From Rhodoferax bucti (GTDB taxonomy: Bacteria; Pseudomonadota; Gammaproteobacteria; Burkholderiales; Burkholderiaceae_C), in NCBI RefSeq assembly GCF_005876985.1, contig NZ_VAHD01000001.1, forward strand, positions 186,001-250,000: 64,000 bases of DNA. The letters run 5' to 3'. A model generated the notes under the pieces. The model saw only the letters and a list, made by a program, of their open reading frames with translations, searched no databases and had not been told where the DNA came from. Every line of letters starts with the position of its first letter. Within the stretch, counting starts at the first letter, position 1. Below, piece after piece: positions 1 to 64,000 of the stretch. The translations under genes and the position numbers were made by a program.

Positions 1-528
1 GGCGAGTGCGCGGGCCATGCCCAGGCGCTGCGGCATGAACCAGCTGCTACCGGCGTCAGGCACCAGGCCGATCTTGCTGAAGGCCTGAATGAACTTGGCA
101 CCCGGCGCAGCAATCGCCACATCACAAGCCAATGCCAGTGAAGCCCCTGCCCCCGCAGCCACGCCATTGACGGCCGCAATCACCGGCATGCGCAAAGCCT
201 GAATACGCCGGGTGGTGGGGTTGAAGGCCTGGTCGATCACGGGGCCGGGATCGGCGCGCTCCACGAGGTTGGGGCCGGGCTCGAAATCGAATTCCGTCAA
301 ATCTGCGCCCGCACAAAAGCCACGACCTGCACCGGTAATGACCACGGCACGGATGGCGGAATCCGCTTCTGCGCAGTCCAGCGCCTTCCACAAATCAGCA
401 TGCATTTGGCGGGTGAAGCTGTTCAGGCTTGCTGGGCGATTCAAGGTCAGCAAAGCCACTGCGCCCTGTTCGGCGTAGGTGACGGTAGATTCAGAGGAGT
501 TGGTAGGAGTCGTGCCGGCGTCAGTCAT
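1..528 (-). CDS. Enoyl-CoA hydratase/isomerase family protein (PaaG-like), 3' end outside window
   Basis: Reading the minus strand from the ATG at 528 gives 176 open codons to the window edge with no stop, so the gene is partial. The protein opens [12 protein letters not shown] and shows crotonase-fold landmarks: [12 protein letters not shown] near residues 25-36, the oxyanion-loop segment [12 protein letters not shown], and [17 protein letters not shown]. The first catalytic glutamate of true hydratases is absent; instead there is [17 protein letters not shown], whose PDAG aspartate is typical of isomerases such as PaaG (ring-opening 1,2-epoxyphenylacetyl-CoA isomerase). By family it would isomerise or hydrate an acyl-CoA in beta-oxidation or aromatic-CoA degradation. 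It is divergent from the hydratase starting at 583. The PaaG-like label is an inference from that motif; the crotonase family call is firm. Confidence 0.85.
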
Positions 529-558
529 GTGCAAACCCTCTTCGCTATAGTGCAAACC
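529..558. promoter_or_regulatory. Direct repeats GTGCAAACC in the divergent promoter
   Basis: Only 54 bases separate the two divergent crotonase start codons. They hold two exact GTGCAAACC copies at 529-537 and 550-558, 21 bases apart start to start, or two helical turns. Same-face direct repeats here would suit a shared operator or sigma contact. No known regulator was recognised, so function is inferred from position only. Confidence 0.35.
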
Positions 559-582
559 ATCAAAAAACCGGAGACCTTCATC

Positions 583-1362
583 ATGAGCTACGAATGCATC
601 ACCACCCGTATCGAAGGCGACAAGGTCGCCGTCATCACGCTCAACCGCCCCAAGCAACTCAACGCCCTGAATGACCAGTTGATGGATGAGCTGGGCGCCG
701 CGCTCAAGGCCTTTGACGCAGACCCCGCCATCGGCTGCATGGTGATCACCGGCAGCGAAAAAGCCTTTGCCGCCGGCGCCGACATCACCGTCATGGCCAA
801 GTTCAGCTTTGCCGACGCCTACAAGGGCGACTTCATCACCCGCAACTGGGAAACCATACGCACTATCCGCAAGCCGGTAATCGCCGCCGTGAGCGGTTTC
901 GCCCTGGGCGGCGGCTGCGAGCTGGCCATGATGTGTGACTTCATCATTGCCGCTGACAACGCCAAGTTCGGCCAGCCCGAGATCAAGCTGGGCATCATCC
1001 CCGGGGCAGGCGGCACGCAGCGCCTGCCGCGCGCCGTGGGCAAGGCCAAGGCCATGGACATGGCCCTGACCGGCCGCATGATGGACGCCGCCGAGGCAGA
1101 GCGCGCCGGGCTGGTCAGCCGCGTGGTGCCGCTGGACAAGCTGCAGGAAGAAGCGCTGGGCGCCGCGCTGCAAATCTGCGCCTTCTCCCAAGTCGCCACC
1201 ATGGCGGCCAAAGAGTCGGTCAACCGTGCCTTTGAAGGCACGCTGGCCGACGGCATTGTGTTTGAGCGCCGCCTGTTCCACGCCTTGTTTGCCACCGCCG
1301 ACCAGAAGGAAGGCATGGACGCTTTTGTGAACAAACGCGCGGCCAACTTTACGCACCAATAA
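583..1362 (+). CDS. Enoyl-CoA hydratase (crotonase family)
   Basis: This 259-residue protein has the usual length of a short-chain enoyl-CoA hydratase, which adds water to trans-2-enoyl-CoA in fatty acid beta-oxidation. Both catalytic glutamates are visible, in [11 protein letters not shown] and [19 protein letters not shown], and the oxyanion-hole segment KAFAAGADI is intact. The ATG at 583 is chosen because GGAG lies at 570-573, and the sequence upstream in frame does not look like crotonase. It diverges from a PaaG-like isomerase, suggesting a linked acyl-CoA degradation role, and is followed by a tRNA gene after 24 bases. The specific chain length or substrate cannot be told. Confidence 0.93.
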
Positions 1363-1386
1363 ATCTGGCATATAATGCGCGTCTTC

Positions 1387-1463
1387 GGTCGTATAGCTCA
1401 GTTGGTTAGAGCGCAGCATTCATAATGCTGATGTCGGTGGTTCAAGTCCACCTACGACCACCA
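1387..1463 (+). tRNA. tRNA-Met (anticodon CAT)
   Basis: A complete 77-base cloverleaf can be folded by eye: acceptor GGTCGTA pairs with TACGACC, followed by A and an encoded CCA; D arm AGCTCAGTTGGTTAGAGC; anticodon stem CAGCA/TGCTG with loop TTCATAA; T arm GGTGGTTCAAGTCCACC. The anticodon CAT means elongator Met, unless the cytosine is lysidine-modified, which would make it tRNA-Ile. The paired first acceptor base argues against an initiator tRNA. Confidence 0.95.
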
Positions 1464-1470
1464 AACCTGA

Positions 1471-1505
1471 AAACCCGCAGCGCGCAAGCGCTGCGGGTTT
1501 TTCTT
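1471..1505 (+). terminator. Rho-independent terminator after tRNA-Met
   Basis: A perfect 13-bp stem, AAACCCGCAGCGC with GCGCTGCGGGTTT, is closed by a GCAA tetraloop and followed by TTTTTCTTT. It lies seven bases after the tRNA CCA end. Confidence 0.93.
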
Positions 1506-1602
1506 TGGGCGCTGCGGCCTTCCGTCGCCCCCACGCCTCGCGTTTGCGGGGTTTTGAGCTCCCCACCGGCAGGCATCAGCGCCCCTTGCTAGAGTCGGCG
1601 CC

Positions 1603-3180
1603 ATGCCGGCTCACCCCCAACCCTCCACCACCCGCGCCTTGGTCTGGTTCAAGCGCGATCTGCGCGTGCACGACCACGCGCCGCTGGTGGCTGCGCTGTC
1701 GCACACCGACGCACTGGGGCTGTTTGTGATCGAGCCCGAATGGCTGCAGAGCCCGGAGTGCGACGGCAGCCATGTGGACTTTGCACTGGCCTGCCTGAGC
1801 GAGCTGCGCAGCGCACTGGCCGCACGCGGCCTGCCCCTGCTGGTGCGCGTGGGCACCATGCAGGCGGTGCTGGCGCAACTGCACGCCGAACTCGGTTTCA
1901 CCCACCTGCTGAGCCACGAAGAAACCGGGCCGGGCTGGTCGTATGCGCGAGACATCGCGTTGGGCCGCTGGTGCCAGGGGCAAGGCGTGGTGTGGCAAGA
2001 GTTCACCCAAACCGGTGTGGTGCGTCGCCTGCGCAGCCGCAGCGGTTGGGCGGGGCGCTGGCAGGCGCGCATGGACGCGCCTTTGGAGTTACTACAAGGC
2101 CACTTCACCGCAGCCACATCGCTGGAGCAACCCGACCTGCCGAACTTGGCCGCACTGGGCCTGCAGCCGCATCAAAAAACTCTTCAGGCCGCTGGCGAGC
2201 GGGCCGCCCGCCGCACCCTCAAAAGCTTTGTACAGGAGCGTGGCTACGACTACCGCAAAGCCCTCTCCAGCCCCCTGAGCGCGGAAGACGGTTGCAGCCG
2301 CCTGAGCCCGCATCTGGCCTTCGGCACCTTGTCCCTGCGCACCGTACACCAGGCCACCGAGGTTGCTATCGGCCACACCCCGGACCGCTCGTTGGCCTAT
2401 AGCCTGCGCGGCTTCGCGGGGCGGCTGCGCTGGCACTGCCATTTCATGCAGAAGCTCGAAGACGAGCCCGACATTGAATTCCACAACTTCGCCCGCGCCT
2501 GTGACGGCCTGCGCGAAGACGAGTTCAACGACGCACACTTTGCCGCTTGGTGCGAGGGCCGCACCGGCTACCCCATGGTGGACGCCTGCATGCGCTCGCT
2601 CAAGGCCACCGGCTGGCTCAACTTTCGCATGCGCGCCATGCTGGTGAGCTTTAGCAGTTACCACCTGTGGCTGCACTGGCGCGAGCCGGGCCTGTTTCTG
2701 GCCCGGCAGTTTTTGGACTTTGAGCCCGGCATCCACTGGAGCCAGATGCAGATGCAAAGCGGCACCACCGGCATCAACACGCTGCGCATGTACTCACCCA
2801 CCAAACAGGCACAAGACCAGGACCCCGAGGGCCTGTTCATCCGCCGCTGGGTGCCGGAGCTGGCCCGCGTGCCGCTGCCCTACCTGGCCGAGCCGTGGAA
2901 GATGGACATCAGCGTGCAGAGCATGGCGGGCTGCCACATAGGGCATGACTACCCGGCCCCGGTGGTCGAGGACAAAGCCGCCATGAAAGCAGCCAAAGAT
3001 CGCATGTACGGCCTGCGCCAGACCGAGCAAGCCCGTGCGGAGGCGGGCGACGTGCAAGCCCGCCACGGATCGCGCAAAAGCGGGCTGCCGCAAACCGGCC
3101 AACGGCGTGCCGCCAGCCGCAAGGCCTCTGCGCCACCCGACGCCGCCGCCCCATCCCCCCAAGGCGATTTGTTTGCCTGA
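1603..3180 (+). CDS. Deoxyribodipyrimidine photolyase/cryptochrome, class I-like
   Basis: This 525-residue photolyase-family flavoprotein would use blue light to split UV-induced pyrimidine dimers. The N-terminal antenna domain starts with LVWFKRDLRVHDHAPLV (about residues 12-28). The FAD domain spans roughly 210-460, with RLSPHLAFGTLS, GRTGYPMVDACMRSL and the region ending in SPTKQAQDQDPEG and RRWVPELA. A low-complexity basic, Pro/Ala-rich tail of about 50 residues follows and ends QGDLFA. That pentapeptide fits the bacterial sliding-clamp consensus QxDLF (inference). The gene opens a same-strand cluster of repair genes, with the DUF2256 gene 19 bases downstream. The ATG at 1603 has no strong Shine-Dalgarno sequence but starts just before the conserved antenna domain. 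Dimer specificity (CPD or 6-4) cannot be told. Confidence 0.92.
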   Translation: MPAHPQPSTTRALVWFKRDLRVHDHAPLVAALSHTDALGLFVIEPEWLQSPECDGSHVDFALACLSELRSALAARGLPLLVRVGTMQAVLAQLHAELGFTHLLSHEETGPGWSYARDIALGRWCQGQGVVWQEFTQTGVVRRLRSRSGWAGRWQARMDAPLELLQGHFTAATSLEQPDLPNLAALGLQPHQKTLQAAGERAARRTLKSFVQERGYDYRKALSSPLSAEDGCSRLSPHLAFGTLSLRTVHQATEVAIGHTPDRSLAYSLRGFAGRLRWHCHFMQKLEDEPDIEFHNFARACDGLREDEFNDAHFAAWCEGRTGYPMVDACMRSLKATGWLNFRMRAMLVSFSSYHLWLHWREPGLFLARQFLDFEPGIHWSQMQMQSGTTGINTLRMYSPTKQAQDQDPEGLFIRRWVPELARVPLPYLAEPWKMDISVQSMAGCHIGHDYPAPVVEDKAAMKAAKDRMYGLRQTEQARAEAGDVQARHGSRKSGLPQTGQRRAASRKASAPPDAAAPSPQGDLFA

Positions 3181-3199
3181 GCCCCCCAGCCAACCTCCC

Positions 3200-3367
3200 A
3201 TGAAAAACGACTTCAAAGGCAACAAGCAGTTCCTGCCCAGCAAGCCATGTGCCGTGTGCGGCCGCACCATGACCTGGCGCAAGGCCTGGGCGAAGAACTG
3301 GGAATCGGTGCTGTATTGCTCCGACGCCTGCCGCGCCAAAAAGTCGGAGAAAAAGCCCCATGTCTAA
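3200..3367 (+). CDS. DUF2256 zinc-ribbon peptide
   Basis: This 55-residue peptide, starting at the ATG at 3200, carries two cysteine pairs: KPCAVCGRTMTWRKAW and YCSDACRAKK. That C-x2-C ... C-x3-C pattern with the W-R-K-x-W signature is DUF2256, a family of unknown function often found beside photolyase or cryptochrome genes. It probably binds one zinc ion (inference from the cysteines). Its last codons overlap the start of the next photolyase by 8 bases (ATG at 3360, stop at 3365-3367), implying translational coupling. The setting suggests an accessory to photolyase assembly or DNA binding, but nothing direct shows this. Confidence 0.88.
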   Translation: MKNDFKGNKQFLPSKPCAVCGRTMTWRKAWAKNWESVLYCSDACRAKKSEKKPHV

Positions 3368-4964
3368 CACCATCGCTAACGCGCCCCCTGCCCTGCCCGC
3401 GAAAGTGCGCCACCTCGTCATCGTGCTGGGCGACCAGCTGGATGCCGATTCCACCGCCCTGCAAGATTTCGACCTTACGCAAGACGTGGTGTGGATGGCC
3501 GAGGTGGCGGAGGAAAGCACGCATATGTGGTCTGCCAAGCAGCGTACGGCCGTGTTTTTGAGCGCCATGCGGCACTTTGCGCAGGCGCTGCAAGCCCGCG
3601 GCTACCCGGTGGCCTACACCCGGCTGGATGACGCCAGCAACGCGGGCACGTTGGCCTTGCAACTGCAGCAGGCCATCACCGCACTGCAACCTGCGGCGCT
3701 GGTGATGACCGCCCCCGGCGACTGGCGGGTACTGCACGCGCTGCGGGCCATTGCAACCCAGCACGCACTGCCGCTGGACCTGCGCGACGACACCCATTTC
3801 TACAGCACCGTGCGCGACTTCGCCGCCCACGCCAAAGGCCGCAAGCAGCTGCGGCTGGAATACTGGTACCGCGAGCTGCGGCAAAAGCACGGCATCTTGA
3901 TGGACGACGGTGCGCCCTGCGGCGGGCAGTGGAACTTTGATGCCGATAACCGCGAGTCCTTCGGCAAAGAGGGCCCGCAGCACGTGCCCCCGCCCACCCG
4001 CTTTGCGCCGGATGCCATCACGCAAGAGGTGATCGCCCTCGTCAACACCCGGTTTGCCGCGCACCCCGGCAAGCTGGACACCTTTGGATGGCCGGTAACG
4101 CGCGAGCAAGCCCTGCAGGTACTGCACGCATTCATCACCGAGCGCTTGCCGCTGTTCGGCAAATTTGAGGACGCCATGTGGGCCGGCGAGGCCTGGCTCT
4201 ACCACTCGCACCTGAGCTGCGCGCTCAATCTCAAACTGCTCAACCCCCGCGAGGTGCTGCAGGCGGCCGAAGCTGCCTTTCGGCAGGGCCACGCACCACT
4301 GGCGGCGGTAGAGGGCTTTGTGCGGCAAATCTTGGGCTGGCGCGAATATGTGCGGGGCATCTACTGGACCCGCATGCCCGACTACCTGGCGCTCAACGCG
4401 CTGGACGCACAGGCCGAACTCCCCGCGTGGTACTGGACGGGTGAGACCGACATGGCCTGCCTGCGCGACGCCATCACCCAAACCCTGGAGCACGGCTACG
4501 CCCACCACATACAGCGCCTCATGGTGACCGGCCTGTATGCCCTGCTGCTCGGGGTGAAGCCGCAGGCCGTACATGCCTGGTACCTGGCGGTGTACGTGGA
4601 TGCGGTGGAGTGGGTGGAGCTGCCCAACACCCTGGGCATGAGCCAGTTCGGGGATGGGGGCATCATGGCCAGCAAGCCCTATGTGGCCAGCGGCAAATAC
4701 ATCCAGCGCATGAGCAACCATTGCAAGGGCTGCCGCTATGACCCGGCGCAATCTACCGGCGCACAGGCCTGCCCCTTCACCACGCTGTACTGGGACTTTC
4801 TGGCCCGCCATGAAGCACTGCTCAAGAAAAACCCGCGCATGGCCATGCAACTCAAAAACCTCGCCCGGCTGGATGATCCGGCGCGCGAAGCCATTGCCGC
4901 CCAAGCCACCGCCCACCGTGCGGCACAGGCAGTGAGCACACCGGCTGCCCCTACAACCCCATGA
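3360..4964 (+). CDS. phrB: Iron-sulfur (6-4) photolyase of the FeS-BCP family
   Basis: This 534-residue protein matches the bacterial cryptochrome/(6-4) photolyase family that holds a 4Fe-4S cluster. The N-terminus reads HLVIVLGDQLDADS, the hallmark of this branch. Cysteines at 367 (MACL), 455 and 458 (HCKGC) and 471 (ACPFT) have spacings of 88, 3 and 13, the same spacing as the four cluster ligands I recall for Agrobacterium PhrB. The region between, EWVELPNTLGMSQFGDGGIMASKPYVASGKY abbreviated, is typical of the FAD and substrate domain. By family it repairs (6-4) photoproducts using FAD and a ribolumazine antenna. It overlaps DUF2256 upstream and the next gene downstream (ATGA), so it lies mid-operon. 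Confidence 0.95.
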   Translation: MSNTIANAPPALPAKVRHLVIVLGDQLDADSTALQDFDLTQDVVWMAEVAEESTHMWSAKQRTAVFLSAMRHFAQALQARGYPVAYTRLDDASNAGTLALQLQQAITALQPAALVMTAPGDWRVLHALRAIATQHALPLDLRDDTHFYSTVRDFAAHAKGRKQLRLEYWYRELRQKHGILMDDGAPCGGQWNFDADNRESFGKEGPQHVPPPTRFAPDAITQEVIALVNTRFAAHPGKLDTFGWPVTREQALQVLHAFITERLPLFGKFEDAMWAGEAWLYHSHLSCALNLKLLNPREVLQAAEAAFRQGHAPLAAVEGFVRQILGWREYVRGIYWTRMPDYLALNALDAQAELPAWYWTGETDMACLRDAITQTLEHGYAHHIQRLMVTGLYALLLGVKPQAVHAWYLAVYVDAVEWVELPNTLGMSQFGDGGIMASKPYVASGKYIQRMSNHCKGCRYDPAQSTGAQACPFTTLYWDFLARHEALLKKNPRMAMQLKNLARLDDPAREAIAAQATAHRAAQAVSTPAAPTTP

Positions 4965-6178
4965 ACACATTCACCCCCACGCGCGAGGCTGCGCTGGCCC
5001 AACTGGCCACCGTCAACCCCGAGGCCTATGCCCGCAGCCGTAATTTTCTGGAGGGCGCTGTCACCCGCCTCTCGCCCTACCTCACCCACGGCCTGCTGAG
5101 CCTGCGCGAGGTATATGCGGCGGTGCACGCCCGCCACCCGCTGGCGGCGCAGCACAAGCTGGTATTTGAGCTGGGCTGGCGGGCCTACTACCGGCACGTG
5201 TGGGCGCACCGGGGGGAGGGCATTTTGCAATCGCTGCACGCCGGCCTGCACCCAGAGGCTGCGTATGGCACCACGATGCCAGCAGATGTGCTGGAGGCTC
5301 GCACCGGCATTCCCGCCATCGACCTCGCGGTGCGCACCCTTTATGCCAACGGCTATGTGCACAACCACGCCCGCATGTGGCTGGCCAGCTACCTGGTGCA
5401 CCTGCGCAAGGTGCACTGGCGGGTGGGCGCGCAGTGGATGCTGGGCTACCTGCTCGACGGCGATGTGGCGAGCAACAGCCTGAGCTGGCAGTGGGTGGCC
5501 GGCACTGGCAGCGTGAAGCCCTATCTGTTCAACGCCGAGAACGTTGCCAAATACGCGCCCGCGCCGTGGCACAGCTTTGGCACCGTGCTGGACACGACCT
5601 ATGAAGCACTGGACGCCATCGCCCGCGCGCCCCAAGCCGTGCACCCGGAGTCGCTGGCACCTTCTTGCACGGGCTTGGCGCCACCTGCCCTGCACACCAG
5701 CCCGTTGACTGGTGACGAAGCCACTGCGCGGGCCTGGCAAGACCCCACTGCGGTGGACCCGGCAGCGCTGCAAGGTCGCGATGTGTGGCTGCACCACCCG
5801 TGGGCCCTGCACGCAGACCCGGCGCTTGCGCCTGCGGATGCCGCGCACATCGGGGTAGGCTTTGCCGAATGCCACGCTGCCGGCCCCTGGAGCGCCCAGC
5901 GCTGGGGCTTTGTCAGCGAGGGCTTGCAAGCCACCACAGCGCAGCGCTGGTGGGGCAGCCCGCAAGCGATGGCCCATGCCCTGCGCCATGCGCGCTCGGT
6001 GCACTGGCACCCGGACCCGCATGGGGATGCGGCCTTGGCCCAGCTGGCCAACGCCTTGCGGAACCACAGCCCAGCCACCCGCACCGGGCCTGTCGAGGTG
6101 CCGGCGCTGTTTGGCACGGTGGAGCCTCTGTGCCCCAGCTTTGCCAGCTGGTGGAAACAGGCGCCACTCCTTGCCTGA
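4961..6178 (+). CDS. Photolyase-like FAD-binding protein, possibly with a relocated antenna domain
   Basis: This 405-residue protein starts directly in the photolyase helical FAD domain: RLSPYLTHGLLSLRE near residue 32, WRAYYRHVW, GIPAIDLAVRTLYANGYVHNH, then LLDGDVASNSLSWQW, all with class I counterparts. The usual N-terminal antenna domain is missing. From about residue 274, after the FAD domain, comes VWLHHPWALHADPAL, then IGVGF and an alpha/beta-looking stretch to about 365. This resembles the opening of an antenna domain (VWFxxDLRxHDxxAL) with its charged residues replaced, suggesting a circular permutation or a decayed antenna. The start overlaps phrB by 4 bases (ATGA). Role unknown; a DNA-binding or repair partner of PhrB is possible. 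Family call sure, permutation inferred. Confidence 0.85.
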   Translation: MNTFTPTREAALAQLATVNPEAYARSRNFLEGAVTRLSPYLTHGLLSLREVYAAVHARHPLAAQHKLVFELGWRAYYRHVWAHRGEGILQSLHAGLHPEAAYGTTMPADVLEARTGIPAIDLAVRTLYANGYVHNHARMWLASYLVHLRKVHWRVGAQWMLGYLLDGDVASNSLSWQWVAGTGSVKPYLFNAENVAKYAPAPWHSFGTVLDTTYEALDAIARAPQAVHPESLAPSCTGLAPPALHTSPLTGDEATARAWQDPTAVDPAALQGRDVWLHHPWALHADPALAPADAAHIGVGFAECHAAGPWSAQRWGFVSEGLQATTAQRWWGSPQAMAHALRHARSVHWHPDPHGDAALAQLANALRNHSPATRTGPVEVPALFGTVEPLCPSFASWWKQAPLLA

Positions 6179-6257
6179 TCTTCTGGCCTGATCGCCTTGC
6201 CTAAGCGGCACGCACGGTAAAATCGCGCCCTTCGTTCACAGCCTCTGGATACACACC

Positions 6258-6641
6258 ATGAACCGCTGCCTCTCTCTCTGCGCTCTGTCGCTCACCCTGC
6301 TGGGCACTGGCGCGCAGGCGCAAACCGGCACCACCAGCCAAAACCTCACCACCACCGATGGCACTGTTGTGGCGGTGCGCACCTTTCCGGCCAACGCCCT
6401 GCGCGGCACGCTGGTCGTGGTCGCGCCCCCTGAAGTGACCCTGGACGGAACCGTGGACCGGCTCTCGCCCGGCTCCCGCATCCGCGGGCTGAACGGCATG
6501 TTCGCCCTGTCGGGCTCGCTAGTCGGGCAAAGCTTGCCCGTGATGTACACCCGCGAGCCCAACGGCATGCTGCACGACGTGTGGGTGCTCACCGCGCTGG
6601 AAGCCCAGCTCATTCCGGCCAAGCCGTCGTACTCCAAGTAA
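6258..6641 (+). CDS. Secreted hypothetical protein
   Basis: This 127-residue protein has a clear signal peptide: MNRCLSLCALSLTLLG followed by GAQAQ, with probable cleavage after residue 20-22. The mature part is about 105 residues, rich in Thr, Val and Leu, with strands such as GTLVVVAPPEVTLDG and LPVMYTREPNGMLHDVWVLT that suggest a small beta-rich periplasmic domain. No catalytic motif or known family was recognised. It stands alone on the plus strand between the photolyase operon and miaB. The start is supported by the signal peptide. Confidence 0.8.
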   Translation: MNRCLSLCALSLTLLGTGAQAQTGTTSQNLTTTDGTVVAVRTFPANALRGTLVVVAPPEVTLDGTVDRLSPGSRIRGLNGMFALSGSLVGQSLPVMYTREPNGMLHDVWVLTALEAQLIPAKPSYSK

Positions 6642-6691
6642 GCCACCCGGCGCCCAGGCCTCAAGCCTCTGGGCACTTGCAGGGTGCAGAA

Positions 6692-6757
6692 ATTACAAGC
6701 CTTTAAAGCCTCTAGCGCCCGCAGAATATGCGCAAGCAGCTCTCAAATTCATAGCAT
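6692..6757 (-). repeat. Dispersed AGCTGCTnGCGCA repeat, copy A
   Basis: Reverse orientation: TGCGCAAGCAGCT at 6730-6742, preceded by TCTAGCGC at 6711-6718 and bounded by AATT/GCTAT-like ends. It fills much of the gap between the secreted protein and miaB. Six further copies occur in the window. Confidence 0.75.
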
Positions 6758-6772
6758 TCAAGCGAATCCATC

Positions 6773-8113
6773 ATGTCCAAAAAAGTCTTTATCAAAACCT
6801 TCGGCTGCCAGATGAACGAGTACGACTCGGACAAGATGGCCGACGTGCTGGGCGCCGCCCAAGGCTACGAGCCCACCGACGATGTGGAGCAGGCCGACCT
6901 CATCCTCTTCAACACCTGCTCAGTGCGCGAGAAGGCGCAAGAGAAGGTGTTCAGCGACCTGGGCCGCATCAAGCACCTCAAAGCCAAGGGCGTGCAAATT
7001 GGCGTGGGCGGCTGCGTGGCCAGCCAGGAAGGCGCTGAGATCATCAAGCGCGCGCCTTATGTGGACGTGGTGTTCGGCCCGCAAACCCTGCACCGCCTGC
7101 CCGAGATGCTCAACGCTCGCAAGGCGCTGGACAAACCGCAGGTGGACATCAGCTTCCCCGAGATTGAAAAGTTCGACCACCTGCCCCCGGCCAAAGTGGA
7201 GGGCGCCAGCGCGTTTGTGAGCATCATGGAGGGCTGCAACAAATACTGCAGCTACTGCGTGGTGCCCTACACCCGCGGCACCGAAATCAACCGCCCGTTT
7301 GAAGATGTACTGGTAGAGATTGCCGGCCTGGCCGACCAAGGCGTGAAAGAGGTCAACCTGCTGGGCCAAAACGTGAACGCCTGGCGCCACACCATGGGCG
7401 ACTCGGGCGAGATGGCCGACTTTGCCACCCTGCTCGAATATGTGAGCGACATCCCCGGCATCGAGCGCATCCGCTACACCACCAGCCACCCCAACGAGTT
7501 CACGCCCAGCCTGATTGCGGCCTACGAGAAGTTGCCCAAACTGGTGAGCCACCTGCACCTGCCGGTGCAGCACGGCAGCGACAAGATTTTGATGGCCATG
7601 AAACGCGGCTACACCGCCATGGAATACAAGAGCACCATCCGCAAGCTGCGCGCCATCCGACCGGAGCTGTCGGTGAGCTCGGACTTCATTGTCGGCTTCC
7701 CCGGGGAAACGGAAGACGACCACGCCAAGCTGATGAAGCTGATGGACGACATCGGCTTTGACAACTCATTCAGCTTCATCTTCAGCCCCCGCCCCGGCAC
7801 GCCCGCTGCCAACCTGCATGACGACACACCGCACGAGGTGAAGCTGCGCCGCCTGCAAGAGGTGCAGGCGAATATCAACGCCAACATCGCCCGCATCAGC
7901 GAGCAGCGCCTGGGCACGGTGCAGCGCATTCTGGTGGAAGGCGGTAGCAAGCGCGACAACGGCGAGCTGATGGGCCGCACCGAGTGCAACCGCGTAGTCA
8001 ACTTCGCCGGCCACCCACGCCTGATCGGCCAGTTGGTGGACGTGCGCATCACCGAAACCCGCAGCTACACGCTGCGCGGCGAGGTGTTGACGGTGGAGCA
8101 CATGCCCACTTAG
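6773..8113 (+). CDS. miaB: tRNA-2-methylthio-N6-dimethylallyladenosine synthase MiaB
   Basis: MiaB is a radical-SAM methylthiotransferase that adds a methylthio group to i6A37 in tRNAs reading UNN codons. The 446-residue protein has the three-domain layout: N-terminal UPF0004 domain with cysteines in [22 protein letters not shown] and GGCVASQEG (second cluster); the radical-SAM motif C155-NKY-C159-SY-C162; and a C-terminal TRAM domain ending [17 protein letters not shown]. Length and all six cysteines match the family. It has its own ATG at 6773 in the sequence TCCATCATGTCC without a strong Shine-Dalgarno. It appears monocistronic, with a dispersed repeat just upstream. Confidence 0.98.
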
Positions 8114-8225
8114 TTACAACGCCAGCGCGCTGAGAACGCAGCACCACAGTTACCCGAACGGACTATGGTTACCCCTGACTTATGCGGGGATACTCTTTGT
8201 AACAAAACATACACAGGGAGTTTGC

Positions 8226-8969
8226 ATGAGTCAGGTTCGTTCTGGCGTGGTTGCGGTCGCGACCATGCTTTCTTTGGTGGCTGCGTCCCCCGCTTTGGCA
8301 GCGTCAGCGTCTTTCGCATCCATTTCCAATTTCACCGTATCGGTCGACACCGGCTTGAGCAGCTTTCAAGCTAGCAACCCCGCAATCAGCTTGAGCGTGG
8401 ACCTCAAAGACGCCAACGGCGTCACATTGCTTTCCGACACACGCATCACCTCGAGCAACGATCCCCTGGCTGTTAGCAACACCAGCAGCAACGCAACGGC
8501 ACAAATCAGCGGCGACGACTTCAGCACTGCCGTTTTTCTGGCCAAAGGAAATAGCGACAACGACAACCGCTACAACTCCATCGCCTACGCCAGCCTGAGC
8601 TTTACGTTGGGAGCGCACAGCAGCATTACTTTTGGTGCGCTCTCATCCTTGAGTTCCCACTATGAAAAAGGCTTGGGTGAAAGTGGCTACGCCGGCACGT
8701 ACTTTGAAATACGCGATGCTTTGCCTGCTTCGTCCGTGCAAAGCGACAGCCTCACGTATGCAAGTGACCTGCTGACCACACCACTCAGCACCAGTTTCAA
8801 CAACGACACCGACGCAACCGTTACCAAGATGCTGGTCATCGGCGCTTTTGTGCAAGGTGAGAGCTTTCCCGTGACACCAGTCCCCGAGCCAGAAACCTAC
8901 GCCATGTTGTTGGCTGGTCTGGGGCTGATGGGTGCAGTGGCACGCCGCCGTCAAACAAAAATTAATTGA
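8226..8969 (+). CDS. PEP-CTERM sorting domain protein 1
   Basis: This 247-residue exported protein begins with a signal peptide (hydrophobic stretch from about residue 9, ending SPALA) and ends with a PEP-CTERM tail: VPEPETYAMLLAGLGLMG, then AVARRRQ. In known systems the PEP motif, transmembrane helix and basic end are recognised by an exosortase, which cleaves and anchors or releases the protein, often with exopolysaccharide. The middle is Ser/Asn/Thr rich, like surface proteins. No exosortase is in this window. GGGAG at 8216-8220 precedes the ATG. Two GTTACCC words upstream (8149 and 8167 region) are unassigned. A second PEP-CTERM gene follows 15 bases later, so they are probably co-transcribed. 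Confidence 0.9.
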   Translation: MSQVRSGVVAVATMLSLVAASPALAASASFASISNFTVSVDTGLSSFQASNPAISLSVDLKDANGVTLLSDTRITSSNDPLAVSNTSSNATAQISGDDFSTAVFLAKGNSDNDNRYNSIAYASLSFTLGAHSSITFGALSSLSSHYEKGLGESGYAGTYFEIRDALPASSVQSDSLTYASDLLTTPLSTSFNNDTDATVTKMLVIGAFVQGESFPVTPVPEPETYAMLLAGLGLMGAVARRRQTKIN

Positions 8970-8984
8970 ACCAGGGTGAATCCA

Positions 8985-9785
8985 ATGAAAAAAATCAGCA
9001 CAACGATCGCCAGTTTCCTTTTAAGCGTAAGCGCTATAGCAGCACCCGTTACCGTCACGACGTCCGCCAATTTGGTAGGGCAATACGACCTCGTGGATAG
9101 CGGAGAGCAAACCTACATCGGTGCAAATACGTTCGATTACCGAAACCACCTGACAACCACAACAGCGAGCATTTTGGGAAATTTTCAAGATGGAGCATCG
9201 GGTCAGTGGTACCAGCAGACGCTGTTCACACAAACCTATAGCTACGACTATTCCGTACAAGACTATTCAATTTTTTATCAAGCCGCGAACGTTTATGTGA
9301 ATTCCGTCGTAGGAGACCAGTGGATTGAAATGTCCATGAAAAATACAACGGGCAACACCCTCACATACTCAACTACTCTCAACGCAACACTGGGGAATAA
9401 AACTTCTCCTCGCGGAAACCTGCAATACGTCACCCCAGGCTTCGGAGTATCACTAGACGGAGGCCCCATCACCAGTTTCATGCCCAACTGGGCAAGTGGA
9501 GGAACCAATGCTAATTTCTACGAAACAGGCGTCACAGACAGTGAGGTGAGTGTGGTTGCAGAAGCGACCGATGGTGGAGCCCTCTCCTTCCTCCAAATTT
9601 ACATGTACAAAGATACGGCCATTGGGTCCATACGAACTGAGCACTACAGTCAAGTCTCTAACCAATGGTCTGAACGAATCGCCATTTCCGCCCCCGTGCC
9701 CGAACCCGAAACCTACGCCATGCTGCTGGCTGGTCTGGGGCTGATGGGTGCCGTGGCACGCCGCAAAAACAAAGCAAACGCCTGA
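8985..9785 (+). CDS. PEP-CTERM sorting domain protein 2
   Basis: This 266-residue exported protein has signal peptide MKKISTTIASFLLSVSAIA and the tail VPEPETYAMLLAGLGLMG plus AVARRKNK. The tail is identical over the sorting segment to that of its upstream neighbour, while the bodies differ. The ATG at 8985 is preferred over the GTG at 8976 because AGGGTG at 8973-8978 is then a well-spaced ribosome site. The body (about 9000-9650) is clearly richer in A and T than neighbouring genes and codes for many Tyr, Asn and Thr residues in a beta-rich pattern, which suggests different origin from the GC-rich tail. Function unknown; surface or extracellular matrix role expected of the class. Confidence 0.88.
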   Translation: MKKISTTIASFLLSVSAIAAPVTVTTSANLVGQYDLVDSGEQTYIGANTFDYRNHLTTTTASILGNFQDGASGQWYQQTLFTQTYSYDYSVQDYSIFYQAANVYVNSVVGDQWIEMSMKNTTGNTLTYSTTLNATLGNKTSPRGNLQYVTPGFGVSLDGGPITSFMPNWASGGTNANFYETGVTDSEVSVVAEATDGGALSFLQIYMYKDTAIGSIRTEHYSQVSNQWSERIAISAPVPEPETYAMLLAGLGLMGAVARRKNKANA

Positions 9786-9804
9786 GTATTCAACGCCTTA
9801 TGCC

Positions 9805-9830
9805 AAGGGCTCCTGCGGGAGCCCTTTTTG
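9805..9830 (+). terminator. Rho-independent terminator after the PEP-CTERM pair
   Basis: A perfect 9-bp stem AAGGGCTCC/GGAGCCCTT with loop TGCG is followed by TTTTTG. It lies 19 bases after the second PEP-CTERM stop codon. Confidence 0.92.
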
Positions 9831-9948
9831 CTTTTGGCTTGCCCTAAGTCAAGAAAAATTCAAGGGTAAACCCGCACGCCAAACGTAAGATGAGCCGCAC
9901 CGGAGCCGCCGCGCGCCGGACACCTTTACGCCCCCGGAGTTTTTGAAC

Positions 9949-11463
9949 ATGTCATCGGCACCCCGCATCCAACACCCCGCCTTTCAGGCCAAGATCATGT
10001 CGGCCGAGGCTGCGGCCGCCCTCATCCCTGCGGGGGCTAATGTGGGCATGAGCGGCTTCACCGGCTCGGGCCACCCCAAGGCCGTGCCCCAGGCACTGGC
10101 CCAGCGGATGGAGGCCTTGCACGCCAAGGGTGAAGACTTCCAGATCGGCCTGTGGACTGGTGCCTCCACCGCGCCCGAGCTGGACGGCGCGCTCGCCAAG
10201 GCCCACGGCGTGTCCATGCGCCTGCCTTACCAATCGGACCCCACAGTGCGCAAGCAGATCAACGCGGGGCAAATGCAGTACACCGACATCCACCTCTCAC
10301 ACGTGGCGCAGCTGGCGTGGTTTGGCTTTTTGGGGCCGCTCAAAGTCGCGGTCGTCGAAGTGGCGGGCGTCCTGCCGGATGGGCGGCTGATCCCCGCGTC
10401 CTCAGTGGGTAACAACAAAACCTGGCTGGACCTTGCCGACCACATCATTCTGGAAGTGAACCACCAGCAGCACCCCGGACTGGAGGGCATGCACGACATT
10501 TATTACGGCACCCGCATTCCGCCGCACCGCCAGCCCATCCCATTGGTGGCGCCCGGTGACCGCATTGGCGACTGCTACCTGCACTGCGACCCGGCCAAGG
10601 TAATTGCGGTGGTGGAAACCAGCGAGCACGACCGCAACTCCCCCTTCACGCCACCGGATGCCACGTCGGAGCGCATTGCCGGCCACATCATCAACTTTTT
10701 GCAGCAAGAGGTGAGCGCCGGCCGCCTGCCCGCGGACCTGCTGCCCTTGCAAAGCGGCGTTGGCAATATTGCCAACGCGGTGCTCATCGGCTTAAACAGG
10801 GGCCCGTTCAACAACCTCAGCGCCTACACCGAGGTGCTGCAAGACGGCATGCTGGAGATGATCAAGTCCGGCAAGCTGACCATGGCCTCGGCCACGGCGC
10901 TGTCCTTCAGCCCGGCGGCCTTGGAAGAGTTCAACGCCAACATCGACTTCTACCGCGAGCGCATCGTGCTGCGCCCGCAAGAGATGAGCAACCACCCCGA
11001 AGTCATCCGCCGCCTGGGCCTGATTGCCATGAACGCGATGATCGAGGCTGACATCTACGGCAATGTGAACTCCACCCACATCATGGGCAGCAGCATCATG
11101 AATGGCATTGGCGGCTCAGGCGACTTTGCGCGCAATGCCTACCTCTCCTTCTTCATGACGCCCTCCACCGCCAAGGACGGCGCTATCTCCTGCATCGTGC
11201 CCATGGTCTCGCACACCGACCACACCGAGCACGATGTGGAAATCATCGTTACCGAACAAGGCCTGGCCGACCTGCGCGGCAAGTCCCCCACGCAGCGGGC
11301 CCAGCTCGTCATCGAGAACTGCGCCCACCCCGACTTCCGCCCCGCCCTGCGCGACTACTTCAACCGCGCCCTGCAAGAAGCCCCTGGCCGCCACACCCCG
11401 CACATCCTGAGCGAGGCGCTGTCGTGGCACGACCGGTTTGTGAAGACCGGGCGGATGCTTTGA
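9949..11463 (+). CDS. Acetyl-CoA hydrolase/CoA-transferase (AarC/Cat1 family)
   Basis: This 504-residue protein has the length and order of the class I acetyl-CoA hydrolase/transferase family, which moves CoA between acetate and succinate or hydrolyses acetyl-CoA. Seen: GANVGMSGFTGSGHPKAVP near the N-terminus, VGNNKTWLDLADHIILEVN in the middle, and the probable catalytic glutamate E295 in SAYTEVLQDGML, matching the position I recall in AarC (E294). GIGGSGDFARNAYLS is the CoA-binding glycine region, and ITEQGLADLRG style text (IVTEQGLADLRG) is near the end. The ATG at 9949 is chosen because GGAG at 9936-9939 is well spaced, unlike the TTG at 9943. Direction of the reaction in vivo is unknown. 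Confidence 0.93.
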   Translation: MSSAPRIQHPAFQAKIMSAEAAAALIPAGANVGMSGFTGSGHPKAVPQALAQRMEALHAKGEDFQIGLWTGASTAPELDGALAKAHGVSMRLPYQSDPTVRKQINAGQMQYTDIHLSHVAQLAWFGFLGPLKVAVVEVAGVLPDGRLIPASSVGNNKTWLDLADHIILEVNHQQHPGLEGMHDIYYGTRIPPHRQPIPLVAPGDRIGDCYLHCDPAKVIAVVETSEHDRNSPFTPPDATSERIAGHIINFLQQEVSAGRLPADLLPLQSGVGNIANAVLIGLNRGPFNNLSAYTEVLQDGMLEMIKSGKLTMASATALSFSPAALEEFNANIDFYRERIVLRPQEMSNHPEVIRRLGLIAMNAMIEADIYGNVNSTHIMGSSIMNGIGGSGDFARNAYLSFFMTPSTAKDGAISCIVPMVSHTDHTEHDVEIIVTEQGLADLRGKSPTQRAQLVIENCAHPDFRPALRDYFNRALQEAPGRHTPHILSEALSWHDRFVKTGRML

Positions 11464-11464
11464 T

Positions 11465-11530
11465 TTGCTATTGAATTAGGAGCTGCTGGCGCATATTCTA
11501 CGAGCGCTAGCGGGCTATTTCGCTTGTAAC
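11465..11530 (+). repeat. Dispersed AGCTGCTnGCGCA repeat, copy B
   Basis: Forward copy: TTGCTATTGAATTAGG, then AGCTGCTGGCGCA at 11481-11493, then GAGCGCTAG at 11502-11510 and a GGGCTATTT end. It starts just after the CoA-transferase stop codon. Confidence 0.78.
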
Positions 11531-11579
11531 CCAATGTCCATCAGCGGGTGGGTCGCGGTGAACATGGTTGGCTTTCGCC

Positions 11580-11658
11580 GCAGAGCGGGGAGTCCGGGGC
11601 CCCGCCGATTTCTGCGCGTTTGGCAGTATGAGGCGGGGGCCCGGACTCCCCGCTCTGC
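11580..11658. repeat. Long palindromic element, copy 1
   Basis: Two 25-base arms, 11582-11606 (starting AGAGCGGGGAGTCCGG) and 11632-11656 (ending CCGGACTCCCCGCTCT), are inverse complements with one imperfection and enclose a 25-base loop GATTTCTGCGCG...CAGTATGA. The loop and arms recur at 16331-16407. It lies between convergent genes, so it could act as a transcription barrier, but there is no T-run; a REP-like mobile palindrome is as likely. Confidence 0.85.
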
Positions 11659-11686
11659 CCCCACACACGCGGCAACCACAAGGAGC

Positions 11687-12595
11687 TCAAGCCCCCTGCA
11701 ACGCCGGCCCCACCACCGCCTCCAGCTGCGCACGCAGCCAACGGTGGGCGGGGTCTTGCTGGTAGCGGGCGTGCCAGATGGCGAACATGGGCATGGTCGG
11801 GCAAGTCACCGGCACCGGGGCATGGGCCAGGCCAGCCAAGGTAGTGCGGCCCATCAAGCGAGGCGCGGTCACCAACAGCGGCGTGCCGCGCACAAAGGCC
11901 GGTAGGGCGCTAAAGCCCGGCACCAGCACCGCAAAGCGGCGCGCCAAGCCACGGGACAGCAGTTGCTGGTCAATGTCCAAACCCCGGTTCGCCTCGTAGG
12001 CCACGCTGGCATGGTCGGCGGCCAGGTACTCGACCTCGGTGTGCGGGGCGCTGCGCACGGTGGCGTCAAAAAATACGGCATAGCTGTCGTCAAACAGGCG
12101 CTTTTGCACGATGTCGGTGCCATCCGGCGGGCGGGGGCTGATGACGAGGTGGCATTCGTCGGCCCGCAGCAAATCCAAGCGTGGCACGGCGCTGGGGATG
12201 ATGCGCAGGGTCACGCCCGGCGCCAGCGCCCGCAGGCGGGCGGCCAGGGGCGGCAACAGCAGCTCACGCTGGAAGTCGTTGGCGGCAATGGTGAGCTGGG
12301 TGCTCCACTGCGCGGGGTCGAACGAGGCGCTCTGGGCAAACTGCTGCATCTGCCGCAGCAAGGCGCGTGCAGGGGCGGCCAGGCTCTCGGCGTGCGCGGT
12401 GGGGGCGATGCCGCGCCCGCGCTTCACAAACAGCGGGTCACCGGTGATGGCGCGCAGCTTCTCCAGCAGGTGGCTCACGGCGGATTGCGTCACGCCCAGG
12501 CGCGCGGCGGCGGCGGTGATGCTGCCAGTCTCCAACACGGCCAATAGCAGCTGCAAAAGGTGGGCGTCGAGGTGGGACCAATCGATTTTGCTCAT
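11687..12595 (-). CDS. LysR-family transcriptional regulator
   Basis: This roughly 302-residue protein has the LysR plan: an N-terminal winged helix-turn-helix (LDAHLLQLLLAVLETGSITAAAARLGVTQSAVSHLLEKLR, abbreviated) at about residues 7-45, and a periplasmic-binding-protein-like effector domain to the end. It is divergent from ligA, with 85 bases between start codons, the usual arrangement for a LysR regulator and its target; it probably controls ligAB in response to protocatechuate or a ring-cleavage product (inference). The ATG at 12595 (MSKIDWSHLD) was chosen since the longer upstream reading MPKINGVAIIKC looks non-coding and would run into the shared promoter. No strong ribosome site is seen. 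Confidence 0.9.
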   Translation of the reverse strand: MSKIDWSHLDAHLLQLLLAVLETGSITAAAARLGVTQSAVSHLLEKLRAITGDPLFVKRGRGIAPTAHAESLAAPARALLRQMQQFAQSASFDPAQWSTQLTIAANDFQRELLLPPLAARLRALAPGVTLRIIPSAVPRLDLLRADECHLVISPRPPDGTDIVQKRLFDDSYAVFFDATVRSAPHTEVEYLAADHASVAYEANRGLDIDQQLLSRGLARRFAVLVPGFSALPAFVRGTPLLVTAPRLMGRTTLAGLAHAPVPVTCPTMPMFAIWHARYQQDPAHRWLRAQLEAVVGPALQGA

Positions 12596-12680
12596 GCATT
12601 TGATGATCGCCACCCCGTTTATCTTTGGCAATGGGGCCCCGACACTCCCGCCTGACGTAGATCAACCGCAGGAGATAAAC

Positions 12681-13046
12681 ATGGCACACTTTGCCCCCCC
12701 ACCCACCGCCAAACCGGTCATTCCCGGCACCACGCCCTTTGATGGCGACCAGGCCCGCAAGGGCTACGCGCTCAACAAGATGTGCTTTTCGTTCAACGAC
12801 GCGGCCAACCGCGCAGCCTTTCTGGCCGACGAAGAGGCGTACATGAAGCGGTACAGCCTGAACGAGCAGCAGGCCGCCGCCATCCGCGCCAAAAACGTGC
12901 TGCAACTCATTGAGGCCGGCGGCAACGCCTACTACCTGGCCAAGTTCGCGGGCATCTTCAAGCTGGACATGCAGGACATTGGCGCGCAGCAAACCGGCAT
13001 GAGCAAAGACGAATTCAAGGCCATGTTGGTGGCCGCAGGCAAATAA
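12681..13046 (+). CDS. ligA: Protocatechuate 4,5-dioxygenase alpha (small) subunit
   Basis: This 121-residue protein resembles LigA/PmdA, the small subunit of class III extradiol dioxygenase that opens the ring of protocatechuate between C4 and C5. Landmarks are GTTPFDGDQARKGYALNKMCFSFN near the N-terminus and EAGGNAYYLAKFAGI with DIGAQQTGMS towards the C-terminus. The small subunit covers the active site of LigB. AGGAG at 12670-12674 supports the ATG at 12681. It is 11 bases upstream of ligB in the same operon and divergent from a LysR gene. Gallate or other related catechol acids are possible alternative substrates. Confidence 0.93.
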   Translation: MAHFAPPPTAKPVIPGTTPFDGDQARKGYALNKMCFSFNDAANRAAFLADEEAYMKRYSLNEQQAAAIRAKNVLQLIEAGGNAYYLAKFAGIFKLDMQDIGAQQTGMSKDEFKAMLVAAGK

Positions 13047-13057
13047 GGAGACATCAC

Positions 13058-13903
13058 ATGGCACAACTCATCGGCGGCCTCGGCACCTCGCACATTCCCG
13101 CAATCGGCAACGCGATCCACAAGGGCTTGCAAAACGAACCGTACTGGAGGCCTTTTTTTGACGGCTTTCCGCCCATCCGCGAATGGCTGGGCGAGAAGAC
13201 GCCCGACGTGGTGGTGATGTTCTACAACGACCACGGGCTGAACTTCTTCCTCGACAAAATGCCCACCTTCGCCGTGGGTGCCGCCGCGCAATACAACAAC
13301 GCCGACGAAGGCTGGGGCATCCCCACCCTGCCGCCTTTTCAGGGCGAAGTGGATTTGTCGTGGCACCTGATCAACACGCTGATCGACCAGGAGTTTGACG
13401 TGACCACCTGCCAGGAAATGCTGGTGGACCACGCCTGCACGCTGCCGCTCAAGCTCTTCTGGCCCGAAGGCGATTGCCCGGTGACCGTGGTGCCGGTGTG
13501 CATCAACACCGTGCAGTTCCCCCTGCCCTCGGCCAAGCGCTGCTACGCGCTGGGCAAGGCGGTGGGCCAGGCGATCCAGAGCTGGAACAGCGACAAGAAG
13601 GTGGCCGTGATTGCCTCCGGCGGCCTCAGCCACCAGCTGGACGGCGAGCGCGCAGGCTTCATCAACAAAGCGTTTGACCTGCAATTTATCGAGAGCCTGA
13701 GCACCAACCCCGAGTGGGCCACTCAGTTCAGCGTGCACGAGTTGGTAGAAAAAACCGGCACACAGGGTGTGGAGTTGCTGATGTGGCTGGCCATGCGCGG
13801 TGCGCTGACCGCGGCAGCCCCTGGCGTGCGCCGCGTGCACAGCAACTACCACATCCCGATTTCCAACACGGCTACGGCGGTGCTGGCGTTGGAGGCGGTG
13901 TAA
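13058..13903 (+). CDS. ligB: Protocatechuate 4,5-dioxygenase beta (catalytic) subunit
   Basis: This 281-residue class III extradiol dioxygenase subunit carries the non-haem iron. Probable ligands are H12 in GLGTSHIP and H59 in YNDHGLN, with catalytic-base H192 in SGGLSHQLDG; these are close to H12, H61 and H195 of Sphingobium LigB. The ligand glutamate would be in the HELVEKTGTQGVE region. The product would be 4-carboxy-2-hydroxymuconate semialdehyde. AAGGAG precedes the ATG. The next pathway enzymes (LigC, LigI, LigJ, LigK) are not in the window, so they must lie elsewhere. The neighbouring shikimate-dehydrogenase-like cluster at 16.4-23.2 kb may supply protocatechuate (inference). Confidence 0.95.
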   Translation: MAQLIGGLGTSHIPAIGNAIHKGLQNEPYWRPFFDGFPPIREWLGEKTPDVVVMFYNDHGLNFFLDKMPTFAVGAAAQYNNADEGWGIPTLPPFQGEVDLSWHLINTLIDQEFDVTTCQEMLVDHACTLPLKLFWPEGDCPVTVVPVCINTVQFPLPSAKRCYALGKAVGQAIQSWNSDKKVAVIASGGLSHQLDGERAGFINKAFDLQFIESLSTNPEWATQFSVHELVEKTGTQGVELLMWLAMRGALTAAAPGVRRVHSNYHIPISNTATAVLALEAV

Positions 13904-14366
13904 GTCGGCTCGTTTGGGCTAAGACGCAAGTGGGCGCCGGCGAGCAGCCCAGCTTGCGGACTCCGGCGCACCTCGCGGGCGGCTGCCTTGGGTGCGCCTT
14001 TGTTTTTGCGTTAACTGGATGGTTGGTGCGCGGCCTCTGTGGCAACCGCGAATGGCGCCTACGCTCGCAAGCTGGGCTGCTCGCCTTGGAGGTGTACTTT
14101 CCGTTTTAGGCTGGAAACAGTCTTTAACGCCGGCGGTATGCCGCGCCGTTAGGAACGAATCGACTGAACAGAACCAAAAGCGCAGCTTTTGGCGTCAGCT
14201 TCACCAAATGGTTAGGCTTGGTAAGCGCAGTAGAGGGCGTGATGGACACGCAAGCCCCAAAACCGTGCTGAATGCTTGACCGCAGCATGGCTGACTCCCT
14301 GTGCCGTGGCATGCCGAAGATGATTGTTACCTGTAATCCTGCCGCGCACGCTGAAAGTGGCGTGCA
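13904..14366. other. 463-base gap with a 20-bp inverted repeat and no convincing gene
   Basis: Downstream of ligB no reading frame has a start, ribosome site and plausible protein. It holds GGCGAGCAGCCCAGCTTGCG at 13939-13958 and its exact inverse complement at 14066-14085, with 107 bases between. A weaker GC hairpin (AACGCCGGCGG/CCGCGCCGTT) sits near 14121-14150, and GCACGC/GCGTGC at 14346-14365 abuts the stop of the small gene at 14367. The inverted repeat could end ligAB transcription or be a mobile-element remnant. Confidence 0.6.
13939..14085. repeat. Perfect 20-bp inverted repeat downstream of ligB
   Basis: Arms at 13939-13958 and 14066-14085 are exact inverse complements and 107 bases apart. 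The spacer is GC-rich, contains GCGTTAAC, and has no gene. The arrangement could form a long cruciform or RNA stem. Confidence 0.85.
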
Positions 14367-14519
14367 TTATTCTTTCTTGTCCATGCCAAAAAGCTTCAAT
14401 GCGCCAATTGAGGCAGCGCCGCACATCAAGCCGCCGACGATGGCTTGCATTGCATCAAACCTCGAAGACATCAAGAACATTGCGGCATATACGGAAGAAA
14501 CAACAAGCCAGCGAGCCAT
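14367..14519 (-). CDS. Small membrane peptide, 50 residues
   Basis: A short reading frame, below usual size cut-offs, starts at the ATG at 14519 and ends TAA at 14367-14369. The peptide opens MARWLVVSSVYAAMF, continues with a second hydrophobic stretch (AIVGGLMCGAASIGALKLF) and ends GMDKKE, suggesting two membrane segments with a charged C-terminus. GGGAGG lies about 10 bases upstream, inside the last codons of the preceding gene, whose stop is only two bases away. The strong ribosome site and tight spacing make it a likely real gene, the last of a minus-strand operon. Function not recognised. Confidence 0.7.
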   Translation of the reverse strand: MARWLVVSSVYAAMFLMSSRFDAMQAIVGGLMCGAASIGALKLFGMDKKE

Positions 14520-14521
14520 AA

Positions 14522-14977
14522 TTAATTTGCCTCCCAACGAGTTGGATAGAGCACACCATTTGGGAGGAATAATTTTTCTTTTACAGCCTTTATTGCAGCG
14601 CTCTCCTTGCTAGTACCTGATGCCTCCAGTTCCTTCGCATACGCGTAGGTTTCTGAAAAAACGTTGATGGCGGCAGTAGCTCCTGGATATTTATGCTCTT
14701 GGTTGGTTGAGCCTCCGTCACCGCCCCCTCTTGACACGACTTCCATACACAACCGCGCGATATAGCCTCTTCGCTTCTTGGTCAGTTCAACTATCGATGA
14801 GGAATTTTTACTCTCAATAGGTGCTCGACTCATCTTTTCCAGCCAATCAGCTTGGCCCGCAATTGCAGATAGCAAATGCTGACTGGTCATTGGTTTCGGA
14901 TCGTCAAAATCTTCGCCTCGATTCACGAAGAAAAAAATAACTACGGCCACGACAACGAACAGAATAACTATTTCCAT
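14522..14977 (-). CDS. Membrane-anchored hypothetical protein, 151 residues
   Basis: Starting at the ATG at 14977, with GGAGG seven bases upstream, the protein opens with one membrane helix (MEIVILFVVVAVVIFFFVN) and then a soluble cytoplasmic-type domain of about 130 residues containing SSSIVELTKKRRGYIARLCME and ASGTSKESAAIKAVKEK. It is GC-poor and Ser/Lys-rich compared with flanking housekeeping genes, suggesting accessory origin. A longer start upstream is possible, but the ribosome site favours 14977. It is followed two bases later by a 50-residue membrane peptide. No family was recognised; the pair may form a membrane complex. Confidence 0.78.
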   Translation of the reverse strand: MEIVILFVVVAVVIFFFVNRGEDFDDPKPMTSQHLLSAIAGQADWLEKMSRAPIESKNSSSIVELTKKRRGYIARLCMEVVSRGGGDGGSTNQEHKYPGATAAINVFSETYAYAKELEASGTSKESAAIKAVKEKLFLPNGVLYPTRWEAN

Positions 14978-15429
14978 AGCTGCCTCCAAAAATGAATAGT
15001 AATGACTAAAAAAGTTAGGCTGGTAAGAGATACTGAAATTGGCATTCAGTATACCCACATGTTTAAATTTTGGATAATCCAGTTTCGATAGTCGTTGACA
15101 TTCTCAATGTTAAGTGCCAGCAGCGCAGTATTTTTAGCGCTCGTTCGATCATCCAGTACGCTTCATCAAACTGGTTCAGTGTGATGACCTGGGGTTCTTT
15201 TTCATTGTGGTGCTTGATCGCATTTCGAGCTTTAGTCAATTTTAAGACTGATACACCTAAAGCTACCCAAGTGATGGATTCCCTCAAAGGGCCGTATGCA
15301 GAGCATACTAAACTTATGATGGGCGATTCAGTACAACAATTAGATTAGAGTCAGAAATTTTAGACGTAAAAAGCCCAATACCAGTTCATAATTAAGTGTT
15401 CCGATGCGGGGTTTTTTGGTCGCTATTTT
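14978..15429. other. 452-base AT-rich gap with one doubtful reading frame
   Basis: This stretch has no well-supported gene. A minus-strand frame (15063-15287, TTG start, 74 codons, with HNEKEPQVITLNQFDEAYWMIERAL) looks protein-like but lacks a ribosome site and an ATG. The opposite frame (15070-15348, also TTG start) overlaps it. One may be a remnant of a gene. The base composition matches the accessory patch around it. Confidence 0.4.
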
Positions 15430-15579
15430 TCAAAGTGGCATCATTAAAACATTGGTTAGATGAATCATATCTTGGGATTCCTTTGAGATTTCTAGATCAG
15501 GGAGTGATGCACACCCACTCAAAGTTAGTGCGAGTGTGACTGTTAGTGTGATTAATGTAATATTGGATCGAATTTTCAC
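15430..15579 (-). CDS. Small lipoprotein, 49 residues
   Basis: Starting at a GTG at 15579 the peptide reads MKIRSNITLITLTVTLALTL then SGCASLPDLE, a textbook lipoprotein signal with lipobox LSGC. The lipid-carrying cysteine is residue 23. The mature part is only about 27 residues and ends in MMPL. GGAG lies nine bases before the GTG. The start overlaps the stop of the upstream broken gene (GTGA), so the two were translated as one unit. It may be a genuine tiny lipoprotein or the front of a longer one cut by a frameshift; nothing downstream continues convincingly. Confidence 0.65.
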   Translation of the reverse strand: MKIRSNITLITLTVTLALTLSGCASLPDLEISKESQDMIHLTNVLMMPL

Positions 15580-16014
15580 GCTTCTTTACTCCAATCATCT
15601 GATGGATTTTTAATGGCTTCTTTTACTCTCATAATTTTAAGTCGTCCAAGTAACTTACCTGCAAGTGCTTCTAGTTGTTCACCGTTAAATTCACCATTTA
15701 CTTGGACTCCTTTATGGCGACAGGTTTCTGCTAAACGTTATAGTAGGCTGTGTCTTTTGGTGGCTTGATTGTTTGTAGGTCAAGCTCATTGAGCAAGTAT
15801 GCAATCCTTGCTGTTGACTCTTCGACTGTGGGCGCCTTGCCCCCGCGTTGAACAGGCCAGCTCCCCCCCCACCTTCAGCGGCACCCGCAAGCGTGAACGC
15901 GCACAGAAATTTTCCTTTCAAAAATAACGACATGACTTCAGTGAGCTTGGGCTGCGCAATCTCTTGCTTTGAGATGTGCGATTCTTCTTCGAAGCCCAAG
16001 GCGGGTGCATTCAT
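15576..16014 (-). pseudogene. Hypothetical gene broken into three frames
   Basis: Three adjacent minus-strand segments read as one protein only if the frame moves twice. Segment 1 starts MNAPALGFEEESH (ATG at 16014) and runs to a run of eight G (plus 15863-15870). Segment 2 gives TVEESTARIAYLLNELDLQ and stops at TAG (15731-15733). Segment 3 gives AETCRHKGVQVNG and ends NPSDDWSKEA with TGA at 15576-15578. Each shift equals one missing base, the first in a homopolymer. Repaired, it would code for about 145 residues. It overlaps the lipoprotein gene by four bases, as intact operon genes do. Sequencing error in the homopolymer is an alternative for the first break. Function unknown. Confidence 0.55.
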
Positions 16015-16330
16015 AGAGAGCCTAACGCAATGTAGACCGCGAAAACCGGTTGATAGATCCAAGCGTTAACGATGCACACTTTGGATAAAGGGCTGGAAAG
16101 CCGCATGCTTTCTTGATCACTACATTTTTCATGTGCGTTTAACAGATATATAAATTCCGACGACCTCCGCACTTTGTAAGTAATGGAGTGAGCCAGCGAT
16201 TTCACGATTTTGGTGCTCCGGAGCCAACTTGAACATCCCCCAATCGGGTGTTTTTGTGAAGGACTGCTTCCGCTGCAAAGCAGCCCCACAACCTTACCCG
16301 ATCCAGCACGCACACCAACCACGCCCTCCA
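16015..16330. other. 316-base gap, no gene seen
   Basis: No frame with a plausible start, ribosome site and protein was found. It is AT-rich at 16060-16200 and becomes GC-rich towards the palindromic element at 16331. It may hold the promoter of the minus-strand small-gene operon, but no clear -35/-10 pair was identified. Confidence 0.5.
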
Positions 16331-16407
16331 CATAGCGGGGAGTCCGGGGCCCCGCCGATTTCTGCGCGTTTGGCAGTATGAGGCGGGGCCCCGGACTCCC
16401 CGCTATG
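16331..16407. repeat. Long palindromic element, copy 2
   Basis: Arms 16331-16355 region and 16383-16407 are exact inverse complements (ends CATAGCGGGGAG and CTCCCCGCTATG), around the same 25-base loop as copy 1 at 11580. Copy 2 is the more perfect one. The outermost bases differ from copy 1 (ATAG versus AGAG) in both arms together, as expected if pairing is maintained. It lies 14 bases past the stop of the TIM-barrel gene. Confidence 0.88.
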
Positions 16408-16421
16408 CCACACAAGCCGTG

Positions 16422-17237
16422 TCAATCCGCCAAGATACGGCGACTAGCTTCTAAGCACTGCTCAGCCCAAGGATTAGCCCCCAGCGCCGCAGAGCGCTCA
16501 AAGTTCACTACCTCCACGCTCACCGGAATGTCCGTGGGCAGCACGCTGAACAGGCCCTGCAAATCGATACTGCCCTCGCCGGGCAACAAGCGTTCGCAGC
16601 GGGCGGTGTGGATCATGGCCTCGGTGCTGAAGTGCGTGCCGGCCACCGCATCGCACATCTGCGCGTAGTGCAGCAACTGGCGCGGGATGGCGCGGATGTC
16701 GTCCAGCGTGGTGTGGCTGCGGCCGAAGTGCAGCGCATCCACCAAGATGCCCGCGTTGGCCGGCATGCCGGCCGCCTGTACCACGCGCAGCGCGGCCTTG
16801 GCATCGGGCACGGCGGTCCAGGGCATGAACTCCAGGTCAGCGGTGATGCCGTAGGGCGCCAGCGCTTCGCACAGGCGGGCGTAGTTATCGGCCAGGCGGG
16901 GCTCGTGGGTGTCATCGCCCGCGACCAGCATGGCCTTGGCATTTAGCGCCGCACCGGCCTCCAACAAGGCGCGGTAAAACTCCAGGTCAAACGCTTCGCC
17001 GATGCGGATGATTTCCAGGTCAAACACACCCACGCCCGTGTCGCGCTGCACCGCCTGTGTTTCGCGCAGCACCTCGGGCAGGCCGATCAAATATTGCTGC
17101 GGCGCGCCAGGCGCGTTGGGTTGCAGGCGCAGGCCCACCTCGGCATAGCCCAGCTCGGCGGCCAGCTGCAGGGCTTGCGGCGGCGTGCAGGTGTGCGCGG
17201 TGAGGTAGGCCAGCGAATAGCTGCGTTTGGGTGCCAT
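16422..17237 (-). CDS. TIM-barrel protein, sugar phosphate isomerase/epimerase family
   Basis: This 271-residue protein has the xylose-isomerase-like TIM barrel pattern with likely metal ligands in FDLEIIRIG, ADLEFMPW, VDALHFGRSH, CDAVAG and SVEVVNFE. The superfamily includes sugar epimerases, AP endonuclease IV and AsbF/QuiC-type 3-dehydroshikimate dehydratases. Because it shares a cluster with a shikimate dehydrogenase homologue and lies near ligAB, a dehydroshikimate-dehydratase-like role yielding protocatechuate is attractive but unproven. GGGGAG precedes the ATG at 17237. It is the last gene of a minus-strand operon IclR - flavoprotein - NIPSNAP - this gene, and the start lies 15 bases after the NIPSNAP stop. 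Confidence 0.82.
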   Translation of the reverse strand: MAPKRSYSLAYLTAHTCTPPQALQLAAELGYAEVGLRLQPNAPGAPQQYLIGLPEVLRETQAVQRDTGVGVFDLEIIRIGEAFDLEFYRALLEAGAALNAKAMLVAGDDTHEPRLADNYARLCEALAPYGITADLEFMPWTAVPDAKAALRVVQAAGMPANAGILVDALHFGRSHTTLDDIRAIPRQLLHYAQMCDAVAGTHFSTEAMIHTARCERLLPGEGSIDLQGLFSVLPTDIPVSVEVVNFERSAALGANPWAEQCLEASRRILAD

Positions 17238-17252
17238 GCGCTGCTCCCCGCC

Positions 17253-17879
17253 TTACTTCAGGGGCGACACCGCCGTGGGCAGGCCGATGGTGGAGACCAT
17301 ATTCGTTGTCAGGTGGGCCGGGCCGCCCTTGGGGGGCCACACGCCTTGGGCCACCGCATCGGCACGCGCCTTGGAGCGGGCGTCCAGCGAGGGGTAGGCC
17401 CAGATGTTGGTAAAGCGCAGCAGGCCGTCCAGCGCGACCATGGCCACCACGCAGGGAGACAGGGCTTCGCGGGCGGGCACGTACTGCTCCCACAAATCGA
17501 TGGTGGGCTGCACGCCGCCGGTCTTAATGCCGTAGGTGCGAATCTCGTACACCGGGCCGCTGATGCCGGACTCGGCACTCGGGCGCACCGGCTTCATCCA
17601 CGGAAAGCCCTTGTAGCTGTGCTGCTCCAGGGTCTGGAAAATGTCGCCGCAGCCAAACGGGCTGGCGCTGTGCTGGGTGCGCTCGCGCTCGGCTTGCAGC
17701 GCGGCCAAGTCCGCAAAGCCGCGCAGCACGATCATCTGGTTGAGCACGCCAATGTCGGTAAACCAGCAGCCCAGCAGCTCGCCCTGCGCGCCGGGCGCAG
17801 TGGCAAAGGCTTGCACGTTGGCGGCAGCGGTGCCGGCGGTGCCAAAGGGCAAGGTCATGGTGGCGAGTTCGTAGTACAT
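17253..17879 (-). CDS. NIPSNAP family protein
   Basis: This 208-residue protein shows two ferredoxin-like NIPSNAP repeats: the first with YYELATMTLPFG and LLGCWFTDIGVLNQMIVLRGFADL; the second with VYEIRTYGIKTGG and LSPCVVAMVALDGLLRFTNIWAYPSLDAR. Family members are small dimeric alpha/beta proteins of uncertain role that often accompany catabolic enzymes, perhaps as monooxygenase-like or binding proteins. The ATG at 17879 is favoured over a TTG at 17897 because the YYELA beginning matches the family. It lies between a KstD-like flavoprotein and a TIM-barrel gene, separated from the former by a dispersed repeat. Confidence 0.83.
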   Translation of the reverse strand: MYYELATMTLPFGTAGTAAANVQAFATAPGAQGELLGCWFTDIGVLNQMIVLRGFADLAALQAERERTQHSASPFGCGDIFQTLEQHSYKGFPWMKPVRPSAESGISGPVYEIRTYGIKTGGVQPTIDLWEQYVPAREALSPCVVAMVALDGLLRFTNIWAYPSLDARSKARADAVAQGVWPPKGGPAHLTTNMVSTIGLPTAVSPLK

Positions 17880-17911
17880 GGTGGTGGTTCCGGTCAAAAG
17901 TTAAGTAGAGG

Positions 17912-17975
17912 TTGCTATAAATTCAGGAGCTGCTTGCGCACATTCCACGAGCGCTAGAGGCCTATTTCTTATAAA
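17912..17975 (+). repeat. Dispersed AGCTGCTnGCGCA repeat, copy C
   Basis: Forward copy: GTTGCTATAAATTCAGG, AGCTGCTTGCGCA at 17928-17940, GAGCGCTAGAGGCCTATTT after it. The far end overlaps the last codons of the flavoprotein gene: its stop (17969-17971) lies in the repeat. Confidence 0.8.
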
Positions 17976-19672
17976 TTTTTCCCTGCGGCATGGTGGGCAG
18001 CGATAAAGCCGAAGGTCATGGCGGGCCCCAGGGTGATGCCGCCTGCGGGGTAGTGGCCGCCCATGACGCTGCGCATGTCGTTACCCCCGGCGTAGAGGCC
18101 TGCAATGGGCCGGCCGGCCGCATTGAGCACCTGGGCGTGGGCGTTGACCTGCAAACCGGCAAACGTGCCCAGGCTGCCCGGCACGATGCGCACCGCGTAA
18201 AACGGCCCCTGGACCAGCGGCGCCATACAGGGGTTGGGCCAGCCGCGCTCTTGGGCGTAAGCGGCGTCGCCCTGGATGCGGTTGTAGGGCGTTTCGCCCT
18301 TGGCAAAGTCGGTATCGCGCCCGGCCAGCGCCAGGGCGTTGTAGCGCTGCACGGTGGCCTGCAAAGCATCTGCCTCGATGCCGCAGCGCTGAGCCAACTC
18401 AGCCAATGTGTCGCCGTGCTGCAAGTAGCCGTTGGCCAGCATGGCGCCCACGGGCATGGGGGCGGGCTTGACCGCGCCCAGCCCGTAGCGGCGCATAAAA
18501 GCGTGGTCGCACACCAGCCAGCCTTGCACCGCCTCGCCCGCCGGCGTGGCGCGCAGCAGGCCTTGCAAAAAGTCGTGGTACGAGTCGGCCTCGTTCACAA
18601 AGCGCTGGCCGCGTGCGGTCACCGCTATCAGCCCCGGCTTGGCCCGCTCAATGAGGTGCGGGAAGTGGGCCACGCTGCCGTCCGCCCGAGGCACCAGCGA
18701 CACCGGCGCCAGCGCGGCACACTGCGCCATGTCAGCCCCCACCACGCCGCCGGCGGCTTCGCCCAGGCGCAAGCCATCGCCCGTGTTGCCGCGCGAGGCG
18801 GCAGACCAATGTTCCTCGCCCGTAAAAGCGTGGGGCAGCAGCGCCTGCTTGCGCGCCGGGTCGTGCGGAAAACCACCGCAGGCCAGCACCACGCCGCAGC
18901 GGGCGCGCACTTCCAGCTCGCCCTGCGGGGTGTGCAGCACTGCGCCCACCACGCGCCCGCCTTTCATGATGAGGCGCTGCGCCGGGCTGCGGGTGCGGAT
19001 GTCCACACCCTTGCCCAGCGCCGAGGCGGCCAGCGCAGCCACCAGCGCATTGCCATTCACCAGGCGCATGCCCCGGCGGTGCAGCAGCAGATCGCACCAG
19101 TGGCGCAGCACTAGTTTGGTGACGTACCAAAACGACGCCGGCTTGGCCATGGCATTGAAAAAATGCCGCAGCTCCGCGCCCGAGGCAATGCCCATACCCC
19201 ACAGCGTGGTCTCGGGCAGCGGGGGCTTGAGGTCCTGCACCCGCACACCCAAGCGGCGCCCGTCAAACGGCGCGGCGCAGATAGAGCGCCCGCCCGTCGC
19301 CGCATGCGGTGTGTTGCCATGGAAGTCGGGGATGAGGTTGCCGTCGATGAACTGCAGCTGGGTTTCGCGCTGGAAAAACTCCACCATGTGCGGCCCCTGC
19401 GCCAAAAAGGCACGGGCGCGGGCCTCGTCAAACTGCGCGCCCAGCTCTTCCTGCAGGTAGGCCAAAGGCTCTTCGAGCGGCTCCTCGATGCCCGCAGCAC
19501 GGGCCAGCGGGTTACGGGGTATCCACATCCAGCCACCAGACCAGGCGGTGGTGCCGCCAAACTGCGCGTCTTTCTCGGTGACCAGCACTTTTTGGCCCAG
19601 GTGCGCGGCCGTGACGGCAGCGGACAAGCCGCCCGCACCGGAGCCGATGACGAGCAGATCAACTTCGGTCAT
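17969..19672 (-). CDS. FAD-dependent dehydrogenase (3-ketosteroid dehydrogenase/fumarate reductase-like)
   Basis: This 567-residue flavoprotein begins with the dinucleotide fold DLLVIGSGAGGLSAAVTAA and E-to-FAD loop TEKDAQFGGTTAWSGG, and closes with GGITLGPAMTFGFIAA, both typical of the KstD/FrdA-like FAD-binding_2 family that oxidises C-C to C=C bonds. RPIAGLYAGGNDMRSVMGGHYPAGG near the C-terminus is the FAD-contacting segment. Its substrate is unknown; in this cluster a cyclohexane or cyclohexene carboxylate is plausible. Its ATG overlaps the IclR stop (ATGA), so regulator and enzyme are coupled. A paralogue lies at 21419. The gene's last codons come from a dispersed repeat. Confidence 0.88.
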   Translation of the reverse strand: MTEVDLLVIGSGAGGLSAAVTAAHLGQKVLVTEKDAQFGGTTAWSGGWMWIPRNPLARAAGIEEPLEEPLAYLQEELGAQFDEARARAFLAQGPHMVEFFQRETQLQFIDGNLIPDFHGNTPHAATGGRSICAAPFDGRRLGVRVQDLKPPLPETTLWGMGIASGAELRHFFNAMAKPASFWYVTKLVLRHWCDLLLHRRGMRLVNGNALVAALAASALGKGVDIRTRSPAQRLIMKGGRVVGAVLHTPQGELEVRARCGVVLACGGFPHDPARKQALLPHAFTGEEHWSAASRGNTGDGLRLGEAAGGVVGADMAQCAALAPVSLVPRADGSVAHFPHLIERAKPGLIAVTARGQRFVNEADSYHDFLQGLLRATPAGEAVQGWLVCDHAFMRRYGLGAVKPAPMPVGAMLANGYLQHGDTLAELAQRCGIEADALQATVQRYNALALAGRDTDFAKGETPYNRIQGDAAYAQERGWPNPCMAPLVQGPFYAVRIVPGSLGTFAGLQVNAHAQVLNAAGRPIAGLYAGGNDMRSVMGGHYPAGGITLGPAMTFGFIAAHHAAGKNL

Positions 19673-20496
19673 GCGGCGTAAATCGGTTGGGCCACCGCTT
19701 GCTGCCCCAGGTGGTGCAGGCGCTGGTTGAAGAAGGGGGACGCGCCACTGGCCGCCGCCATTTGTGCCGCCACCGATTGCAGCTCGGCGCCCAGCGCTTC
19801 CATTTTGTCGCGGGTGAAGCGCACCGAGGGCCCGGCAATGGTGATGGCCCCCAGCGGCGCCTGGCCCTGCAAGCGCACCACCGCGCCCATGGCATTCAGG
19901 CCGGGGGTGTAGGTTTCTTCCGTCATGGCAAAGCCGCGTTCGCGGGTGGCATGCACCGCCTCCATCACCGCTTTAAGGCTGGAGGGCGCATTGGGCCCGT
20001 AGTCGGCGGTGCTGCCCAGGCCTTGCGCGGCCACCAGCCCCAGGGCTTGGTCGTCGGTGAGTGCGGCCATCCACACCCAGCCGGAGGCGGAGCATGAGAG
20101 GCGGGCGTCGCTGCCCATATCGGGGTCGTAACGCAGGCCTTGGCGGGCGCCTTGGGCGCGGGCTACCCAGGTGAGGCGGCTGCCGTCAATCACCCCCAGG
20201 CGCACCAGCTCGCCCGACACCTCGGCCAAGCGGTCCAGCAGGGGCTGCGCCACATCCACGATGCCGCTGTGGCTCAAAAAGGACAGGCCCATGGACACCA
20301 GCTTGGTAGTGAGCTGGTAGTCGCCATGCTCACGCGTTTGGCGCACATAGCCGCAGCGCACCAGGTCAGCCAGCAAGCGGTGCACCGCGCTGCGGGGAAT
20401 GTCCAGCCGGTCGGCAATGGCGGCCAGCTCCAGCCCGGCGCCGTGCTGGGTGAGCAATTCGAGGATGGCCAAGGTACGGTCTAAAACGCCATTCAT
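19669..20496 (-). CDS. IclR-family transcriptional regulator
   Basis: This 275-residue protein has the IclR architecture: N-terminal winged helix (LDRTLAILELLTQHGAGLELAAIADRLDIPRSAVHRLLADL, shortened) at about 5-50, and a C-terminal GAF-like effector domain with RYDPDMGSDARLSCSASGWVWMA and GAVVRLQGQAPLGAITIAGPSVRFT. IclR proteins respond to aromatic or small-acid inducers. It is divergent from the shikimate dehydrogenase homologue, with a 123-base gap carrying two TTGAA...TTCAA/TTCCA type inverted repeats, so it likely controls both arms. It is the first gene of the minus-strand operon and coupled to the flavoprotein by ATGA overlap. Confidence 0.93.
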   Translation of the reverse strand: MNGVLDRTLAILELLTQHGAGLELAAIADRLDIPRSAVHRLLADLVRCGYVRQTREHGDYQLTTKLVSMGLSFLSHSGIVDVAQPLLDRLAEVSGELVRLGVIDGSRLTWVARAQGARQGLRYDPDMGSDARLSCSASGWVWMAALTDDQALGLVAAQGLGSTADYGPNAPSSLKAVMEAVHATRERGFAMTEETYTPGLNAMGAVVRLQGQAPLGAITIAGPSVRFTRDKMEALGAELQSVAAQMAAASGASPFFNQRLHHLGQQAVAQPIYAA

Positions 20497-20536
20497 GGTG
20501 AAGCCCGGTAAAAAACTGACGCCAGTGTATGAGAAA

Positions 20537-20570
20537 TTGAAATTACATTCAATACTTGAACACTATTCCA
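20537..20570. promoter_or_regulatory. Probable IclR operator, two inverted repeats
   Basis: In the divergent gap are TTGAAATTACATTCAA (20537-20552) and TTGAACACTATTCCA (20556-20570), each with TTGAA and TTCAA or TTCCA half-sites. The family founder IclR binds a TGGAAAT...ATTTCCA-like palindrome, so these are good candidate sites. Assignment rests on position and symmetry only. Confidence 0.5.
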
Positions 20571-20619
20571 CTTTTAGATACGATGCCGCCATCTTTCACT
20601 TTTGACCCCAAGGCTTGCC

Positions 20620-21417
20620 ATGTCTGAATCTTTGTTGAGCGGCGCTACCCGGCTTCACTACATCGTGGGCGACCCGATCGCGCAGGTGAAATCCCCCGCC
20701 GGGGTAACCCAGGCGTTTGCCGACGCCGGCCACAACGCGTTTGTGATGCCCGCCCATGTGCCTCCCAAAGACCTGGCCGCCTGGCTGGACGGCGTGTCGC
20801 TCGCCAAAAATGTGGACGGCGTCATCGTCACCGTGCCACACAAGTTCGCCTGCTTTGACCTGTGTGCCACCGCCTCGCCCAGCGCCGCGTTTTTGCACAC
20901 GGTGAACACCATGCGCCGCAACCCCGATGGCAGCTGGCACGGCGACATGTTTGACGGCCTAGGCTTTGTGGCCGCCATGCGCGACAACGGCGCCGAGATC
21001 GAAGGCAAAAAAGCCCTGCTGGTAGGCGCGGGCGGCGCGGGCTCAGCCATTGCCCATGCGCTGGTGATGGCCGGTGTATCGACCCTAGCCATTCACGACG
21101 AGGACGTGCAGCGCCGCACCACGCTGGTGGACCGGCTCGCCGGCATCGGCCGCTGCCCGGTGGTGCACGGCAGCGCCAGCCCTACGGGGTTTGACATCGT
21201 GCTTAACGCCACGCCCGTGGGCATGAAAGACGGCGACCCTTACCCCCTGGATGTGCAGCAGTTAACAGGCCACATGTTTGTAGGCTGCGTGATTACCCAG
21301 CCCGCCATCACCCCGCTGATTGCTGCCGCCCGCGCCCTGGGCTGCAAGACCATGACCGGCGCCCACATGTTCGGCCGTGTGCGCGACCTGATGGTGGACT
21401 TTTTGCTGGGGCGCTGA
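20620..21417 (+). CDS. Shikimate dehydrogenase family protein (AroE homologue)
   Basis: This 265-residue protein has the shikimate dehydrogenase fold: HYIVGDPIAQVKSP (shikimate loop), VDGVIVTVPHKFACFDLC with the catalytic lysine, the nucleotide fold LVGAGGAGSAIAHAL, LNATPVGMKDGDP, and GCKTMTGAHMFGRVRDLMVDF at the C-terminus. The NGDMxDGxGF element is kept as GDMFDGLGF. It is a catabolic-type paralogue, judged by its IclR partner and flavoprotein neighbours rather than by aromatic biosynthesis genes. The ATG at 20620 is chosen over TTG 20602. It probably interconverts a shikimate- or quinate-like compound with the 3-oxo form using NAD(P). One base separates it from the next gene. Confidence 0.88.
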   Translation: MSESLLSGATRLHYIVGDPIAQVKSPAGVTQAFADAGHNAFVMPAHVPPKDLAAWLDGVSLAKNVDGVIVTVPHKFACFDLCATASPSAAFLHTVNTMRRNPDGSWHGDMFDGLGFVAAMRDNGAEIEGKKALLVGAGGAGSAIAHALVMAGVSTLAIHDEDVQRRTTLVDRLAGIGRCPVVHGSASPTGFDIVLNATPVGMKDGDPYPLDVQQLTGHMFVGCVITQPAITPLIAAARALGCKTMTGAHMFGRVRDLMVDFLLGR

Positions 21418-21418
21418 G

Positions 21419-23161
21419 ATGGCTACACCCCATCCTTTGCTGGCCACACTGGCCGATTTGCAAGACCACGATACGGTGGACGTGCTGGTGATTGGCGCCG
21501 GTGGTGCGGGCCTGTCGGCCGCGTTGTGCGCAGCGCTGGCCGGTGCCCGCGTGCTGGTGGTGGAGCACACCGCGTTTGCGGGCGGCACCACCGCGCTCTC
21601 CGCCGGCACCGCTTGGGTACCCGGCACCCACCATGCTGCCAAGGTCAACACCACCGACACGCTAGCAACCGCCGCCACCTACCTCGACAACGCGGTAGGC
21701 GAGCGCACGCCGCACGCACTGCGCCAGGCCTTTCTAGACGCCGGCCCGCAAGCGATTGCCCACTTGGAGCAGCACACGGCGGTGCAGTTCCGCCCCTACC
21801 CCAAGCACCCCGACTACCTCTCGGAACTGGGCGGCTCCACCCTGAACGGCCGCGCGCTGGAGCCACAGCCGTTTGACGGGCGCTTGCTGGGCAGTTTGTT
21901 TGGCGTGCTGCGCAAGCCCATCCCCGAGTTCACCGTGCTGGGCGGCATGATGGTGGACCGCACCGACATCAACCACCTGCTGGGCATGACGGGCTCGTGG
22001 ACCTCGCTCAAGCACTCGGTCAAGATCGTGCTGCGCCACGCCATGGACCGACTACGCTACCCGCGCGGCACCCGGCTGGTCATGGGCAATGCCCTGATCG
22101 CGCGCCTGTTGTATTCGCTGGCGCAGCACCCCACCGCCCGGCTGCTGCTGAACACGTCCGTTACCGCATTGCACACCGATGCGGGCCGCATCACCGGCGT
22201 TTCTTTGGCGCAAGACGGCCAGCAACGGAACATCACCGTACGCGGCGGCGTAGTGCTGGCGAGTGGCGGCTTCAACCGCAACCCCACCCAGCGCGCCCAG
22301 TGGCTGCCGGGGGTAGAGGCGGCTTGGTGCCCGGCAGGCCCCGGCCACACCGGGCAGGCACAAGCCTTGGCCCGCGAGGCTGGCGCACGCTATGGAGAAG
22401 GCAGCGCCACGCCTGCGTTCTGGGCACCGGTGTCGCTGCGCAAGCGCCCCGACGGCACGCAGGCCGTGTTCCCCCACTTTGTGATGGACCGCGCCAAGCC
22501 CGGCATGCTCACCGTCAACCAGGCCGGGCAGCGTTTTGTGAACGAAAGCACGTCCTACCACCTCTTCGGCCTGGCGATGCAGCAGCCTGCAGCCGGTGCC
22601 GCCGTGCCGGCCTACTTGATTTGCGATGCGCGTGCCCTGCGCACCTACGGCCTGGGCATGGTGCGCCCGGGCGGCAAAGGCTTGGCGCCCTTTTTGGCAG
22701 ACGGCTACCTCACGGAAGGCCGCACGCTGGAAGCACTTGCGGAGAAGCTGGGCATCAACGCACAAGGTCTGCTGCAAAGTGCGGCCAGCATCCAGCGCTA
22801 TGCAGAAACCGGCACCGACCCCGACTTCCACCGGGGCGAAACCGCCTACCAGCAAAACATTGGCGATGCACAGTGGCCGGGCCACAACCCGAGCTTGGGC
22901 GCACTGAGCGAAGCCCCTTTCTATGCGGTGAAGCTGTACCCCGGCGACATCGGCGCGGCAACTGGCCTGGCCACCGATGGCACAGCGCGGGCGCTGAATA
23001 CGCAGGGCGAAGTGATTGATGGTCTGTACGCCGTGGGCAACGATATGCACTCCATCATGGGTGGCATTTACACCGGCCCGGGCATCACCATCGGGCCGGG
23101 CATGGTATTCGGCTATTTGGCCGGGCGAGATGCCGCTGCGCGGGCAGCATCTGCCGCTTAA
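21419..23161 (+). CDS. FAD-dependent dehydrogenase, second KstD-like paralogue
   Basis: This 580-residue flavoprotein has VDVLVIGAGGAGLSAALCAALAG, VVEHTAFAGGTTALSAGTAWVPG and C-terminal VIDGLYAVGNDMHSIMGG plus GPGITIGPGMVFGYLAGRD, collinear with the protein at 17969-19672. It begins one base after the shikimate dehydrogenase homologue, so the two are co-translated. The two flavoproteins of the cluster could perform successive desaturations of one ring (inference). Sequence WVPGTHHAA and the FNRNPTQRAQWLPGVEA segment are in the substrate domain. Exact substrate unknown. Confidence 0.87.
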   Translation: MATPHPLLATLADLQDHDTVDVLVIGAGGAGLSAALCAALAGARVLVVEHTAFAGGTTALSAGTAWVPGTHHAAKVNTTDTLATAATYLDNAVGERTPHALRQAFLDAGPQAIAHLEQHTAVQFRPYPKHPDYLSELGGSTLNGRALEPQPFDGRLLGSLFGVLRKPIPEFTVLGGMMVDRTDINHLLGMTGSWTSLKHSVKIVLRHAMDRLRYPRGTRLVMGNALIARLLYSLAQHPTARLLLNTSVTALHTDAGRITGVSLAQDGQQRNITVRGGVVLASGGFNRNPTQRAQWLPGVEAAWCPAGPGHTGQAQALAREAGARYGEGSATPAFWAPVSLRKRPDGTQAVFPHFVMDRAKPGMLTVNQAGQRFVNESTSYHLFGLAMQQPAAGAAVPAYLICDARALRTYGLGMVRPGGKGLAPFLADGYLTEGRTLEALAEKLGINAQGLLQSAASIQRYAETGTDPDFHRGETAYQQNIGDAQWPGHNPSLGALSEAPFYAVKLYPGDIGAATGLATDGTARALNTQGEVIDGLYAVGNDMHSIMGGIYTGPGITIGPGMVFGYLAGRDAAARAASAA

Positions 23162-23167
23162 CGGTCT

Positions 23168-24067
23168 TTAGTGCTCCGGAGTTTCGGCGGCTGCGCGGCT
23201 CTCGTGCGCGGTGAGCCAAGCCCCGGCCGCGCCGCACACCGCAATCAAGGCCATGCCGGCCAGCGTCCACTGGTCCGGCATATGGGAAAAGATGATCCAT
23301 CCGCCCAACATGGCAAAGGCAATCTGCGCATACATGTAAGGCATGAGCACCGCGGCTGGCGCCCGCTTGAAAGCCTGGATAAAGATAAAGTGCCCCAAGC
23401 TGCCCAGAAACCCCATCAGCGCCAGCCCGCCCCACACGGCATGGGATGCAATGGGAACCCACACAAACGGCAGCGCCACCGCCGCGACTACAGCGCCGGT
23501 CCACCCTGTGTAGAACTGCATGGTCATGGGGTCTTCGGTGCGGGTCATGCGGCTGGTGAGCAACTGAAAGCCTGCATTGGCCAGCACCACCCCGATGGGG
23601 AACAGCAGCGCCCAATTCACATCGGAGCCCTCAGGGCGCACAATGATCAGCGTGCCCAAAAAGCCGCCCGCCACGAGCAATAAACGCAGGCGGGACACTT
23701 TTTCATGCAGCATGCGCGCCGCCAGCAAGGTAACCACCAGCGGCGTGAGCAACACAATGGCCGTGAACTCCCCCACCGGCATGTGCTTGAGGCTGAGGTA
23801 GGCGAACACACTGGTCGTTAACAGCAACCCACCGCGCAGCAGGTGCAGCCCCAGGTGCTGCGTTTGCACCAGGGCACGGCCTTGGCGCGGCAGCTCAATC
23901 AGGGTGGTCGCCACGGCCTGAAAGCCATAGCGGAAAAACATGGCCACCATGAGCGGCGCACTCAGCGACACCCATTTGGTAGTGGTATCCAGGGTGGCAA
24001 AGCAGGCCATGGCCACGATGGCCAGGCCGATGCCGCGCAACACCTGCGCAGGCGTGTGATCCGCCAT
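23168..24067 (-). CDS. EamA-family (DMT) transporter
   Basis: This 299-residue inner membrane protein has about ten hydrophobic helices in two EamA repeats (first about 11-135, second about 150-285), typical of drug/metabolite exporters of the DMT superfamily such as RhaT/YdcZ-like proteins. Helices such as LGTLIIVRPEG and the repeat boundary TRTEDPMTMQFYTGWTG are visible. Its ATG shares one base with the ffh stop (TGATG), so it is coupled to ffh, yet no functional link is obvious. It converges with the flavoprotein gene across six bases. Substrate unknown. Confidence 0.87.
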   Translation of the reverse strand: MADHTPAQVLRGIGLAIVAMACFATLDTTTKWVSLSAPLMVAMFFRYGFQAVATTLIELPRQGRALVQTQHLGLHLLRGGLLLTTSVFAYLSLKHMPVGEFTAIVLLTPLVVTLLAARMLHEKVSRLRLLLVAGGFLGTLIIVRPEGSDVNWALLFPIGVVLANAGFQLLTSRMTRTEDPMTMQFYTGWTGAVVAAVALPFVWVPIASHAVWGGLALMGFLGSLGHFIFIQAFKRAPAAVLMPYMYAQIAFAMLGGWIIFSHMPDQWTLAGMALIAVCGAAGAWLTAHESRAAAETPEH

Positions 24068-25431
24068 CAGAAAGGCATCTTGGGCATGCCCTTCATGCCG
24101 CCCAGGCGCTTCATCATCTTCATCATGCCGCCGCCCTTCATCTTCTTCATCATCTCTTGCATCTGCTCAAACTCCTTGAGCATGCGGTTCACCTCTTGCA
24201 CATGCACCCCGGCACCGGCGGCGATGCGGCGCTTGCGCGTGGCCTTGATGAGCTCGGGCTTGCGCCGCTCCAGCGGCGTCATGCTGTGGATGATGCCTTC
24301 CTTGCGCTTGATGTCTTTCTCCGCCTTGTCCATGTCCACCTGACCGGCCTTGGCCGCCATGGCGGCAGGCAACTTGTCCATGAGGCTGGAGAGGCCGCCC
24401 ATTTGCTTCATCTGCTGGATCTGCGCCAAAAAGTCATTCAGATCAAAGCCGCCACCGCTCTTGACCTTCTCGGCCAGCTTTTTGGCGGCTTCAATGTCCA
24501 CACCCGCAGTAACCTGCTCCACCAGCGCCACGATGTCGCCCATGCCCAGAATGCGGCCTGCGTGGCGTTCAGCGTCGAACACTTCCAGACCATCGAGTTT
24601 TTCGCTGGTACCCGCAAACTTGATAGGTGCACCTGTGATCTGACGCACGGAGAGCGCAGCACCACCACGCGAATCGCCGTCAGTCTTGGTGAGGATGATG
24701 CCGGTCAGTGGCAGCGCTTCCTTGAAGGCCTTGGCGGTGTTGACCGCATCCTGCCCCTGCATGGCGTCCACCACAAACAGCGTTTCCACCGGATTGAGTG
24801 CGGCGTGCAAGTTTTTGATTTCCAGCATCAGGGCTTCGTCAATCGCCAAACGGCCAGCCGTGTCGACCAGCAATACGTCAAAGAAATGCTTTTTGGCGTA
24901 GTCCAGCGCGGCGCGGCCAATGTCCACGGGCTTCTGGTCCGGGGTGGACGGGAACCACTCGGCGCCGGCTTGGGCAGTCACGGTTTTGAGCTGTTCGATC
25001 GCGGCGGGGCGGTACACGTCTCCAGAGACTGTCAGCACTTTCTTCTTGCGTTTTTCGATCAGGTGCTTGGCCAGCTTGGCCGTGGTGGTGGTTTTACCGG
25101 CACCTTGCAGACCGGCCATCAAAATCACCGCAGGCGGCTGGGCCGCGAGGTTGATATCGCTCACGCCCTCGCCCATGGTGGCGGCCAGCTCGCGGTTGAC
25201 GATGCTGACCAGCACCTGGCCCGGCTGGAGCGAACCCAGTACCTCTTGGCCCATGGCCTTGTCTTTCACGCGGGCAATAAAGTCGCGCACCACGGGCAGA
25301 GCCACATCGGCCTCCAGCAACGCCATGCGCACTTCGCGCAGCATGTCGGTGACGTTGGACTCGGTGATGCGTCCCTGGCCTCGCAAATCCTTGACGAGGC
25401 GGGAAAGTTTGTCGGTGAGAGCGGAGGCCAT
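24067..25431 (-). CDS. ffh: Signal recognition particle protein Ffh
   Basis: Ffh, the SRP54 GTPase, binds 4.5S RNA and signal sequences of nascent inner membrane proteins and docks with FtsY. The 454-residue protein has the N domain (LTDKLSRLVKDLRGQGRITESNV), G domain with P-loop GLQGAGKTTTTAKLAKHL, GDVYRPAA, LLVDTAGRLAIDE and TKTDGDSRGG, and a methionine-rich M domain ending in MMKKMKGGGMMKMMKRLGGMKG. The start MASALTDK at 25431 matches the family; an upstream ATG at 25455 would add eight unlikely residues. It is divergent from the CcsA-like gene, the usual order in this order of bacteria. Confidence 0.98.
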   Translation of the reverse strand: MASALTDKLSRLVKDLRGQGRITESNVTDMLREVRMALLEADVALPVVRDFIARVKDKAMGQEVLGSLQPGQVLVSIVNRELAATMGEGVSDINLAAQPPAVILMAGLQGAGKTTTTAKLAKHLIEKRKKKVLTVSGDVYRPAAIEQLKTVTAQAGAEWFPSTPDQKPVDIGRAALDYAKKHFFDVLLVDTAGRLAIDEALMLEIKNLHAALNPVETLFVVDAMQGQDAVNTAKAFKEALPLTGIILTKTDGDSRGGAALSVRQITGAPIKFAGTSEKLDGLEVFDAERHAGRILGMGDIVALVEQVTAGVDIEAAKKLAEKVKSGGGFDLNDFLAQIQQMKQMGGLSSLMDKLPAAMAAKAGQVDMDKAEKDIKRKEGIIHSMTPLERRKPELIKATRKRRIAAGAGVHVQEVNRMLKEFEQMQEMMKKMKGGGMMKMMKRLGGMKGMPKMPF

Positions 25432-25509
25432 ATTGAAGTATTCCGGCAGGCGCAACCTGCGGTGTGAGCCGGACAGTGCCGGCAGGGAGCAAAACGCTAA
25501 ACTGTGCGC

Positions 25510-26307
25510 ATGATTTTAGCCAGTGCGTCCCCTGTTAGCGTGACCTTGTCGGTTTTGTCGGCCTGCGCCTATGCGTGGCCTGCTTTCCGCACCGCCCATT
25601 TGTCGGCGACCTCCGCCCGGGCCTGGGTAGCATTTGCGTGGTTTTTGCACGGCTCCGTCTTAGCGTGGGGCTTGTTGCAAACGCCTGCACAGTTCGGCTT
25701 CGCGCCTGCGCTGTCGGTCACTGCCTGGCTGGTGGCTGCGGTGTATGCCGTAGAAAGCCAGATTTACCCCCAACTGCAAACCCGGTGGACCTTGTCTGCA
25801 TTGGGCGCATTTGCCGTACTGCTGGCTTGCGTGTTTCCCGGCTCCAGCCTGCCGGACACCGCCACGATCTGGTTGCCCACCCACTTGGCATTCGGCATTG
25901 CCAGTTACGGTCTGTTTGGCACCGCCGTAGTCCACGCGTGGATGATGAACCGGGCCGAAGCCCGCATCCGCCAGGCGGCGGACCCGCACAGCGGCCTGCC
26001 CTTGCTCACCCTGGAGCGTTTGACCTACCGTTTTGTGGCCGCAGGGTTCGTACTGCTCACCGCCACACTCGCCATGGGCTATGGCTTTGGCGATGTGGTG
26101 TACGGACAGGGCCACGCATGGCACTGGGACCATAAAACCGTGTTTTCCGTGTTGTCTTGGGTGACTTTTGCGGTCCTGTTGGCGGGGCGCGTTCGCTTCG
26201 GTTGGCGGGGCAAACGGGCTGCAGCCGTGCTGTATATCGGCTCCGCCTTGCTGCTGCTGGCCTATGTAGGCTCCCGTTTCGTACTGGAAGTTCTGTTGAG
26301 ACGCTGA
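25510..26307 (+). CDS. Cytochrome c assembly (CcsA/HemX-like) membrane protein
   Basis: This 265-residue inner membrane protein has about eight helices and the C-terminal motif GHAWHWDHKTVFSVLSW, which resembles the WWD-like haem-handling motif of the CcsA/CcmC/HemX family. Conserved histidines are present at THLAFGIASYG and in the WHWDHK motif. Such YpjD-type proteins next to ffh are common in Proteobacteria, and are thought to take part in haem or cytochrome biogenesis, though this is not proven for this subgroup. The ATG at 25510 is chosen over the GTG at 25504. It is followed by the PP0621-type gene with a two-base gap. Confidence 0.85.
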   Translation: MILASASPVSVTLSVLSACAYAWPAFRTAHLSATSARAWVAFAWFLHGSVLAWGLLQTPAQFGFAPALSVTAWLVAAVYAVESQIYPQLQTRWTLSALGAFAVLLACVFPGSSLPDTATIWLPTHLAFGIASYGLFGTAVVHAWMMNRAEARIRQAADPHSGLPLLTLERLTYRFVAAGFVLLTATLAMGYGFGDVVYGQGHAWHWDHKTVFSVLSWVTFAVLLAGRVRFGWRGKRAAAVLYIGSALLLLAYVGSRFVLEVLLRR

Positions 26308-26309
26308 GC

Positions 26310-26540
26310 GTGAAATACCTCCTTCTTTTGCTGCTGGCAGCAGTGGTGGTGTGGCGTTGGCGCAGTGCAGCGAGCACGCCGCGCGCGCCCACACCCCATG
26401 ACACAAGCCGGAACCCGGCGGTGGTCGACATGACCGCCTGCGCCCACTGCGGCCTGCATCTGCCCATGGAAGACGTGGTGCGGGGTGCGCACGGCATGTA
26501 TTGCAGCCAGGCTCACCGTACCCTTGCGGAGCCGTCCTAG
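26310..26540 (+). CDS. PP0621-family small membrane-anchored zinc-ribbon protein
   Basis: This 76-residue protein starts at a GTG at 26310, two bases after the CcsA-like gene. It has a short N-terminal membrane helix (MKYLLLLLLAAVVVWRW) and a C-terminal CAHCGLHLP ... MYCSQAHR pattern, a likely metal site of two cysteines, one cysteine and a histidine. This matches the PP0621 family of unknown function, regularly found before pilS. Its stop codon overlaps the pilS start by one base (TAGTG), suggesting coupling. Confidence 0.85.
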   Translation: MKYLLLLLLAAVVVWRWRSAASTPRAPTPHDTSRNPAVVDMTACAHCGLHLPMEDVVRGAHGMYCSQAHRTLAEPS

Positions 26541-28282
26541 TGCAGCAGGAGCAGGCCGATCACTCTTGGTTCGGACCTTCGGCGCTGGAAACCTCACTGA
26601 TCCAGCCGGTCGACGACCAAGAAGACTTCAAGCGCCTCTGGCAGGCTTTCATGACGGCGCGGCTGGTGCTGGGCCTGGTGTTAGCCGCACTGCAATGGGT
26701 GCTGCATGCCATCGGAGCCGTCCAAAGCCAAACGCTGGCGGCCGTCTGCACGGCTTACTTTGTCGGCACGCTGGTGACCCGTGTGCACTTGCGCCCACGG
26801 CCGCTGGGACAGGCGTTTTCGCCGTATTGGGGTGTACTGATCGGGGTGGATGTGCTCGCCTTCGGGGCTTTGCAGTGGCTCAACGGCAGCAACCTGAACT
26901 ACACCCCCCTATTTGCACTGCCGGTGTTGCTAGCATCCATTCTGGGATCTTTACGGCTGGCATTGGGCACGGCGGCTGGCATCACCATGCTGCTGCTGGG
27001 TGGCGCGGTCTGGAACCAGTTCCATAGCCAGCAGGACAACCCGGGGCCTTATGTGCAGGCTGCGCTGAGCGGTGTGGGCTACTTCGCCATCGCTTTTCTG
27101 GCCAACCAACTGGCGACCCGCATGGCCTTGGAAGGGCGCAAAGCCCGGCAAAGCCAATTGGCGGCCAACATTCAGCGTGAAGTTAACGAACTGGTGATTG
27201 AGGCCTTCCCGGAAGGGGTGATGATCGTGGACCAATTCGGCATCGTGCGCGCCGCCAACCCCGCCGCGCGCGGCATGCTGGGGCATCACTACGCCTTGCA
27301 TACCGCCCTGTTTGATTTGAAAACAGAACCGGCGTGGCGCGCCCTATTCCAACTAACCCGACTCAGTGTGGGTAGTGGGCAAAACCAGGAGGCGGAGCTG
27401 ACCATTCACACCGAAGGAGCCGGCCCACTCAAGGTACTTGCCCGGACCCGGCTTGCCGCACCTATGGGTATCGGCGAGGACAGCCTGTGTGTGCTGTTTC
27501 TGCAAGACCAACGGCAAGCAGAAGCGCGCCTGCGCACTGAAAAACTGGCCAGCATGGGCCGCATGTCAACAGCGGTGGCTCACGAAATCCGCAATCCGCT
27601 GGCGGCCATTGCACAAGCCAACGCGCTGCTGGAAGAAGACTTGCAAGACCCCAAGCAATTGCGACTCACCCAGATGGTGAGCCAGAACGCCAAGCGGCTT
27701 GAAAAAATCGTGGACGACATCCTGAACGTCGCCCGCGCGCGGGAAACAAGCAACACCGGCGCAGAGGCCTTGCACGGACTCGGCGAGCTGGTCCACAGCA
27801 TGGCCCAGGACTGGGCGGCCCCACGGGGCCAGGCAGGCTTGATCCATTTCGACATCGACCCCGCCCCCCGCTCCGCGCGCTTTGATGCCGACCAGTTGCG
27901 TCAGGTACTGGTGAATCTGCTGGACAACGCGCTGCGGTATGCCAGTAAAACCCTCGACGCCATCCAGGTCGCGGTGCGTTATACCGAGGAGCATGCCTTG
28001 GTGAGTGTGTGGAGCGACGGTGCGCGCATGGACCAAACAGTGGAGCGCCACCTGTTTGAGCCGTTTTTTTCGTCGGAGAGCCGGTCCAGCGGATTGGGCT
28101 TGTACATTTCCCGCGAACTGTGTGAGCGCCACGGCGCAACCCTTACGTACCAGCGCAGCACCCGCATCTGCAACAAGCAACTTGTAGAGGGCAATGAATT
28201 CACAGTCACTCTACTAAGCAGGCCCTCAGCCCACCCCACCGAACCCGGCACCCCGACCCCATGGCAAGCATCCCTGTACTAA
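26540..28282 (+). CDS. pilS: Sensor histidine kinase PilS
   Basis: PilS is the membrane sensor that controls type IV pilin transcription with PilR. The 580-residue protein has about six N-terminal membrane helices (about 35-200), a PAS domain (EAFPEGVMIVDQFGIVRAANPA, shortened, near 225-250), and a kinase core: H-box STAVAHEIRNPLAA with phospho-acceptor H348, N-box VLVNLLDNALRYA, and G-box SRSSGLGLYISREL. The GTG start at 26540 fits GGAG at 26528-26531 and overlaps the previous stop by one base. It overlaps pilR by 22 bases. No pilA gene is in the window. Confidence 0.95.
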   Translation: MQQEQADHSWFGPSALETSLIQPVDDQEDFKRLWQAFMTARLVLGLVLAALQWVLHAIGAVQSQTLAAVCTAYFVGTLVTRVHLRPRPLGQAFSPYWGVLIGVDVLAFGALQWLNGSNLNYTPLFALPVLLASILGSLRLALGTAAGITMLLLGGAVWNQFHSQQDNPGPYVQAALSGVGYFAIAFLANQLATRMALEGRKARQSQLAANIQREVNELVIEAFPEGVMIVDQFGIVRAANPAARGMLGHHYALHTALFDLKTEPAWRALFQLTRLSVGSGQNQEAELTIHTEGAGPLKVLARTRLAAPMGIGEDSLCVLFLQDQRQAEARLRTEKLASMGRMSTAVAHEIRNPLAAIAQANALLEEDLQDPKQLRLTQMVSQNAKRLEKIVDDILNVARARETSNTGAEALHGLGELVHSMAQDWAAPRGQAGLIHFDIDPAPRSARFDADQLRQVLVNLLDNALRYASKTLDAIQVAVRYTEEHALVSVWSDGARMDQTVERHLFEPFFSSESRSSGLGLYISRELCERHGATLTYQRSTRICNKQLVEGNEFTVTLLSRPSAHPTEPGTPTPWQASLY

Positions 28283-29760
28283 GCGCCCCCCGGATTCTGG
28301 TTGTCGACGATGAGCCAGATTTGCGCACCCTGTATGAGCTCACCCTGCTGCGCGAGGGCTACCAGGTAGATACCGCTGGAGCCCTGGCAGAGGCGCATGC
28401 AGCCCTTCAGGTCCAGAATTACGACGTCGTGATCACCGACATGCGACTGCCCGACGGGCAGGGGATTGACATCCTCTACCTGTTGCGTGAGCGGCGAGGT
28501 GGAGAGCGCTGCATTGTCATTACCGCCTATGGGTCGGCGGAAAACGCGGTGGAATCGCTCAAGGCCGGCGCGTTCGATTACCTCACCAAACCAGTGGATC
28601 TCAAGCAGTTCCGCGCAGTGGTTGCCGCTGCGGCATCGGGCGTGGCCCCCCCAAACTCCACGCCAGCGAGCAACACACCAGAGCGATCCGCAGCCAAAAC
28701 TCTGGTAGCCAGCGCCCCAGGGCAGGCGGCACTGGACCAGATGGTGGGCGCGTCAGCAGCCATGACCGCCGTGAGAGAGCGCATTGGCAAGGTGGCCCGC
28801 AGCATGGCACCGGTGCTGGTACGCGGAGAGTCCGGAACCGGCAAAGAGCTGGCCGCCCGTGCGCTGCATGCCAGCAGCCACCGCGCACACGGGCCGTGGG
28901 TGGCCGTCAACTGCAGCGCCATCCCCGAAACCTTGCTGGAAGCTGAGTTTTTCGGGGTGCGCAAAGGCGCCTACACCGGCGCGACGCAAGACCGGGCTGG
29001 CTTTTTTCAGGCAGCCCATGGCGGCACCTTGTTTTTGGACGAAATCGGCGATTTGCCACTCGCCATGCAATCCAAATTGCTACGGGTGATTCAAGAGCGC
29101 AAAGTCCGCCCGCTCGGCAGCCACCAGGAGGAACCAGTGGATGTGCGCATCGTCAGCGCAACCCACAAAGACTTGGCGGCAGGAGTGGAGGCACACACCT
29201 TCCGGCAGGACCTGTATTACCGGTTGAACGTGATTGACCTCTACATCCCACCACTGCGGGAGCGCAAGGAGGATTTGGAAACTCTCTGCCAAGCCATCCT
29301 GGAGCGTATTGCCACCGAAGCCGGCGTACAGATTCCCACACTTTCAGCCATGGCGCTGGAGCAGCTGCGGACCCATCCTTTAAAGGGAAACGTCCGCGAG
29401 CTCGAAAACTTGCTGCACCGGGCGATGGCCTTGTCTGACAACGACATCCTGGAACTGGATGCTCCGTTTGAGGGTACATCGCCCGCGCCCCTGCACGCAG
29501 AACCGCCCGCGCAGCACTCTGCAATGCCCTCGCCGCCCACCCAGGAAACAGCGGAACCGACCTTCGTGCCGGCACCGGTTCCGTCTGACTTGCAGGGGCA
29601 TCTGGATGCTCAAGAGCGCGACATCCTGGTGCGCGCACTTACCGACACGGGGTTTAACCGCACCGCCGCAGCCAACCGCTTGGGTATCAGCCTGCGCCAG
29701 ATCCGCTACCGGATGGACCGACTGAAAATTGAAGTGCCAGGAGGGGACGATGGACCATAA
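28261..29760 (+). CDS. pilR: Sigma-54 response regulator PilR
   Basis: This 499-residue NtrC-type activator has a receiver domain (RILVVDDEPDLRT; phospho-acceptor D60 in VVITDMRLPDG; TKPVD lysine), a sigma-54 AAA+ domain (Walker A GESGTGKE, GAYTGAT version of the GAFTGA loop, Walker B GGTLFLDEIGD, arginine region RQDLYYRL and GNVRELENLLHRA), a Pro/Ala-rich linker at about 400-445, and a Fis-like helix-turn-helix (ALTDTGFNRTAAANRLGISLRQIRYRM, shortened) at the end. PilR activates pilA from a sigma-54 promoter when phosphorylated by PilS. The start lies inside pilS, and the end overlaps ampD by 11 bases. Confidence 0.96.
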   Translation: MASIPVLSAPRILVVDDEPDLRTLYELTLLREGYQVDTAGALAEAHAALQVQNYDVVITDMRLPDGQGIDILYLLRERRGGERCIVITAYGSAENAVESLKAGAFDYLTKPVDLKQFRAVVAAAASGVAPPNSTPASNTPERSAAKTLVASAPGQAALDQMVGASAAMTAVRERIGKVARSMAPVLVRGESGTGKELAARALHASSHRAHGPWVAVNCSAIPETLLEAEFFGVRKGAYTGATQDRAGFFQAAHGGTLFLDEIGDLPLAMQSKLLRVIQERKVRPLGSHQEEPVDVRIVSATHKDLAAGVEAHTFRQDLYYRLNVIDLYIPPLRERKEDLETLCQAILERIATEAGVQIPTLSAMALEQLRTHPLKGNVRELENLLHRAMALSDNDILELDAPFEGTSPAPLHAEPPAQHSAMPSPPTQETAEPTFVPAPVPSDLQGHLDAQERDILVRALTDTGFNRTAAANRLGISLRQIRYRMDRLKIEVPGGDDGP

Positions 29761-30331
29761 AACCACGGCGGGTCCCGGTTGGAACGAGGGCTGGTTGAAC
29801 ACCGCCAAGCACCACCCCTCGCCCAACTACGGGCCACGCCCTCCGGGCGCGGCGGTGGACCTGGTCGTGCTGCACTCGATCAGCCTGCCGCCCGGCAAAT
29901 ACGGCGGCAACGCCATCCAAGACTTGTTTTCCAACACCCTGGATTGGGACGCGCACCCTTACTTTCAGAGTATCCGGGGCATGCAGGTATCCAGCCACTT
30001 TTTGATCATGCGGACAGGCGCGCTGTGGCAATTCGTCAGCTGTGACCAGCGGGCATGGCACGCAGGGCTGTCTTTTTACCGGGGCCGGTCGAACTGCAAT
30101 GATGACTCCATAGGCATAGAACTGGAGGGCATGGACGACGACCAGTTCACCGAAGCGCAATACGCCACGCTGCAAATGCTGTGCGAGACCATTGATCGCC
30201 AGTATGCGATTCACTTTGTGGCGGGCCATCAGCACATTGCGCCCGGCCGGAAAACCGATCCGGGCCCCGGATTGGACTGGCAACGGCTGCAGCAATGGGC
30301 CGCTTTATCCAACTGGGAATTCCCGGTGTGA
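29750..30331 (+). CDS. ampD: 1,6-anhydro-N-acetylmuramyl-L-alanine amidase AmpD
   Basis: AmpD is a cytoplasmic zinc amidase that cleaves the peptide from anhydro-muropeptides during wall recycling and so limits beta-lactamase induction. The 193-residue protein carries zinc ligands in VVLHSIS and in AGHQHIAPGRKTDPGPGLDW (His and Asp), with the catalytic Lys in GRKTDPG and Glu in IGIELEGMDD. The length is the usual one. The ATG at 29750 has AGGAGG upstream and lies within the end of pilR. Downstream there is a 393-base gap up to nrdA. Confidence 0.96.
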   Translation: MDHKTTAGPGWNEGWLNTAKHHPSPNYGPRPPGAAVDLVVLHSISLPPGKYGGNAIQDLFSNTLDWDAHPYFQSIRGMQVSSHFLIMRTGALWQFVSCDQRAWHAGLSFYRGRSNCNDDSIGIELEGMDDDQFTEAQYATLQMLCETIDRQYAIHFVAGHQHIAPGRKTDPGPGLDWQRLQQWAALSNWEFPV

Positions 30332-30580
30332 GTGCGTCAAAGCCACAGATCGAAAAAAATATCTTTTTTTATCGCATACGTCTTCGCTTAATTTTTACGC
30401 AGCCCCTGAAACACCACCAGTTTCCATAAGGCCTGGCGGACCAAAGTCTCTTGCAGGGCCCACGGAGCAAAGGGTTGCGTTTTTTTTTCTTGAAAAATCA
30501 AGGCCTTCACTGGCCTCCCCCAGCGCCACCGCCGCGCACCCCTCCGACATAGCAGCGCGGAGCGTCCCCACAAGCCCGAT
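30332..30580. other. Gap downstream of ampD, no gene seen
   Basis: This is the first part of a 393-base non-coding gap. There is an AT-rich run at 30350-30380, then T-rich TTTTTTTTTCTTGAAAAATCAAGGCC around 30480-30505 (abbreviated), and GC-rich text to 30580. No frame with a credible start and protein was found. The run after ampD may include its terminator, without a clear stem. Confidence 0.5.
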
Positions 30581-30628
30581 ACACTACCGGTAGTGGCTTG
30601 TCACCGCCACAGACCCCAGATATAGTGT
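30581..30628. promoter_or_regulatory. Paired NrdR boxes upstream of nrdA
   Basis: ACACTACCGGTAGTGG (30581-30596) and ACCCCAGATATAGTGT (30613-30628) each resemble the NrdR-box palindrome (ACACTATATATAGTGT type), and start 32 bases apart, about three helical turns. NrdR represses ribonucleotide reductase genes in this arrangement when ATP or dATP levels signal. Site 1 is near perfect; site 2 is good in its right half. Confidence 0.85.
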
Positions 30629-30724
30629 GTCCTTGCTTGACCCGCCTGGGCGCGGCATACGCGGATATTGACCCATGCCGCATCAACGCCATCACAAAAA
30701 CATACTGATTTAGACGAGGAAATC

Positions 30725-33655
30725 ATGCAATCTATTCCTTCTTCCGCATCCAGCGCCGCAGCCCCATTGCTGACGGCTGTTGCCAGCCCTGAGGCCCAAG
30801 CCCCCCACGCGCTGGCCCACTACCAAATCATTCGCCGCAACGGCGCGGTGGTGCCTTTTGAACCCAACAAAATCGCTGTGGCCATGATGAAGGCCTTCCT
30901 GGCAGTGCATGGCACCCAAGGCGCAGCCTCGGCCAGCGTGCGCGAAACTGTGGACGGACTGACGCAACAAGTCATCCGTGCGCTGGTGCGCTCCCGCCCG
31001 GGCGGTGGCACCTTCCATATTGAAGACGTGCAAGACCAAGTCGAACTCGGTTTGATGCGTGGCGGTCACCACGAAATTGCACGTGCTTATGTACTGTACC
31101 GCGAGCGCCGCACCCAGGAGCGTGCCAAGCAAGTTGCAACCACAGCGCCCCAGGCCCCCATCATCCATGTGTTGGATGGTGGCCAACGCGTTCCCTTGGA
31201 TTTGGCACAACTCCAGTCCCGCATTGAAACGGCTTGCGCTGGATTGGGTGCCGACGTGAAGGCGGACCCCATCGTTGCGGAAACCATGCGCAACCTGTAT
31301 GACGGTGTCCCTTTGGACGAGGTGTATAAGGCTTCCATTCTCGCGGCCCGGACCTTGATTGAAAAAGACCCGGACTACACCTACGCCACAGCGCGCCTGC
31401 TGTTTCACACGATTTCCCGCGAAGTGCTAGGCCGTGATGTCGCGCAAGCAGACATGCAAGAAGCTTACGCAGACTACTTCCCCGGCTTCATCAAGCGCGG
31501 CATTGCTGCCGATTTGCTGGACGAGAAGTTGCAGCAATTTGACTTGAAGCGCCTGGGCCAAGCCATCAAGGCAAACCGTGATCTGCAATTTGATTACCTG
31601 GGACTGCAAACCCTGTATGACCGTTACTTTCTGCATGAAGGCAAAACCCGCATTGAGTTGCCACAGGCCTTCTTCATGCGCGTGGCCATGGGTCTCTCCC
31701 TGAATGAAATCGACCGCGAAGCGCGCGCCATTGAGTTCTACGAAGTCCTGTCCAGCTTCGACTTCATGTCGAGCACACCCACGCTGTTCAACAGCGGCAC
31801 ACTGCGCTCACAGCTATCCAGCTGCTACCTGACAACGGTGCCAGATGACTTGGACGGTATTTACGAATCCATTAAGGAAAACGCCCTCCTCTCCAAGTTT
31901 GCGGGCGGCTTGGGTAACGACTGGACACGTGTGCGTGCACTGGGCTCCCACATCAAGGGCACCAATGGCGAATCGCAAGGTGTGGTGCCCTTCCTGAAAG
32001 TGGTGAACGACACCGCAGTGGCCGTAAACCAAGGCGGCAAACGCAAAGGTGCGGTATGTACCTACTTGGAAACCTGGCACTTGGACATCGAGGAATTCCT
32101 GGAGCTGCGCAAAAACACCGGTGATGACCGCCGCCGCACCCACGACATGAACACTGCGAACTGGATTCCCGACTTGTTCATGCGCCGCGTCATGGAAAAA
32201 GGCACTTGGACCTTGTTCTCGCCTTCCAATGTGCCGGACTTGCACGACCTGTTTGGCGCAGAGTTTGAAAAGGCCTACGTCGCCTACGAAGAAAAAGCAG
32301 CGCGCGGCGAAATCAAGCCAAGCCGCACACTGCAAGCCAGTGATCTGTGGCGCAAGATGCTGACCATGCTGTTCGAAACCGGACACCCTTGGATCACATT
32401 CAAAGATGCATGCAACGTGCGCTCCCCGCAGCAACACGCGGGCGTCGTGCACTCGTCCAACCTGTGCACCGAAATCACGCTCAACACCTCAGACACCGAA
32501 ACAGCGGTGTGCAATCTGGGCTCTGTGAACCTGTTGCAGCACTTGAAAGACGGTGAAAACGGCAAAGTGCTGGACCACGACAAACTCAAGCGCACGATTT
32601 CCACCGCCATGCGCATGCTGGATAACGTGATTGATATCAACTACTACGCGGTCAAGAAGGCGCGTGACTCGAACATGCGTCACCGCCCGGTGGGCTTGGG
32701 CCTGATGGCATTCCAGGACAGCTTGTACGAACTGCGCATTCCCTACGCCAGCGATGCAGCCGTTGAATTTGCCGACCGCTCCATGGAAGCGATCAGCTAC
32801 TACGCCTACTGGGCGTCTACCGACCTGGCCCGCGAGCGCGGCAAGTACCACAGCTACAAGGGCAGCTTGTGGGACAAAGGTGTGCTCCCTCCCGACACCT
32901 TGGACATGCTGGCACATGCCCGCGGCGGCTATGTAGAAGTGGATCGCTCCTCCACGCTAGATTGGGATGCCTTGCGGAACAAGATCGCAGCCGACGGCAT
33001 GCGCAACTCCAACTGCGTAGCTATCGCCCCTACCGCCACGATTTCCAACATCATTGGCGTAGACGCATCCATTGAGCCATGCTTCGGCAACCTGTCGGTC
33101 AAGTCCAATTTGTCCGGTGAGTTCACCGTCATCAACAGCTATCTGGTGCGCGACCTGAAGCGCCTGGGCCTGTGGGACGATGTGATGGTGATGGACCTGA
33201 AACACTTCGATGGCTCGCTGAGCCCGATCGACCGGGTGCCGCAAGAAATCAAACAGCTATACGCCACCGCATTTGAAGTGGAAACACGCTGGTTGGTAGA
33301 AGCAGCGGCCCGTCGCCAGAAGTGGATCGACCAGGCCCAGTCCCTGAACATCTACATGGCGGGTGCTTCGGGCAAGAAGCTAGACGAGACGTATAAGCTG
33401 GCTTGGTTGCGTGGTTTGAAGACCACCTACTACCTCCGCACCATGTCCGCAACCCACGCAGAAAAATCTACCGTCACTGCCGGGCGTTTGAATGCCGTGT
33501 CCTCCGGAAACGACGCACACGGCTCGACCAAAATGTCTAGCGCATTAGAAGCTGCTGCGGCTGCTGCGCAGATGCAAATGGAGTTGGCCAGCAACGCTGC
33601 AACTGACATCAAATTCTGCGGAGTAGACGACCCGACTTGCGAGTCCTGCCAGTAA
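30725..33655 (+). CDS. nrdA: Ribonucleoside-diphosphate reductase alpha subunit (class Ia)
   Basis: NrdA is the catalytic subunit that reduces NDPs to dNDPs. The 976-residue protein begins with two ATP-cone-like regions: the first YQIIRRNGAVVPFEPNKIAVAM (shortened, about 38-60) onward, the second IIHVLDGGQRVPLDLAQLQSRI from about 155. The first cone is the likely allosteric activity site. The catalytic barrel follows (SSTPTLFNSGT, LSSCYLTTVPDDL, GGLGNDWTRVRALGS, AVCTYLETWH, NLCTEITLNTSDTETAVCNLGS). The C-terminal redox cysteines end the protein as TCESCQ. The ATG at 30725 follows GAGGAA. Two NrdR boxes lie upstream; nrdB follows after 119 bases and a perfect hairpin. Confidence 0.97.
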   Translation: MQSIPSSASSAAAPLLTAVASPEAQAPHALAHYQIIRRNGAVVPFEPNKIAVAMMKAFLAVHGTQGAASASVRETVDGLTQQVIRALVRSRPGGGTFHIEDVQDQVELGLMRGGHHEIARAYVLYRERRTQERAKQVATTAPQAPIIHVLDGGQRVPLDLAQLQSRIETACAGLGADVKADPIVAETMRNLYDGVPLDEVYKASILAARTLIEKDPDYTYATARLLFHTISREVLGRDVAQADMQEAYADYFPGFIKRGIAADLLDEKLQQFDLKRLGQAIKANRDLQFDYLGLQTLYDRYFLHEGKTRIELPQAFFMRVAMGLSLNEIDREARAIEFYEVLSSFDFMSSTPTLFNSGTLRSQLSSCYLTTVPDDLDGIYESIKENALLSKFAGGLGNDWTRVRALGSHIKGTNGESQGVVPFLKVVNDTAVAVNQGGKRKGAVCTYLETWHLDIEEFLELRKNTGDDRRRTHDMNTANWIPDLFMRRVMEKGTWTLFSPSNVPDLHDLFGAEFEKAYVAYEEKAARGEIKPSRTLQASDLWRKMLTMLFETGHPWITFKDACNVRSPQQHAGVVHSSNLCTEITLNTSDTETAVCNLGSVNLLQHLKDGENGKVLDHDKLKRTISTAMRMLDNVIDINYYAVKKARDSNMRHRPVGLGLMAFQDSLYELRIPYASDAAVEFADRSMEAISYYAYWASTDLARERGKYHSYKGSLWDKGVLPPDTLDMLAHARGGYVEVDRSSTLDWDALRNKIAADGMRNSNCVAIAPTATISNIIGVDASIEPCFGNLSVKSNLSGEFTVINSYLVRDLKRLGLWDDVMVMDLKHFDGSLSPIDRVPQEIKQLYATAFEVETRWLVEAAARRQKWIDQAQSLNIYMAGASGKKLDETYKLAWLRGLKTTYYLRTMSATHAEKSTVTAGRLNAVSSGNDAHGSTKMSSALEAAAAAAQMQMELASNAATDIKFCGVDDPTCESCQ

Positions 33656-33695
33656 GTTCAATGGCATCGCAACGCGGTTTGCGATGCCATTGAAC
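33656..33695 (+). terminator. Perfect 17-bp hairpin between nrdA and nrdB
   Basis: GTTCAATGGCATCGCAA at 33656-33672 and its exact inverse complement at 33679-33695 enclose CGCGGT. It begins right after the nrdA stop codon. There is no T-run behind it, so it is more likely an RNA-stabilising or attenuating stem than a full terminator. It could set the NrdA to NrdB ratio. Confidence 0.8.
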
Positions 33696-33774
33696 AACAC
33701 AAATTTTCAGTGAATTGCACGATTGCTTTTCAATTCAATTCACTGCTCACATAATCTGCCAATTGGAATCATCT

Positions 33775-34914
33775 ATGTTGTCCTGGGACGAAGAAGTTAC
33801 GCCCGCATCGCCGTTGAATTACGCTCCTGCCCCCTCTGGCAATAGCGTGGTGTCGCAACCGTCAATGCCTCCTGCATCCAGCACCCCGGCTGCAGGCAAA
33901 CGCGTCAACGCCTCTGACAAGCGCATCATCAACGGCCAAACCGATGTGAACCAGCTTGTGCCATTTAAGTACAAGTGGGCTTGGGAGAAATACCTCGCAA
34001 CCTGCGCCAATCACTGGATGCCCCAAGAGGTCAACATGACGCGTGACATCGCGCTATGGAAAGACCCGAACGGCCTGACGGAAGATGAGCGTCGCATTGT
34101 CAAACGCAACCTCGGTTTTTTTGTCACCGCAGATTCCTTGGCTGCCAACAACATCGTGTTGGGCACGTACCGCCACATCACTGCGCCGGAATGCCGCCAG
34201 TTTTTATTGCGCCAAGCATTTGAAGAAGCGATCCATACCCACGCTTACCAGTACATTGTGGAATCCTTGGGTCTGGACGAGAGTGAGATCTTCAACGCCT
34301 ACAACGAAGTCCAATCCATCCGCGATAAAGATGAATTTCTGATTCCATTCATCGAAGCCATCATGGACCCCAACTTCCATACCGGCACGCAAGCTACTGA
34401 TCAGACATTGCTGAAATCACTGATTGTGTTTGCATGCTTGATGGAGGGCTTGTTCTTTTACGTGGGCTTCACCCAAATCCTCGCCTTGGGTCGCCAGAAC
34501 AAGATGACAGGCGCTGCCGAGCAGTACCAATACATCCTGCGCGATGAGTCCATGCACTGCAACTTCGGCATCGACCTGATCAACCAGCTCAAGCTGGAAA
34601 ACCCCCACCTTTGGACTGCCGAGTTCAAAGCCGAAATCAAAGGCTTGTTTGAAAAAGCCGTAGAGCTGGAATACCGCTATGCCGAAGACACCATGCCGCG
34701 CGGCGTGCTGGGCATGAATGCATCCATGTTCAAAGGGTACTTGCGCTACATCGCCAACCGCCGTGCAACGCAAATCGGCCTAGAAGCGCTCTTCCCGAAT
34801 GAAGAAAATCCCTTCCCGTGGATGAGCGAAATGATTGACTTGAAGAAGGAACGTAACTTCTTCGAAACCCGTGTTATCGAGTACCAGTCCGGCGGCGCGC
34901 TGTCCTGGGATTAA
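33775..34914 (+). CDS. nrdB: Ribonucleoside-diphosphate reductase beta subunit (class Ia)
   Basis: NrdB holds the diiron-tyrosyl radical needed by NrdA. The 379-residue protein has the ligand pattern [12 protein letters not shown], where E-x-x-H-x-x-x-Y reproduces the E115/H118/Y122 arrangement of E. coli NrdB; DIALWKDP supplies the first aspartate, EGLFFYVGF the next glutamate, and [12 protein letters not shown] the final Glu and His. The C-terminus is the usual acidic, NrdA-binding type ending [10 protein letters not shown]. The ATG at 33775 (MLSWDEEV) is the family-like start. It is co-transcribed with nrdA unless the hairpin stops RNA polymerase. Confidence 0.97.
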
Positions 34915-34991
34915 TTTACTCGACATGCGGTTCCAGTTTTCGCCCCCATTGAGTCGCTGCTCCGTCAGCGACATGGGTGTGCGACACCGAG

Positions 34992-35056
34992 TTCATGCCA
35001 CTGGGACAGCGCCCAGTGGCATGAATCACTTTCTGCCAGATACGCAGCAGAAAGTG
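34992..35056 (+). terminator. Two consecutive hairpins downstream of nrdB
   Basis: TTCATGCCACTGGG (34992-35005) pairs perfectly with CCCAGTGGCATGAA (35012-35025), and CACTTTCTGC (35027-35036) pairs with GCAGAAAGTG (35047-35056), followed by CTCTTTGT. They may end nrdAB mRNA or shape the leader of the histone-like gene. U-tracts are weak. Confidence 0.6.
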
Positions 35057-35085
35057 CTCTTTGTACCTTGATCAAGGAGAACATG

Positions 35086-35565
35086 ATGGCAACTGCAAAA
35101 AAACCGGCCGCTAAGAAGGCCGCTCCCGCTAAAAAAACTGAACCCGCAAAGAAAGCGGTCGTCGCGAAAAAAGTAGCTCCTGCTAAAAAAGCCGCTGCAC
35201 CCGCCAAGAAAGCCGTAGCCGCCAAGAAGGCAGCTCCCGCGAAAAAAGCGGTCGTCGCGAAAAAAGCAGCTCCTGTTAAAAAAGCCGCTGCACCCGCCAA
35301 AAAAGCCGTAGCCGCCAAGAAGGCAGCTCCCGCTAAAAAAGCGGTCGTCGCGAAAAAAGCAGCTCCTGTTAAAAAAGCCGCTGCACCCGCCAAGAAAGCC
35401 GTAGTCGCCAAGAAGGCAGCTCCCGCTAAAAAAGCGGCTGCCCCTGCTAAAAAGCCCGTAGCAGCCAAGAAGGCAGCTCCTGCGAAAAAGCCGGCCGCGC
35501 CTTCAGCACAGACCACACTGAATCCCCAGGCTGCATGGCCGTTCCCCACCTCCAGCAAGCCCTAA
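35086..35565 (+). CDS. Histone H1-like (AlgP/H1-like) DNA-binding protein
   Basis: This 159-residue protein is almost wholly built of Lys, Ala and Pro in tandem KKAAPAKKA-type units (about residues 5-140), like AlgP or the eukaryotic histone H1 tail, followed by a short neutral end SAQTTLNPQAAWPFPTSSKP. It is expected to be an unfolded, strongly basic nucleoid protein. Two close repeats of about 100 bases (35160-35270 and 35260-35400) show tandem duplication at the DNA level, so length may vary between strains. AAGGAG at 35074-35079 favours the ATG at 35086 over 35083. A bidirectional terminator follows. Confidence 0.85.
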   Translation: MATAKKPAAKKAAPAKKTEPAKKAVVAKKVAPAKKAAAPAKKAVAAKKAAPAKKAVVAKKAAPVKKAAAPAKKAVAAKKAAPAKKAVVAKKAAPVKKAAAPAKKAVVAKKAAPAKKAAAPAKKPVAAKKAAPAKKPAAPSAQTTLNPQAAWPFPTSSKP

Positions 35566-35585
35566 AAGGGCCGCTGGTAGGCATC

Positions 35586-35617
35586 AAAGCCCGGAGCCTC
35601 AGGCCCGGGCTTTTTTA
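35586..35617. terminator. Bidirectional terminator between the histone-like gene and the DUF3426 gene
   Basis: AAAGCCCGG pairs with CCGGGCTTT around a 10-base loop, followed by TTTTTT. It sits between convergent genes and could serve both strands. Confidence 0.88.
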
Positions 35618-35626
35618 TTGCATCTA

Positions 35627-36676
35627 TCAAGGGTAGAAGGCGAGCAGCCGGTAGCCAGACACCCGCTCGGAAGAGCTTCCTGTTTTAACCGCGATCGGCA
35701 ATACCGCAGCGAACTCGGCTCCGGCAGCCAAAGTTGCATCGGAAAAACCGGCCTCCTTGGCGGCGAACACACGACGAACCAAGCTTTGGTCTTGCATGTC
35801 CGTCAAGGTCAATTCGAAAGCAGGGGGCGCCAAGGCAACCGGACCGGTGTTTTTGATCGCTACATGGAGTCGGTAGACATCGGTACGTACTTTGGTGAAC
35901 GATGAACTATCAATTACCACGGCCTCAATGTTGCGCAAGGGGCTGACGGTGCAAGACAACCACTCACACATTTGCAGCAACGCTGGGCGGCTAGCGGGCT
36001 CAATGGCTGCCAACCGGTCTCGTTCATGCAACGCGATTTGCAGCAACAACCCCGTCAAGGCCAATAAGGCCCCCACCGCCAACACAACGCGAATACTGGT
36101 GCGCTGCCATACCGTGCTGCCGCGCGCATTGCGCATGAACGATAAATGCGCCGAATCTGCCTGCGCATCCCGCAGCGGAGCCTCCGTTTGCACATAGCGA
36201 GGCACGGCTGCAGACGCATCCAAAGCTGGGTCCTGCGCCAAGCCTTCATCACCGGGGGAAATTGCACCTAATTCATCGGCAGTGCCATGCACCAGCGCAG
36301 CAGGGCTTTGGGATAAAAAATCGTCCGGGGCATCAAGCGCAGCTTCGGGCTTCGGCTCTCGCTCCACTTCGGCCTCGGGAGCTCCCACGGGTGATTCGAA
36401 CGACTGTTCTAAAGGAGCTGAGCTCAAGGCAGGCTGCTCATCTTCCGCAAACTTCAGGGAAGCGGCCCAGGCGGGGTCCGGGCTGGTAATGGCAACGTGG
36501 GGAGAAGGGGGGGCCTCCGAGACAAGCGCTGGTTGAGGCTCTGAAAAAAGATGGACGTTGGCGTCGAAAACCTCGTCACACTGCCCGCAACGCACCCAAC
36601 CGTCGGAGATACGCAATTGGTCCGGCACGACCTTGAACATCGTGGAACATGCCGGGCATTGGGTAATCAGGCTCAT
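35627..36676 (-). CDS. Zinc-ribbon and DUF3426 membrane protein
   Basis: This 349-residue protein begins with an MJ0042-type zinc ribbon: CPACSTMF and VRCGQCDEVFDA (two CxxC pairs) in residues 8-40. Then comes a long acidic, Pro/Ala/Glu-rich segment to about 180, one membrane helix (VVLAVGALLALTGLLLQIAL, about 200-220) and a DUF3426 domain containing FELTLTDMQDQSLVRRVFAA, probably periplasmic. Family function is unknown. It is the last gene after prmA in a minus-strand run accB-accC-prmA-this gene. Confidence 0.85.
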   Translation of the reverse strand: MSLITQCPACSTMFKVVPDQLRISDGWVRCGQCDEVFDANVHLFSEPQPALVSEAPPSPHVAITSPDPAWAASLKFAEDEQPALSSAPLEQSFESPVGAPEAEVEREPKPEAALDAPDDFLSQSPAALVHGTADELGAISPGDEGLAQDPALDASAAVPRYVQTEAPLRDAQADSAHLSFMRNARGSTVWQRTSIRVVLAVGALLALTGLLLQIALHERDRLAAIEPASRPALLQMCEWLSCTVSPLRNIEAVVIDSSSFTKVRTDVYRLHVAIKNTGPVALAPPAFELTLTDMQDQSLVRRVFAAKEAGFSDATLAAGAEFAAVLPIAVKTGSSSERVSGYRLLAFYP

Positions 36677-36709
36677 GGCGTCACATTGTAGTGGGCGCCA
36701 TCCTATGCT

Positions 36710-37588
36710 TCAGACCGTGGCCGTCATCAAAATCCAACCGTCTTCCGTGTCCGCCACAGACAACTTGCAATAAGGTGCGTAGGCGGCGGTGAGCTCCTCC
36801 GCCTGCCGCGCCAAAATACCCGCCAGCACCAGGTGCCCGCCGGCTTTCACATGCGCGCACAGTAGCGGCGCCAGTACCTTCAACGGGGTGGCCAAAATGT
36901 TGGCCAAGACCACATCAAAAGCGCCTTGCGCAGCCTCTGGCAGGCCGGCCACCAAGGTCACGTGGTTGGCCTCGGCATTCAGCACGGTGGAATCCACAGC
37001 CGCTTGGTCAATGTCCACCGCGATCACTTCCGTTGCACCGAACTTGGCAGCACCAATAGCCAATATGCCGGAGCCACAACCATAGTCCAACACCCGGCCA
37101 GGGCCGCCATTGCGGGCAATCCAGCGCAAGCACATGCGTGTGGTGGGGTGCGTGCCCGTACCGAATGCCAAACCGGGATCCAAGCGGATCACTTCCTTGG
37201 CCTGGGCAGGCGGCTCGTGCCAAGTCGGCACGATCCAGAACTCGGGGGTAATTTCCACTGGCGCAAACTGGGACTGGGTCAAACGCACCCAGTCCTGGTC
37301 TTCCAACACCTCAACGCCCAGAATGCGGCAGCCTTCAAAGAAGTCTTGCGCAGCCAACAATTGGGCGGCCTCGTCGGCTTGGGCACGTTCGGCAAACAAA
37401 GCGATCACCCGCGAACGCTGCCAGCCGTCTTTGGGCGGCGGCATACCGGGCTCGCCAAACAAGGCTTGCTCGGCGTCCGTTTGGGCATCGGCATCTTCCA
37501 CACTGACACTGAGTGCGTCCAACGCGTCCAGCGCATCGCTCAGGTTCTCGACCCGGTCTTCGGGACACATCAAACGCAATTCAAACAT
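36710..37588 (-). CDS. prmA: Ribosomal protein L11 methyltransferase PrmA
   Basis: PrmA trimethylates lysines and the N-terminus of ribosomal protein L11. The 292-residue protein has an N-terminal L11-recognition domain (MFELRLMCPED...) and a class I SAM-methyltransferase domain with LDYGCGSGILAIGAAKFGA, VDIDQAAVD and VVLANILATPL, preceded by AFGTGTHPTTRMCL. The ATG at 37588 (MFELRL) matches the family; the upstream ORF extension is discarded. It starts eight bases after the accC stop, consistent with an accBC-prmA operon. Confidence 0.96.
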   Translation of the reverse strand: MFELRLMCPEDRVENLSDALDALDALSVSVEDADAQTDAEQALFGEPGMPPPKDGWQRSRVIALFAERAQADEAAQLLAAQDFFEGCRILGVEVLEDQDWVRLTQSQFAPVEITPEFWIVPTWHEPPAQAKEVIRLDPGLAFGTGTHPTTRMCLRWIARNGGPGRVLDYGCGSGILAIGAAKFGATEVIAVDIDQAAVDSTVLNAEANHVTLVAGLPEAAQGAFDVVLANILATPLKVLAPLLCAHVKAGGHLVLAGILARQAEELTAAYAPYCKLSVADTEDGWILMTATV

Positions 37589-37596
37589 GCAAGGCC

Positions 37597-38946
37597 TTAT
37601 CGCTTGTGTTGTTCCAGCCAATGCTCCAGGTAGTGGATATTGGTTCCACCATCCATGAACTTGGCATCCACCATCAACTCGCGGTGCAGGGGAATGTTGG
37701 TGCTGATACCTTCCACCACCGTCTCCGCCAAAGCGGTACGCATACGGGCCATGGCCTGCTCGCGGGTGTCACCGTGCACAATGATCTTGCCGACCATCGA
37801 GTCGTAGTTCGGCGGCACAAAGTAGTTGGTGTAAATGTGCGAGTCCACGCGCACGCCCGGTCCACCTGGGGCGTGCCACATGGTGACGCGACCAGGCGAT
37901 GGAATGAACTTGTACGGATCTTCCGCATTCACCCGGCACTCGATCGCGTGGCCACGCACTTCGATCTGGCGCTGGGTAAAGGGCAGCTTCTCGCCTGCTG
38001 CCACCATGATTTGAGTTTTGACAATGTCAATGCCGGTCACCATCTCGGTCACCGGGTGCTCCACCTGCACGCGGGTGTTCATTTCAATAAAGTAGAACTC
38101 GCCGTCTTCGTACAAGAATTCGAAGGTACCCGCACCGCGGTAACCAATCTTCTTGCAGGCTGCCACGCAACGCTCGCCAATGCGTTCAATCAACTTGCGG
38201 TTGATGCCCGGCGCAGGCGACTCTTCCAGCACCTTCTGGTGGCGGCGCTGCATGGAGCAATCGCGCTCACCCAGATACACCGCATTCTTGTGCTTGTCGG
38301 CGAGGATCTGGATTTCAATGTGCCGCGGGTTCTGGAGAAACTTCTCCATGTACACCGCAGGATTGTTGAAAGCAGCGCCGGCTTCGGCCTTGGTCATGGC
38401 CACGGCATTCACCAATGCTGCCTCGGTGTGCACCACGCGCATGCCGCGACCGCCGCCACCGCCGGCCGCCTTGATGATGACCGGGTAGCCAATGGACTTG
38501 GCAATGCGCTTCATAGCCACCGGATCATCGGGCAACTCACCCTCCGAGCCGGGCACACAAGGCACACCGGCGCGAATCATGGCCTGCTTGGCCGACACCT
38601 TGTCACCCATGATGCGGATGGACTCAGGGGTAGGGCCGATGAACTGGAAGCCGCTCTTCTCCACGCGCTCGGCGAAGTCGGCGTTTTCGCTCAAAAACCC
38701 GTAACCGGGGTGAATCGCTTCTGCATCAGTTACCTCTGCGGCCGAAATAATGGCCGGCATATTGAGGTAGCTCTGCCCCGAGGGAGCGGGCCCGATGCAC
38801 ACGGCCTCCTCCGCCAGCTTCACATACTTGGCTTCGCGGTCGGCTTCGGAATAGACCATGACGGCCTTGATACCCAACTCGCGGCAGGCGCGCTGGATAC
38901 GCAGCGCAATCTCGCCCCGATTGGCAACCAGAATTTTTTTGAACAT
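37597..38946 (-). CDS. accC: Biotin carboxylase AccC
   Basis: AccC is the ATP-dependent biotin carboxylase of acetyl-CoA carboxylase, making carboxybiotin on AccB for fatty acid synthesis. The 449-residue protein is full length, with [17 protein letters not shown] at the start, the glycine-rich ATP loop [14 protein letters not shown], the biotin/bicarbonate region [20 protein letters not shown], and the C-terminal half ECRVNAEDP. It starts 12 bases after accB. Confidence 0.98.
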
Positions 38947-38958
38947 GGGTGCTGCGTC

Positions 38959-39417
38959 TTATTCGATGATGAACAGGGGTTGGCCGTATTCCACAGCCTG
39001 GCCGTTCTCACTCAGAATTTGCGTCACCGTGCCGGACTTGTCGGCTTCGATCTCGTTGAGGATCTTCATCGCTTCAATGATGCAGATGGTCTCGCCTTCC
39101 TTGATGGAGTCACCAATTTCCACAAACGCCTTGGCGCCAGGGGCCGAGGAGCGGTAGAACGTACCCACCATCGGGGACTTCACGGTATGACCGGTTGCGA
39201 CGGCTGGCTCAGCCGCCACCGGCGCGGAGGGAGCCGCTGGCGCTGCGGCGGGAGCGGCGACAGGCGCTGCATACACCGGAGCGGGCGCATAGCCCTGAAC
39301 CACTGCACCACCACCCTTGACGATACGAACCTTACCTTCGGCTTCGGTAATTTCCAGCTCCGACACATTGGAATCAGACACCAGATCGATCAGGGTTTTG
39401 AGTTTGCGTAAATCCAT
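38959..39417 (-). CDS. accB: Biotin carboxyl carrier protein AccB
   Basis: AccB is the carrier whose biotinyl-lysine shuttles carboxyl groups. The 152-residue protein has the N-terminal dimer segment [16 protein letters not shown], a Pro/Ala-rich hinge (about 43-75) and the biotinyl domain with EAMKI, biotin lysine K118, in place of the usual EAMKM; a change at this position is tolerated by some homologues. The ATG at 39417 is chosen because the MDLRKLK start is conserved. Confidence 0.97.
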
Positions 39418-39524
39418 GGAATCTCCAACAACCGACATTAGTAAAGCGGCGAATTTACAGCAAATCGCCGCCAAAAAACCATATCTCCACCCAAAAGAAG
39501 GGAAAAGACCGGAAAAATGTCTAA

Positions 39525-39575
39525 ATAAAATCGCCCCGAAGGGGCTTGGGACAGTGGATTCAGGGCGAATCCACT
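39525..39575 (-). terminator. Two tandem hairpins ending the tlpA transcript
   Basis: On the minus strand AGTGGATTC/GAATCCACT (39553-39575) is followed by GCCCC-TTC-GGGGC (39533-39545) and then an AT-rich tail with TTTTATTT. It separates tlpA from the accBC operon. Confidence 0.8.
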
Positions 39576-39587
39576 AGGTGAACACCT

Positions 39588-40145
39588 CTATTTTACCGCA
39601 GCCCACGCGGCGAGATCCGCAGGCGTCACCCGGCCCATCTTGCGCTGGGCCACAGAGCCGTCTGAGGCAATCAACACCGAGAACGGCAGCCCGCCCGTGA
39701 GATTGCCCAACGCGCGCCCCAGGTCAGCACCCGACAAGCCCGCCATCGCCACCGGAAAACTCAGCGGCAGCTTTTGGAGAAACGGCAGCACCGCCTCTTT
39801 GCGGTCAATCGCCAGCCCCAATATCTGCACGCCACGGCCGCCCTGCTCTTTGAAAAAACCCTCCAAAAGCGGAAGCTCATCCACACATGGAGGGCACCAG
39901 GTGGCCCAGAAGTTCACCAGCACAGGCCGCCCTTTGAAGCGGGCCATGGCCAAAGTAGTGTCTTGAGGCGTTTGCCACTCTTGCGCCCAAAAGCCCGGCA
40001 CAGGATCGGCCGCCACAGCGGAGTCATTGGCATGGCGCAGCGACAGACCCAGCCCGGCAGCCCCCGCCAAACCGGCCGCAACACCCCACAACACGGTACG
40101 CCGGCGCGAGGATGGGGCTCGCGTCAAATTTTCACTATCTGCCAT
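39588..40145 (-). CDS. TlpA-family thioredoxin-like protein
   Basis: This 185-residue protein has an N-terminal membrane anchor or signal (about residues 20-38, GVAAGLAGAAGLGLSL, after a positively charged SSRRR) and a thioredoxin-fold domain with redox motif WATWCPPC and VNFW before it. It is a periplasmic or membrane-anchored disulfide reductase, as in cytochrome c maturation or oxidative stress, though a specific partner is not evident. The ATG at 40145 has GGGGA upstream. The start overlaps the end of the next upstream gene by 11 bases. Confidence 0.88.
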   Translation of the reverse strand: MADSENLTRAPSSRRRTVLWGVAAGLAGAAGLGLSLRHANDSAVAADPVPGFWAQEWQTPQDTTLAMARFKGRPVLVNFWATWCPPCVDELPLLEGFFKEQGGRGVQILGLAIDRKEAVLPFLQKLPLSFPVAMAGLSGADLGRALGNLTGGLPFSVLIASDGSVAQRKMGRVTPADLAAWAAVK

Positions 40146-40731
40146 GAACATCCCCCAACAGCTTTTGAACTGCCGCCAAATTACCTCTCGGCGCCCTGCC
40201 CTTGCTATCCGGCTGCAAGGCACCTCGCACATCATCCAAGTCGTTGATGAGCAGGTGCACTCCGACCTGCTCGCCCAAAGGCACACACAGAGCGTGAATG
40301 CTCAAAGAGTCCACCATGTCGCCATGCAAACCAGGCACGGAGCGCACCTCGAAGCGCACGCCCTTGTCAATCAAACTGATCTCCGCCGATTTGGGATCAT
40401 CACAAAACAACTGCAGATAAATATCCGACCGCCGGGTGGCCGTGCCGCGCCACACTGCACCGCCCAAGTGAGGGCGAAACGCCTCCAGTCGCTGCATCCA
40501 CTGCACCGCCAACTCCCGCAGGGCCTGCAACTCCTCCGCCTGGCTCTCGGCGCAGAAGATGGCGATGTACTCCTCCACCGCGGCCTCCACCTGGTCGTTG
40601 TCCGGCAAGGCCGAGCGTGACGACACGCCCAGTTGTTTGACTGCGCGACGCTTGGCCGGACCGTATTCCAGCCCCTCCTCCACCACCAAGCGGGCGGCGG
40701 TGGCGGCGATTTCTTCTTTCAAATCATCCAT
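40135..40731 (-). CDS. Conserved hypothetical protein
   Basis: This 198-residue soluble protein starts at the ATG at 40731 (MDDLKEEIAATAARLVVEEGLEYG...). It is helical in its first half (LVVEEGLEYGPAKRRAVKQLG) and has an alpha/beta second half (DIYLQLFCDDPKSAEISLIDKGVRFEV). It is divergent from mpl and overlaps the TlpA gene. I recognise no domain; similar neighbours of mpl in relatives carry unreliable names. It is a likely real gene by codon use, continuous frame and gene order, of unknown function. Confidence 0.75.
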   Translation of the reverse strand: MDDLKEEIAATAARLVVEEGLEYGPAKRRAVKQLGVSSRSALPDNDQVEAAVEEYIAIFCAESQAEELQALRELAVQWMQRLEAFRPHLGGAVWRGTATRRSDIYLQLFCDDPKSAEISLIDKGVRFEVRSVPGLHGDMVDSLSIHALCVPLGEQVGVHLLINDLDDVRGALQPDSKGRAPRGNLAAVQKLLGDVHGR

Positions 40732-40784
40732 GGAGGGATTGTGCCTGCGCAGCAAAAGCCCCTCACACCACGCGTTGCTCTTGT

Positions 40785-40837
40785 TTTGATAGCTGCTCGC
40801 GCATGATTCACGGGCGCCCAAGCCATAAAACATGCTC
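40785..40837 (+). repeat. Dispersed AGCTGCTnGCGCA repeat, copy D
   Basis: Forward degenerate copy: AGCTGCTCGCGCA at 40791-40803, then a GGGCGCCC in place of GCGCTAG. It lies in the divergent gap between the hypothetical gene and mpl. Confidence 0.6.
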
Positions 40838-40874
40838 CTATTTGCCACTGGAGGCCCCTCGTAGAATACCGGCC

Positions 40875-42368
40875 ATGCATATTCATATCTTGGGCATTTG
40901 CGGCACCTTCATGGGTGGCCTGGCCGCGCTGGCGCGTGAAGCCGGCCACAAAGTCACCGGCTGCGATGCCGGCGTTTACCCCCCCATGAGCGACCAGCTC
41001 CGGGCCTTGGGCATCGAACTCATCGAAGGCTTTGACGCCGAACAGATGGCTTTGCAGCCCGACATGTTCGTCATCGGCAACGTAGTCAGCCGCGCCCGCT
41101 TGGCAGATGGCAGCCCCAAATTCCCACTGATGGAAGCCATCTTGGACGCGGGCGCCCCCTACACCAGCGGCCCGCAATGGCTGGCCGAGCATGTGCTGCA
41201 AGGCCGCCACGTGCTGGCCGTTGCCGGCACCCACGGCAAAACCACCACCACCAGCATGTTGGCCTGGGTGCTGGAGTACGCCGGACTGCAACCCGGATTC
41301 CTGGTTGGCGGGGTCCCGCTGAATTTCGGAGTATCGGCAAGACTGGGTGGAGGGCCGTCTGTGCCCTCTGCGCAGGTCAAGGAGGAGCCCGCAAAGCGGG
41401 CGGGGGACACGGAGCAGAGGGCGCAGACGGCCCACCACCCTGCCTCCAGAGCGAAACTCTTCGTGATCGAGGCCGACGAATACGACACCGCCTTCTTCGA
41501 CAAGCGCAGCAAATTCGTGCACTACCGCCCACGCACCGCCATCCTCAACAACCTGGAATTCGACCACGCCGACATCTTTGACGACCTGGCCGCCATCGAA
41601 CGCCAGTTCCACCACCTCGTGCGCACCGTACCCGGCACCGGCCGCGTGGTCGTCAACGGGCTGGAAGAAAGCCTCACCCGCGTGCTGCACCAAGGCTGCT
41701 GGAGCGAACAACGCAGCTTCGGCGCTGCGGTGAGCGACTTTGCGGCCGTCGGCGAGCCGCACGATTTTGCGGTGCACCACCACGGGCGCGAAGTGGCCCG
41801 CGTGCAATGGAGCCTGGGCGGCGTCCATAACCAGCTCAATGCACTGGCCGCCATCGCCGCTGCCGAGCATGTGGGTGTGTCGCCTACAGTCGCAGCAGAA
41901 GCCTTGGGCCAGTTCGTGAACGTGAAGCGCCGCATGGAAGTGCGGGCCCAAGCCCCGCTGGCCGGACAGCCCGCCAGCGCGCCCGTCACGATTTACGACG
42001 ACTTTGCCCACCACCCCACCGCCATCCGCACCACCGTCAACGGCCTGCGCCGCCAAGTCGGCAAGGGGAGAATCTTGGCCGTGTTCGAGCCGCGCTCCAA
42101 CACCATGAAGCTTGGCGCCATGAAAGCTCAGCTACCCTGGAGCTTGGAAGAAGCGGACCTCGCCTTCTGCCACAGCGGAGGCTTGGGCTGGGACGCTGTA
42201 GAAGCCCTCGCCCCCATGGGTACGCGGGCCCAAGTGGGCGACAGCATTGACGCCGTGCTGGCTCAAGTAGCCGCCGCCCTGCAGCCGGGTGACCACGTGC
42301 TGTGCATGAGCAATGGCGGCTTCGGCGGCATCCACACCAAGCTGGCCAATCTGCTACAAACTTCATAG
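40875..42368 (+). CDS. mpl: UDP-N-acetylmuramate:murein tripeptide ligase Mpl
   Basis: Mpl reattaches recycled L-Ala-D-Glu-mDAP to UDP-MurNAc. The 497-residue Mur ligase has IHILGICGTFMGGLAALARE at the start, the ATP loop [48 protein letters not shown] and the C-terminal DDFAHHPTAI. Family members are about 450-460 residues; the excess comes from an in-frame palindromic insertion at about residues 158-189 (41346-41439) between NFGVSARLG and KLFVIEADEYD. The last codons (QTS and stop) fall in a dispersed repeat. The ATG is 40875. It pairs functionally with ampD at 29.7 kb. Confidence 0.95.
   Translation: MHIHILGICGTFMGGLAALAREAGHKVTGCDAGVYPPMSDQLRALGIELIEGFDAEQMALQPDMFVIGNVVSRARLADGSPKFPLMEAILDAGAPYTSGPQWLAEHVLQGRHVLAVAGTHGKTTTTSMLAWVLEYAGLQPGFLVGGVPLNFGVSARLGGGPSVPSAQVKEEPAKRAGDTEQRAQTAHHPASRAKLFVIEADEYDTAFFDKRSKFVHYRPRTAILNNLEFDHADIFDDLAAIERQFHHLVRTVPGTGRVVVNGLEESLTRVLHQGCWSEQRSFGAAVSDFAAVGEPHDFAVHHHGREVARVQWSLGGVHNQLNALAAIAAAEHVGVSPTVAAEALGQFVNVKRRMEVRAQAPLAGQPASAPVTIYDDFAHHPTAIRTTVNGLRRQVGKGRILAVFEPRSNTMKLGAMKAQLPWSLEEADLAFCHSGGLGWDAVEALAPMGTRAQVGDSIDAVLAQVAAALQPGDHVLCMSNGGFGGIHTKLANLLQTS
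41346..41439. repeat. Palindromic element inserted in frame in mpl
   Basis: Left arm 41346-41370 (GGTGGAGGGCCGTCTG...) and right arm 41415-41439 (...CAGACGGCCCACCACC) are inverse complements with two mismatches. Inside lies a second hairpin, GCCCGC-AAA-GCGGGC (41387-41401). The whole is translated as a Gly/Pro/Lys/Glu/Arg-rich linker with no counterpart in typical Mpl. Confidence 0.88.
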
Positions 42369-42410
42369 CTACTCGCGCACTATCCATCTGCGCTAGCGCC
42401 ATATTTGACC
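42352..42410 (+). repeat. Dispersed AGCTGCTnGCGCA repeat, copy E
   Basis: Forward degenerate copy: CATAGCTACTCGCGCA, then TGCGCTAGCG. Its front end carries the mpl stop codon TAG (42366-42368). Confidence 0.65.
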
Positions 42411-42419
42411 CTCCAACTT

Positions 42420-42695
42420 ATGCAAAGCGATCCGAACTTTCAACTCCGCCTGCCCGAAGGCGCCCAATTCACCGACCTGAAGCTACGCCGCTGCGACGCT
42501 GAAGCGATCGACATGGACATGGACCTCGTCGAGCGCATCTGCCAGCTCAACCAGTGGGACGCCGCCAAGGTGCGCGAGAACCCTGGCCCGGTCATCAGCA
42601 CCATCCTGAGCGTCTGGTACAAAACCCATCTGGCTGCGGGCGGCACGCCGGATGCCGTGATGGAGTCACTGCGCGCACCGGCGCCGCTCCAATAA
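42420..42695 (+). CDS. Conserved hypothetical protein, 91 residues
   Basis: This small soluble protein begins MQSDPNFQLRLPEG and continues LKLRRCDAEAIDMDMDLVERICQLNQWD and NPGPVISTILSVWYKTHLAAGG; it looks like a compact helical domain of unknown function. A TTG-led extension (MTLQL) is rejected, as the ATG at 42420 fits better. It is 51 bases after mpl, with a dispersed repeat between, and ends at a strong terminator. No family recognised. Confidence 0.72.
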   Translation: MQSDPNFQLRLPEGAQFTDLKLRRCDAEAIDMDMDLVERICQLNQWDAAKVRENPGPVISTILSVWYKTHLAAGGTPDAVMESLRAPAPLQ

Positions 42696-42771
42696 AAAGG
42701 CGGGCCCGCAGCCCGCCTTTTCTTTCCGGTTTGCAACCGCAAGGCCAACGCCAGATCGCGTTGGCCTTTTT
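42695..42771. terminator. Two tandem terminators between the 91-residue gene and aroG
   Basis: First: AAAAGGCGGGC (42695-42705), loop CCGCA, GCCCGCCTTTT. It has T-runs on both strands and so may serve aroG as well. Second: AAGGCCAACGC (42741-42751), loop CAGATC, GCGTTGGCCTT (42758-42768) then TTT. Confidence 0.9.
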
Positions 42772-42792
42772 GCTGCCGCCCCAACCGCCGGA

Positions 42793-43920
42793 TCAGCCTG
42801 CGCGACGCGCCTTGACGGCGGCAGACAGCACTTCCAGCGACTCCACCGAATCGTCCCAGCCCAGGCAAGCGTCGGTAATGCTCTTGCCGTATTCCAGCGT
42901 GCTGGAGTCGTCTTTGCCGGGGGTGAACTTCTGGGCACCGGCGTTCAGGTGGCTTTCCACCATCACACCGAACACGCTGCGTGAACCACCGCGGATCTGG
43001 CCGGCAATGTCTTTGGCCACCTCGAGCTGCTTTTCGTGCTGCTTGCTGCTGTTGGCGTGGCTGCAGTCCACCATCAGGGTCTGGGGCAGCTTGGCCTTGG
43101 CGAGGTCGGCACAAGCCGCGGCCACGTTGGCAGCGTCGTAGTTGGGCGCCTTGCCGCCGCGCAGGATAACGTGGCAGTCTGGGTTGCCATTGGTTTGCAC
43201 AATCGCCACTTGGCCATTTTTGTGCACCGACAAGAAGTGGTGGCCACCGGCCGCAGCCTGAATGGCGTCGGTCGCGATCTTGATGTTGCCGTCGGTACCG
43301 TTCTTGAAGCCGATGGGTGCCGAGATGCCGGAGGCAAGCTCGCGGTGCACTTGGCTCTCGGTGGTGCGCGCACCGATGGCGCCCCATGAAATCAGGTCGC
43401 CCAGGTATTGGGGCGAAATCACGTCCAGGAACTCGCTACCCGCGGGCATGCCCAAGCGGTTGATCTCGATCAGCAGCTGGCGCGCGATGCGCAGGCCTTC
43501 GTCGATGCGGTAGCTCTCATCCAGGTAAGGGTCATTGATCAGGCCCTTCCAGCCCACGGTGGTGCGGGGCTTCTCGAAGTACACGCGCATCACGATTTCC
43601 AGCGTGTCTTTGTACTTCTCACGCTCCACTTTCAGGCGGCGGGCGTAGTCCAGCGCAGCGGCGGGGTCATGGATGGAGCAGGGTCCGATGATGACCAGCA
43701 GACGATCATCCTTGCCGGCCATGATGTTGTGGATGGTGCTGCGGGTGTCGGTGATCAGGGTTTCCACCGCAGAGCCGCGGATGGGGAAGAAGCGGATAAG
43801 GTGCTCTGGAGGGGGCAACACGGTGATGTCCTTGATGCGTTCGTCGTCGGTCTTGCTGGTGCGGTCGGCGGGTTGGGATTGGCCGTACCAGGCGTCGCTT
43901 GCAGAGGCTTTTGCATTCAT
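42793..43920 (-). CDS. aroG: 3-deoxy-D-arabino-heptulosonate-7-phosphate synthase (type I)
   Basis: This 375-residue protein is a class I DAHP synthase of the AroFGH type, which condenses PEP and erythrose 4-phosphate at the entry of aromatic biosynthesis. Visible features are LVIIGPCSIHDP, EIVMRVYFEKPRTTVGWKGLINDPYLD, GARTTESQVHRELASG, KNGTDG and VDCSHANSSK, with metal ligands in the CSHANS and neighbouring motifs. The ATG at 43920 has GGAGA upstream. A leader with aromatic-codon peptide and terminator lies upstream (43970-44101), so attenuation by Phe/Tyr/Trp supply is likely. Feedback-inhibition type (Phe or Tyr) cannot be told. Confidence 0.96.
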   Translation of the reverse strand: MNAKASASDAWYGQSQPADRTSKTDDERIKDITVLPPPEHLIRFFPIRGSAVETLITDTRSTIHNIMAGKDDRLLVIIGPCSIHDPAAALDYARRLKVEREKYKDTLEIVMRVYFEKPRTTVGWKGLINDPYLDESYRIDEGLRIARQLLIEINRLGMPAGSEFLDVISPQYLGDLISWGAIGARTTESQVHRELASGISAPIGFKNGTDGNIKIATDAIQAAAGGHHFLSVHKNGQVAIVQTNGNPDCHVILRGGKAPNYDAANVAAACADLAKAKLPQTLMVDCSHANSSKQHEKQLEVAKDIAGQIRGGSRSVFGVMVESHLNAGAQKFTPGKDDSSTLEYGKSITDACLGWDDSVESLEVLSAAVKARRAG

Positions 43921-43969
43921 GTCAGGTCTCCAGAGTTCAAATAAAAATGAAACAGGGTGAAAAGGCAAA

Positions 43970-44000
43970 AAAAAACCGCCGGGGGTGCCGGCGGTTTTTT
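43970..44000 (-). terminator. Attenuator hairpin in the aroG leader
   Basis: AAAAAACCGCCGG (43970-43982) and CCGGCGGTTTTTT (43988-44000) form a 13-bp stem around GGGTG. On the minus strand, aroG's direction, it is followed by a U-run and lies about 50 bases before the aroG start. Part of it, CCGGCGG, can instead pair with CCGGCGGT copy text in the leader (44044-44051). Confidence 0.85.
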
Positions 44001-44032
44001 GGGAAGATTCAGGACGTTTCTTTTGGGTACGT

Positions 44033-44101
44033 TCAGATCTCTCGACCGCCGGATGCGCGTGAGAACCAAAAGTAGCTAAAAAAGAAACGTGCGGAATGCA
44101 T
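44033..44101 (-). CDS. Putative aroG leader peptide, 22 residues, Phe/Tyr/Trp-rich
   Basis: A minus-strand frame from ATG 44101 to TGA at 44033-44035 encodes MHSARFFFSYFWF and then SRASGGREI. Five Phe, one Tyr and one Trp codon occur within eight residues, the hallmark of attenuation leader peptides. It lies upstream of the attenuator of aroG. There is no clear Shine-Dalgarno before the ATG, which is the main doubt. The frame includes segments that pair with each other and with the terminator. Confidence 0.65.
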   Translation of the reverse strand: MHSARFFFSYFWFSRASGGREI

Positions 44102-44147
44102 GGGGTTCAATGTAGCACAGGTTTCCAACCGGGGCTTACGCCACCGA

Positions 44148-45608
44148 CTACGCAGTTCCACCTACGGTCAGCCCGTCGATGCGCAGCGTAGGCTGGCCCA
44201 CCCCCACCGGCACGCTCTGGCCTTCCTTGCCGCAGGTGCCCACACCGGGGTCCAGCTTCATGTCGTTGCCGATCATGGAAACGCGCTTCAGGCACTCGGG
44301 GCCGCTACCAACCAGCGTGGCACCCTTCACGGGGTATTGGATCTTGCCGTTTTCCACCCAGTAGGCTTCGCTGGCGGAGAACACGAACTTGCCGCTGGTG
44401 ATGTCCACCTGGCCGCCACCGAAGTTGGGGGCGTACAAGCCTTTTTTGATGCTGGCGATGATTTCTTCCGGCGCCTTGTCGCCGCCCAGCATGTAGGTGT
44501 TGGTCATGCGGGGCATGGGCAAGTGGGCGTAGCTCTCGCGGCGGCCGTTGCCGGTGGGCTTCACGCCCATCAAGCGGGCGTTCATGCTGTCCTGGATGTA
44601 GCCCTTCAAAATGCCGTCTTCAATCAGCACGTTGCGCTGGCTGGGGTTGCCCTCGTCATCCACATTGAGCGAGCCACGGCGGTCGGCAATGGTGCCATCG
44701 TCCAGCACGGTCACGCCCTTGGCGGCTACGCGTTGGCCGATGCGGCCGCTGAACGCGCTGCTGCCCTTGCGGTTGAAGTCGCCTTCCAGCCCGTGGCCTA
44801 TGGCTTCGTGCAACAGAATGCCGGGCCATCCAGCACCCAACACCACGGTCATCTCACCAGCAGGTGCGGGGCGGGCATCGAGGTTGGTCAGTGCGGCGTG
44901 CACCGCCTGGTCCACATAGTCTTCAATCTGCGCATCGGTGAAATACGCCAGCCCGAAACGGCCGCCACCGCCACTAGAGCCCACCTCGCGGCGGCCTTTT
45001 TGCTCGGCAATCACCGTCACGCTCAGGCGCACCAGTGGGCGCACATCGGCCGCCAGCGTGCCGTCGGCACGGGCCACCAGCACCACGTCATATTCCGCCG
45101 CCAAGCCGGCCATCACCTGGATGATGCGCGGGTCTTTGGCACGCGCCAGTTTCTCCACCTTGCCCAACAGCTCCACCTTGGCGGTGCTGTCCAGCGTAGC
45201 AATCGGGTCCAAGCCGGCGTAGAGCTTGCGGCCACCCGCTATCTTTTGTGCAGCAGCTTTCGCACGCTTGGTCTGCGCTGCAGCCGAAATGGTGCGCACG
45301 GTGCGGGCTGCATCCAGCAGCGAAGCTTCAGAAATATCGTCCGAATAGGCGAAGGCGGTTTTCTCGCCACTCACCGCGCGCACACCTACGCCCTGGTCGA
45401 TGCTGAAAGAGCCGGTTTTGACGATGCCCTCTTCCAGGCTCCAGCCCTCGGAGCGGGTGTACTGGAAGTACAGGTCTGCCTCGTCCACCTGGTGCGCCTT
45501 GATTTCGTTCAGGGCTTTGGTGAGATGGCTCTCATCCAGCCCGAAGGGCGTGAGCAACAGGGATTTGGCCGTGGCCAAGCGTTCAATGGTGGGTTCGCGG
45601 GAGATCAT
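44148..45608 (-). CDS. tldD: Metalloprotease TldD
   Basis: TldD, with PmbA/TldE, is a metalloprotease implicated in microcin processing and antitoxin turnover. The 486-residue protein has the zinc motif [15 protein letters not shown], with HExxxH, and the family text [33 protein letters not shown], and YMLGGD near the C-terminal half. It is full length. It lies between aroG (downstream) and rodA (upstream) on the minus strand. The ATG at 45608 follows no strong ribosome site seen. No pmbA is in the window. Confidence 0.95.
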
Positions 45609-45668
45609 GCGGCCATTTTAGGCTTGCACCGCTGTCCCTTGCCGGCGCAAGCCCAAGCGCCTGGGCGA

Positions 45669-46823
45669 TCAGCTCTGCACCAGCCGCTTGGAGTTGGCAA
45701 TGGACATCAAAATGCCCAGCGCCAGCCCCAGCGTGACCATGGCCGTGCCACCGTAGCTGATAAAGGGCAGGGGTACCCCCACCACCGGCAGGATGCCGCT
45801 GACCATGCCCATGTTCACAAAGGCGTAGGTGAAAAAGATCATGGTGGCTGCACCCGCCAGCAAGCGGGAAAACAGCGTGGGCGCCTCCAATGCAATCGCT
45901 AACCCACGCAGCACCAAAAAGATAAATGCACCAATCAGGAAGATGTTGCCCAGCAGGCCGAACTCTTCTGAGTAGGCCGCGAAGATAAAGTCGGTGGTCC
46001 GCTCGGGAATGAATTCCAGGTGGGTTTGCGTGCCCTTCATGAAGCCCATGCCGGTGATGCCACCGGAGCCGATGGCGATCATCCCTTGAATGATGTGAAA
46101 GCCCTTGCCCAGCGGGTCCCGCGTGGGGTCGAGCAAGGTGCAAATGCGCTGCTGCTGGTAGTCGTGCAGCACCGGCCAGCGCACACCATCGGCGCACAGC
46201 TGCGGCTCAAACACCACGATCAGGAAGATACCGATCACGCCGATCACCAGGGGCGGGATCACCAGCTTCCAGCTCATGCCGGCAAAAAAGATCACCGCCA
46301 TACCGGCCGCCAGCACCAGCAGGGCGGTGCCCAAATCGGGCTGCTTCATGATCAGACCCACCGGCACGGCCAGCAAGCCGCCGGCCACCACGAAGTCCAG
46401 GGGCCGCAACTGGCCCTCGCGCTTCTGAAACCACCAGGCCAGCATCAGCGGCATGGCGATTTTGAGAATCTCGCTGGGCTGAATGACCACCCCGATGTTG
46501 ACCCAGCGCTTGGCGCCTTTTTTGGTGATGCCAAACACCGCCACCGCAATCAACAACGCCACCCCAACCGTGTACAGCGGCACGGCGGCCAACATGAGGC
46601 GCTGGGGCGGAATCTGGGCCACCACAAACATGATGGTGGCGGCAATCAGCATGTTGCGGGCATGGTCCTCAAACCGGGTGCCATGGTCAAAGCCGGAGGA
46701 ATACATAGTCAACAAGCCGGCACTGGCCAGCATGAACACCGCAAAGGCCAGAGGCCCGTCAAACCCGGCAAACCAGGGCGCAATGCGCTGGCGCAGGGGG
46801 ACTTTTCCGAATTGGTACGACAT
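45669..46823 (-). CDS. rodA: Peptidoglycan glycosyltransferase RodA (SEDS)
   Basis: RodA polymerises lipid II with its partner class B PBP in the rod elongation complex. The 384-residue membrane protein has about ten helices and SEDS motifs GAKRWVNIGVVIQPSEILKIAMP, KQPDLGTA, and PLPFISYGGTAMVTLGLALG near the end. The ATG at 46823 (MSYQFGK) is preferred to the longer ORF. A dispersed SEDS paralogue, ftsW, is at 62.5 kb. It is divergent from the esterase gene. Confidence 0.95.
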   Translation of the reverse strand: MSYQFGKVPLRQRIAPWFAGFDGPLAFAVFMLASAGLLTMYSSGFDHGTRFEDHARNMLIAATIMFVVAQIPPQRLMLAAVPLYTVGVALLIAVAVFGITKKGAKRWVNIGVVIQPSEILKIAMPLMLAWWFQKREGQLRPLDFVVAGGLLAVPVGLIMKQPDLGTALLVLAAGMAVIFFAGMSWKLVIPPLVIGVIGIFLIVVFEPQLCADGVRWPVLHDYQQQRICTLLDPTRDPLGKGFHIIQGMIAIGSGGITGMGFMKGTQTHLEFIPERTTDFIFAAYSEEFGLLGNIFLIGAFIFLVLRGLAIALEAPTLFSRLLAGAATMIFFTYAFVNMGMVSGILPVVGVPLPFISYGGTAMVTLGLALGILMSIANSKRLVQS

Positions 46824-46885
46824 GGGGTTGATTATCCCCAAGGCACGACGTCCACCGCCGTGATTCGCACCCTTACCATGCGGTC

Positions 46886-47476
46886 ATGACCACCCACGTC
46901 CTCTACCTTCACGGCTTTCGCTCGTCACCGCAATCGCACAAGGCACAGGCCATGGCGGCCTTCATGGCGCAGCACTACCCGCAGGTGCATTGGTGGTGCC
47001 CGCAGCTGCCACCCTCCCCCCAAGCGGCCATGGCCTTGTTATTGCAAGGCATTGCAGGCTGGCCGCACGACACCATGGCGGTCGTCGGCTCCTCGCTGGG
47101 CGGGTTTTATGCCACCCATATTGCCGAGGCCACCGGGTGCCGGGCTCTGCTCATCAACCCCGCGGTAAACCCGGCGCGTGATTTGGGTAAATACATCGGC
47201 GAGAACCGCCAATGGCATGCGCCAGAGGAAAACTTTTACTTCTTGCCGGAGTATGTGGATGAGCTGCGCGCTTTGCGGGTGGGTGATTTGCAGCACCCAC
47301 AGCGCTACCGCGCCCTCCTGGCCAAAGGGGATGAGGTACTGGACTGGCGCGAAATGCATGCCCGTTACGGTCACACGCAGGTCACGCTGCTGGAAGGCGG
47401 GGACCATGCCCTGACCGGTTTTGAGGAATACCTGCCGGATTTCGCCCGGTTTATGGGACTGCCCCCGAACAAATGA
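46886..47476 (+). CDS. YqiA/YcfP-type alpha/beta hydrolase
   Basis: This 196-residue protein has the short alpha/beta hydrolase plan of YqiA/YcfP: VLYLHGFRSSPQSHKAQ, the nucleophile elbow VVGSSLGGFYATHIAE with Ser, and GGDHALTGFEEY with the histidine. It is probably an esterase of unknown substrate. Divergent from rodA and 55 bases upstream of the RNase gene. The ATG at 46886 is chosen. Confidence 0.88.
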   Translation: MTTHVLYLHGFRSSPQSHKAQAMAAFMAQHYPQVHWWCPQLPPSPQAAMALLLQGIAGWPHDTMAVVGSSLGGFYATHIAEATGCRALLINPAVNPARDLGKYIGENRQWHAPEENFYFLPEYVDELRALRVGDLQHPQRYRALLAKGDEVLDWREMHARYGHTQVTLLEGGDHALTGFEEYLPDFARFMGLPPNK

Positions 47477-47531
47477 GGGGTTGAAGCCCCTGCATCCGGA
47501 GCGGGTAGTTTTGCGGGGACAATCTCCCCCT

Positions 47532-49583
47532 ATGTTTGTACTGTTTGAAGAAGCCGGAAAATTCATGGCCGGCCGTGTCCTGTCCGAGGCGGAAGCCTCC
47601 GCGCAGGTGGAGCTGGATTCCGGCAAGCGCGTCAAGGTCAAGGGCGCCAACATCCTGATCAAGTTTGACAAGCCCGCTCCGGCGGAGTTCGTTGCGGCCG
47701 CCCAAGCGCAGGCGGCCGGCATTGAGCTGGACATGGCGTATGAGTTTGCCCCCGACGACGAGTTCGGCTTTACGGACCTGGCCAAGGACTACTTTTCGGC
47801 CCAGGCCAGCCAGGCTGAGCAGGCGGGCATGCTGTTCAAGCTGTTCGACACCCCGCACTACTTCCGCCGCGCCGGCAAAGGCCGCTTTAAAAAGGCGCCT
47901 GCCGAAATCATTCAGCAGGCCCTGGCAGCCATTGAAAAGAAGCGCCTGATTGCCGAGCAGATCACCCAATGGGCGCACGAGCTGGCGGCGGGCCAATGCC
48001 CTGCGGCGATCAAGGAGCAGCTCTACAAAATCCTGTTCAAGCCGGACAAAAACGCCCCCGAGTACAAAGCCGTGGTCGAGGCCAGCCGGGCCACCCACAT
48101 CGCGCCTCTGGAGCTGCTGCAAAAGGCCGGCGCCATTGCGTCACCCTACCAGTTCCACTGGAAGCGCTTTTTGCTGGAGAACTTTCCCAAGGGCACCGGC
48201 TTTCCCACCATTGCCGCACCCGCCATTGCCGACGAGTTGCCGGTGGCGACCGTGCAGGCGTTTTCGATTGACGACTCCCAGACCACCGAAATTGACGATG
48301 CCCTGAGCGTGCAAGGCCTGGGCACCGGCACCGTGACGGTGGGCATTCACATTGCCGCGCCCGGCCTGGCCGTGCAACCCGGCAGCCCGGTGGACGTGCT
48401 GGGCCGCGCCCGCCTGTCCACGGTGTACATGCCCGGCTACAAAGTCACCATGCTGCCCGATGACGTGGTGCAGACCTACACGCTGATGGAAGGGCGGGAC
48501 TGCCCGTCTGTGTCGCTCTACGTCACCTTCAATGAAGAGACGCTTGAGATCCAGAGCGGCGAGACCAAGCTCGAACGCGTGCCGATCGCCCACAACCTGC
48601 GCCACGACCAGCTCGACAGCGTGGTCACCGAGCAGTGGCTGACCGACGCCTCGTTTAACCATGAAAATGACGTCCAGCCGGCAGCGGGCCTGCGCGAGCA
48701 GCTATCATTTTTGCACCGCTTGGCGCGCGACCTGAAAGCCAAGCGCGAGATCGTGCGCGGCAAACCCGAGACCTTCAACCGCCCGGACTACAACTTCCGC
48801 CTGCAAGGCAACGATGGCGCGGAGCCGCAGGGCGACGAGACCGTGCTCATCAGCATCCGCCAGCGCGGCGCGCCGCTGGACCTGATCGTGGCCGAGGCCA
48901 TGATTTTGGCCAACAGCACCTGGGGCAGCTGGCTCGCCGAGCTGGGCGTGCCCGGCATTTACCGCAGCCAGGCGTCGCTGGCGCCCGGCGTCAAAGTGCG
49001 CATGGGCACCAAGGCTTTGCCGCATGCGGGCATCGGCGTCAAAGCGTATTCGTGGGCAACCTCGCCGCTGCGCCGCTATACCGACCTGGTGAACCAGTGG
49101 CAGATCATTGCCTGCGCACGCCATGGCAAAACGGCGGCTTTGGTCGCCCCCTTTAAGCCTAAGGACGCGGAGCTGTTCGCCATCATCTCGTCGTTTGATG
49201 CGGCCTACAGCGCCTACAACGGCTATCAGGGCGCCATGGAGCGGTTCTGGACCATGCGTTACGCGCAGCAGCACGGCATCACCGAGCTCACGGCCAGCCT
49301 GTTCAAGGACGGCATGGTGCGGGCGGACGACATCCCGCTGGTGCTGCCGGTGTTGGGTGCCCAGGGCCTACCCCGCCACGCCAAGGTGCGCGTGAAGCTG
49401 GGCGAGATGGACCTGATCACCCTCGACGTGCAAGGCACCGTGATGGAGCGCCTGGACGCGCCGGTAGAGGCCGACCTCCCGGACGAAGAGGACGACAGCG
49501 AAGACGATGTGGCCGGCCCGATCGCGATTGCGGTGGATGTGAACGAAGCGCCCGAAGGCGGCGGCGATAATCTCACCCCGTGA
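47532..49583 (+). CDS. RNase II/R-family 3'-5' exoribonuclease
   Basis: This 683-residue protein has an RNB domain with acidic cluster IDDSQTTEIDDALSV at residues 246-260 and HIAAPGLAVQPGSPVD to LSTVYMPGYKVTMLPDDVVQ, and ends in an S1-like region after AKVRVKLGEMDLI. It degrades RNA from the 3' end. The N-terminal region MFVLFEEAGKFMAGRVL is not the E. coli RNase R type. A long acidic tail follows (PDEEDDSEDD). The ATG at 47532 is chosen over an ORF start inside the esterase gene. Its stop overlaps the tonB start (GTGA). Confidence 0.9.
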   Translation: MFVLFEEAGKFMAGRVLSEAEASAQVELDSGKRVKVKGANILIKFDKPAPAEFVAAAQAQAAGIELDMAYEFAPDDEFGFTDLAKDYFSAQASQAEQAGMLFKLFDTPHYFRRAGKGRFKKAPAEIIQQALAAIEKKRLIAEQITQWAHELAAGQCPAAIKEQLYKILFKPDKNAPEYKAVVEASRATHIAPLELLQKAGAIASPYQFHWKRFLLENFPKGTGFPTIAAPAIADELPVATVQAFSIDDSQTTEIDDALSVQGLGTGTVTVGIHIAAPGLAVQPGSPVDVLGRARLSTVYMPGYKVTMLPDDVVQTYTLMEGRDCPSVSLYVTFNEETLEIQSGETKLERVPIAHNLRHDQLDSVVTEQWLTDASFNHENDVQPAAGLREQLSFLHRLARDLKAKREIVRGKPETFNRPDYNFRLQGNDGAEPQGDETVLISIRQRGAPLDLIVAEAMILANSTWGSWLAELGVPGIYRSQASLAPGVKVRMGTKALPHAGIGVKAYSWATSPLRRYTDLVNQWQIIACARHGKTAALVAPFKPKDAELFAIISSFDAAYSAYNGYQGAMERFWTMRYAQQHGITELTASLFKDGMVRADDIPLVLPVLGAQGLPRHAKVRVKLGEMDLITLDVQGTVMERLDAPVEADLPDEEDDSEDDVAGPIAIAVDVNEAPEGGGDNLTP

Positions 49584-50446
49584 ATCTGCGCAGCATCTCC
49601 ACACTTCAATGGGCCCTGGGTGTATCCATCGCGGTACACGGGGCGCTGCTGACAGTGCGTTTTGTGGATCCGGAGGCTTTCAACCGCGTGTTTGAAGACA
49701 AGCCGCTGGAAGTCATTCTGGTCAATGCCAAAAGCAACGAGAAACCGGACAAAGCCCAGGCCATCGCCCAGACCAACATGGCGGGCGGTGGCGATGTAGA
49801 AAAAGGCCGCGCCACCAGCCCCCTGCCCCCGTCCGCGCTGACCGATATCGGCGACTCGCTGGAAGAAGAGGCCGCCCGCAAGCTCCAAAGCCTGCAGGAG
49901 CAGCAAAACCTGTTGCTCGCCCAGGTCAAGAGCCAGCTCGCCGCCCTGCCCCCGCCTGACCCCAGCAAGCTGGCCGACAAGGCGGAAGCCGCCGAGCGGG
50001 AAGAAAAGCGCAAGCAACTCATCAAGCTGCTGGCCGAAATTGAGCGCCGCATCAACATGGAGAACGCGCGGCCTAAGAAGCGATACATCAGCCCTGCCAC
50101 GATGGCTCAGGAGTACGCGGTTTATTACGATCGAATGCGGAACGCTATCGAAACTCGAGGCACGGAAAACTTTCCCCAAAGCGGCGGAAAAAAGCTCTAT
50201 GGCGAGCTAACAATGATCGTCCATATCAACTCAAAAGGTCGTGTGATAGAGACTGAAATTGTTCAAAGCTCGGGGAATCTCATCTTGGATAAGCAAGCAA
50301 AGGCAATCGCCTCAACTGCCGGGCCATTTGGCGACTTCACTCCGGAAATGCTCCGCGTGGCTCAAATATTGTCCGTTCCCTCCCGCTTCAAATTCACCCG
50401 CGAAGAGACGCTGGAAGCCAAGGTCTCGTCCTCCAACTCGCAATGA
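49580..50446 (+). CDS. TonB-family energy transducer
   Basis: This 288-residue protein starts with one N-terminal helix (TLQWALGVSIAVHGALL, about 8-24), followed by a long charged, Gln/Ala-rich segment (about 90-170) and a TonB-like C-terminal domain with YYDRMRNAIETRG and GELTMIVHINSKGRVIETEIVQSSG (shortened). It would couple the inner-membrane proton-motive force to outer-membrane transporters through ExbBD, none of which are in the window. The GTG start overlaps the RNase stop. Its C-terminal third (about 50100-50400) has unusual AT-rich codon use compared with the front. Confidence 0.85.
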   Translation: MNLRSISTLQWALGVSIAVHGALLTVRFVDPEAFNRVFEDKPLEVILVNAKSNEKPDKAQAIAQTNMAGGGDVEKGRATSPLPPSALTDIGDSLEEEAARKLQSLQEQQNLLLAQVKSQLAALPPPDPSKLADKAEAAEREEKRKQLIKLLAEIERRINMENARPKKRYISPATMAQEYAVYYDRMRNAIETRGTENFPQSGGKKLYGELTMIVHINSKGRVIETEIVQSSGNLILDKQAKAIASTAGPFGDFTPEMLRVAQILSVPSRFKFTREETLEAKVSSSNSQ

Positions 50447-51159
50447 AGCAAGTAGTGAGACTGCTGGTGCTGTGTGTGCTCGCGTTCGTGGCACTGCAGC
50501 TCTACTTTGCGGGTCGCATTGCCGCCATGGCGGTGGTGGACCCGCAGTCCACCGCCTTCGAGCGCTCCGAGGCTTACCGGGTCACCACCGAAACCGGCGC
50601 CCTGCGCTGGCGCCAGGAGTGGATGCCGTATGACCGTATCTCTGACAACCTGAAGCGCGCCGTCATTGCCTCAGAAGACGATGGTTTCAGCCAGCACGAT
50701 GGCGTGGACTGGGATGCACTGGAAAAAGCCTGGGCCAAAAACGCCAAGGCCGAACAGCGCGCCGAGCAGCGCAAAACGACCAAACCGCCCAAGATTGTGG
50801 GCGGCTCCACCATCACCCAGCAACTGGCCAAAAACCTGTTTTTGTCGGGCGAGCGGACACTGCTGCGCAAGGGGCAGGAGTTTGTATTGACCATGTTGCT
50901 GGAGCATTTGCTGAGCAAGCAGCGCATCCTGGAGATTTACCTCAACAGCGTGGAATGGGGTGAAGGCGTGTTCGGTGCAGAAGCTGCAGCCCAGCACTAT
51001 TTCCGCAAGCCCGCCAGCAAGCTCAGCGCCTACGAGGCGGCCCGTTTGGCCGTGATGTTGCCGCGCCCCAAATTTTTCGAGAAGACACCCAACTCGGGCT
51101 ACCTGAGCAGCCGCGCCGGCACCATCGTGGCGCGCATGCCCGACGCACAGTTGCCTTAA
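50443..51159 (+). CDS. mtgA: Monofunctional biosynthetic peptidoglycan transglycosylase MtgA
   Basis: MtgA is a membrane-bound glycosyltransferase that polymerises lipid II. The 238-residue protein has an N-terminal helix (about 5-25), the catalytic EDDGFSQHDGVDW motif with E78, and GGSTITQQLAKNLFLSGERTLLRKGQE, KQRILEIYLNSVEWGEGVFGAEAAAQHYF (shortened), AARLAVMLPRP of GT51. The ATG overlaps the tonB stop (ATGA). In related genomes I recall aroE lying just upstream; here tonB is directly adjacent. Confidence 0.96.
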   Translation: MKQVVRLLVLCVLAFVALQLYFAGRIAAMAVVDPQSTAFERSEAYRVTTETGALRWRQEWMPYDRISDNLKRAVIASEDDGFSQHDGVDWDALEKAWAKNAKAEQRAEQRKTTKPPKIVGGSTITQQLAKNLFLSGERTLLRKGQEFVLTMLLEHLLSKQRILEIYLNSVEWGEGVFGAEAAAQHYFRKPASKLSAYEAARLAVMLPRPKFFEKTPNSGYLSSRAGTIVARMPDAQLP

Positions 51160-51224
51160 AGAGCACCCCACCCGTTGCGCTTCGCGCAAGCCGGGTGACA
51201 TACGCGCTCTGTATCATCCCCGCC

Positions 51225-51836
51225 ATGCTTGCCAAGTTGATGAGTTACTTTTTGCTGGGGCTGATCCGCTTTCTCACCGGTGCGCAAGCGCGCTGGCACG
51301 GTTGCCCGCCCAAGGCCGAGCAGCGCATTTATTTCGCCAACCACCAGAGCCATGCGGACCTCGTGATGATCTGGGCGGCCCTGCCCAAAGAGCTGCGCCA
51401 CATCACCCGCGCGATTGCCGCCAAAGACTACTGGACCAAAACCCCCTTCCGACAATGGATCACCACCGCCGTGTTCCATGTGATTTATGTGTCGCGCGAC
51501 CGCAGCTCCGACGAAGACCCCCTGGAGCCGCTCATCGACGCCCTGTCGAATGGCGATTCCATCATCCTGTTCCCCGAAGGCACGCGGGGCCACACCGGGG
51601 AGCCACAGGCCTTCAAGGCAGGGCTCTACAACCTTGCCACCCGTTTCCCGAACGTGGTGCTGGTGCCCGCCTGGATCAACAATGTGCAACACGTGCTGCC
51701 CAAGGGCGAAGTGGTGCCGGTGCCGGTGCTGTGTTCGGTGACCTTCGGGGCGCCCATGCAGGTCGCCGAGGGCGAAGACCGCCGCGCCTTCCTGGACCGG
51801 GCCCGCAATGCCGTGGTCGCCCTGCGGGACGTGTGA
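51225..51836 (+). CDS. 1-acyl-sn-glycerol-3-phosphate acyltransferase family protein (PlsC-like)
   Basis: This 203-residue protein shows the acyltransferase motif NHQSHADLVMIW (H-x4-D), and FPEGTRGHTGEPQAFKAG, and an N-terminal hydrophobic helix (YFLLGLIRFLTG). It likely acylates lysophosphatidate to phosphatidate, the CdsA substrate, and it directly precedes cdsA with 10 bases between. The ATG at 51225 is chosen over GTG 51195. Confidence 0.92.
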   Translation: MLAKLMSYFLLGLIRFLTGAQARWHGCPPKAEQRIYFANHQSHADLVMIWAALPKELRHITRAIAAKDYWTKTPFRQWITTAVFHVIYVSRDRSSDEDPLEPLIDALSNGDSIILFPEGTRGHTGEPQAFKAGLYNLATRFPNVVLVPAWINNVQHVLPKGEVVPVPVLCSVTFGAPMQVAEGEDRRAFLDRARNAVVALRDV

Positions 51837-51846
51837 CAAGGGCGCT

Positions 51847-52836
51847 ATGTACTTCTATTTGAAAAACCTCGGCCCCACGCAGCAAGTCGGCGCGTTGTTC
51901 ATCATCGTGTTTGGCTTGCTGCTGCTCTCCAGCATCGTGGCCTTTGTGATGTCGCTGCGCGACTATGGCGACGACGAAGCCGGAGACCGCCGGCGCCGCG
52001 AACTCAAAAACCTGGATGGCGTCATCCGCACCAGCTGGTTCATGGTATTTGTGTTCTGGGTCGGCTGGCTCAGTGGCCCCCTGGTGGCGCTGACGCTGTT
52101 CGGCGGCGTGTCGTTCTTTGCGCTGCGGGAGTTCATGACCCTCTCCCCCACCCGCCGGGGCGACCACCGCAGCCTGGTGCTGGCATTCTTTGTGGTGCTA
52201 CCGCTGCAATATTGGCTGGTGGCTACCGAACACTTCGACATGTTTGCCGTGTTCATCCCGGTCTACGTCTTTCTGGCCCTGCCAGTCGCGAGTGCGCTGG
52301 CCAACGACCCGCTGCGCTTTCTGGAGCGCAATGCCAAGCTGCAGTGGGGCATCATGGTGTGCATCTACGGCATGAGCCATGTGCCGGCGCTGTTGATGCT
52401 CAAGTTCCCGGGCTACGACCACAAAAACGCCTTCATGGTCTTCTTTCTGGTGCTGGTGGTGCAGTTCTGCATGGCCATCCAGCACCTCGTGTCGCGCAAG
52501 CTCAAGCTGCCGCCCGCCGCGCCGGCCATCAGCCAGAGCTTCAACTGGCCGAGCTGGTGGATCGGGGTGTTCATTGCCAGCCTGTTTGGTGCGTTGCTGG
52601 CCGGCATCACCCCCTGGGTGCCGGGCACGGCCTTTGCCTTTTCCTTCATTGCCTGTGTGGCGGGCTCCATGGGCCACTTTGTGATGAAGGCGCTCAAGCG
52701 GGACCGCGGCATTCCCAGCTGGGGCGGTGAAATGCGTGCGGTGACAGGGGCCGGCGGGCTGCTGGACCGGGTAGATGCCCTGTGTTTCGCCGCGCCCGTG
52801 TTCTTTCACTCCGCCAGGTGGTATTTTGACCTCTAG
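51847..52836 (+). CDS. cdsA: Phosphatidate cytidylyltransferase CdsA
   Basis: CdsA converts phosphatidate and CTP into CDP-diacylglycerol. The 329-residue membrane protein has about eight helices and ends with a cytoplasmic segment containing the CDP-alcohol family-like text GSMGHFVMKALKRDRGIPSWGGEMRAVTGAGGLLDRVDALCFAAPV (shortened), matching the conserved CdsA signature with S-x-x-K-R-x-x-x-K-D-x-G-x-x-x-P-G-H-G-G-x-x-D-R-x-D variant. The N-terminal half starts at the ATG at 51847. It follows the acyltransferase, giving two successive steps of phospholipid synthesis. Its stop is in a dispersed repeat. Confidence 0.92.
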   Translation: MYFYLKNLGPTQQVGALFIIVFGLLLLSSIVAFVMSLRDYGDDEAGDRRRRELKNLDGVIRTSWFMVFVFWVGWLSGPLVALTLFGGVSFFALREFMTLSPTRRGDHRSLVLAFFVVLPLQYWLVATEHFDMFAVFIPVYVFLALPVASALANDPLRFLERNAKLQWGIMVCIYGMSHVPALLMLKFPGYDHKNAFMVFFLVLVVQFCMAIQHLVSRKLKLPPAAPAISQSFNWPSWWIGVFIASLFGALLAGITPWVPGTAFAFSFIACVAGSMGHFVMKALKRDRGIPSWGGEMRAVTGAGGLLDRVDALCFAAPVFFHSARWYFDL

Positions 52837-52876
52837 CGCCCGCCCCACCTGCGCGAGCAGCTCCTGATTTCATAGC
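52829..52876 (-). repeat. Dispersed AGCTGCTnGCGCA repeat, copy F
   Basis: Reverse copy: CTCTAGCGCC, TGCGCGAGCAGCT at 52850-52862, then CCTGATTTCATAGCA. It supplies the cdsA stop codon (TAG at 52834-52836) and reaches the base before the ruvC start codon (52877), filling the gap between the genes. Confidence 0.8.
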
Positions 52877-53425
52877 ATGCGAATTCTCGGCATTGACCCC
52901 GGCCTGCGCACCACCGGCTTCGGCCTAGTGGACGTCATCGGTGCGGATGTGCGCTATGTGGCCAGCGGCACCATTCGCACCGAACACCTCGACACCCGCG
53001 CCCTGCCGGCGCGCCTGAAAGTCTTGTTTGACGGGATTGGCGAAGTGGTCGAGCGCTACCAGCCCACCTGCGCCTCGGTGGAAATTGTGTTCGTCAACGT
53101 GAACCCCCAGTCCACCTTGCTGCTGGGGCAGGCGCGCGGTGCCTTGGTCACCGCGCTGGTGTGCGCCAATCTGCCGGTGGCCGAGTACACCGCCCTGCAA
53201 ATGAAGCAAGCCGTCGCCGGCCACGGCCGGGCGCACAAGGACCAGATCCAGGAAATGGTGAAGCGGCTTTTGCACCTGCCGGGGCTGCCCGGCCCGGATG
53301 CGGCAGATGCCCTGGGCTTGGCCATCACGCACGCCCACGCCGGAAAGTCCATGGCCTTGTTGGCCGGCGCCAACGGTGTCGGGGGCAATGGAAAAATCCG
53401 TTACAGAGACGGCCGGAGCCAATAG
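52877..53425 (+). CDS. ruvC: Crossover junction endodeoxyribonuclease RuvC
   Basis: RuvC resolves Holliday junctions with RuvAB. The 182-residue protein has the RNase H-like active site D7 ([12 protein letters not shown]), E69 (ASVEIVFVN), D141 and D144 ([15 protein letters not shown]), matching E. coli D7, E66, D138 and D141. [12 protein letters not shown] is the conserved basic helix. Start ATG at 52877 is directly after a dispersed repeat. ruvA and ruvB are not in the window. Confidence 0.97.
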
Positions 53426-53465
53426 AATTTCCCATCGCCACCGGGCTTCCTTACAAATAGCGGTC

Positions 53466-54212
53466 ATGAGACTCTTTTTATCGAGATGTTCGTGTTGGAT
53501 GGTGTTGGCACTGGGGGCCGTGTCGGCTCCGGCGCAAACCCTGATGGCCTACACCGAGCAATGGCCGCCCTACAACTTTGAAGAAAATGGGGAAGTCAAA
53601 GGCATTGCCACCGACATGCTGCGCGCCGCCTGCAGCCTGGCCAAGCTGAGCTGCAGCACCCAACTCGTGCCTTGGGCACGGGCCTTGAAGATCGTGCGCT
53701 ATACCGAGAACACCATTCTCTACACCACTGCCCGCAAGGCGTCGCGTGAAAAAGATTTTCTGTGGGTGGGCCCCATCCTGCCGCGCAGCACCTGGATTTA
53801 CACCCGCAGCGCCAACGAAAAGGCCAATGCCTTGGGGCGCGACATTACCCAGCTGCGATTCGGCATCGTGCGGGACGAGGCCTCACAGCAAGACTTGCTC
53901 AATGCCGGTGTGCCGGCAACGTCCTTGCTGGAAGACAGCTCCAATGCCACCGTGCTGCGTTTGTTGCTCACCAATGCCGTCGACGCGATGGTGGACACCG
54001 AAGTGTCCATGGCCTGGAATTTGAGAGTGGCCGGACTACCCGCGAATACCGTCACCCGGCTGGCCAAGCTCAGCGAAGACGGCGCTTACTACTTCGCGCT
54101 CAACCTGAAGACCCATCCCGATATCGTGGCCCGCCTGCAAACGGCGCTGGACAAGCTCCAACGCCAAGGCAAGCTGGAAACCATCATCCACCGTTACGAC
54201 GCCGTTCCCTGA
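53466..54212 (+). CDS. Periplasmic solute-binding protein (SBP_bac_3-like)
   Basis: This 248-residue protein has a signal peptide (MRLFLSRCSCWMVLALGAVSAPA, shortened) and a bilobal amino-acid-binding-protein fold: TLMAYTEQWPPYNFEENGEVKGIATDML (shortened), then LPRSTWIYTRSANE and LRFGIVRDEASQQDLL, and LKTHPDIVARLQTALDKLQRQGKLETIIHRY. The WPPYNF start is typical of type 3 SBPs. No ABC partner is adjacent, so it may be an orphan sensor or have distant partners. The ATG at 53466 lies 40 bases after ruvC. Confidence 0.85.
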   Translation: MRLFLSRCSCWMVLALGAVSAPAQTLMAYTEQWPPYNFEENGEVKGIATDMLRAACSLAKLSCSTQLVPWARALKIVRYTENTILYTTARKASREKDFLWVGPILPRSTWIYTRSANEKANALGRDITQLRFGIVRDEASQQDLLNAGVPATSLLEDSSNATVLRLLLTNAVDAMVDTEVSMAWNLRVAGLPANTVTRLAKLSEDGAYYFALNLKTHPDIVARLQTALDKLQRQGKLETIIHRYDAVP

Positions 54213-54218
54213 TACCGC

Positions 54219-54518
54219 TCAGGCTTGGGCGTCGAGCAAGGCGCCGGCCATTTTGTCTTGGGTTTTGAACACCGCCAAATTGGCAATATAGGCGTGCTTG
54301 GCCTGCAACTGGGTGACTACGTCCTGCTCCAGTGCATTGCCGGCGGTACTGGCTTCGCGCACGGTGGTGCTGACGCCGCCACCGGCTTGCGCGGTTTGCA
54401 CAGACTCTTGCCGTTTGAAGCCATCCGTCGCCAGGTTGGCGACGTTGTGCGCGCTCGCATTGAGGCTGTTCTGGGCCGCATTCAGGCCGGACAGCGCAAT
54501 CGACGATACAGAGTTCAT
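54219..54518 (-). CDS. Short flagellar basal-body rod-like protein
   Basis: This 99-residue protein shows the N-terminal flagellar rod/hook motif SGLNAAQNSLNASAHNVANLATDGFKRQ (shortened) and a C-terminal helix ALEQDVVTQLQAKHAYIANLAVFKTQDKMAGALL, the two ends of rod proteins such as FlgC/FlgB without the middle. No flagellar gene is in the neighbourhood. It could be a rod accessory or a relic of a rod gene, but continuous frame and ATG start suggest a real product. It converges with the solute-binding gene across six bases. Confidence 0.8.
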   Translation of the reverse strand: MNSVSSIALSGLNAAQNSLNASAHNVANLATDGFKRQESVQTAQAGGGVSTTVREASTAGNALEQDVVTQLQAKHAYIANLAVFKTQDKMAGALLDAQA

Positions 54519-54620
54519 GGCACCTCAGGCAACAACACCGGCACGGCGCCGGTAGGCCCATTATCGGCAGGAGCAGCCCGCAGACAAGGGCAGTCCGGAT
54601 AAACGGCGTTAGCCCAGGAC

Positions 54621-55544
54621 TTACCAGGCCTTGGCGGGTTGTGCAAAGCCTTGGGGAGCTTGCTTCACGTCCTCAAAGGTGACGATCTCCCAAGCTTCCG
54701 GGTGGGCTTGCAGCTCACGCAGCAGCTTGTTGTTCATGGCGTGGCCGGAGCGGCGCGCGCTGTAGGCCGCCAACAAGGGCTTGCCCACGATGTACAGGTC
54801 ACCAATGGCGTCGAGAATCTTGTGTTTGACGAACTCATCGTCATAGCGCAAGCCATCAGCATTCAGAACCTTGTAGTCGTCCATCACTATGGCGTTGTCC
54901 AACCCGCCGCCCAGTGCTAGGCCGTTGGAGCGCATCATTTCCACGTCTTTGGTGAACCCAAAGGTACGCGCCCGCGCAATATCGCGGGAATAGCTGCCGG
55001 TGCTGAGGTCAAACTCCACTTTCTGGCCGGTGGAGTCCACGGCAGGATGGTTGAAGTCGATCTCAAAACTCAGCTTATAGCCATGGTAGGGGTCCAGGCG
55101 GGCCCATTTTTCATTGGCGCCTTCGCCCTCGCGCACTTCCACCGGGCGGATCAAACGAATGAAACGACGCGGCGCGTTTTGCAACTCGATACCGGCACTC
55201 TGGAGCAAAAACACAAAAGAGGCCGCTGAGCCATCCAAAATCGGCACTTCTTCAGCGGTGATGTCCACAAACAGGTTGTCCACTCCGAGGCCGGCGCAGG
55301 CCGACATCAGGTGCTCCACGGTGTGAACCTTGGCGTTGCCACAGGACAGGGTGGACGCCAAGCGGGTGTCAGTGACCGACTCGGCAGACACCACGATGTC
55401 CGGCGCATTCGGCAAATCGACCCGACGGAAGACGATGCCCGTGTCCGGCGCAGCCGGCCGCAACGTGATCTCGACACGCTGGCCGCTATGCAGGCCCACG
55501 CCAACGGCGCGGGTCAGAGACTTGAGAGTTCGTTGTTTCAGCAC
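54621..55544 (-). CDS. lpxC: UDP-3-O-acyl-N-acetylglucosamine deacetylase LpxC
   Basis: LpxC is the committed zinc deacetylase of lipid A synthesis. The 307-residue protein has [21 protein letters not shown] at the start, ligand HTVEHLMSA (H79), [12 protein letters not shown] (His and Asp ligands) and [13 protein letters not shown] with the catalytic His. The GTG at 55544 is chosen because it begins the conserved LKQRTLK start. It lies 150 bases downstream of ftsZ on the same strand, as in the standard order. Confidence 0.96.
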
Positions 55545-55694
55545 GGGTCTATTGTAAAAGTAGCGCAAAAAACCTCCGGGCCGCGTGTCTTAGCCAATGA
55601 ACACAGTGGAACCGGCGAAGCCGGGCCACAGGTGTTGCCCCCTGCAAGGAGGAAAGCGGCCACACGCAGTGGGCAAGCCGGGGTGGGGGCAGTA

Positions 55695-56939
55695 TCAATC
55701 CGCCTGTTTGCGCAGGAACGCGGGTATTTCGTAGTCGTCCATACCGCCGCTGGACAAGGCATCCACCTTGGCAGCCGCTTGCGTGCGGTTGGTGCGCCAC
55801 ACGCTAGGGGTCGCCATGCTGCCGTAGTCCGGCTGAGCTACTGCGGCGCCGGCATTCCCCAGCGAGGCAGTTGTGCCCGCAGGGCTGGCCACGCTGTTGA
55901 GCGTGGGCACATGGAAAGGCACGTTGTCGGTACCGGTGCGCAGCACTTGCAGCGGAGGCGCGGTGCGACGGGCACCGCCTTGGCGGCTCAAACCGGTAGC
56001 GATCACGGTCACGCGGATTTCGTCGCCCAGCTTTTCGTCGTTGGCAGTGCCGTAGATCACATGCGCATCCGGAGAAGCGCAGGCACGGATGGTCTCCATG
56101 GCCATCTTGGACTCCTTCAGTTTCAAGGAACCCTTGCACGCGGAGATCAGCACCAGCACGCCCTTGGCGCCGGAGAGGTCCACACCTTCCAGCAGCGGGC
56201 AGGCCACGGCTTGTTCCGCAGCAATGCGGGCACGATCCGGCCCGCTAGCAGTGGCCGTACCCATCATGGCTTTACCGGGCTCGCCCATCACGGTGCGCAC
56301 GTCTTCGAAGTCGGCGTTGATTTCGCCCTTCACGTTGATGATTTCGGCAATGCCGCCCACAGCATTTTTCAGCACGTCGTTGGCGTGGGCAAAGGCTTCG
56401 TCCTGGGAGACATCGTCGTCCAGCACTTCCAGCAACTTTTCGTTGAGCACCACGATCAGGGAGTCCACATTGGCTTCCAGCTCGGCCAGACCGGAGTCGG
56501 CGTTGCTCATGCGGCGGCCGCCCTCAAAGTCAAACGGCTTGGTGACCACGCCCACCGTCAGGATGCCCATTTCCTTGGCCACCTTGGCAATCACGGGCGC
56601 AGCGCCGGTGCCGGTGCCGCCGCCCATGCCGGCGGTGATGAACAACATGTGTGCGCCTTCGATCGCCTGACGAATGTCCGCCTCTGCCTGCACCGCCGCT
56701 TCGCGACCCTTGTCGGGCTTGCTACCGGCACCCAGGCCAGTTCCGCCGAGCTGGATGGTTTTGTGGGCCGAGCTGCGGGAGAGCGCTTGCGCATCGGTGT
56801 TGGCGCAGATGAACTCCACACCACCGACCGAGGTGGTGATCATGTGCTCCACGGCGTTGCCGCCGCCACCGCCCACGCCGATGACCTTGATTTGGGTGCC
56901 TTGGTTGAATGCTTCTTCTTCGATCATTTCGATGGCCAT
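55695..56939 (-). CDS. ftsZ: Cell division protein FtsZ
   Basis: FtsZ is the tubulin-like GTPase of the Z ring. The 414-residue protein has IKVIGVGGGGGNAVEHM, the GGGTGTGAAPVIAKVAKE tubulin signature, a long Ala/Pro linker from about 320, and the C-terminal peptide DDYEIPAFLRKQAD that binds FtsA and ZipA. AGGAG precedes ATG 56939. It is 118 bases downstream of ftsA; the gap may hold a secondary promoter. Confidence 0.98.
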   Translation of the reverse strand: MAIEMIEEEAFNQGTQIKVIGVGGGGGNAVEHMITTSVGGVEFICANTDAQALSRSSAHKTIQLGGTGLGAGSKPDKGREAAVQAEADIRQAIEGAHMLFITAGMGGGTGTGAAPVIAKVAKEMGILTVGVVTKPFDFEGGRRMSNADSGLAELEANVDSLIVVLNEKLLEVLDDDVSQDEAFAHANDVLKNAVGGIAEIINVKGEINADFEDVRTVMGEPGKAMMGTATASGPDRARIAAEQAVACPLLEGVDLSGAKGVLVLISACKGSLKLKESKMAMETIRACASPDAHVIYGTANDEKLGDEIRVTVIATGLSRQGGARRTAPPLQVLRTGTDNVPFHVPTLNSVASPAGTTASLGNAGAAVAQPDYGSMATPSVWRTNRTQAAAKVDALSSGGMDDYEIPAFLRKQAD

Positions 56940-57057
56940 GTTGTTACTCCTGAAAAACTATTTGAATGAATATCTGAAAACTGGGTAAAGGGGTTGGGGT
57001 CGGTGTTCATTTATGAAGGCGGACTCCCCCGTGCGAGCCAAAGTCTGTGCTTCATGG

Positions 57058-58287
57058 TTAAAAATTCCCCACGAACCAGTCCTTGACGGAGCTGAATGCA
57101 GATTTCATGGTGCCGGACTTCTGCGCAACCTTGTAGCCGCGCATGCGGGCGATACGGGCTTCTTCGAGCAGGCCCATGACGGTGGCGGCACGGGGCTGCG
57201 CCACCATGTCGGCCAAAGCACTGTTGTATTTGGGGATGCCGCGGCGCACAGGCTTCAAAAAGATGTCTTCACCCAACTCCACCATGCCGGGCATGATGCA
57301 GCTGCCGCCGGTGAGCACGATGCCGCTGGAGAGCACTTCCTCGCACCCGGATTCGCGGATGACCTGGTTCACCAGGGAGAAGATTTCTTCCACGCGGGGC
57401 TCAATGACACCAGCCAGGGCCTGGCGGCTCAGCATGCGGGGACCACGGTCACCCAAACCAGGCACCTCGACCTGCGTCTCGGGGTCCACCAGCAGTTGCT
57501 TGGCGTGACCACTCTCCACCTTGATGTCTTCGGCGTCCTTGGTCGGCGTGCGCAGGGCCATGGCGATGTCGCTGGTGATCAGGTCACCGGCGATCGGGAT
57601 CACGGCGGTGTGGCGGATGGCGCCGTTGGTGAAGATGGCCACATCGGTGGTGCCGGCGCCAATGTCTACCAGCGCCACGCCGAGCTCACGTTCGTCTTCG
57701 GTCAGCACGCTGAGGCTGCTGGCCAGCGGGTTGAGCATCAGCTGCTCCACTTCCAGACCGCAACGGCGCACGCATTTGATGATGTTTTCCGCTGCGCTTT
57801 GAGCACCGGTCACGATGTGCACCTTGGCCTCGAGGCGGATACCGCTCATGCCGATAGGCTCTTTCACATCCTGGCCGTCGATGATGAACTCCTGCGGCTC
57901 CACCAGCAGCAGACGCTGGTCGGTACTGATGTTGATGGCCTTGGCCGTTTCCACCACGCGGGCCACATCGGCCTGGGTCACCTCACGGTCTTTCACCGCC
58001 ACCATGCCGCTGCTGTTGATGCCGCGGATGTGGCTGCCGGTGATGCCGGTGTACACGCGGGTGATCTTGCAGTCCGCCATCAGCTCGGCCTCTTTCAGGG
58101 CTTGCTGGATGCTGGCCACGGTGGCATCGATGTTGACCACCACGCCGCGCTTCAGGCCATTGCTCGGCGCCACGCCGAAACCGGCCAGCTTGAGCTCGCC
58201 ACCGGGCATGACCTCCGCCACCACGGCCATTACCTTGGCAGTGCCGATGTCCAGCCCGACGACAAGATCTTTGTATTCTTTAGCCAT
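57058..58287 (-). CDS. ftsA: Cell division protein FtsA
   Basis: FtsA is the actin-like membrane tether of FtsZ. The 409-residue protein has LVVGLDIGTAKVMAVVAEV, VDIGAGTTDVAIFTNG, GSCIMPGMVELGEDIF, and the C-terminal amphipathic SSVKDWFVGNF membrane tag. Start ATG at 58287, 23 bases after the ftsQ stop. Confidence 0.97.
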   Translation of the reverse strand: MAKEYKDLVVGLDIGTAKVMAVVAEVMPGGELKLAGFGVAPSNGLKRGVVVNIDATVASIQQALKEAELMADCKITRVYTGITGSHIRGINSSGMVAVKDREVTQADVARVVETAKAINISTDQRLLLVEPQEFIIDGQDVKEPIGMSGIRLEAKVHIVTGAQSAAENIIKCVRRCGLEVEQLMLNPLASSLSVLTEDERELGVALVDIGAGTTDVAIFTNGAIRHTAVIPIAGDLITSDIAMALRTPTKDAEDIKVESGHAKQLLVDPETQVEVPGLGDRGPRMLSRQALAGVIEPRVEEIFSLVNQVIRESGCEEVLSSGIVLTGGSCIMPGMVELGEDIFLKPVRRGIPKYNSALADMVAQPRAATVMGLLEEARIARMRGYKVAQKSGTMKSAFSSVKDWFVGNF

Positions 58288-58310
58288 AAGTAGTACCTGC
58301 TTCTTTTCCG

Positions 58311-59096
58311 CTATTTCTTGGTGCTGTCAGGTGCCAGCGTGGTCACGCCGCGCAGCTTGACTGCATATCCGTTGACATGCCGCAAATCCGCCGACTCCAC
58401 CGAGCTCGCCGCCCGGCCGTATCGCGAGGTCACTTGCGTCAGCGTCCTCAAAAACCGTTGAAGCCGCTCGGTGACTTCTTCCGGCGATCCCCGACCCAGC
58501 TCGATCACGGCACCGCCGTCCAACCGTGCGCGCCAGCTGCCACGCCCCGACAAATCCAGCTGCTCCAGGGGCAACTCCACCGCGGTCAACAAAGGCGCCA
58601 GGGTCCGGTACATCGTCAGCACCTCACCGCTTTGGCCATCGGGTCCGCTGAGCTTGGGCAGCACGTCTTGCTCTACCTCGCCCACGTTGGCCTCAAAGAC
58701 TTCGCCATAGCTGTTGAGCAAACGCAGCTCTGCATCTGCGCCCCAATACGCCACGGCCACGTGCTCCTGCAAATCCACCCGCAGGCGGTTGGGAAACTCG
58801 CGCCGCACCACCGCATGCCGCACCCAGGGCACCGCCTCGAAGGCCGAGCGCACACGCGCCAGGTCGACCGAGAAAAAGGTGCCATTCAGGCCCGGCGCCA
58901 CGTTGGCCCGCAGGGTCAGCGGGCTGTTGTGGTTCATGTCGCCCGTCACCGTGATGCCCTGAATCGCAAACACCGGCAAGCGACCCAACCAGCGACCACC
59001 CGTCACCACCGAAAGGGCGACAAACGCCATGAACAGGAGCACAGCGGTCCCGTTCATGAGCTTGACGTCCAAGGGGGTGGCGGGCATGGCGTTCAC
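58311..59096 (-). CDS. ftsQ: Cell division protein FtsQ
   Basis: FtsQ is a bitopic divisome protein that links FtsB/L. The 261-residue protein has a short cytoplasmic N-terminus, one helix ([16 protein letters not shown]), a POTRA domain ([28 protein letters not shown], shortened) and a beta domain with VRRRFPNRLRV-like text ([23 protein letters not shown]). GTG at 59096 is taken since GGGAAGG lies seven bases upstream and it overlaps the ddl stop (GTGA); ATG 59087 is an alternative. Confidence 0.92.
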
Positions 59097-60046
59097 GCGT
59101 CGGCCTTCCCGTCTGTGGCGGTGCTTTGCAGCAGGCGCACACACAATTCTTCGTAGCTGATGCCCGCCGCACGGGCAGACATGGGCACCAGCGAATGGCC
59201 GGTCATACCCGGTGAGGTGTTGATTTCCAGCAGGTAGGGCGTGCGGGTTTGGGCGTCGATCATCACGTCAGCCCGGGCCCAGCCGCGGCAGCCCAGCACC
59301 TGGTAGGCCTTGCACACCAGCGCCTGGATAGCCTCCTCTTCGCCTGCAGGCAAACCGGCGGGCACCAGGTATTGGGTGGTGTCGGTGAAGTATTTGTTCT
59401 GGTAGTCGTAGTTGCCTTCAGGCGCCACGATGCGGATCACCGGCAGCGCCTCGGGTGCAGAGCTCGGCCCCCACACCGGGCAGGTGACTTCGTCACCCGC
59501 AATGAACTGCTCGCACAGCACATGGCTGTCGTGCTGCGAGGCCAGCGCATAAGCGGCATCGCATTGGTCGGCCGTCATCACCTTGGTGAAGCCGATGCTG
59601 GAGCCTTCGCGTGCAGGCTTCACGATCATGGGCGCGCCCAGCGCCGCAAACGCAGCGCGGGTTTCGGCAGCACTCTTGACCTGCTGCCATGCGGGGGTGG
59701 ACAAGCCTTCAAAGCGCCAGATGCGCTTGGTCATGACCTTGTCCATGGAAATGCTGGAGGCCATCACGCCGGAGCCGGTGTAGGGGATGCCCAGCAACTC
59801 AAGTGCGCCCTGCACGGTGCCGTCTTCGCCGAAGCGACCGTGCAGCGCGATGAAGCAGCGATCAAAGCCTTCACGCTTGAGTTCATCCAGCGCACGTTCA
59901 GAAGGGTCGAAGGCATGGGCGTCCACGCCTTGCGAACGCAGTGCCTTGAGCACGCCACTTCCCGACATCAGCGACACCTCGCGCTCTGCCGAGGCGCCGC
60001 CCATCAGCACAGCCACCTTCCCGAGATTCAAATTATTTTGGCTCAT
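59093..60046 (-). CDS. ddl: D-alanine-D-alanine ligase
   Basis: Ddl joins two D-alanines for wall precursors. The 317-residue ATP-grasp protein has [44 protein letters not shown], and [17 protein letters not shown]. The ATG at 60046 overlaps the murC stop (ATGA), in a region that is a dispersed repeat. It is followed by ftsQ, GTGA overlap. Confidence 0.97.
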
Positions 60047-61479
60047 AGCGCCCGTCCCTGCTGCGCGAGCAGCTCCTGATTTTGTAGCAATTCAACAATT
60101 TTTCCGGGCACGGCGCCAATCGATCCGGCACCCATGCACATCAGCACATCGCCGTCGCGCGCGTTGTCGATGGCGGCTTGAGGCATAGCGGCGATGTCGT
60201 CCACAAACAGAGGCTCCACCTTGCCGCCAATGCGCAAAGCGCGGGCGAGGGAGCGGCCGTCTGCCGCCACGATGGGGGCTTCGCCAGCGGCATACACCTC
60301 GGCCAGCAGCACCGCATCGGCACCGGCGCCGATGACTTTCACAAAGTCTTCAAAGCAATCCCGTGTGCGGGTGTAGCGGTGCGGTTGGAAGGCCAAGACC
60401 AAACGCCGCCCGGGGAAGGCGCCGCGTGCGGCTGCCAGCGTGGCAGCCATCTCGACAGGGTGGTGACCGTAGTCATCAATCACCGTGACCGTGCCGCCTT
60501 GCGGCAAGGCCAGATCGCCATAACGCTGGAAGCGGCGGCCCACACCCTTGAACTCGGCCAGCGCCTTGACGACGGCCGCATCCGGAATGTTCAGCTCCAC
60601 GGCTACCGCAATCGCCGACAGCGCGTTGAGCACGTTATGCAGACCCGGCAGGTTCAGCACCACCTCCAAATCGGGCAGCACCACTCCGTTGCGGCGTTGC
60701 ACGGTGAAGTGCATCTGGCCGCCCACGGCACGCACATCTACCGCGCGCACTTCGGCGCCTTCGTTGAAGCCGTAGCTGGTGATCGGGCAGGTCACTTGCT
60801 CACAAATTTCACGCACAGCCGGATCGTCCGTGCACAGAATGGCGGCGCCATAGAAAGGCATGCGGTGCAGGAAGTCGACAAACGCTTTCTTCAGCTTGCC
60901 GAAATCGTGCCCGTAGGTTTCCATGTGATCGGCGTCGATGTTGGTCACCACCGCCATCACGGGCAGCAGGTTCAAGAAGGACGCGTCCGACTCATCTGCC
61001 TCGACCACGATGTGGTCGCCACTGCCCAGACGCGCATTCGCGCCGGCGCTATTGAGGCGGCCACCGATCACAAAGGTGGGGTCCAAGCCAGCCTCGGCCA
61101 ACACGCTGGCCACCAGGCTGGTGGTCGTGGTTTTGCCATGGGTACCAGCGATCGCAATGCCCTGCTTGAGGCGCATGAGTTCGGCCAGCATCAACGCGCG
61201 CGGCACGATGGGGATCTTCATCTCGCGGGCGCGGATGACTTCGGGGTTGTCCGACTGCACTGCGGTGGAGGTGACCACGGCGTCCGCACCGGTCACGTTC
61301 TCGGCCGCATGGCCCACGTAGGTTTGGATGCCCAAGGCGGCCAAACGACGGGTTGTGGCATTGTCAGCCAAGTCAGAGCCCGAGATCTCGTAACCGAGGT
61401 TGCTCAGCACTTCGGCAATGCCGGACATGCCGGAACCGCCCACGCCGACGAAATGAATGTGTTTGACTGCGTGCTTCAT
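60043..61479 (-). CDS. murC: UDP-N-acetylmuramate-L-alanine ligase MurC
   Basis: MurC adds L-alanine to UDP-MurNAc. The 478-residue Mur ligase has [20 protein letters not shown]-loop [33 protein letters not shown], and [16 protein letters not shown]. The end, after [16 protein letters not shown], is encoded by a dispersed repeat, giving a Gln-rich tail. ATG 61479 overlaps the murG stop (ATGA). Confidence 0.97.
60045..60100 (-). repeat. Dispersed AGCTGCTnGCGCA repeat, copy G
   Basis: Reverse copy with TGCGCGAGCAGCTCCTGATTTTGTAGCAA-like text (60061-60089). It is translated as the last residues of MurC ([15 protein letters not shown]) and touches the ddl start. Confidence 0.8.
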
Positions 61480-62540
61480 TTCGCAAGCTCCTCGCAGGCG
61501 GCCACCACGGCTTCGGTGGCGTGTAGTTGTTGCATCTTTTTGGCTCCCAGCGCCCGCTGCATCAGCGCGGGCCGCTCTGTTTTCAATAGCATCTCTGCCA
61601 GCGCTTCGGGGGTCAGGGTGGCTTGCGGCAAGAGCCAGCCACCGCCCTGATCGACCAGAAAGCGGGCATTGAAGGTCTGGTGGTCATCCACCGCCGCAGG
61701 AAACGGCACAAACGCCGCCGCGGCACCTACGGCGGCCAACTCGGTCACCGTGCTGGCACCTGCGCGGCAAATGACCAAGTCCGCATCGGCAAAAGCCTGC
61801 GCGGTGTTGTCAATGAATGGGGTGAGCGTGGCCTGTACGCCGGCAGCGGCATAGTTGGCGCGCAACTCGTCAATCTGTTTTTCGCCGGCCTGGTGCGTCA
61901 CCACGGGGCGCTGGGCTTCGGGAATCAGCGCCAGGGCTTGGGGCACCACGGTGTTGAGTGCGCGTGCGCCCAAGCTGCCGCCCACCACCAGCACCTTGAG
62001 CGGGCCGCTGCGGCCGGCAAAGCGTTCGTCGGGCGCTGGCAGGTTCAGGAATTCGGCGCGCAAGGGGTTGCCCACCCATTCCGCCTTGGGCATGACTTTC
62101 GGGAAGGCCGCAAACACGCGGTCGGCCACACCGGCCAGCACCTTGTTGGCCATGCCGGCTACCGAGTTCTGCTCATGCAGCACCAAAGGCTTGCCGCAGA
62201 GCACGCCCATCATGCCGCCGGGGAAGGTGATGTAACCCCCCAGGCCCACCAGCACGTCAGGTTTCACGCGGCGCACCACTTGCAGGCTTTGCCAGAAGGC
62301 GCGCAGCAGTTTGAACGGCAGCAGCGCCAGTGTCTTGATGCCCTTGCCGCGCACGCCACCAAACTCCACCAGCTCCAGCGGAATGCCGCGAGTCGGCACG
62401 ATGCGGCTTTCCATGCTGCCCGGGGCGCCCAGCCAGTGCACGCGCCAGCCTTTGTCCCGCAGGGCTTGGGCTACGGCCAGCCCCGGGAAGATGTGGCCCC
62501 CCGTACCGCCGGCCATGATGAGAGCGACTTTTTGCGTCAT
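61476..62540 (-). CDS. murG: UDP-GlcNAc:lipid I glycosyltransferase MurG
   Basis: MurG makes lipid II from lipid I and UDP-GlcNAc. The 354-residue GT28 enzyme has [64 protein letters not shown], and [16 protein letters not shown]. The ATG at 62540 (MTQKVA) is chosen over an ORF start inside ftsW. Both ends overlap neighbours by four bases. Confidence 0.97.
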
Positions 62541-63787
62541 ACCCGCCCCCCATGCATCAACTGGCGGTTCTCGTAGTCCACACGCAAGACCACCGCGATG
62601 GCGACGAGATTGATCAGGATGGCGGAGCCGCCATAGCTCATGAGTGGCAGGGTCAGGCCTTTGGTGGGCAATGCACCCAAATTCACGCCCATGTTGATGA
62701 AGGCCTGAAAGCCCATCCACACGCCCACACCTTGGGCCACCAGACCGGCAAAGACGCGGTCCAGCGCAATGGCCTGGCGGCCGATGTGCATGATGCGGCG
62801 TGTCATCCACAAAAACAGTCCGATCACGGCGATCACGCCGACCAGACCGAACTCCTCACCAATCACCGCGAGCAAAAAGTCGGTATGCGCTTCGGGCAGC
62901 CAGTGCAGTTTTTCCACGCTACCGCCCAGTCCAACGCCAAAGATTTCACCCCGGCCGATGGCAATCAAGGAGTGCGAGAGCTGGTAGCCCTTGCCCATGG
63001 AGTACTTGTCGTTCCAGGGGTCCAGATACGCAAAGATGCGCTCACGGCGCCATTCCGAGAAAGCGATCATCAGCCCGAAGGCCACCACGATCACCGCCGC
63101 AATCAGGAAGAACATGCGGGCGTTCACGCCGCCCAAAAACAAAATGCCCATGGCGATCACGGCAATCACCATGAAGGCGCCCATGTCTGGCTCCGCCAGC
63201 AACAACAAGCCGATGACTGCCACGGCCACCGCCATGGGTGCCACGGCGCGGAAGAAGTGCTCTTTCACCTCCATCTTGCGGACCATGTAGTCGGACGCGT
63301 AGAGCAACACGGCAAACTTGGCCAGCTCGGAAGGCTGGAAGTTCATCACGCCCAGCGAGATCCAGCGCTTGGCGCCGTTCACACCGCGGCCAACGCCGAG
63401 CACCAGAATCAGCAACACCAGCGAAGCCACAAACAACCAGGGCGCCAAGCGCTCCCAGGTCTGCACGGGAATCTGGAATGCAATCAGCGCCGCCACAAAG
63501 GCCACCACCATGGACATGGCATGGCGGATCACGAAATGGGTGTGGCTGTAAAAAGTGAACTTGGGGTTGTCGGGCATCGCAATCGATGCGGAATACACCA
63601 TCACCAGGCCCCAGAGCAGCAAGGCCACGGTGACCCAGACCAGCGGCTGATCGAAGCCCTTGACCTGCGCCGGGGTCGTGCTGGCCGAGAACGAGCCCCG
63701 CCCGCCCAAGCGCACCGGCAGCGCGCCGGCCGCCTCGGCTTCCTTGGGTGCAAACCACCCGGCAAGGGCGCGGGGCATGAACTTCAT
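62537..63787 (-). CDS. ftsW: Cell division SEDS protein FtsW
   Basis: FtsW is the septal peptidoglycan polymerase working with FtsI. The 416-residue membrane protein has about ten helices after a 50-residue soluble N-terminus, with [31 protein letters not shown] (shortened), the septal-type [22 protein letters not shown], and [11 protein letters not shown]. It is a paralogue of rodA at 45.7 kb. ATG 63787 overlaps the murD stop. Confidence 0.97.
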
Positions 63788-64000
63788 GGAAGTTGCTCCA
63801 GTTCCGTGCCGCTGGAGAGCGCCAGCTCTTTCACCGCGTCACAAAACACCTGCGCGCGGTGCTCGTAGTTCTTGAACATGTCGAAGCTGGCGCAGGCGGG
63901 GGACATCAGCACCGCATCGCCCGCGTGGGCTTTGGCGTTGGCCAGCGTCACGGCTGCGGCCATGCTGTCGGCATCCACCAAAGGAATGCCGGTGTGCTCC
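63784..64000 (-). CDS. murD: UDP-N-acetylmuramoyl-L-alanine-D-glutamate ligase MurD, C-terminal part
   Basis: The last 71 residues of a Mur ligase read to the window edge: [45 protein letters not shown] (shortened). [21 protein letters not shown]-type text is the diagnostic MurD C-terminal motif. Order murD-ftsW-murG is the standard one. The start lies beyond 64000. Confidence 0.95.

Follow-up and report, generated by a model that had tools for sequence, protein, structure and literature searches.

A leader with mixed aromatic codons and competing RNA hairpins as a probable attenuator of aroG in Rhodoferax bucti and its relatives

We analysed a 64,000-nucleotide stretch of DNA from Rhodoferax bucti (the window) and found, in front of the DAHP synthase gene aroG, a short reading frame rich in aromatic codons followed by RNA segments that can pair in competing ways. 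We consider it highly probable that aroG is controlled by ribosome-mediated transcription attenuation, which would respond to the supply of charged aromatic tRNAs through an antiterminator formed by segments 2 and 3 (2:3) and a terminator formed by segments 3 and 4 (3:4). The reading frame, the segments, their co-varying pairing and their spacing are conserved in sequence, and from them we infer the transcription start site, translation of the leader, ribosome stalling, termination and the amino acid signal. The features of the locus are the following.

44148-45608, minus strand: tldD, upstream neighbour of the leader, open reading frame
44109-44117, minus strand: extended -10 box TGCTACATT, ending 7 nt 5' of the leader ATG
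44033-44101, minus strand: leader peptide open reading frame MHSARFFFSYFWFSRASGGREI, 22 codons, with the ATG at 44101-44099 and the TGA at 44035-44033
44080-44090, minus strand: left arm of the long inverted repeat, AAAAGAAACGT, within the leader open reading frame
44063-44086, minus strand: sensor codons FFFSYFWF, within the leader open reading frame
44061-44065, minus strand: segment 1, the 5' arm UUCUC of the local hairpin
44045-44052, minus strand: segment 2, CCGGCGGT, a copy of the terminator right arm inside the leader open reading frame
44039-44043, minus strand: 3' arm GAGAG of the local hairpin
44014-44024, minus strand: right arm of the long inverted repeat, ACGTTTCTTTT, 3' of the leader stop codon
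43970-44000, minus strand: intrinsic terminator with a 13-bp stem (7 of 13 pairs G-C) and a 5-nt loop
43988-43995, minus strand: segment 3, ACCGCCGG, in the terminator left arm, pairing with segment 2 or segment 4
43982-43970, minus strand: segment 4, the terminator right arm
43961-43969, minus strand: U-rich bases 3' of the terminator stem
42793-43920, minus strand: aroG, DAHP synthase, 375 codons plus stop, with the ATG at 43920 preceded by GGAG

The leader ATG lies 46 nt from the stop codon of the upstream gene, which we take to be tldD. The original prediction had described an aromatic open frame containing FFFSYFWF and a 13-bp terminator with a U-run. The frame is present on the minus strand and the terminator at 44000-43970, and both recur in relatives. 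It had also reported text in the leader able to pair with the terminator left arm; CCGGCGGT, which copies the right arm, is indeed there and can pair with ACCGCCGG in the left arm, although its coordinates are 44045-44052 and not 44044-44051. Seven aromatic residues in ten occurred in 4 of about 104,000 stop-free ten-codon stretches (six frames, 64 kb), and three of the four belong to the leader; the fourth, WPAWPWWWFY (plus strand, 25068), is W-rich. The terminator is the sole terminator-like site in 43500-44600, where shuffles of the same stretch average 1.3. Such sites are therefore at chance level, and the weight of the evidence rests on conservation. The leader RNA folded at -46.9 kcal/mol, compared with a shuffled mean of -30.7 (z -4.6; none of 200 shuffles was as good), and much of this energy comes from the terminator and the long inverted repeat.

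An alignment of the same leader in relatives had been proposed as a check, and it shows that a conserved aromatic-codon leader with competing hairpins recurs before aroG. We scanned named genomes with the aroG protein and obtained 80 loci, mostly from Comamonadaceae and their neighbours, with some from Polynucleobacter and one from Solimonas. A leader, recognized as a ten-residue block in front of aroG with 5 or more aromatic residues, was found in 75 of 81 sequences, that is, in 74 of the 80 named loci and in the window (the close set). By this criterion the block of L071 was read in another frame; its true leader has 4 aromatic residues in ten. The six sequences without a usable leader were L018, whose contig begins at aroG, L046, where the leader is degenerate (MRTTVRYHFWHFH), and four Polynucleobacter loci (L077, L078, L079 and L082). 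Aromatic residues made up 507 of 1,200 codons in frame, compared with 176 and 156 in the shifted frames, an excess that is partly built in, because the leaders were chosen by aromatic content, which also sets the frame. A second sample, loci L090-L178 (89 loci), yielded 77 further leaders (the other set) after removal of 7 loci in which no aroG was found (L126 has too little sequence to tell) and of L111, L161, L165, L171 and L174.

We built a covariance model, R1, from 68 of the 75 close-set leaders (alignment A1), leaving out L031, which has no terminator, and L013, L015, L044, L047, L070 and L071, which were removed by hand. In the genome of the window, R1 found one strong place, the leader of the window (E 8.8e-20), followed by a next match at E 0.58. 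At E 0.01 it matched 104 of 399 genomes of the order. We examined 80 of the 105 matches in the order, the window's own excluded; 78 of them precede an aroG relative (29 of 29 and 49 of 51), and these represent 14 of the sampled families. In the class, 13 of 369 genomes matched, 3 of these from the same order. Among the 10 matches outside the order, 9 were examined: four, from two families, have an aroG relative downstream, four (at E 0.0017 or worse) lie without an aroG relative downstream, and one is on a contig that is too short to tell. A few genomes from other orders of the class (L119-L122) and a Solimonas (L065) likewise have the leader in front of aroG, and it may have reached them by descent or by transfer. 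A second model, R2, was built from 63 diverse leaders (alignment A2, with chosen rows) and matched 159 of 399 genomes of the order at E 0.001. Many of its weaker matches, beyond about E 1e-8, are confined to the terminator, and the R1 figure of 104 of 399 is therefore safer. Likewise, R2 gave further matches in the genome of the window from E 2e-4, and those up to E 0.95 were partial.

The order tldD-leader-aroG recurs even where aroG is only 61 to 70% identical (L104, L106, L110, L113 and L116). The genome of the window carries a second DAHP synthase, 56% identical (L002, G000:C1:749550-750596), which has no aromatic leader. The aroG genes of the distant leader-bearing loci L102, L107, L110 and L119 are about equally similar to this paralogue, and L102 has two aroG-like genes in tandem 3' of its leader. 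Where the leader is absent, in the four Polynucleobacter loci, the start of aroG follows the tldD stop codon at a distance of about 30 nt, and in the roughly 330 bases inspected upstream of aroG we observed TTAAAATAGCC directly 5' of its ATG. With this arrangement, aroG may itself be leaderless in these four. The attenuator is retained in two further Polynucleobacter loci, L064 and L067.

These occurrences bear on another explanation, in which the hairpin is a constitutive terminator of tldD, the aroG promoter lies further down and the leader frame is incidental. That tldD ends just upstream, that terminator-like sites occur at chance frequency in the stretch and that the four Polynucleobacter loci lack the whole region would all fit. 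However, it does not account for the conserved aromatic block, the local hairpin, the co-varying arm copy and the promoter motif in front of the leader, and the device is also present where no tldD was found within 1.5 kb upstream (for example, L107, L108 and L114). We regard this explanation as extremely unlikely.

The evidence for attenuation includes the composition of the sensor block. For this and for folding we used the 70 of 75 close-set and 69 of 77 other leaders in which all three segments were found by pattern. Counted over the 70 close-set leaders, the aromatic residues are 304 F, 105 Y and 68 W. Of these leaders, 64 have all three (Trp in 64, Tyr in 69), compared with 37 of the 69 other leaders (Trp in 40). 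In the close set, F, Y and W substitute for each other at the same positions of the block, and at positions 5 to 10 before segment 2 the single-base departures from the commonest codon number 1, 25 and 23 at codon bases 1, 2 and 3. The Phe codon TTT accounts for 211 of 321 Phe codons (66%) in close-set leaders, compared with 117 of 492 (24%) in aroG of the same loci; the shares in the 77 other loci are 64% and 20%.

The original prediction had placed the emphasis on Phe, with Tyr and Trp in second place. The conserved block points to a sensor that is aromatic in general rather than Phe only, since the three residues interchange at the same positions. Pooled sensing is plausible, given that all three are present in most close-set leaders. 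The same attenuator might nevertheless respond to Phe alone, with the Tyr and Trp codons as passengers, perhaps kept for their T-rich codons, and to this we assign a lesser but still substantial chance. Phe is the commonest sensor residue, the preference for TTT in leaders over aroG may reflect a need for U-rich RNA, and the leader of Corynebacterium glutamicum aroF reads Phe-Tyr-Phe, yet Tyr is reported to be without effect (PMC11802643). Against sensing of Phe alone stand the presence of all three aromatics in 64 of 70 close-set leaders, though in only 37 of 69 others, and the residue found most often five codons before segment 2, which is Trp (35 of 70 close-set leaders).

Past the block, the copy of GGCGG is read in different frames (GGRE, PAEE, AAGE and PGG-stop). 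Because this frame varies between species, what is conserved 3' of the block is the RNA and not the peptide. This observation is relevant to the proposal that the leader encodes an arrest peptide or is a ligand-binding riboswitch, so that control would be independent of tRNA charging. The conserved local hairpin and the conserved peptide stretch could fit either, but the peptide keeps little except its aromatic class, its C-terminal part changes frame between species, and neither the window region nor any of ten relatives matched an Rfam family at its gathering score. We judge such a mechanism to be very improbable.

We examined the RNA helices by counting covariation on named structures. Because related rows inflate these counts, the shuffle counts below are not to be read as probabilities. 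The local hairpin (1:2) has UUCUC and GAGAG arms around an inner stem that varies and includes part of segment 2; most of the 68 local folds showed it. In the alignment, pairing holds in 83.5% of its cells and 29 cells have changed on both sides, with 0 of 500 shuffles as high; versions of the hairpin slid along the sequence did worse on both the pairing and the double-change measures. The terminator (3:4) was found by pattern in 74 of 75 close-set leaders, the exception being L031, and its arms were aligned in 68 and 63 leaders. In the diverse set, 96.8% of its cells pair and 31 carry double changes (0 of 500 shuffles as high). RNAalifold on A1 returned the terminator alone, without covariation.

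The antiterminator (2:3) showed no covariation in the close set, where its segments hardly vary. In the diverse set, 18 of its cells have changed on both sides, and 4 of 500 shuffles were as high. The number of pairs with a double change was not above that of the shuffles there (321 of 500), and the variable pair is unpaired in 24 of 63 diverse leaders. Segments 2, 3 and 4 change in step, reading CT/AG/CT in 17 and CC/GG/CC in 12 of the 63. The pairing of the leader copy with the terminator left arm, put forward in the original prediction, thus finds support in its covariation with the terminator in the diverse set. In L070, which is in neither alignment, GGGGCGGCT stands against AGCCGCCCC.

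The inverted repeat that the original prediction had noted within the leader, 44014-44024 with 44080-44090, is exact in the window, where 11 bases link the sensor codons with the post-stop spacer. It is not generally conserved, and we rejected it as a general part of the core; the conserved hairpin is the shorter one with arms at 44065-44061 and 44043-44039. When pairing between block and spacer was compared with that of mononucleotide-shuffled spacers, z averaged -0.48 in 70 close-set leaders and 0.06 in 69 others, and it fell below -2 in 8 of 70 and 2 of 69 leaders, respectively, with -2.0 for the window. A count of long-range pairs in the folds had looked impressive and lacked a control. 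Some leaders do pair strongly here (L069, z -4.1; L054, z -3.7; L015, z -3.4), and most do not.

Folding of the alternative structures had been suggested in the original prediction. We masked the 5' RNA to 12 nt past the A site and cut the RNA before segment 4. In the 70 close-set leaders, the mean probability of 2:3 was 0.97 to 0.98 for A sites 4 to 7 codons before segment 2; it fell to 0.19 at position 3 and to 0 nearer, the zeros beyond this border being a consequence of the masking. The aromatic fraction drops at the same place, from 0.54 at position 4 to 0.03 at position 3. In the 69 other leaders, 2:3 was 0.91 to 0.95, then 0.47, then 0, and the aromatic fraction was 0.78, 0.25 and 0.01 at positions 4, 3 and 2. 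Over the 139 leaders, aromatic codons lie mainly 4 to 12 codons before segment 2. They end about where a stalled ribosome would start to cover segment 2. In the window, 2:3 was 1.0 with the A site at any codon, aromatic or not, from the third up to and including the Ser that follows the last Phe, and 0.001 without a ribosome.

Without a ribosome, 2:3 averaged 0.45 in the close set (above 0.5 in 31 of 70 leaders) and 0.41 before segment 4 exists; it is lowered by other pairing of the early leader, which in the window is that of the long inverted repeat. When only the local hairpin and the RNA downstream of it were folded, the mean of 2:3 was still 0.94 (above 0.5 in 69 of 70 leaders), and in the other set it was 0.83 (58 of 69). 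Since 2:3 wins in these equilibrium folds, we discarded the idea that the local hairpin is a thermodynamic lock on segment 2. Any protecting role of this hairpin would have to be kinetic.

We also held a ribosome on the stop codon, with a 27-nt footprint and the upstream RNA free. In these folds, 2:3 was 0.0 for each of the 20 close-set leaders with a stop at most 15 nt from the start of the core, including that of the window, which accounts for the fed state in the window. The mean was 0.81 in the 50 close-set leaders with later stops, and in the other set the values were 0.0 in 16 leaders and 0.42 in 52. For leaders with late stops, the folds imply that fed-state termination would have to depend on kinetics, for example early hairpin folding or ribosome release, and at equilibrium on the greater length of the terminator stem.

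Each of the 75 close-set leaders has the motif TGNTANNNT ending 6 to 10 nt 5' of its ATG, compared with 0.29 expected in shuffled upstream sequence; starts were set by hand in L041, L050 and L071, and that of L050 was moved by 6 nt, which changed its spacing from 16 to 10 nt. The original prediction was correct that no Shine-Dalgarno sequence precedes the leader ATG in the window, and Shine-Dalgarno-like text was found there in 0 of 75 close-set leaders. Such text precedes aroG in 63 of 75 close-set loci, by a test that was lenient because any in-frame start nearby was accepted. A sigma-70 scan of this stretch of the window returned no promoter because it demanded both hexamers; the extended -10 box emerged on lining up the relatives. 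In the window, this box predicts a transcription start at or beside the A of the leader ATG. The conserved spacing and the missing Shine-Dalgarno sequence make a leaderless leader most likely in the close set, and a transcript that is probably leaderless would itself explain why that sequence is missing. In the other set, 25 of 77 leaders have a -10 box at leaderless spacing and 6 of 77 have Shine-Dalgarno-like text, so families may not all share one kind of start.

A working attenuator could also be translated from a longer RNA, for example by read-through from tldD, without a Shine-Dalgarno sequence and without being leaderless. We found no terminator-like site in the interval from tldD to the leader, and in the other set 52 of 77 leaders have no -10 box at leaderless spacing and 71 of 77 have no Shine-Dalgarno-like text, which would suit a longer transcript. 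The -10 box at 6 to 10 nt in every one of the 75 close-set leaders places the start at or near the ATG and speaks against it. We think that translation from a longer RNA is unlikely.

Attenuation by a leaderless transcript would proceed as follows. Transcription would start at or beside the leader ATG, and ribosomes would translate the leader from a leaderless mRNA. If charged Phe-, Tyr- and Trp-tRNA are plentiful, the ribosome would pass FFFSYFWF, reach the stop codon and, in the window, cover segment 2; segments 3 and 4 would then form the terminator and transcription would end before aroG. A ribosome stalled at an aromatic codon would instead remain upstream of segment 2 and disrupt the early pairings of the leader, so that segments 2 and 3 would pair ahead of the synthesis of segment 4 and RNA polymerase would continue into aroG. 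The local hairpin may hold segment 2 back while the ribosome passes, which would be a kinetic role. The conserved aromatic leader, the competing hairpins and the co-varying arm support the attenuator that the original prediction had proposed, with control by tRNA charging itself inferred.

We searched the databases and the literature for this element. Rfam RF01859 (Phe_leader) matched weakly at 43967-44025, with 21.1 bits against a gathering score of 55, and four leader peptides compared with Pfam and NCBIfam hit 0 families at E up to 1. In our searches of the open-licence literature, we found no description of a leader or of attenuation at a betaproteobacterial aroG. The family thus appears to be widespread and is apparently uncatalogued, while the kind of switch is classical. 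Such sites may be present in databases of predicted attenuators (named in PMC1173090) or in the lists of PMC2965389. Finders that include a Shine-Dalgarno search, such as uORF4u (PMC10219788), could miss leaders of this kind, since these have no Shine-Dalgarno sequence.

The traits of interest are the probable leaderless start and the mixed aromatic codons. In 104 of the 399 genomes sampled from the order, or about a quarter, the leader is predicted to be a control point for the entry of carbon into aromatic synthesis. The family also offers many natural attenuators that differ in their proportions of F, Y and W and could serve to study how several tRNAs are weighed by a single leader, and the local hairpin, which is conserved yet beaten by the antiterminator at equilibrium, poses a clear question for kinetic work. 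Tentatively, and with somewhat less than even confidence, we propose that the leader is a single leaderless sensor that pools Phe, Tyr and Trp: antitermination is predicted wherever in the cluster of F, Y and W codons the ribosome stalls, so that a lack of any one of these amino acids would open the entry step of the shikimate pathway. With its start codon at the extreme 5' end, such a switch would also read the state of leaderless initiation, and the terminated leader (about 135 nt) could have a function in trans. Action in trans has been reported for rnTrpL and peTrpL of Sinorhizobium meliloti (PMC7298713).

Several known systems resemble the leader in part. Transcription attenuation by leader peptides is classical, and the pheL, pheST and trpL leaders of E. 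coli each use one type of aromatic residue and start at a Shine-Dalgarno sequence. Their targets are terminal branches or a tRNA synthetase and not DAHP synthase, in which the E. coli pheA, pheST and trp attenuators differ from the present one. A leader peptide, stalling and terminator logic are shared with pheL-pheA, pheST and trpL-trpEDCBA (PMC11802643). In a survey of proteobacterial regulons, aroG belongs to the TrpR and TyrR regulons of gammaproteobacteria (PMC5343134). The Acholeplasma motif uORFC-13-1, located before aroF, combines a predicted uORF, which holds one or more Phe codons, with a terminator; it differs in having a ribosome binding site and is described from 24 representatives, only from Acholeplasma and environmental sequences (PMC8632094). 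The same article mentions that such control of E. coli aroF had been hypothesised earlier. A scan of five genomes listed two uORF candidates with Phe and Tyr at shikimate genes (PMC6429828), which resemble the window leader by description only.

Attenuators of C. glutamicum are reported to be leaderless, and one of them, aroR, which acts on the DAHP synthase gene aroF, was reportedly described by Neshat et al. in 2014. Its leader peptide, Phe-Tyr-Phe, precedes DAHP synthase, and stalling under Phe limitation raises transcription (PMC11802643, PMC4046766). Leaderless leaders have also been described in Streptomyces, in an article that cites the C. glutamicum aroR work (PMC8079986). The window leader is like aroR in placing an aromatic leader peptide before DAHP synthase, a likeness that rests on the published descriptions; it differs in belonging to another phylum and in that aroR has three aromatics, whereas the window leader has eight, Trp included. 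In S. meliloti, itself a proteobacterium, the 5' end of the trpL transcript is the ATG of the leader frame (PMC7298713), and the window leader, predicted to be leaderless, would be comparable in this respect. S. meliloti trpL senses Trp before trpE(G), however, so that gene, peptide and class all differ.
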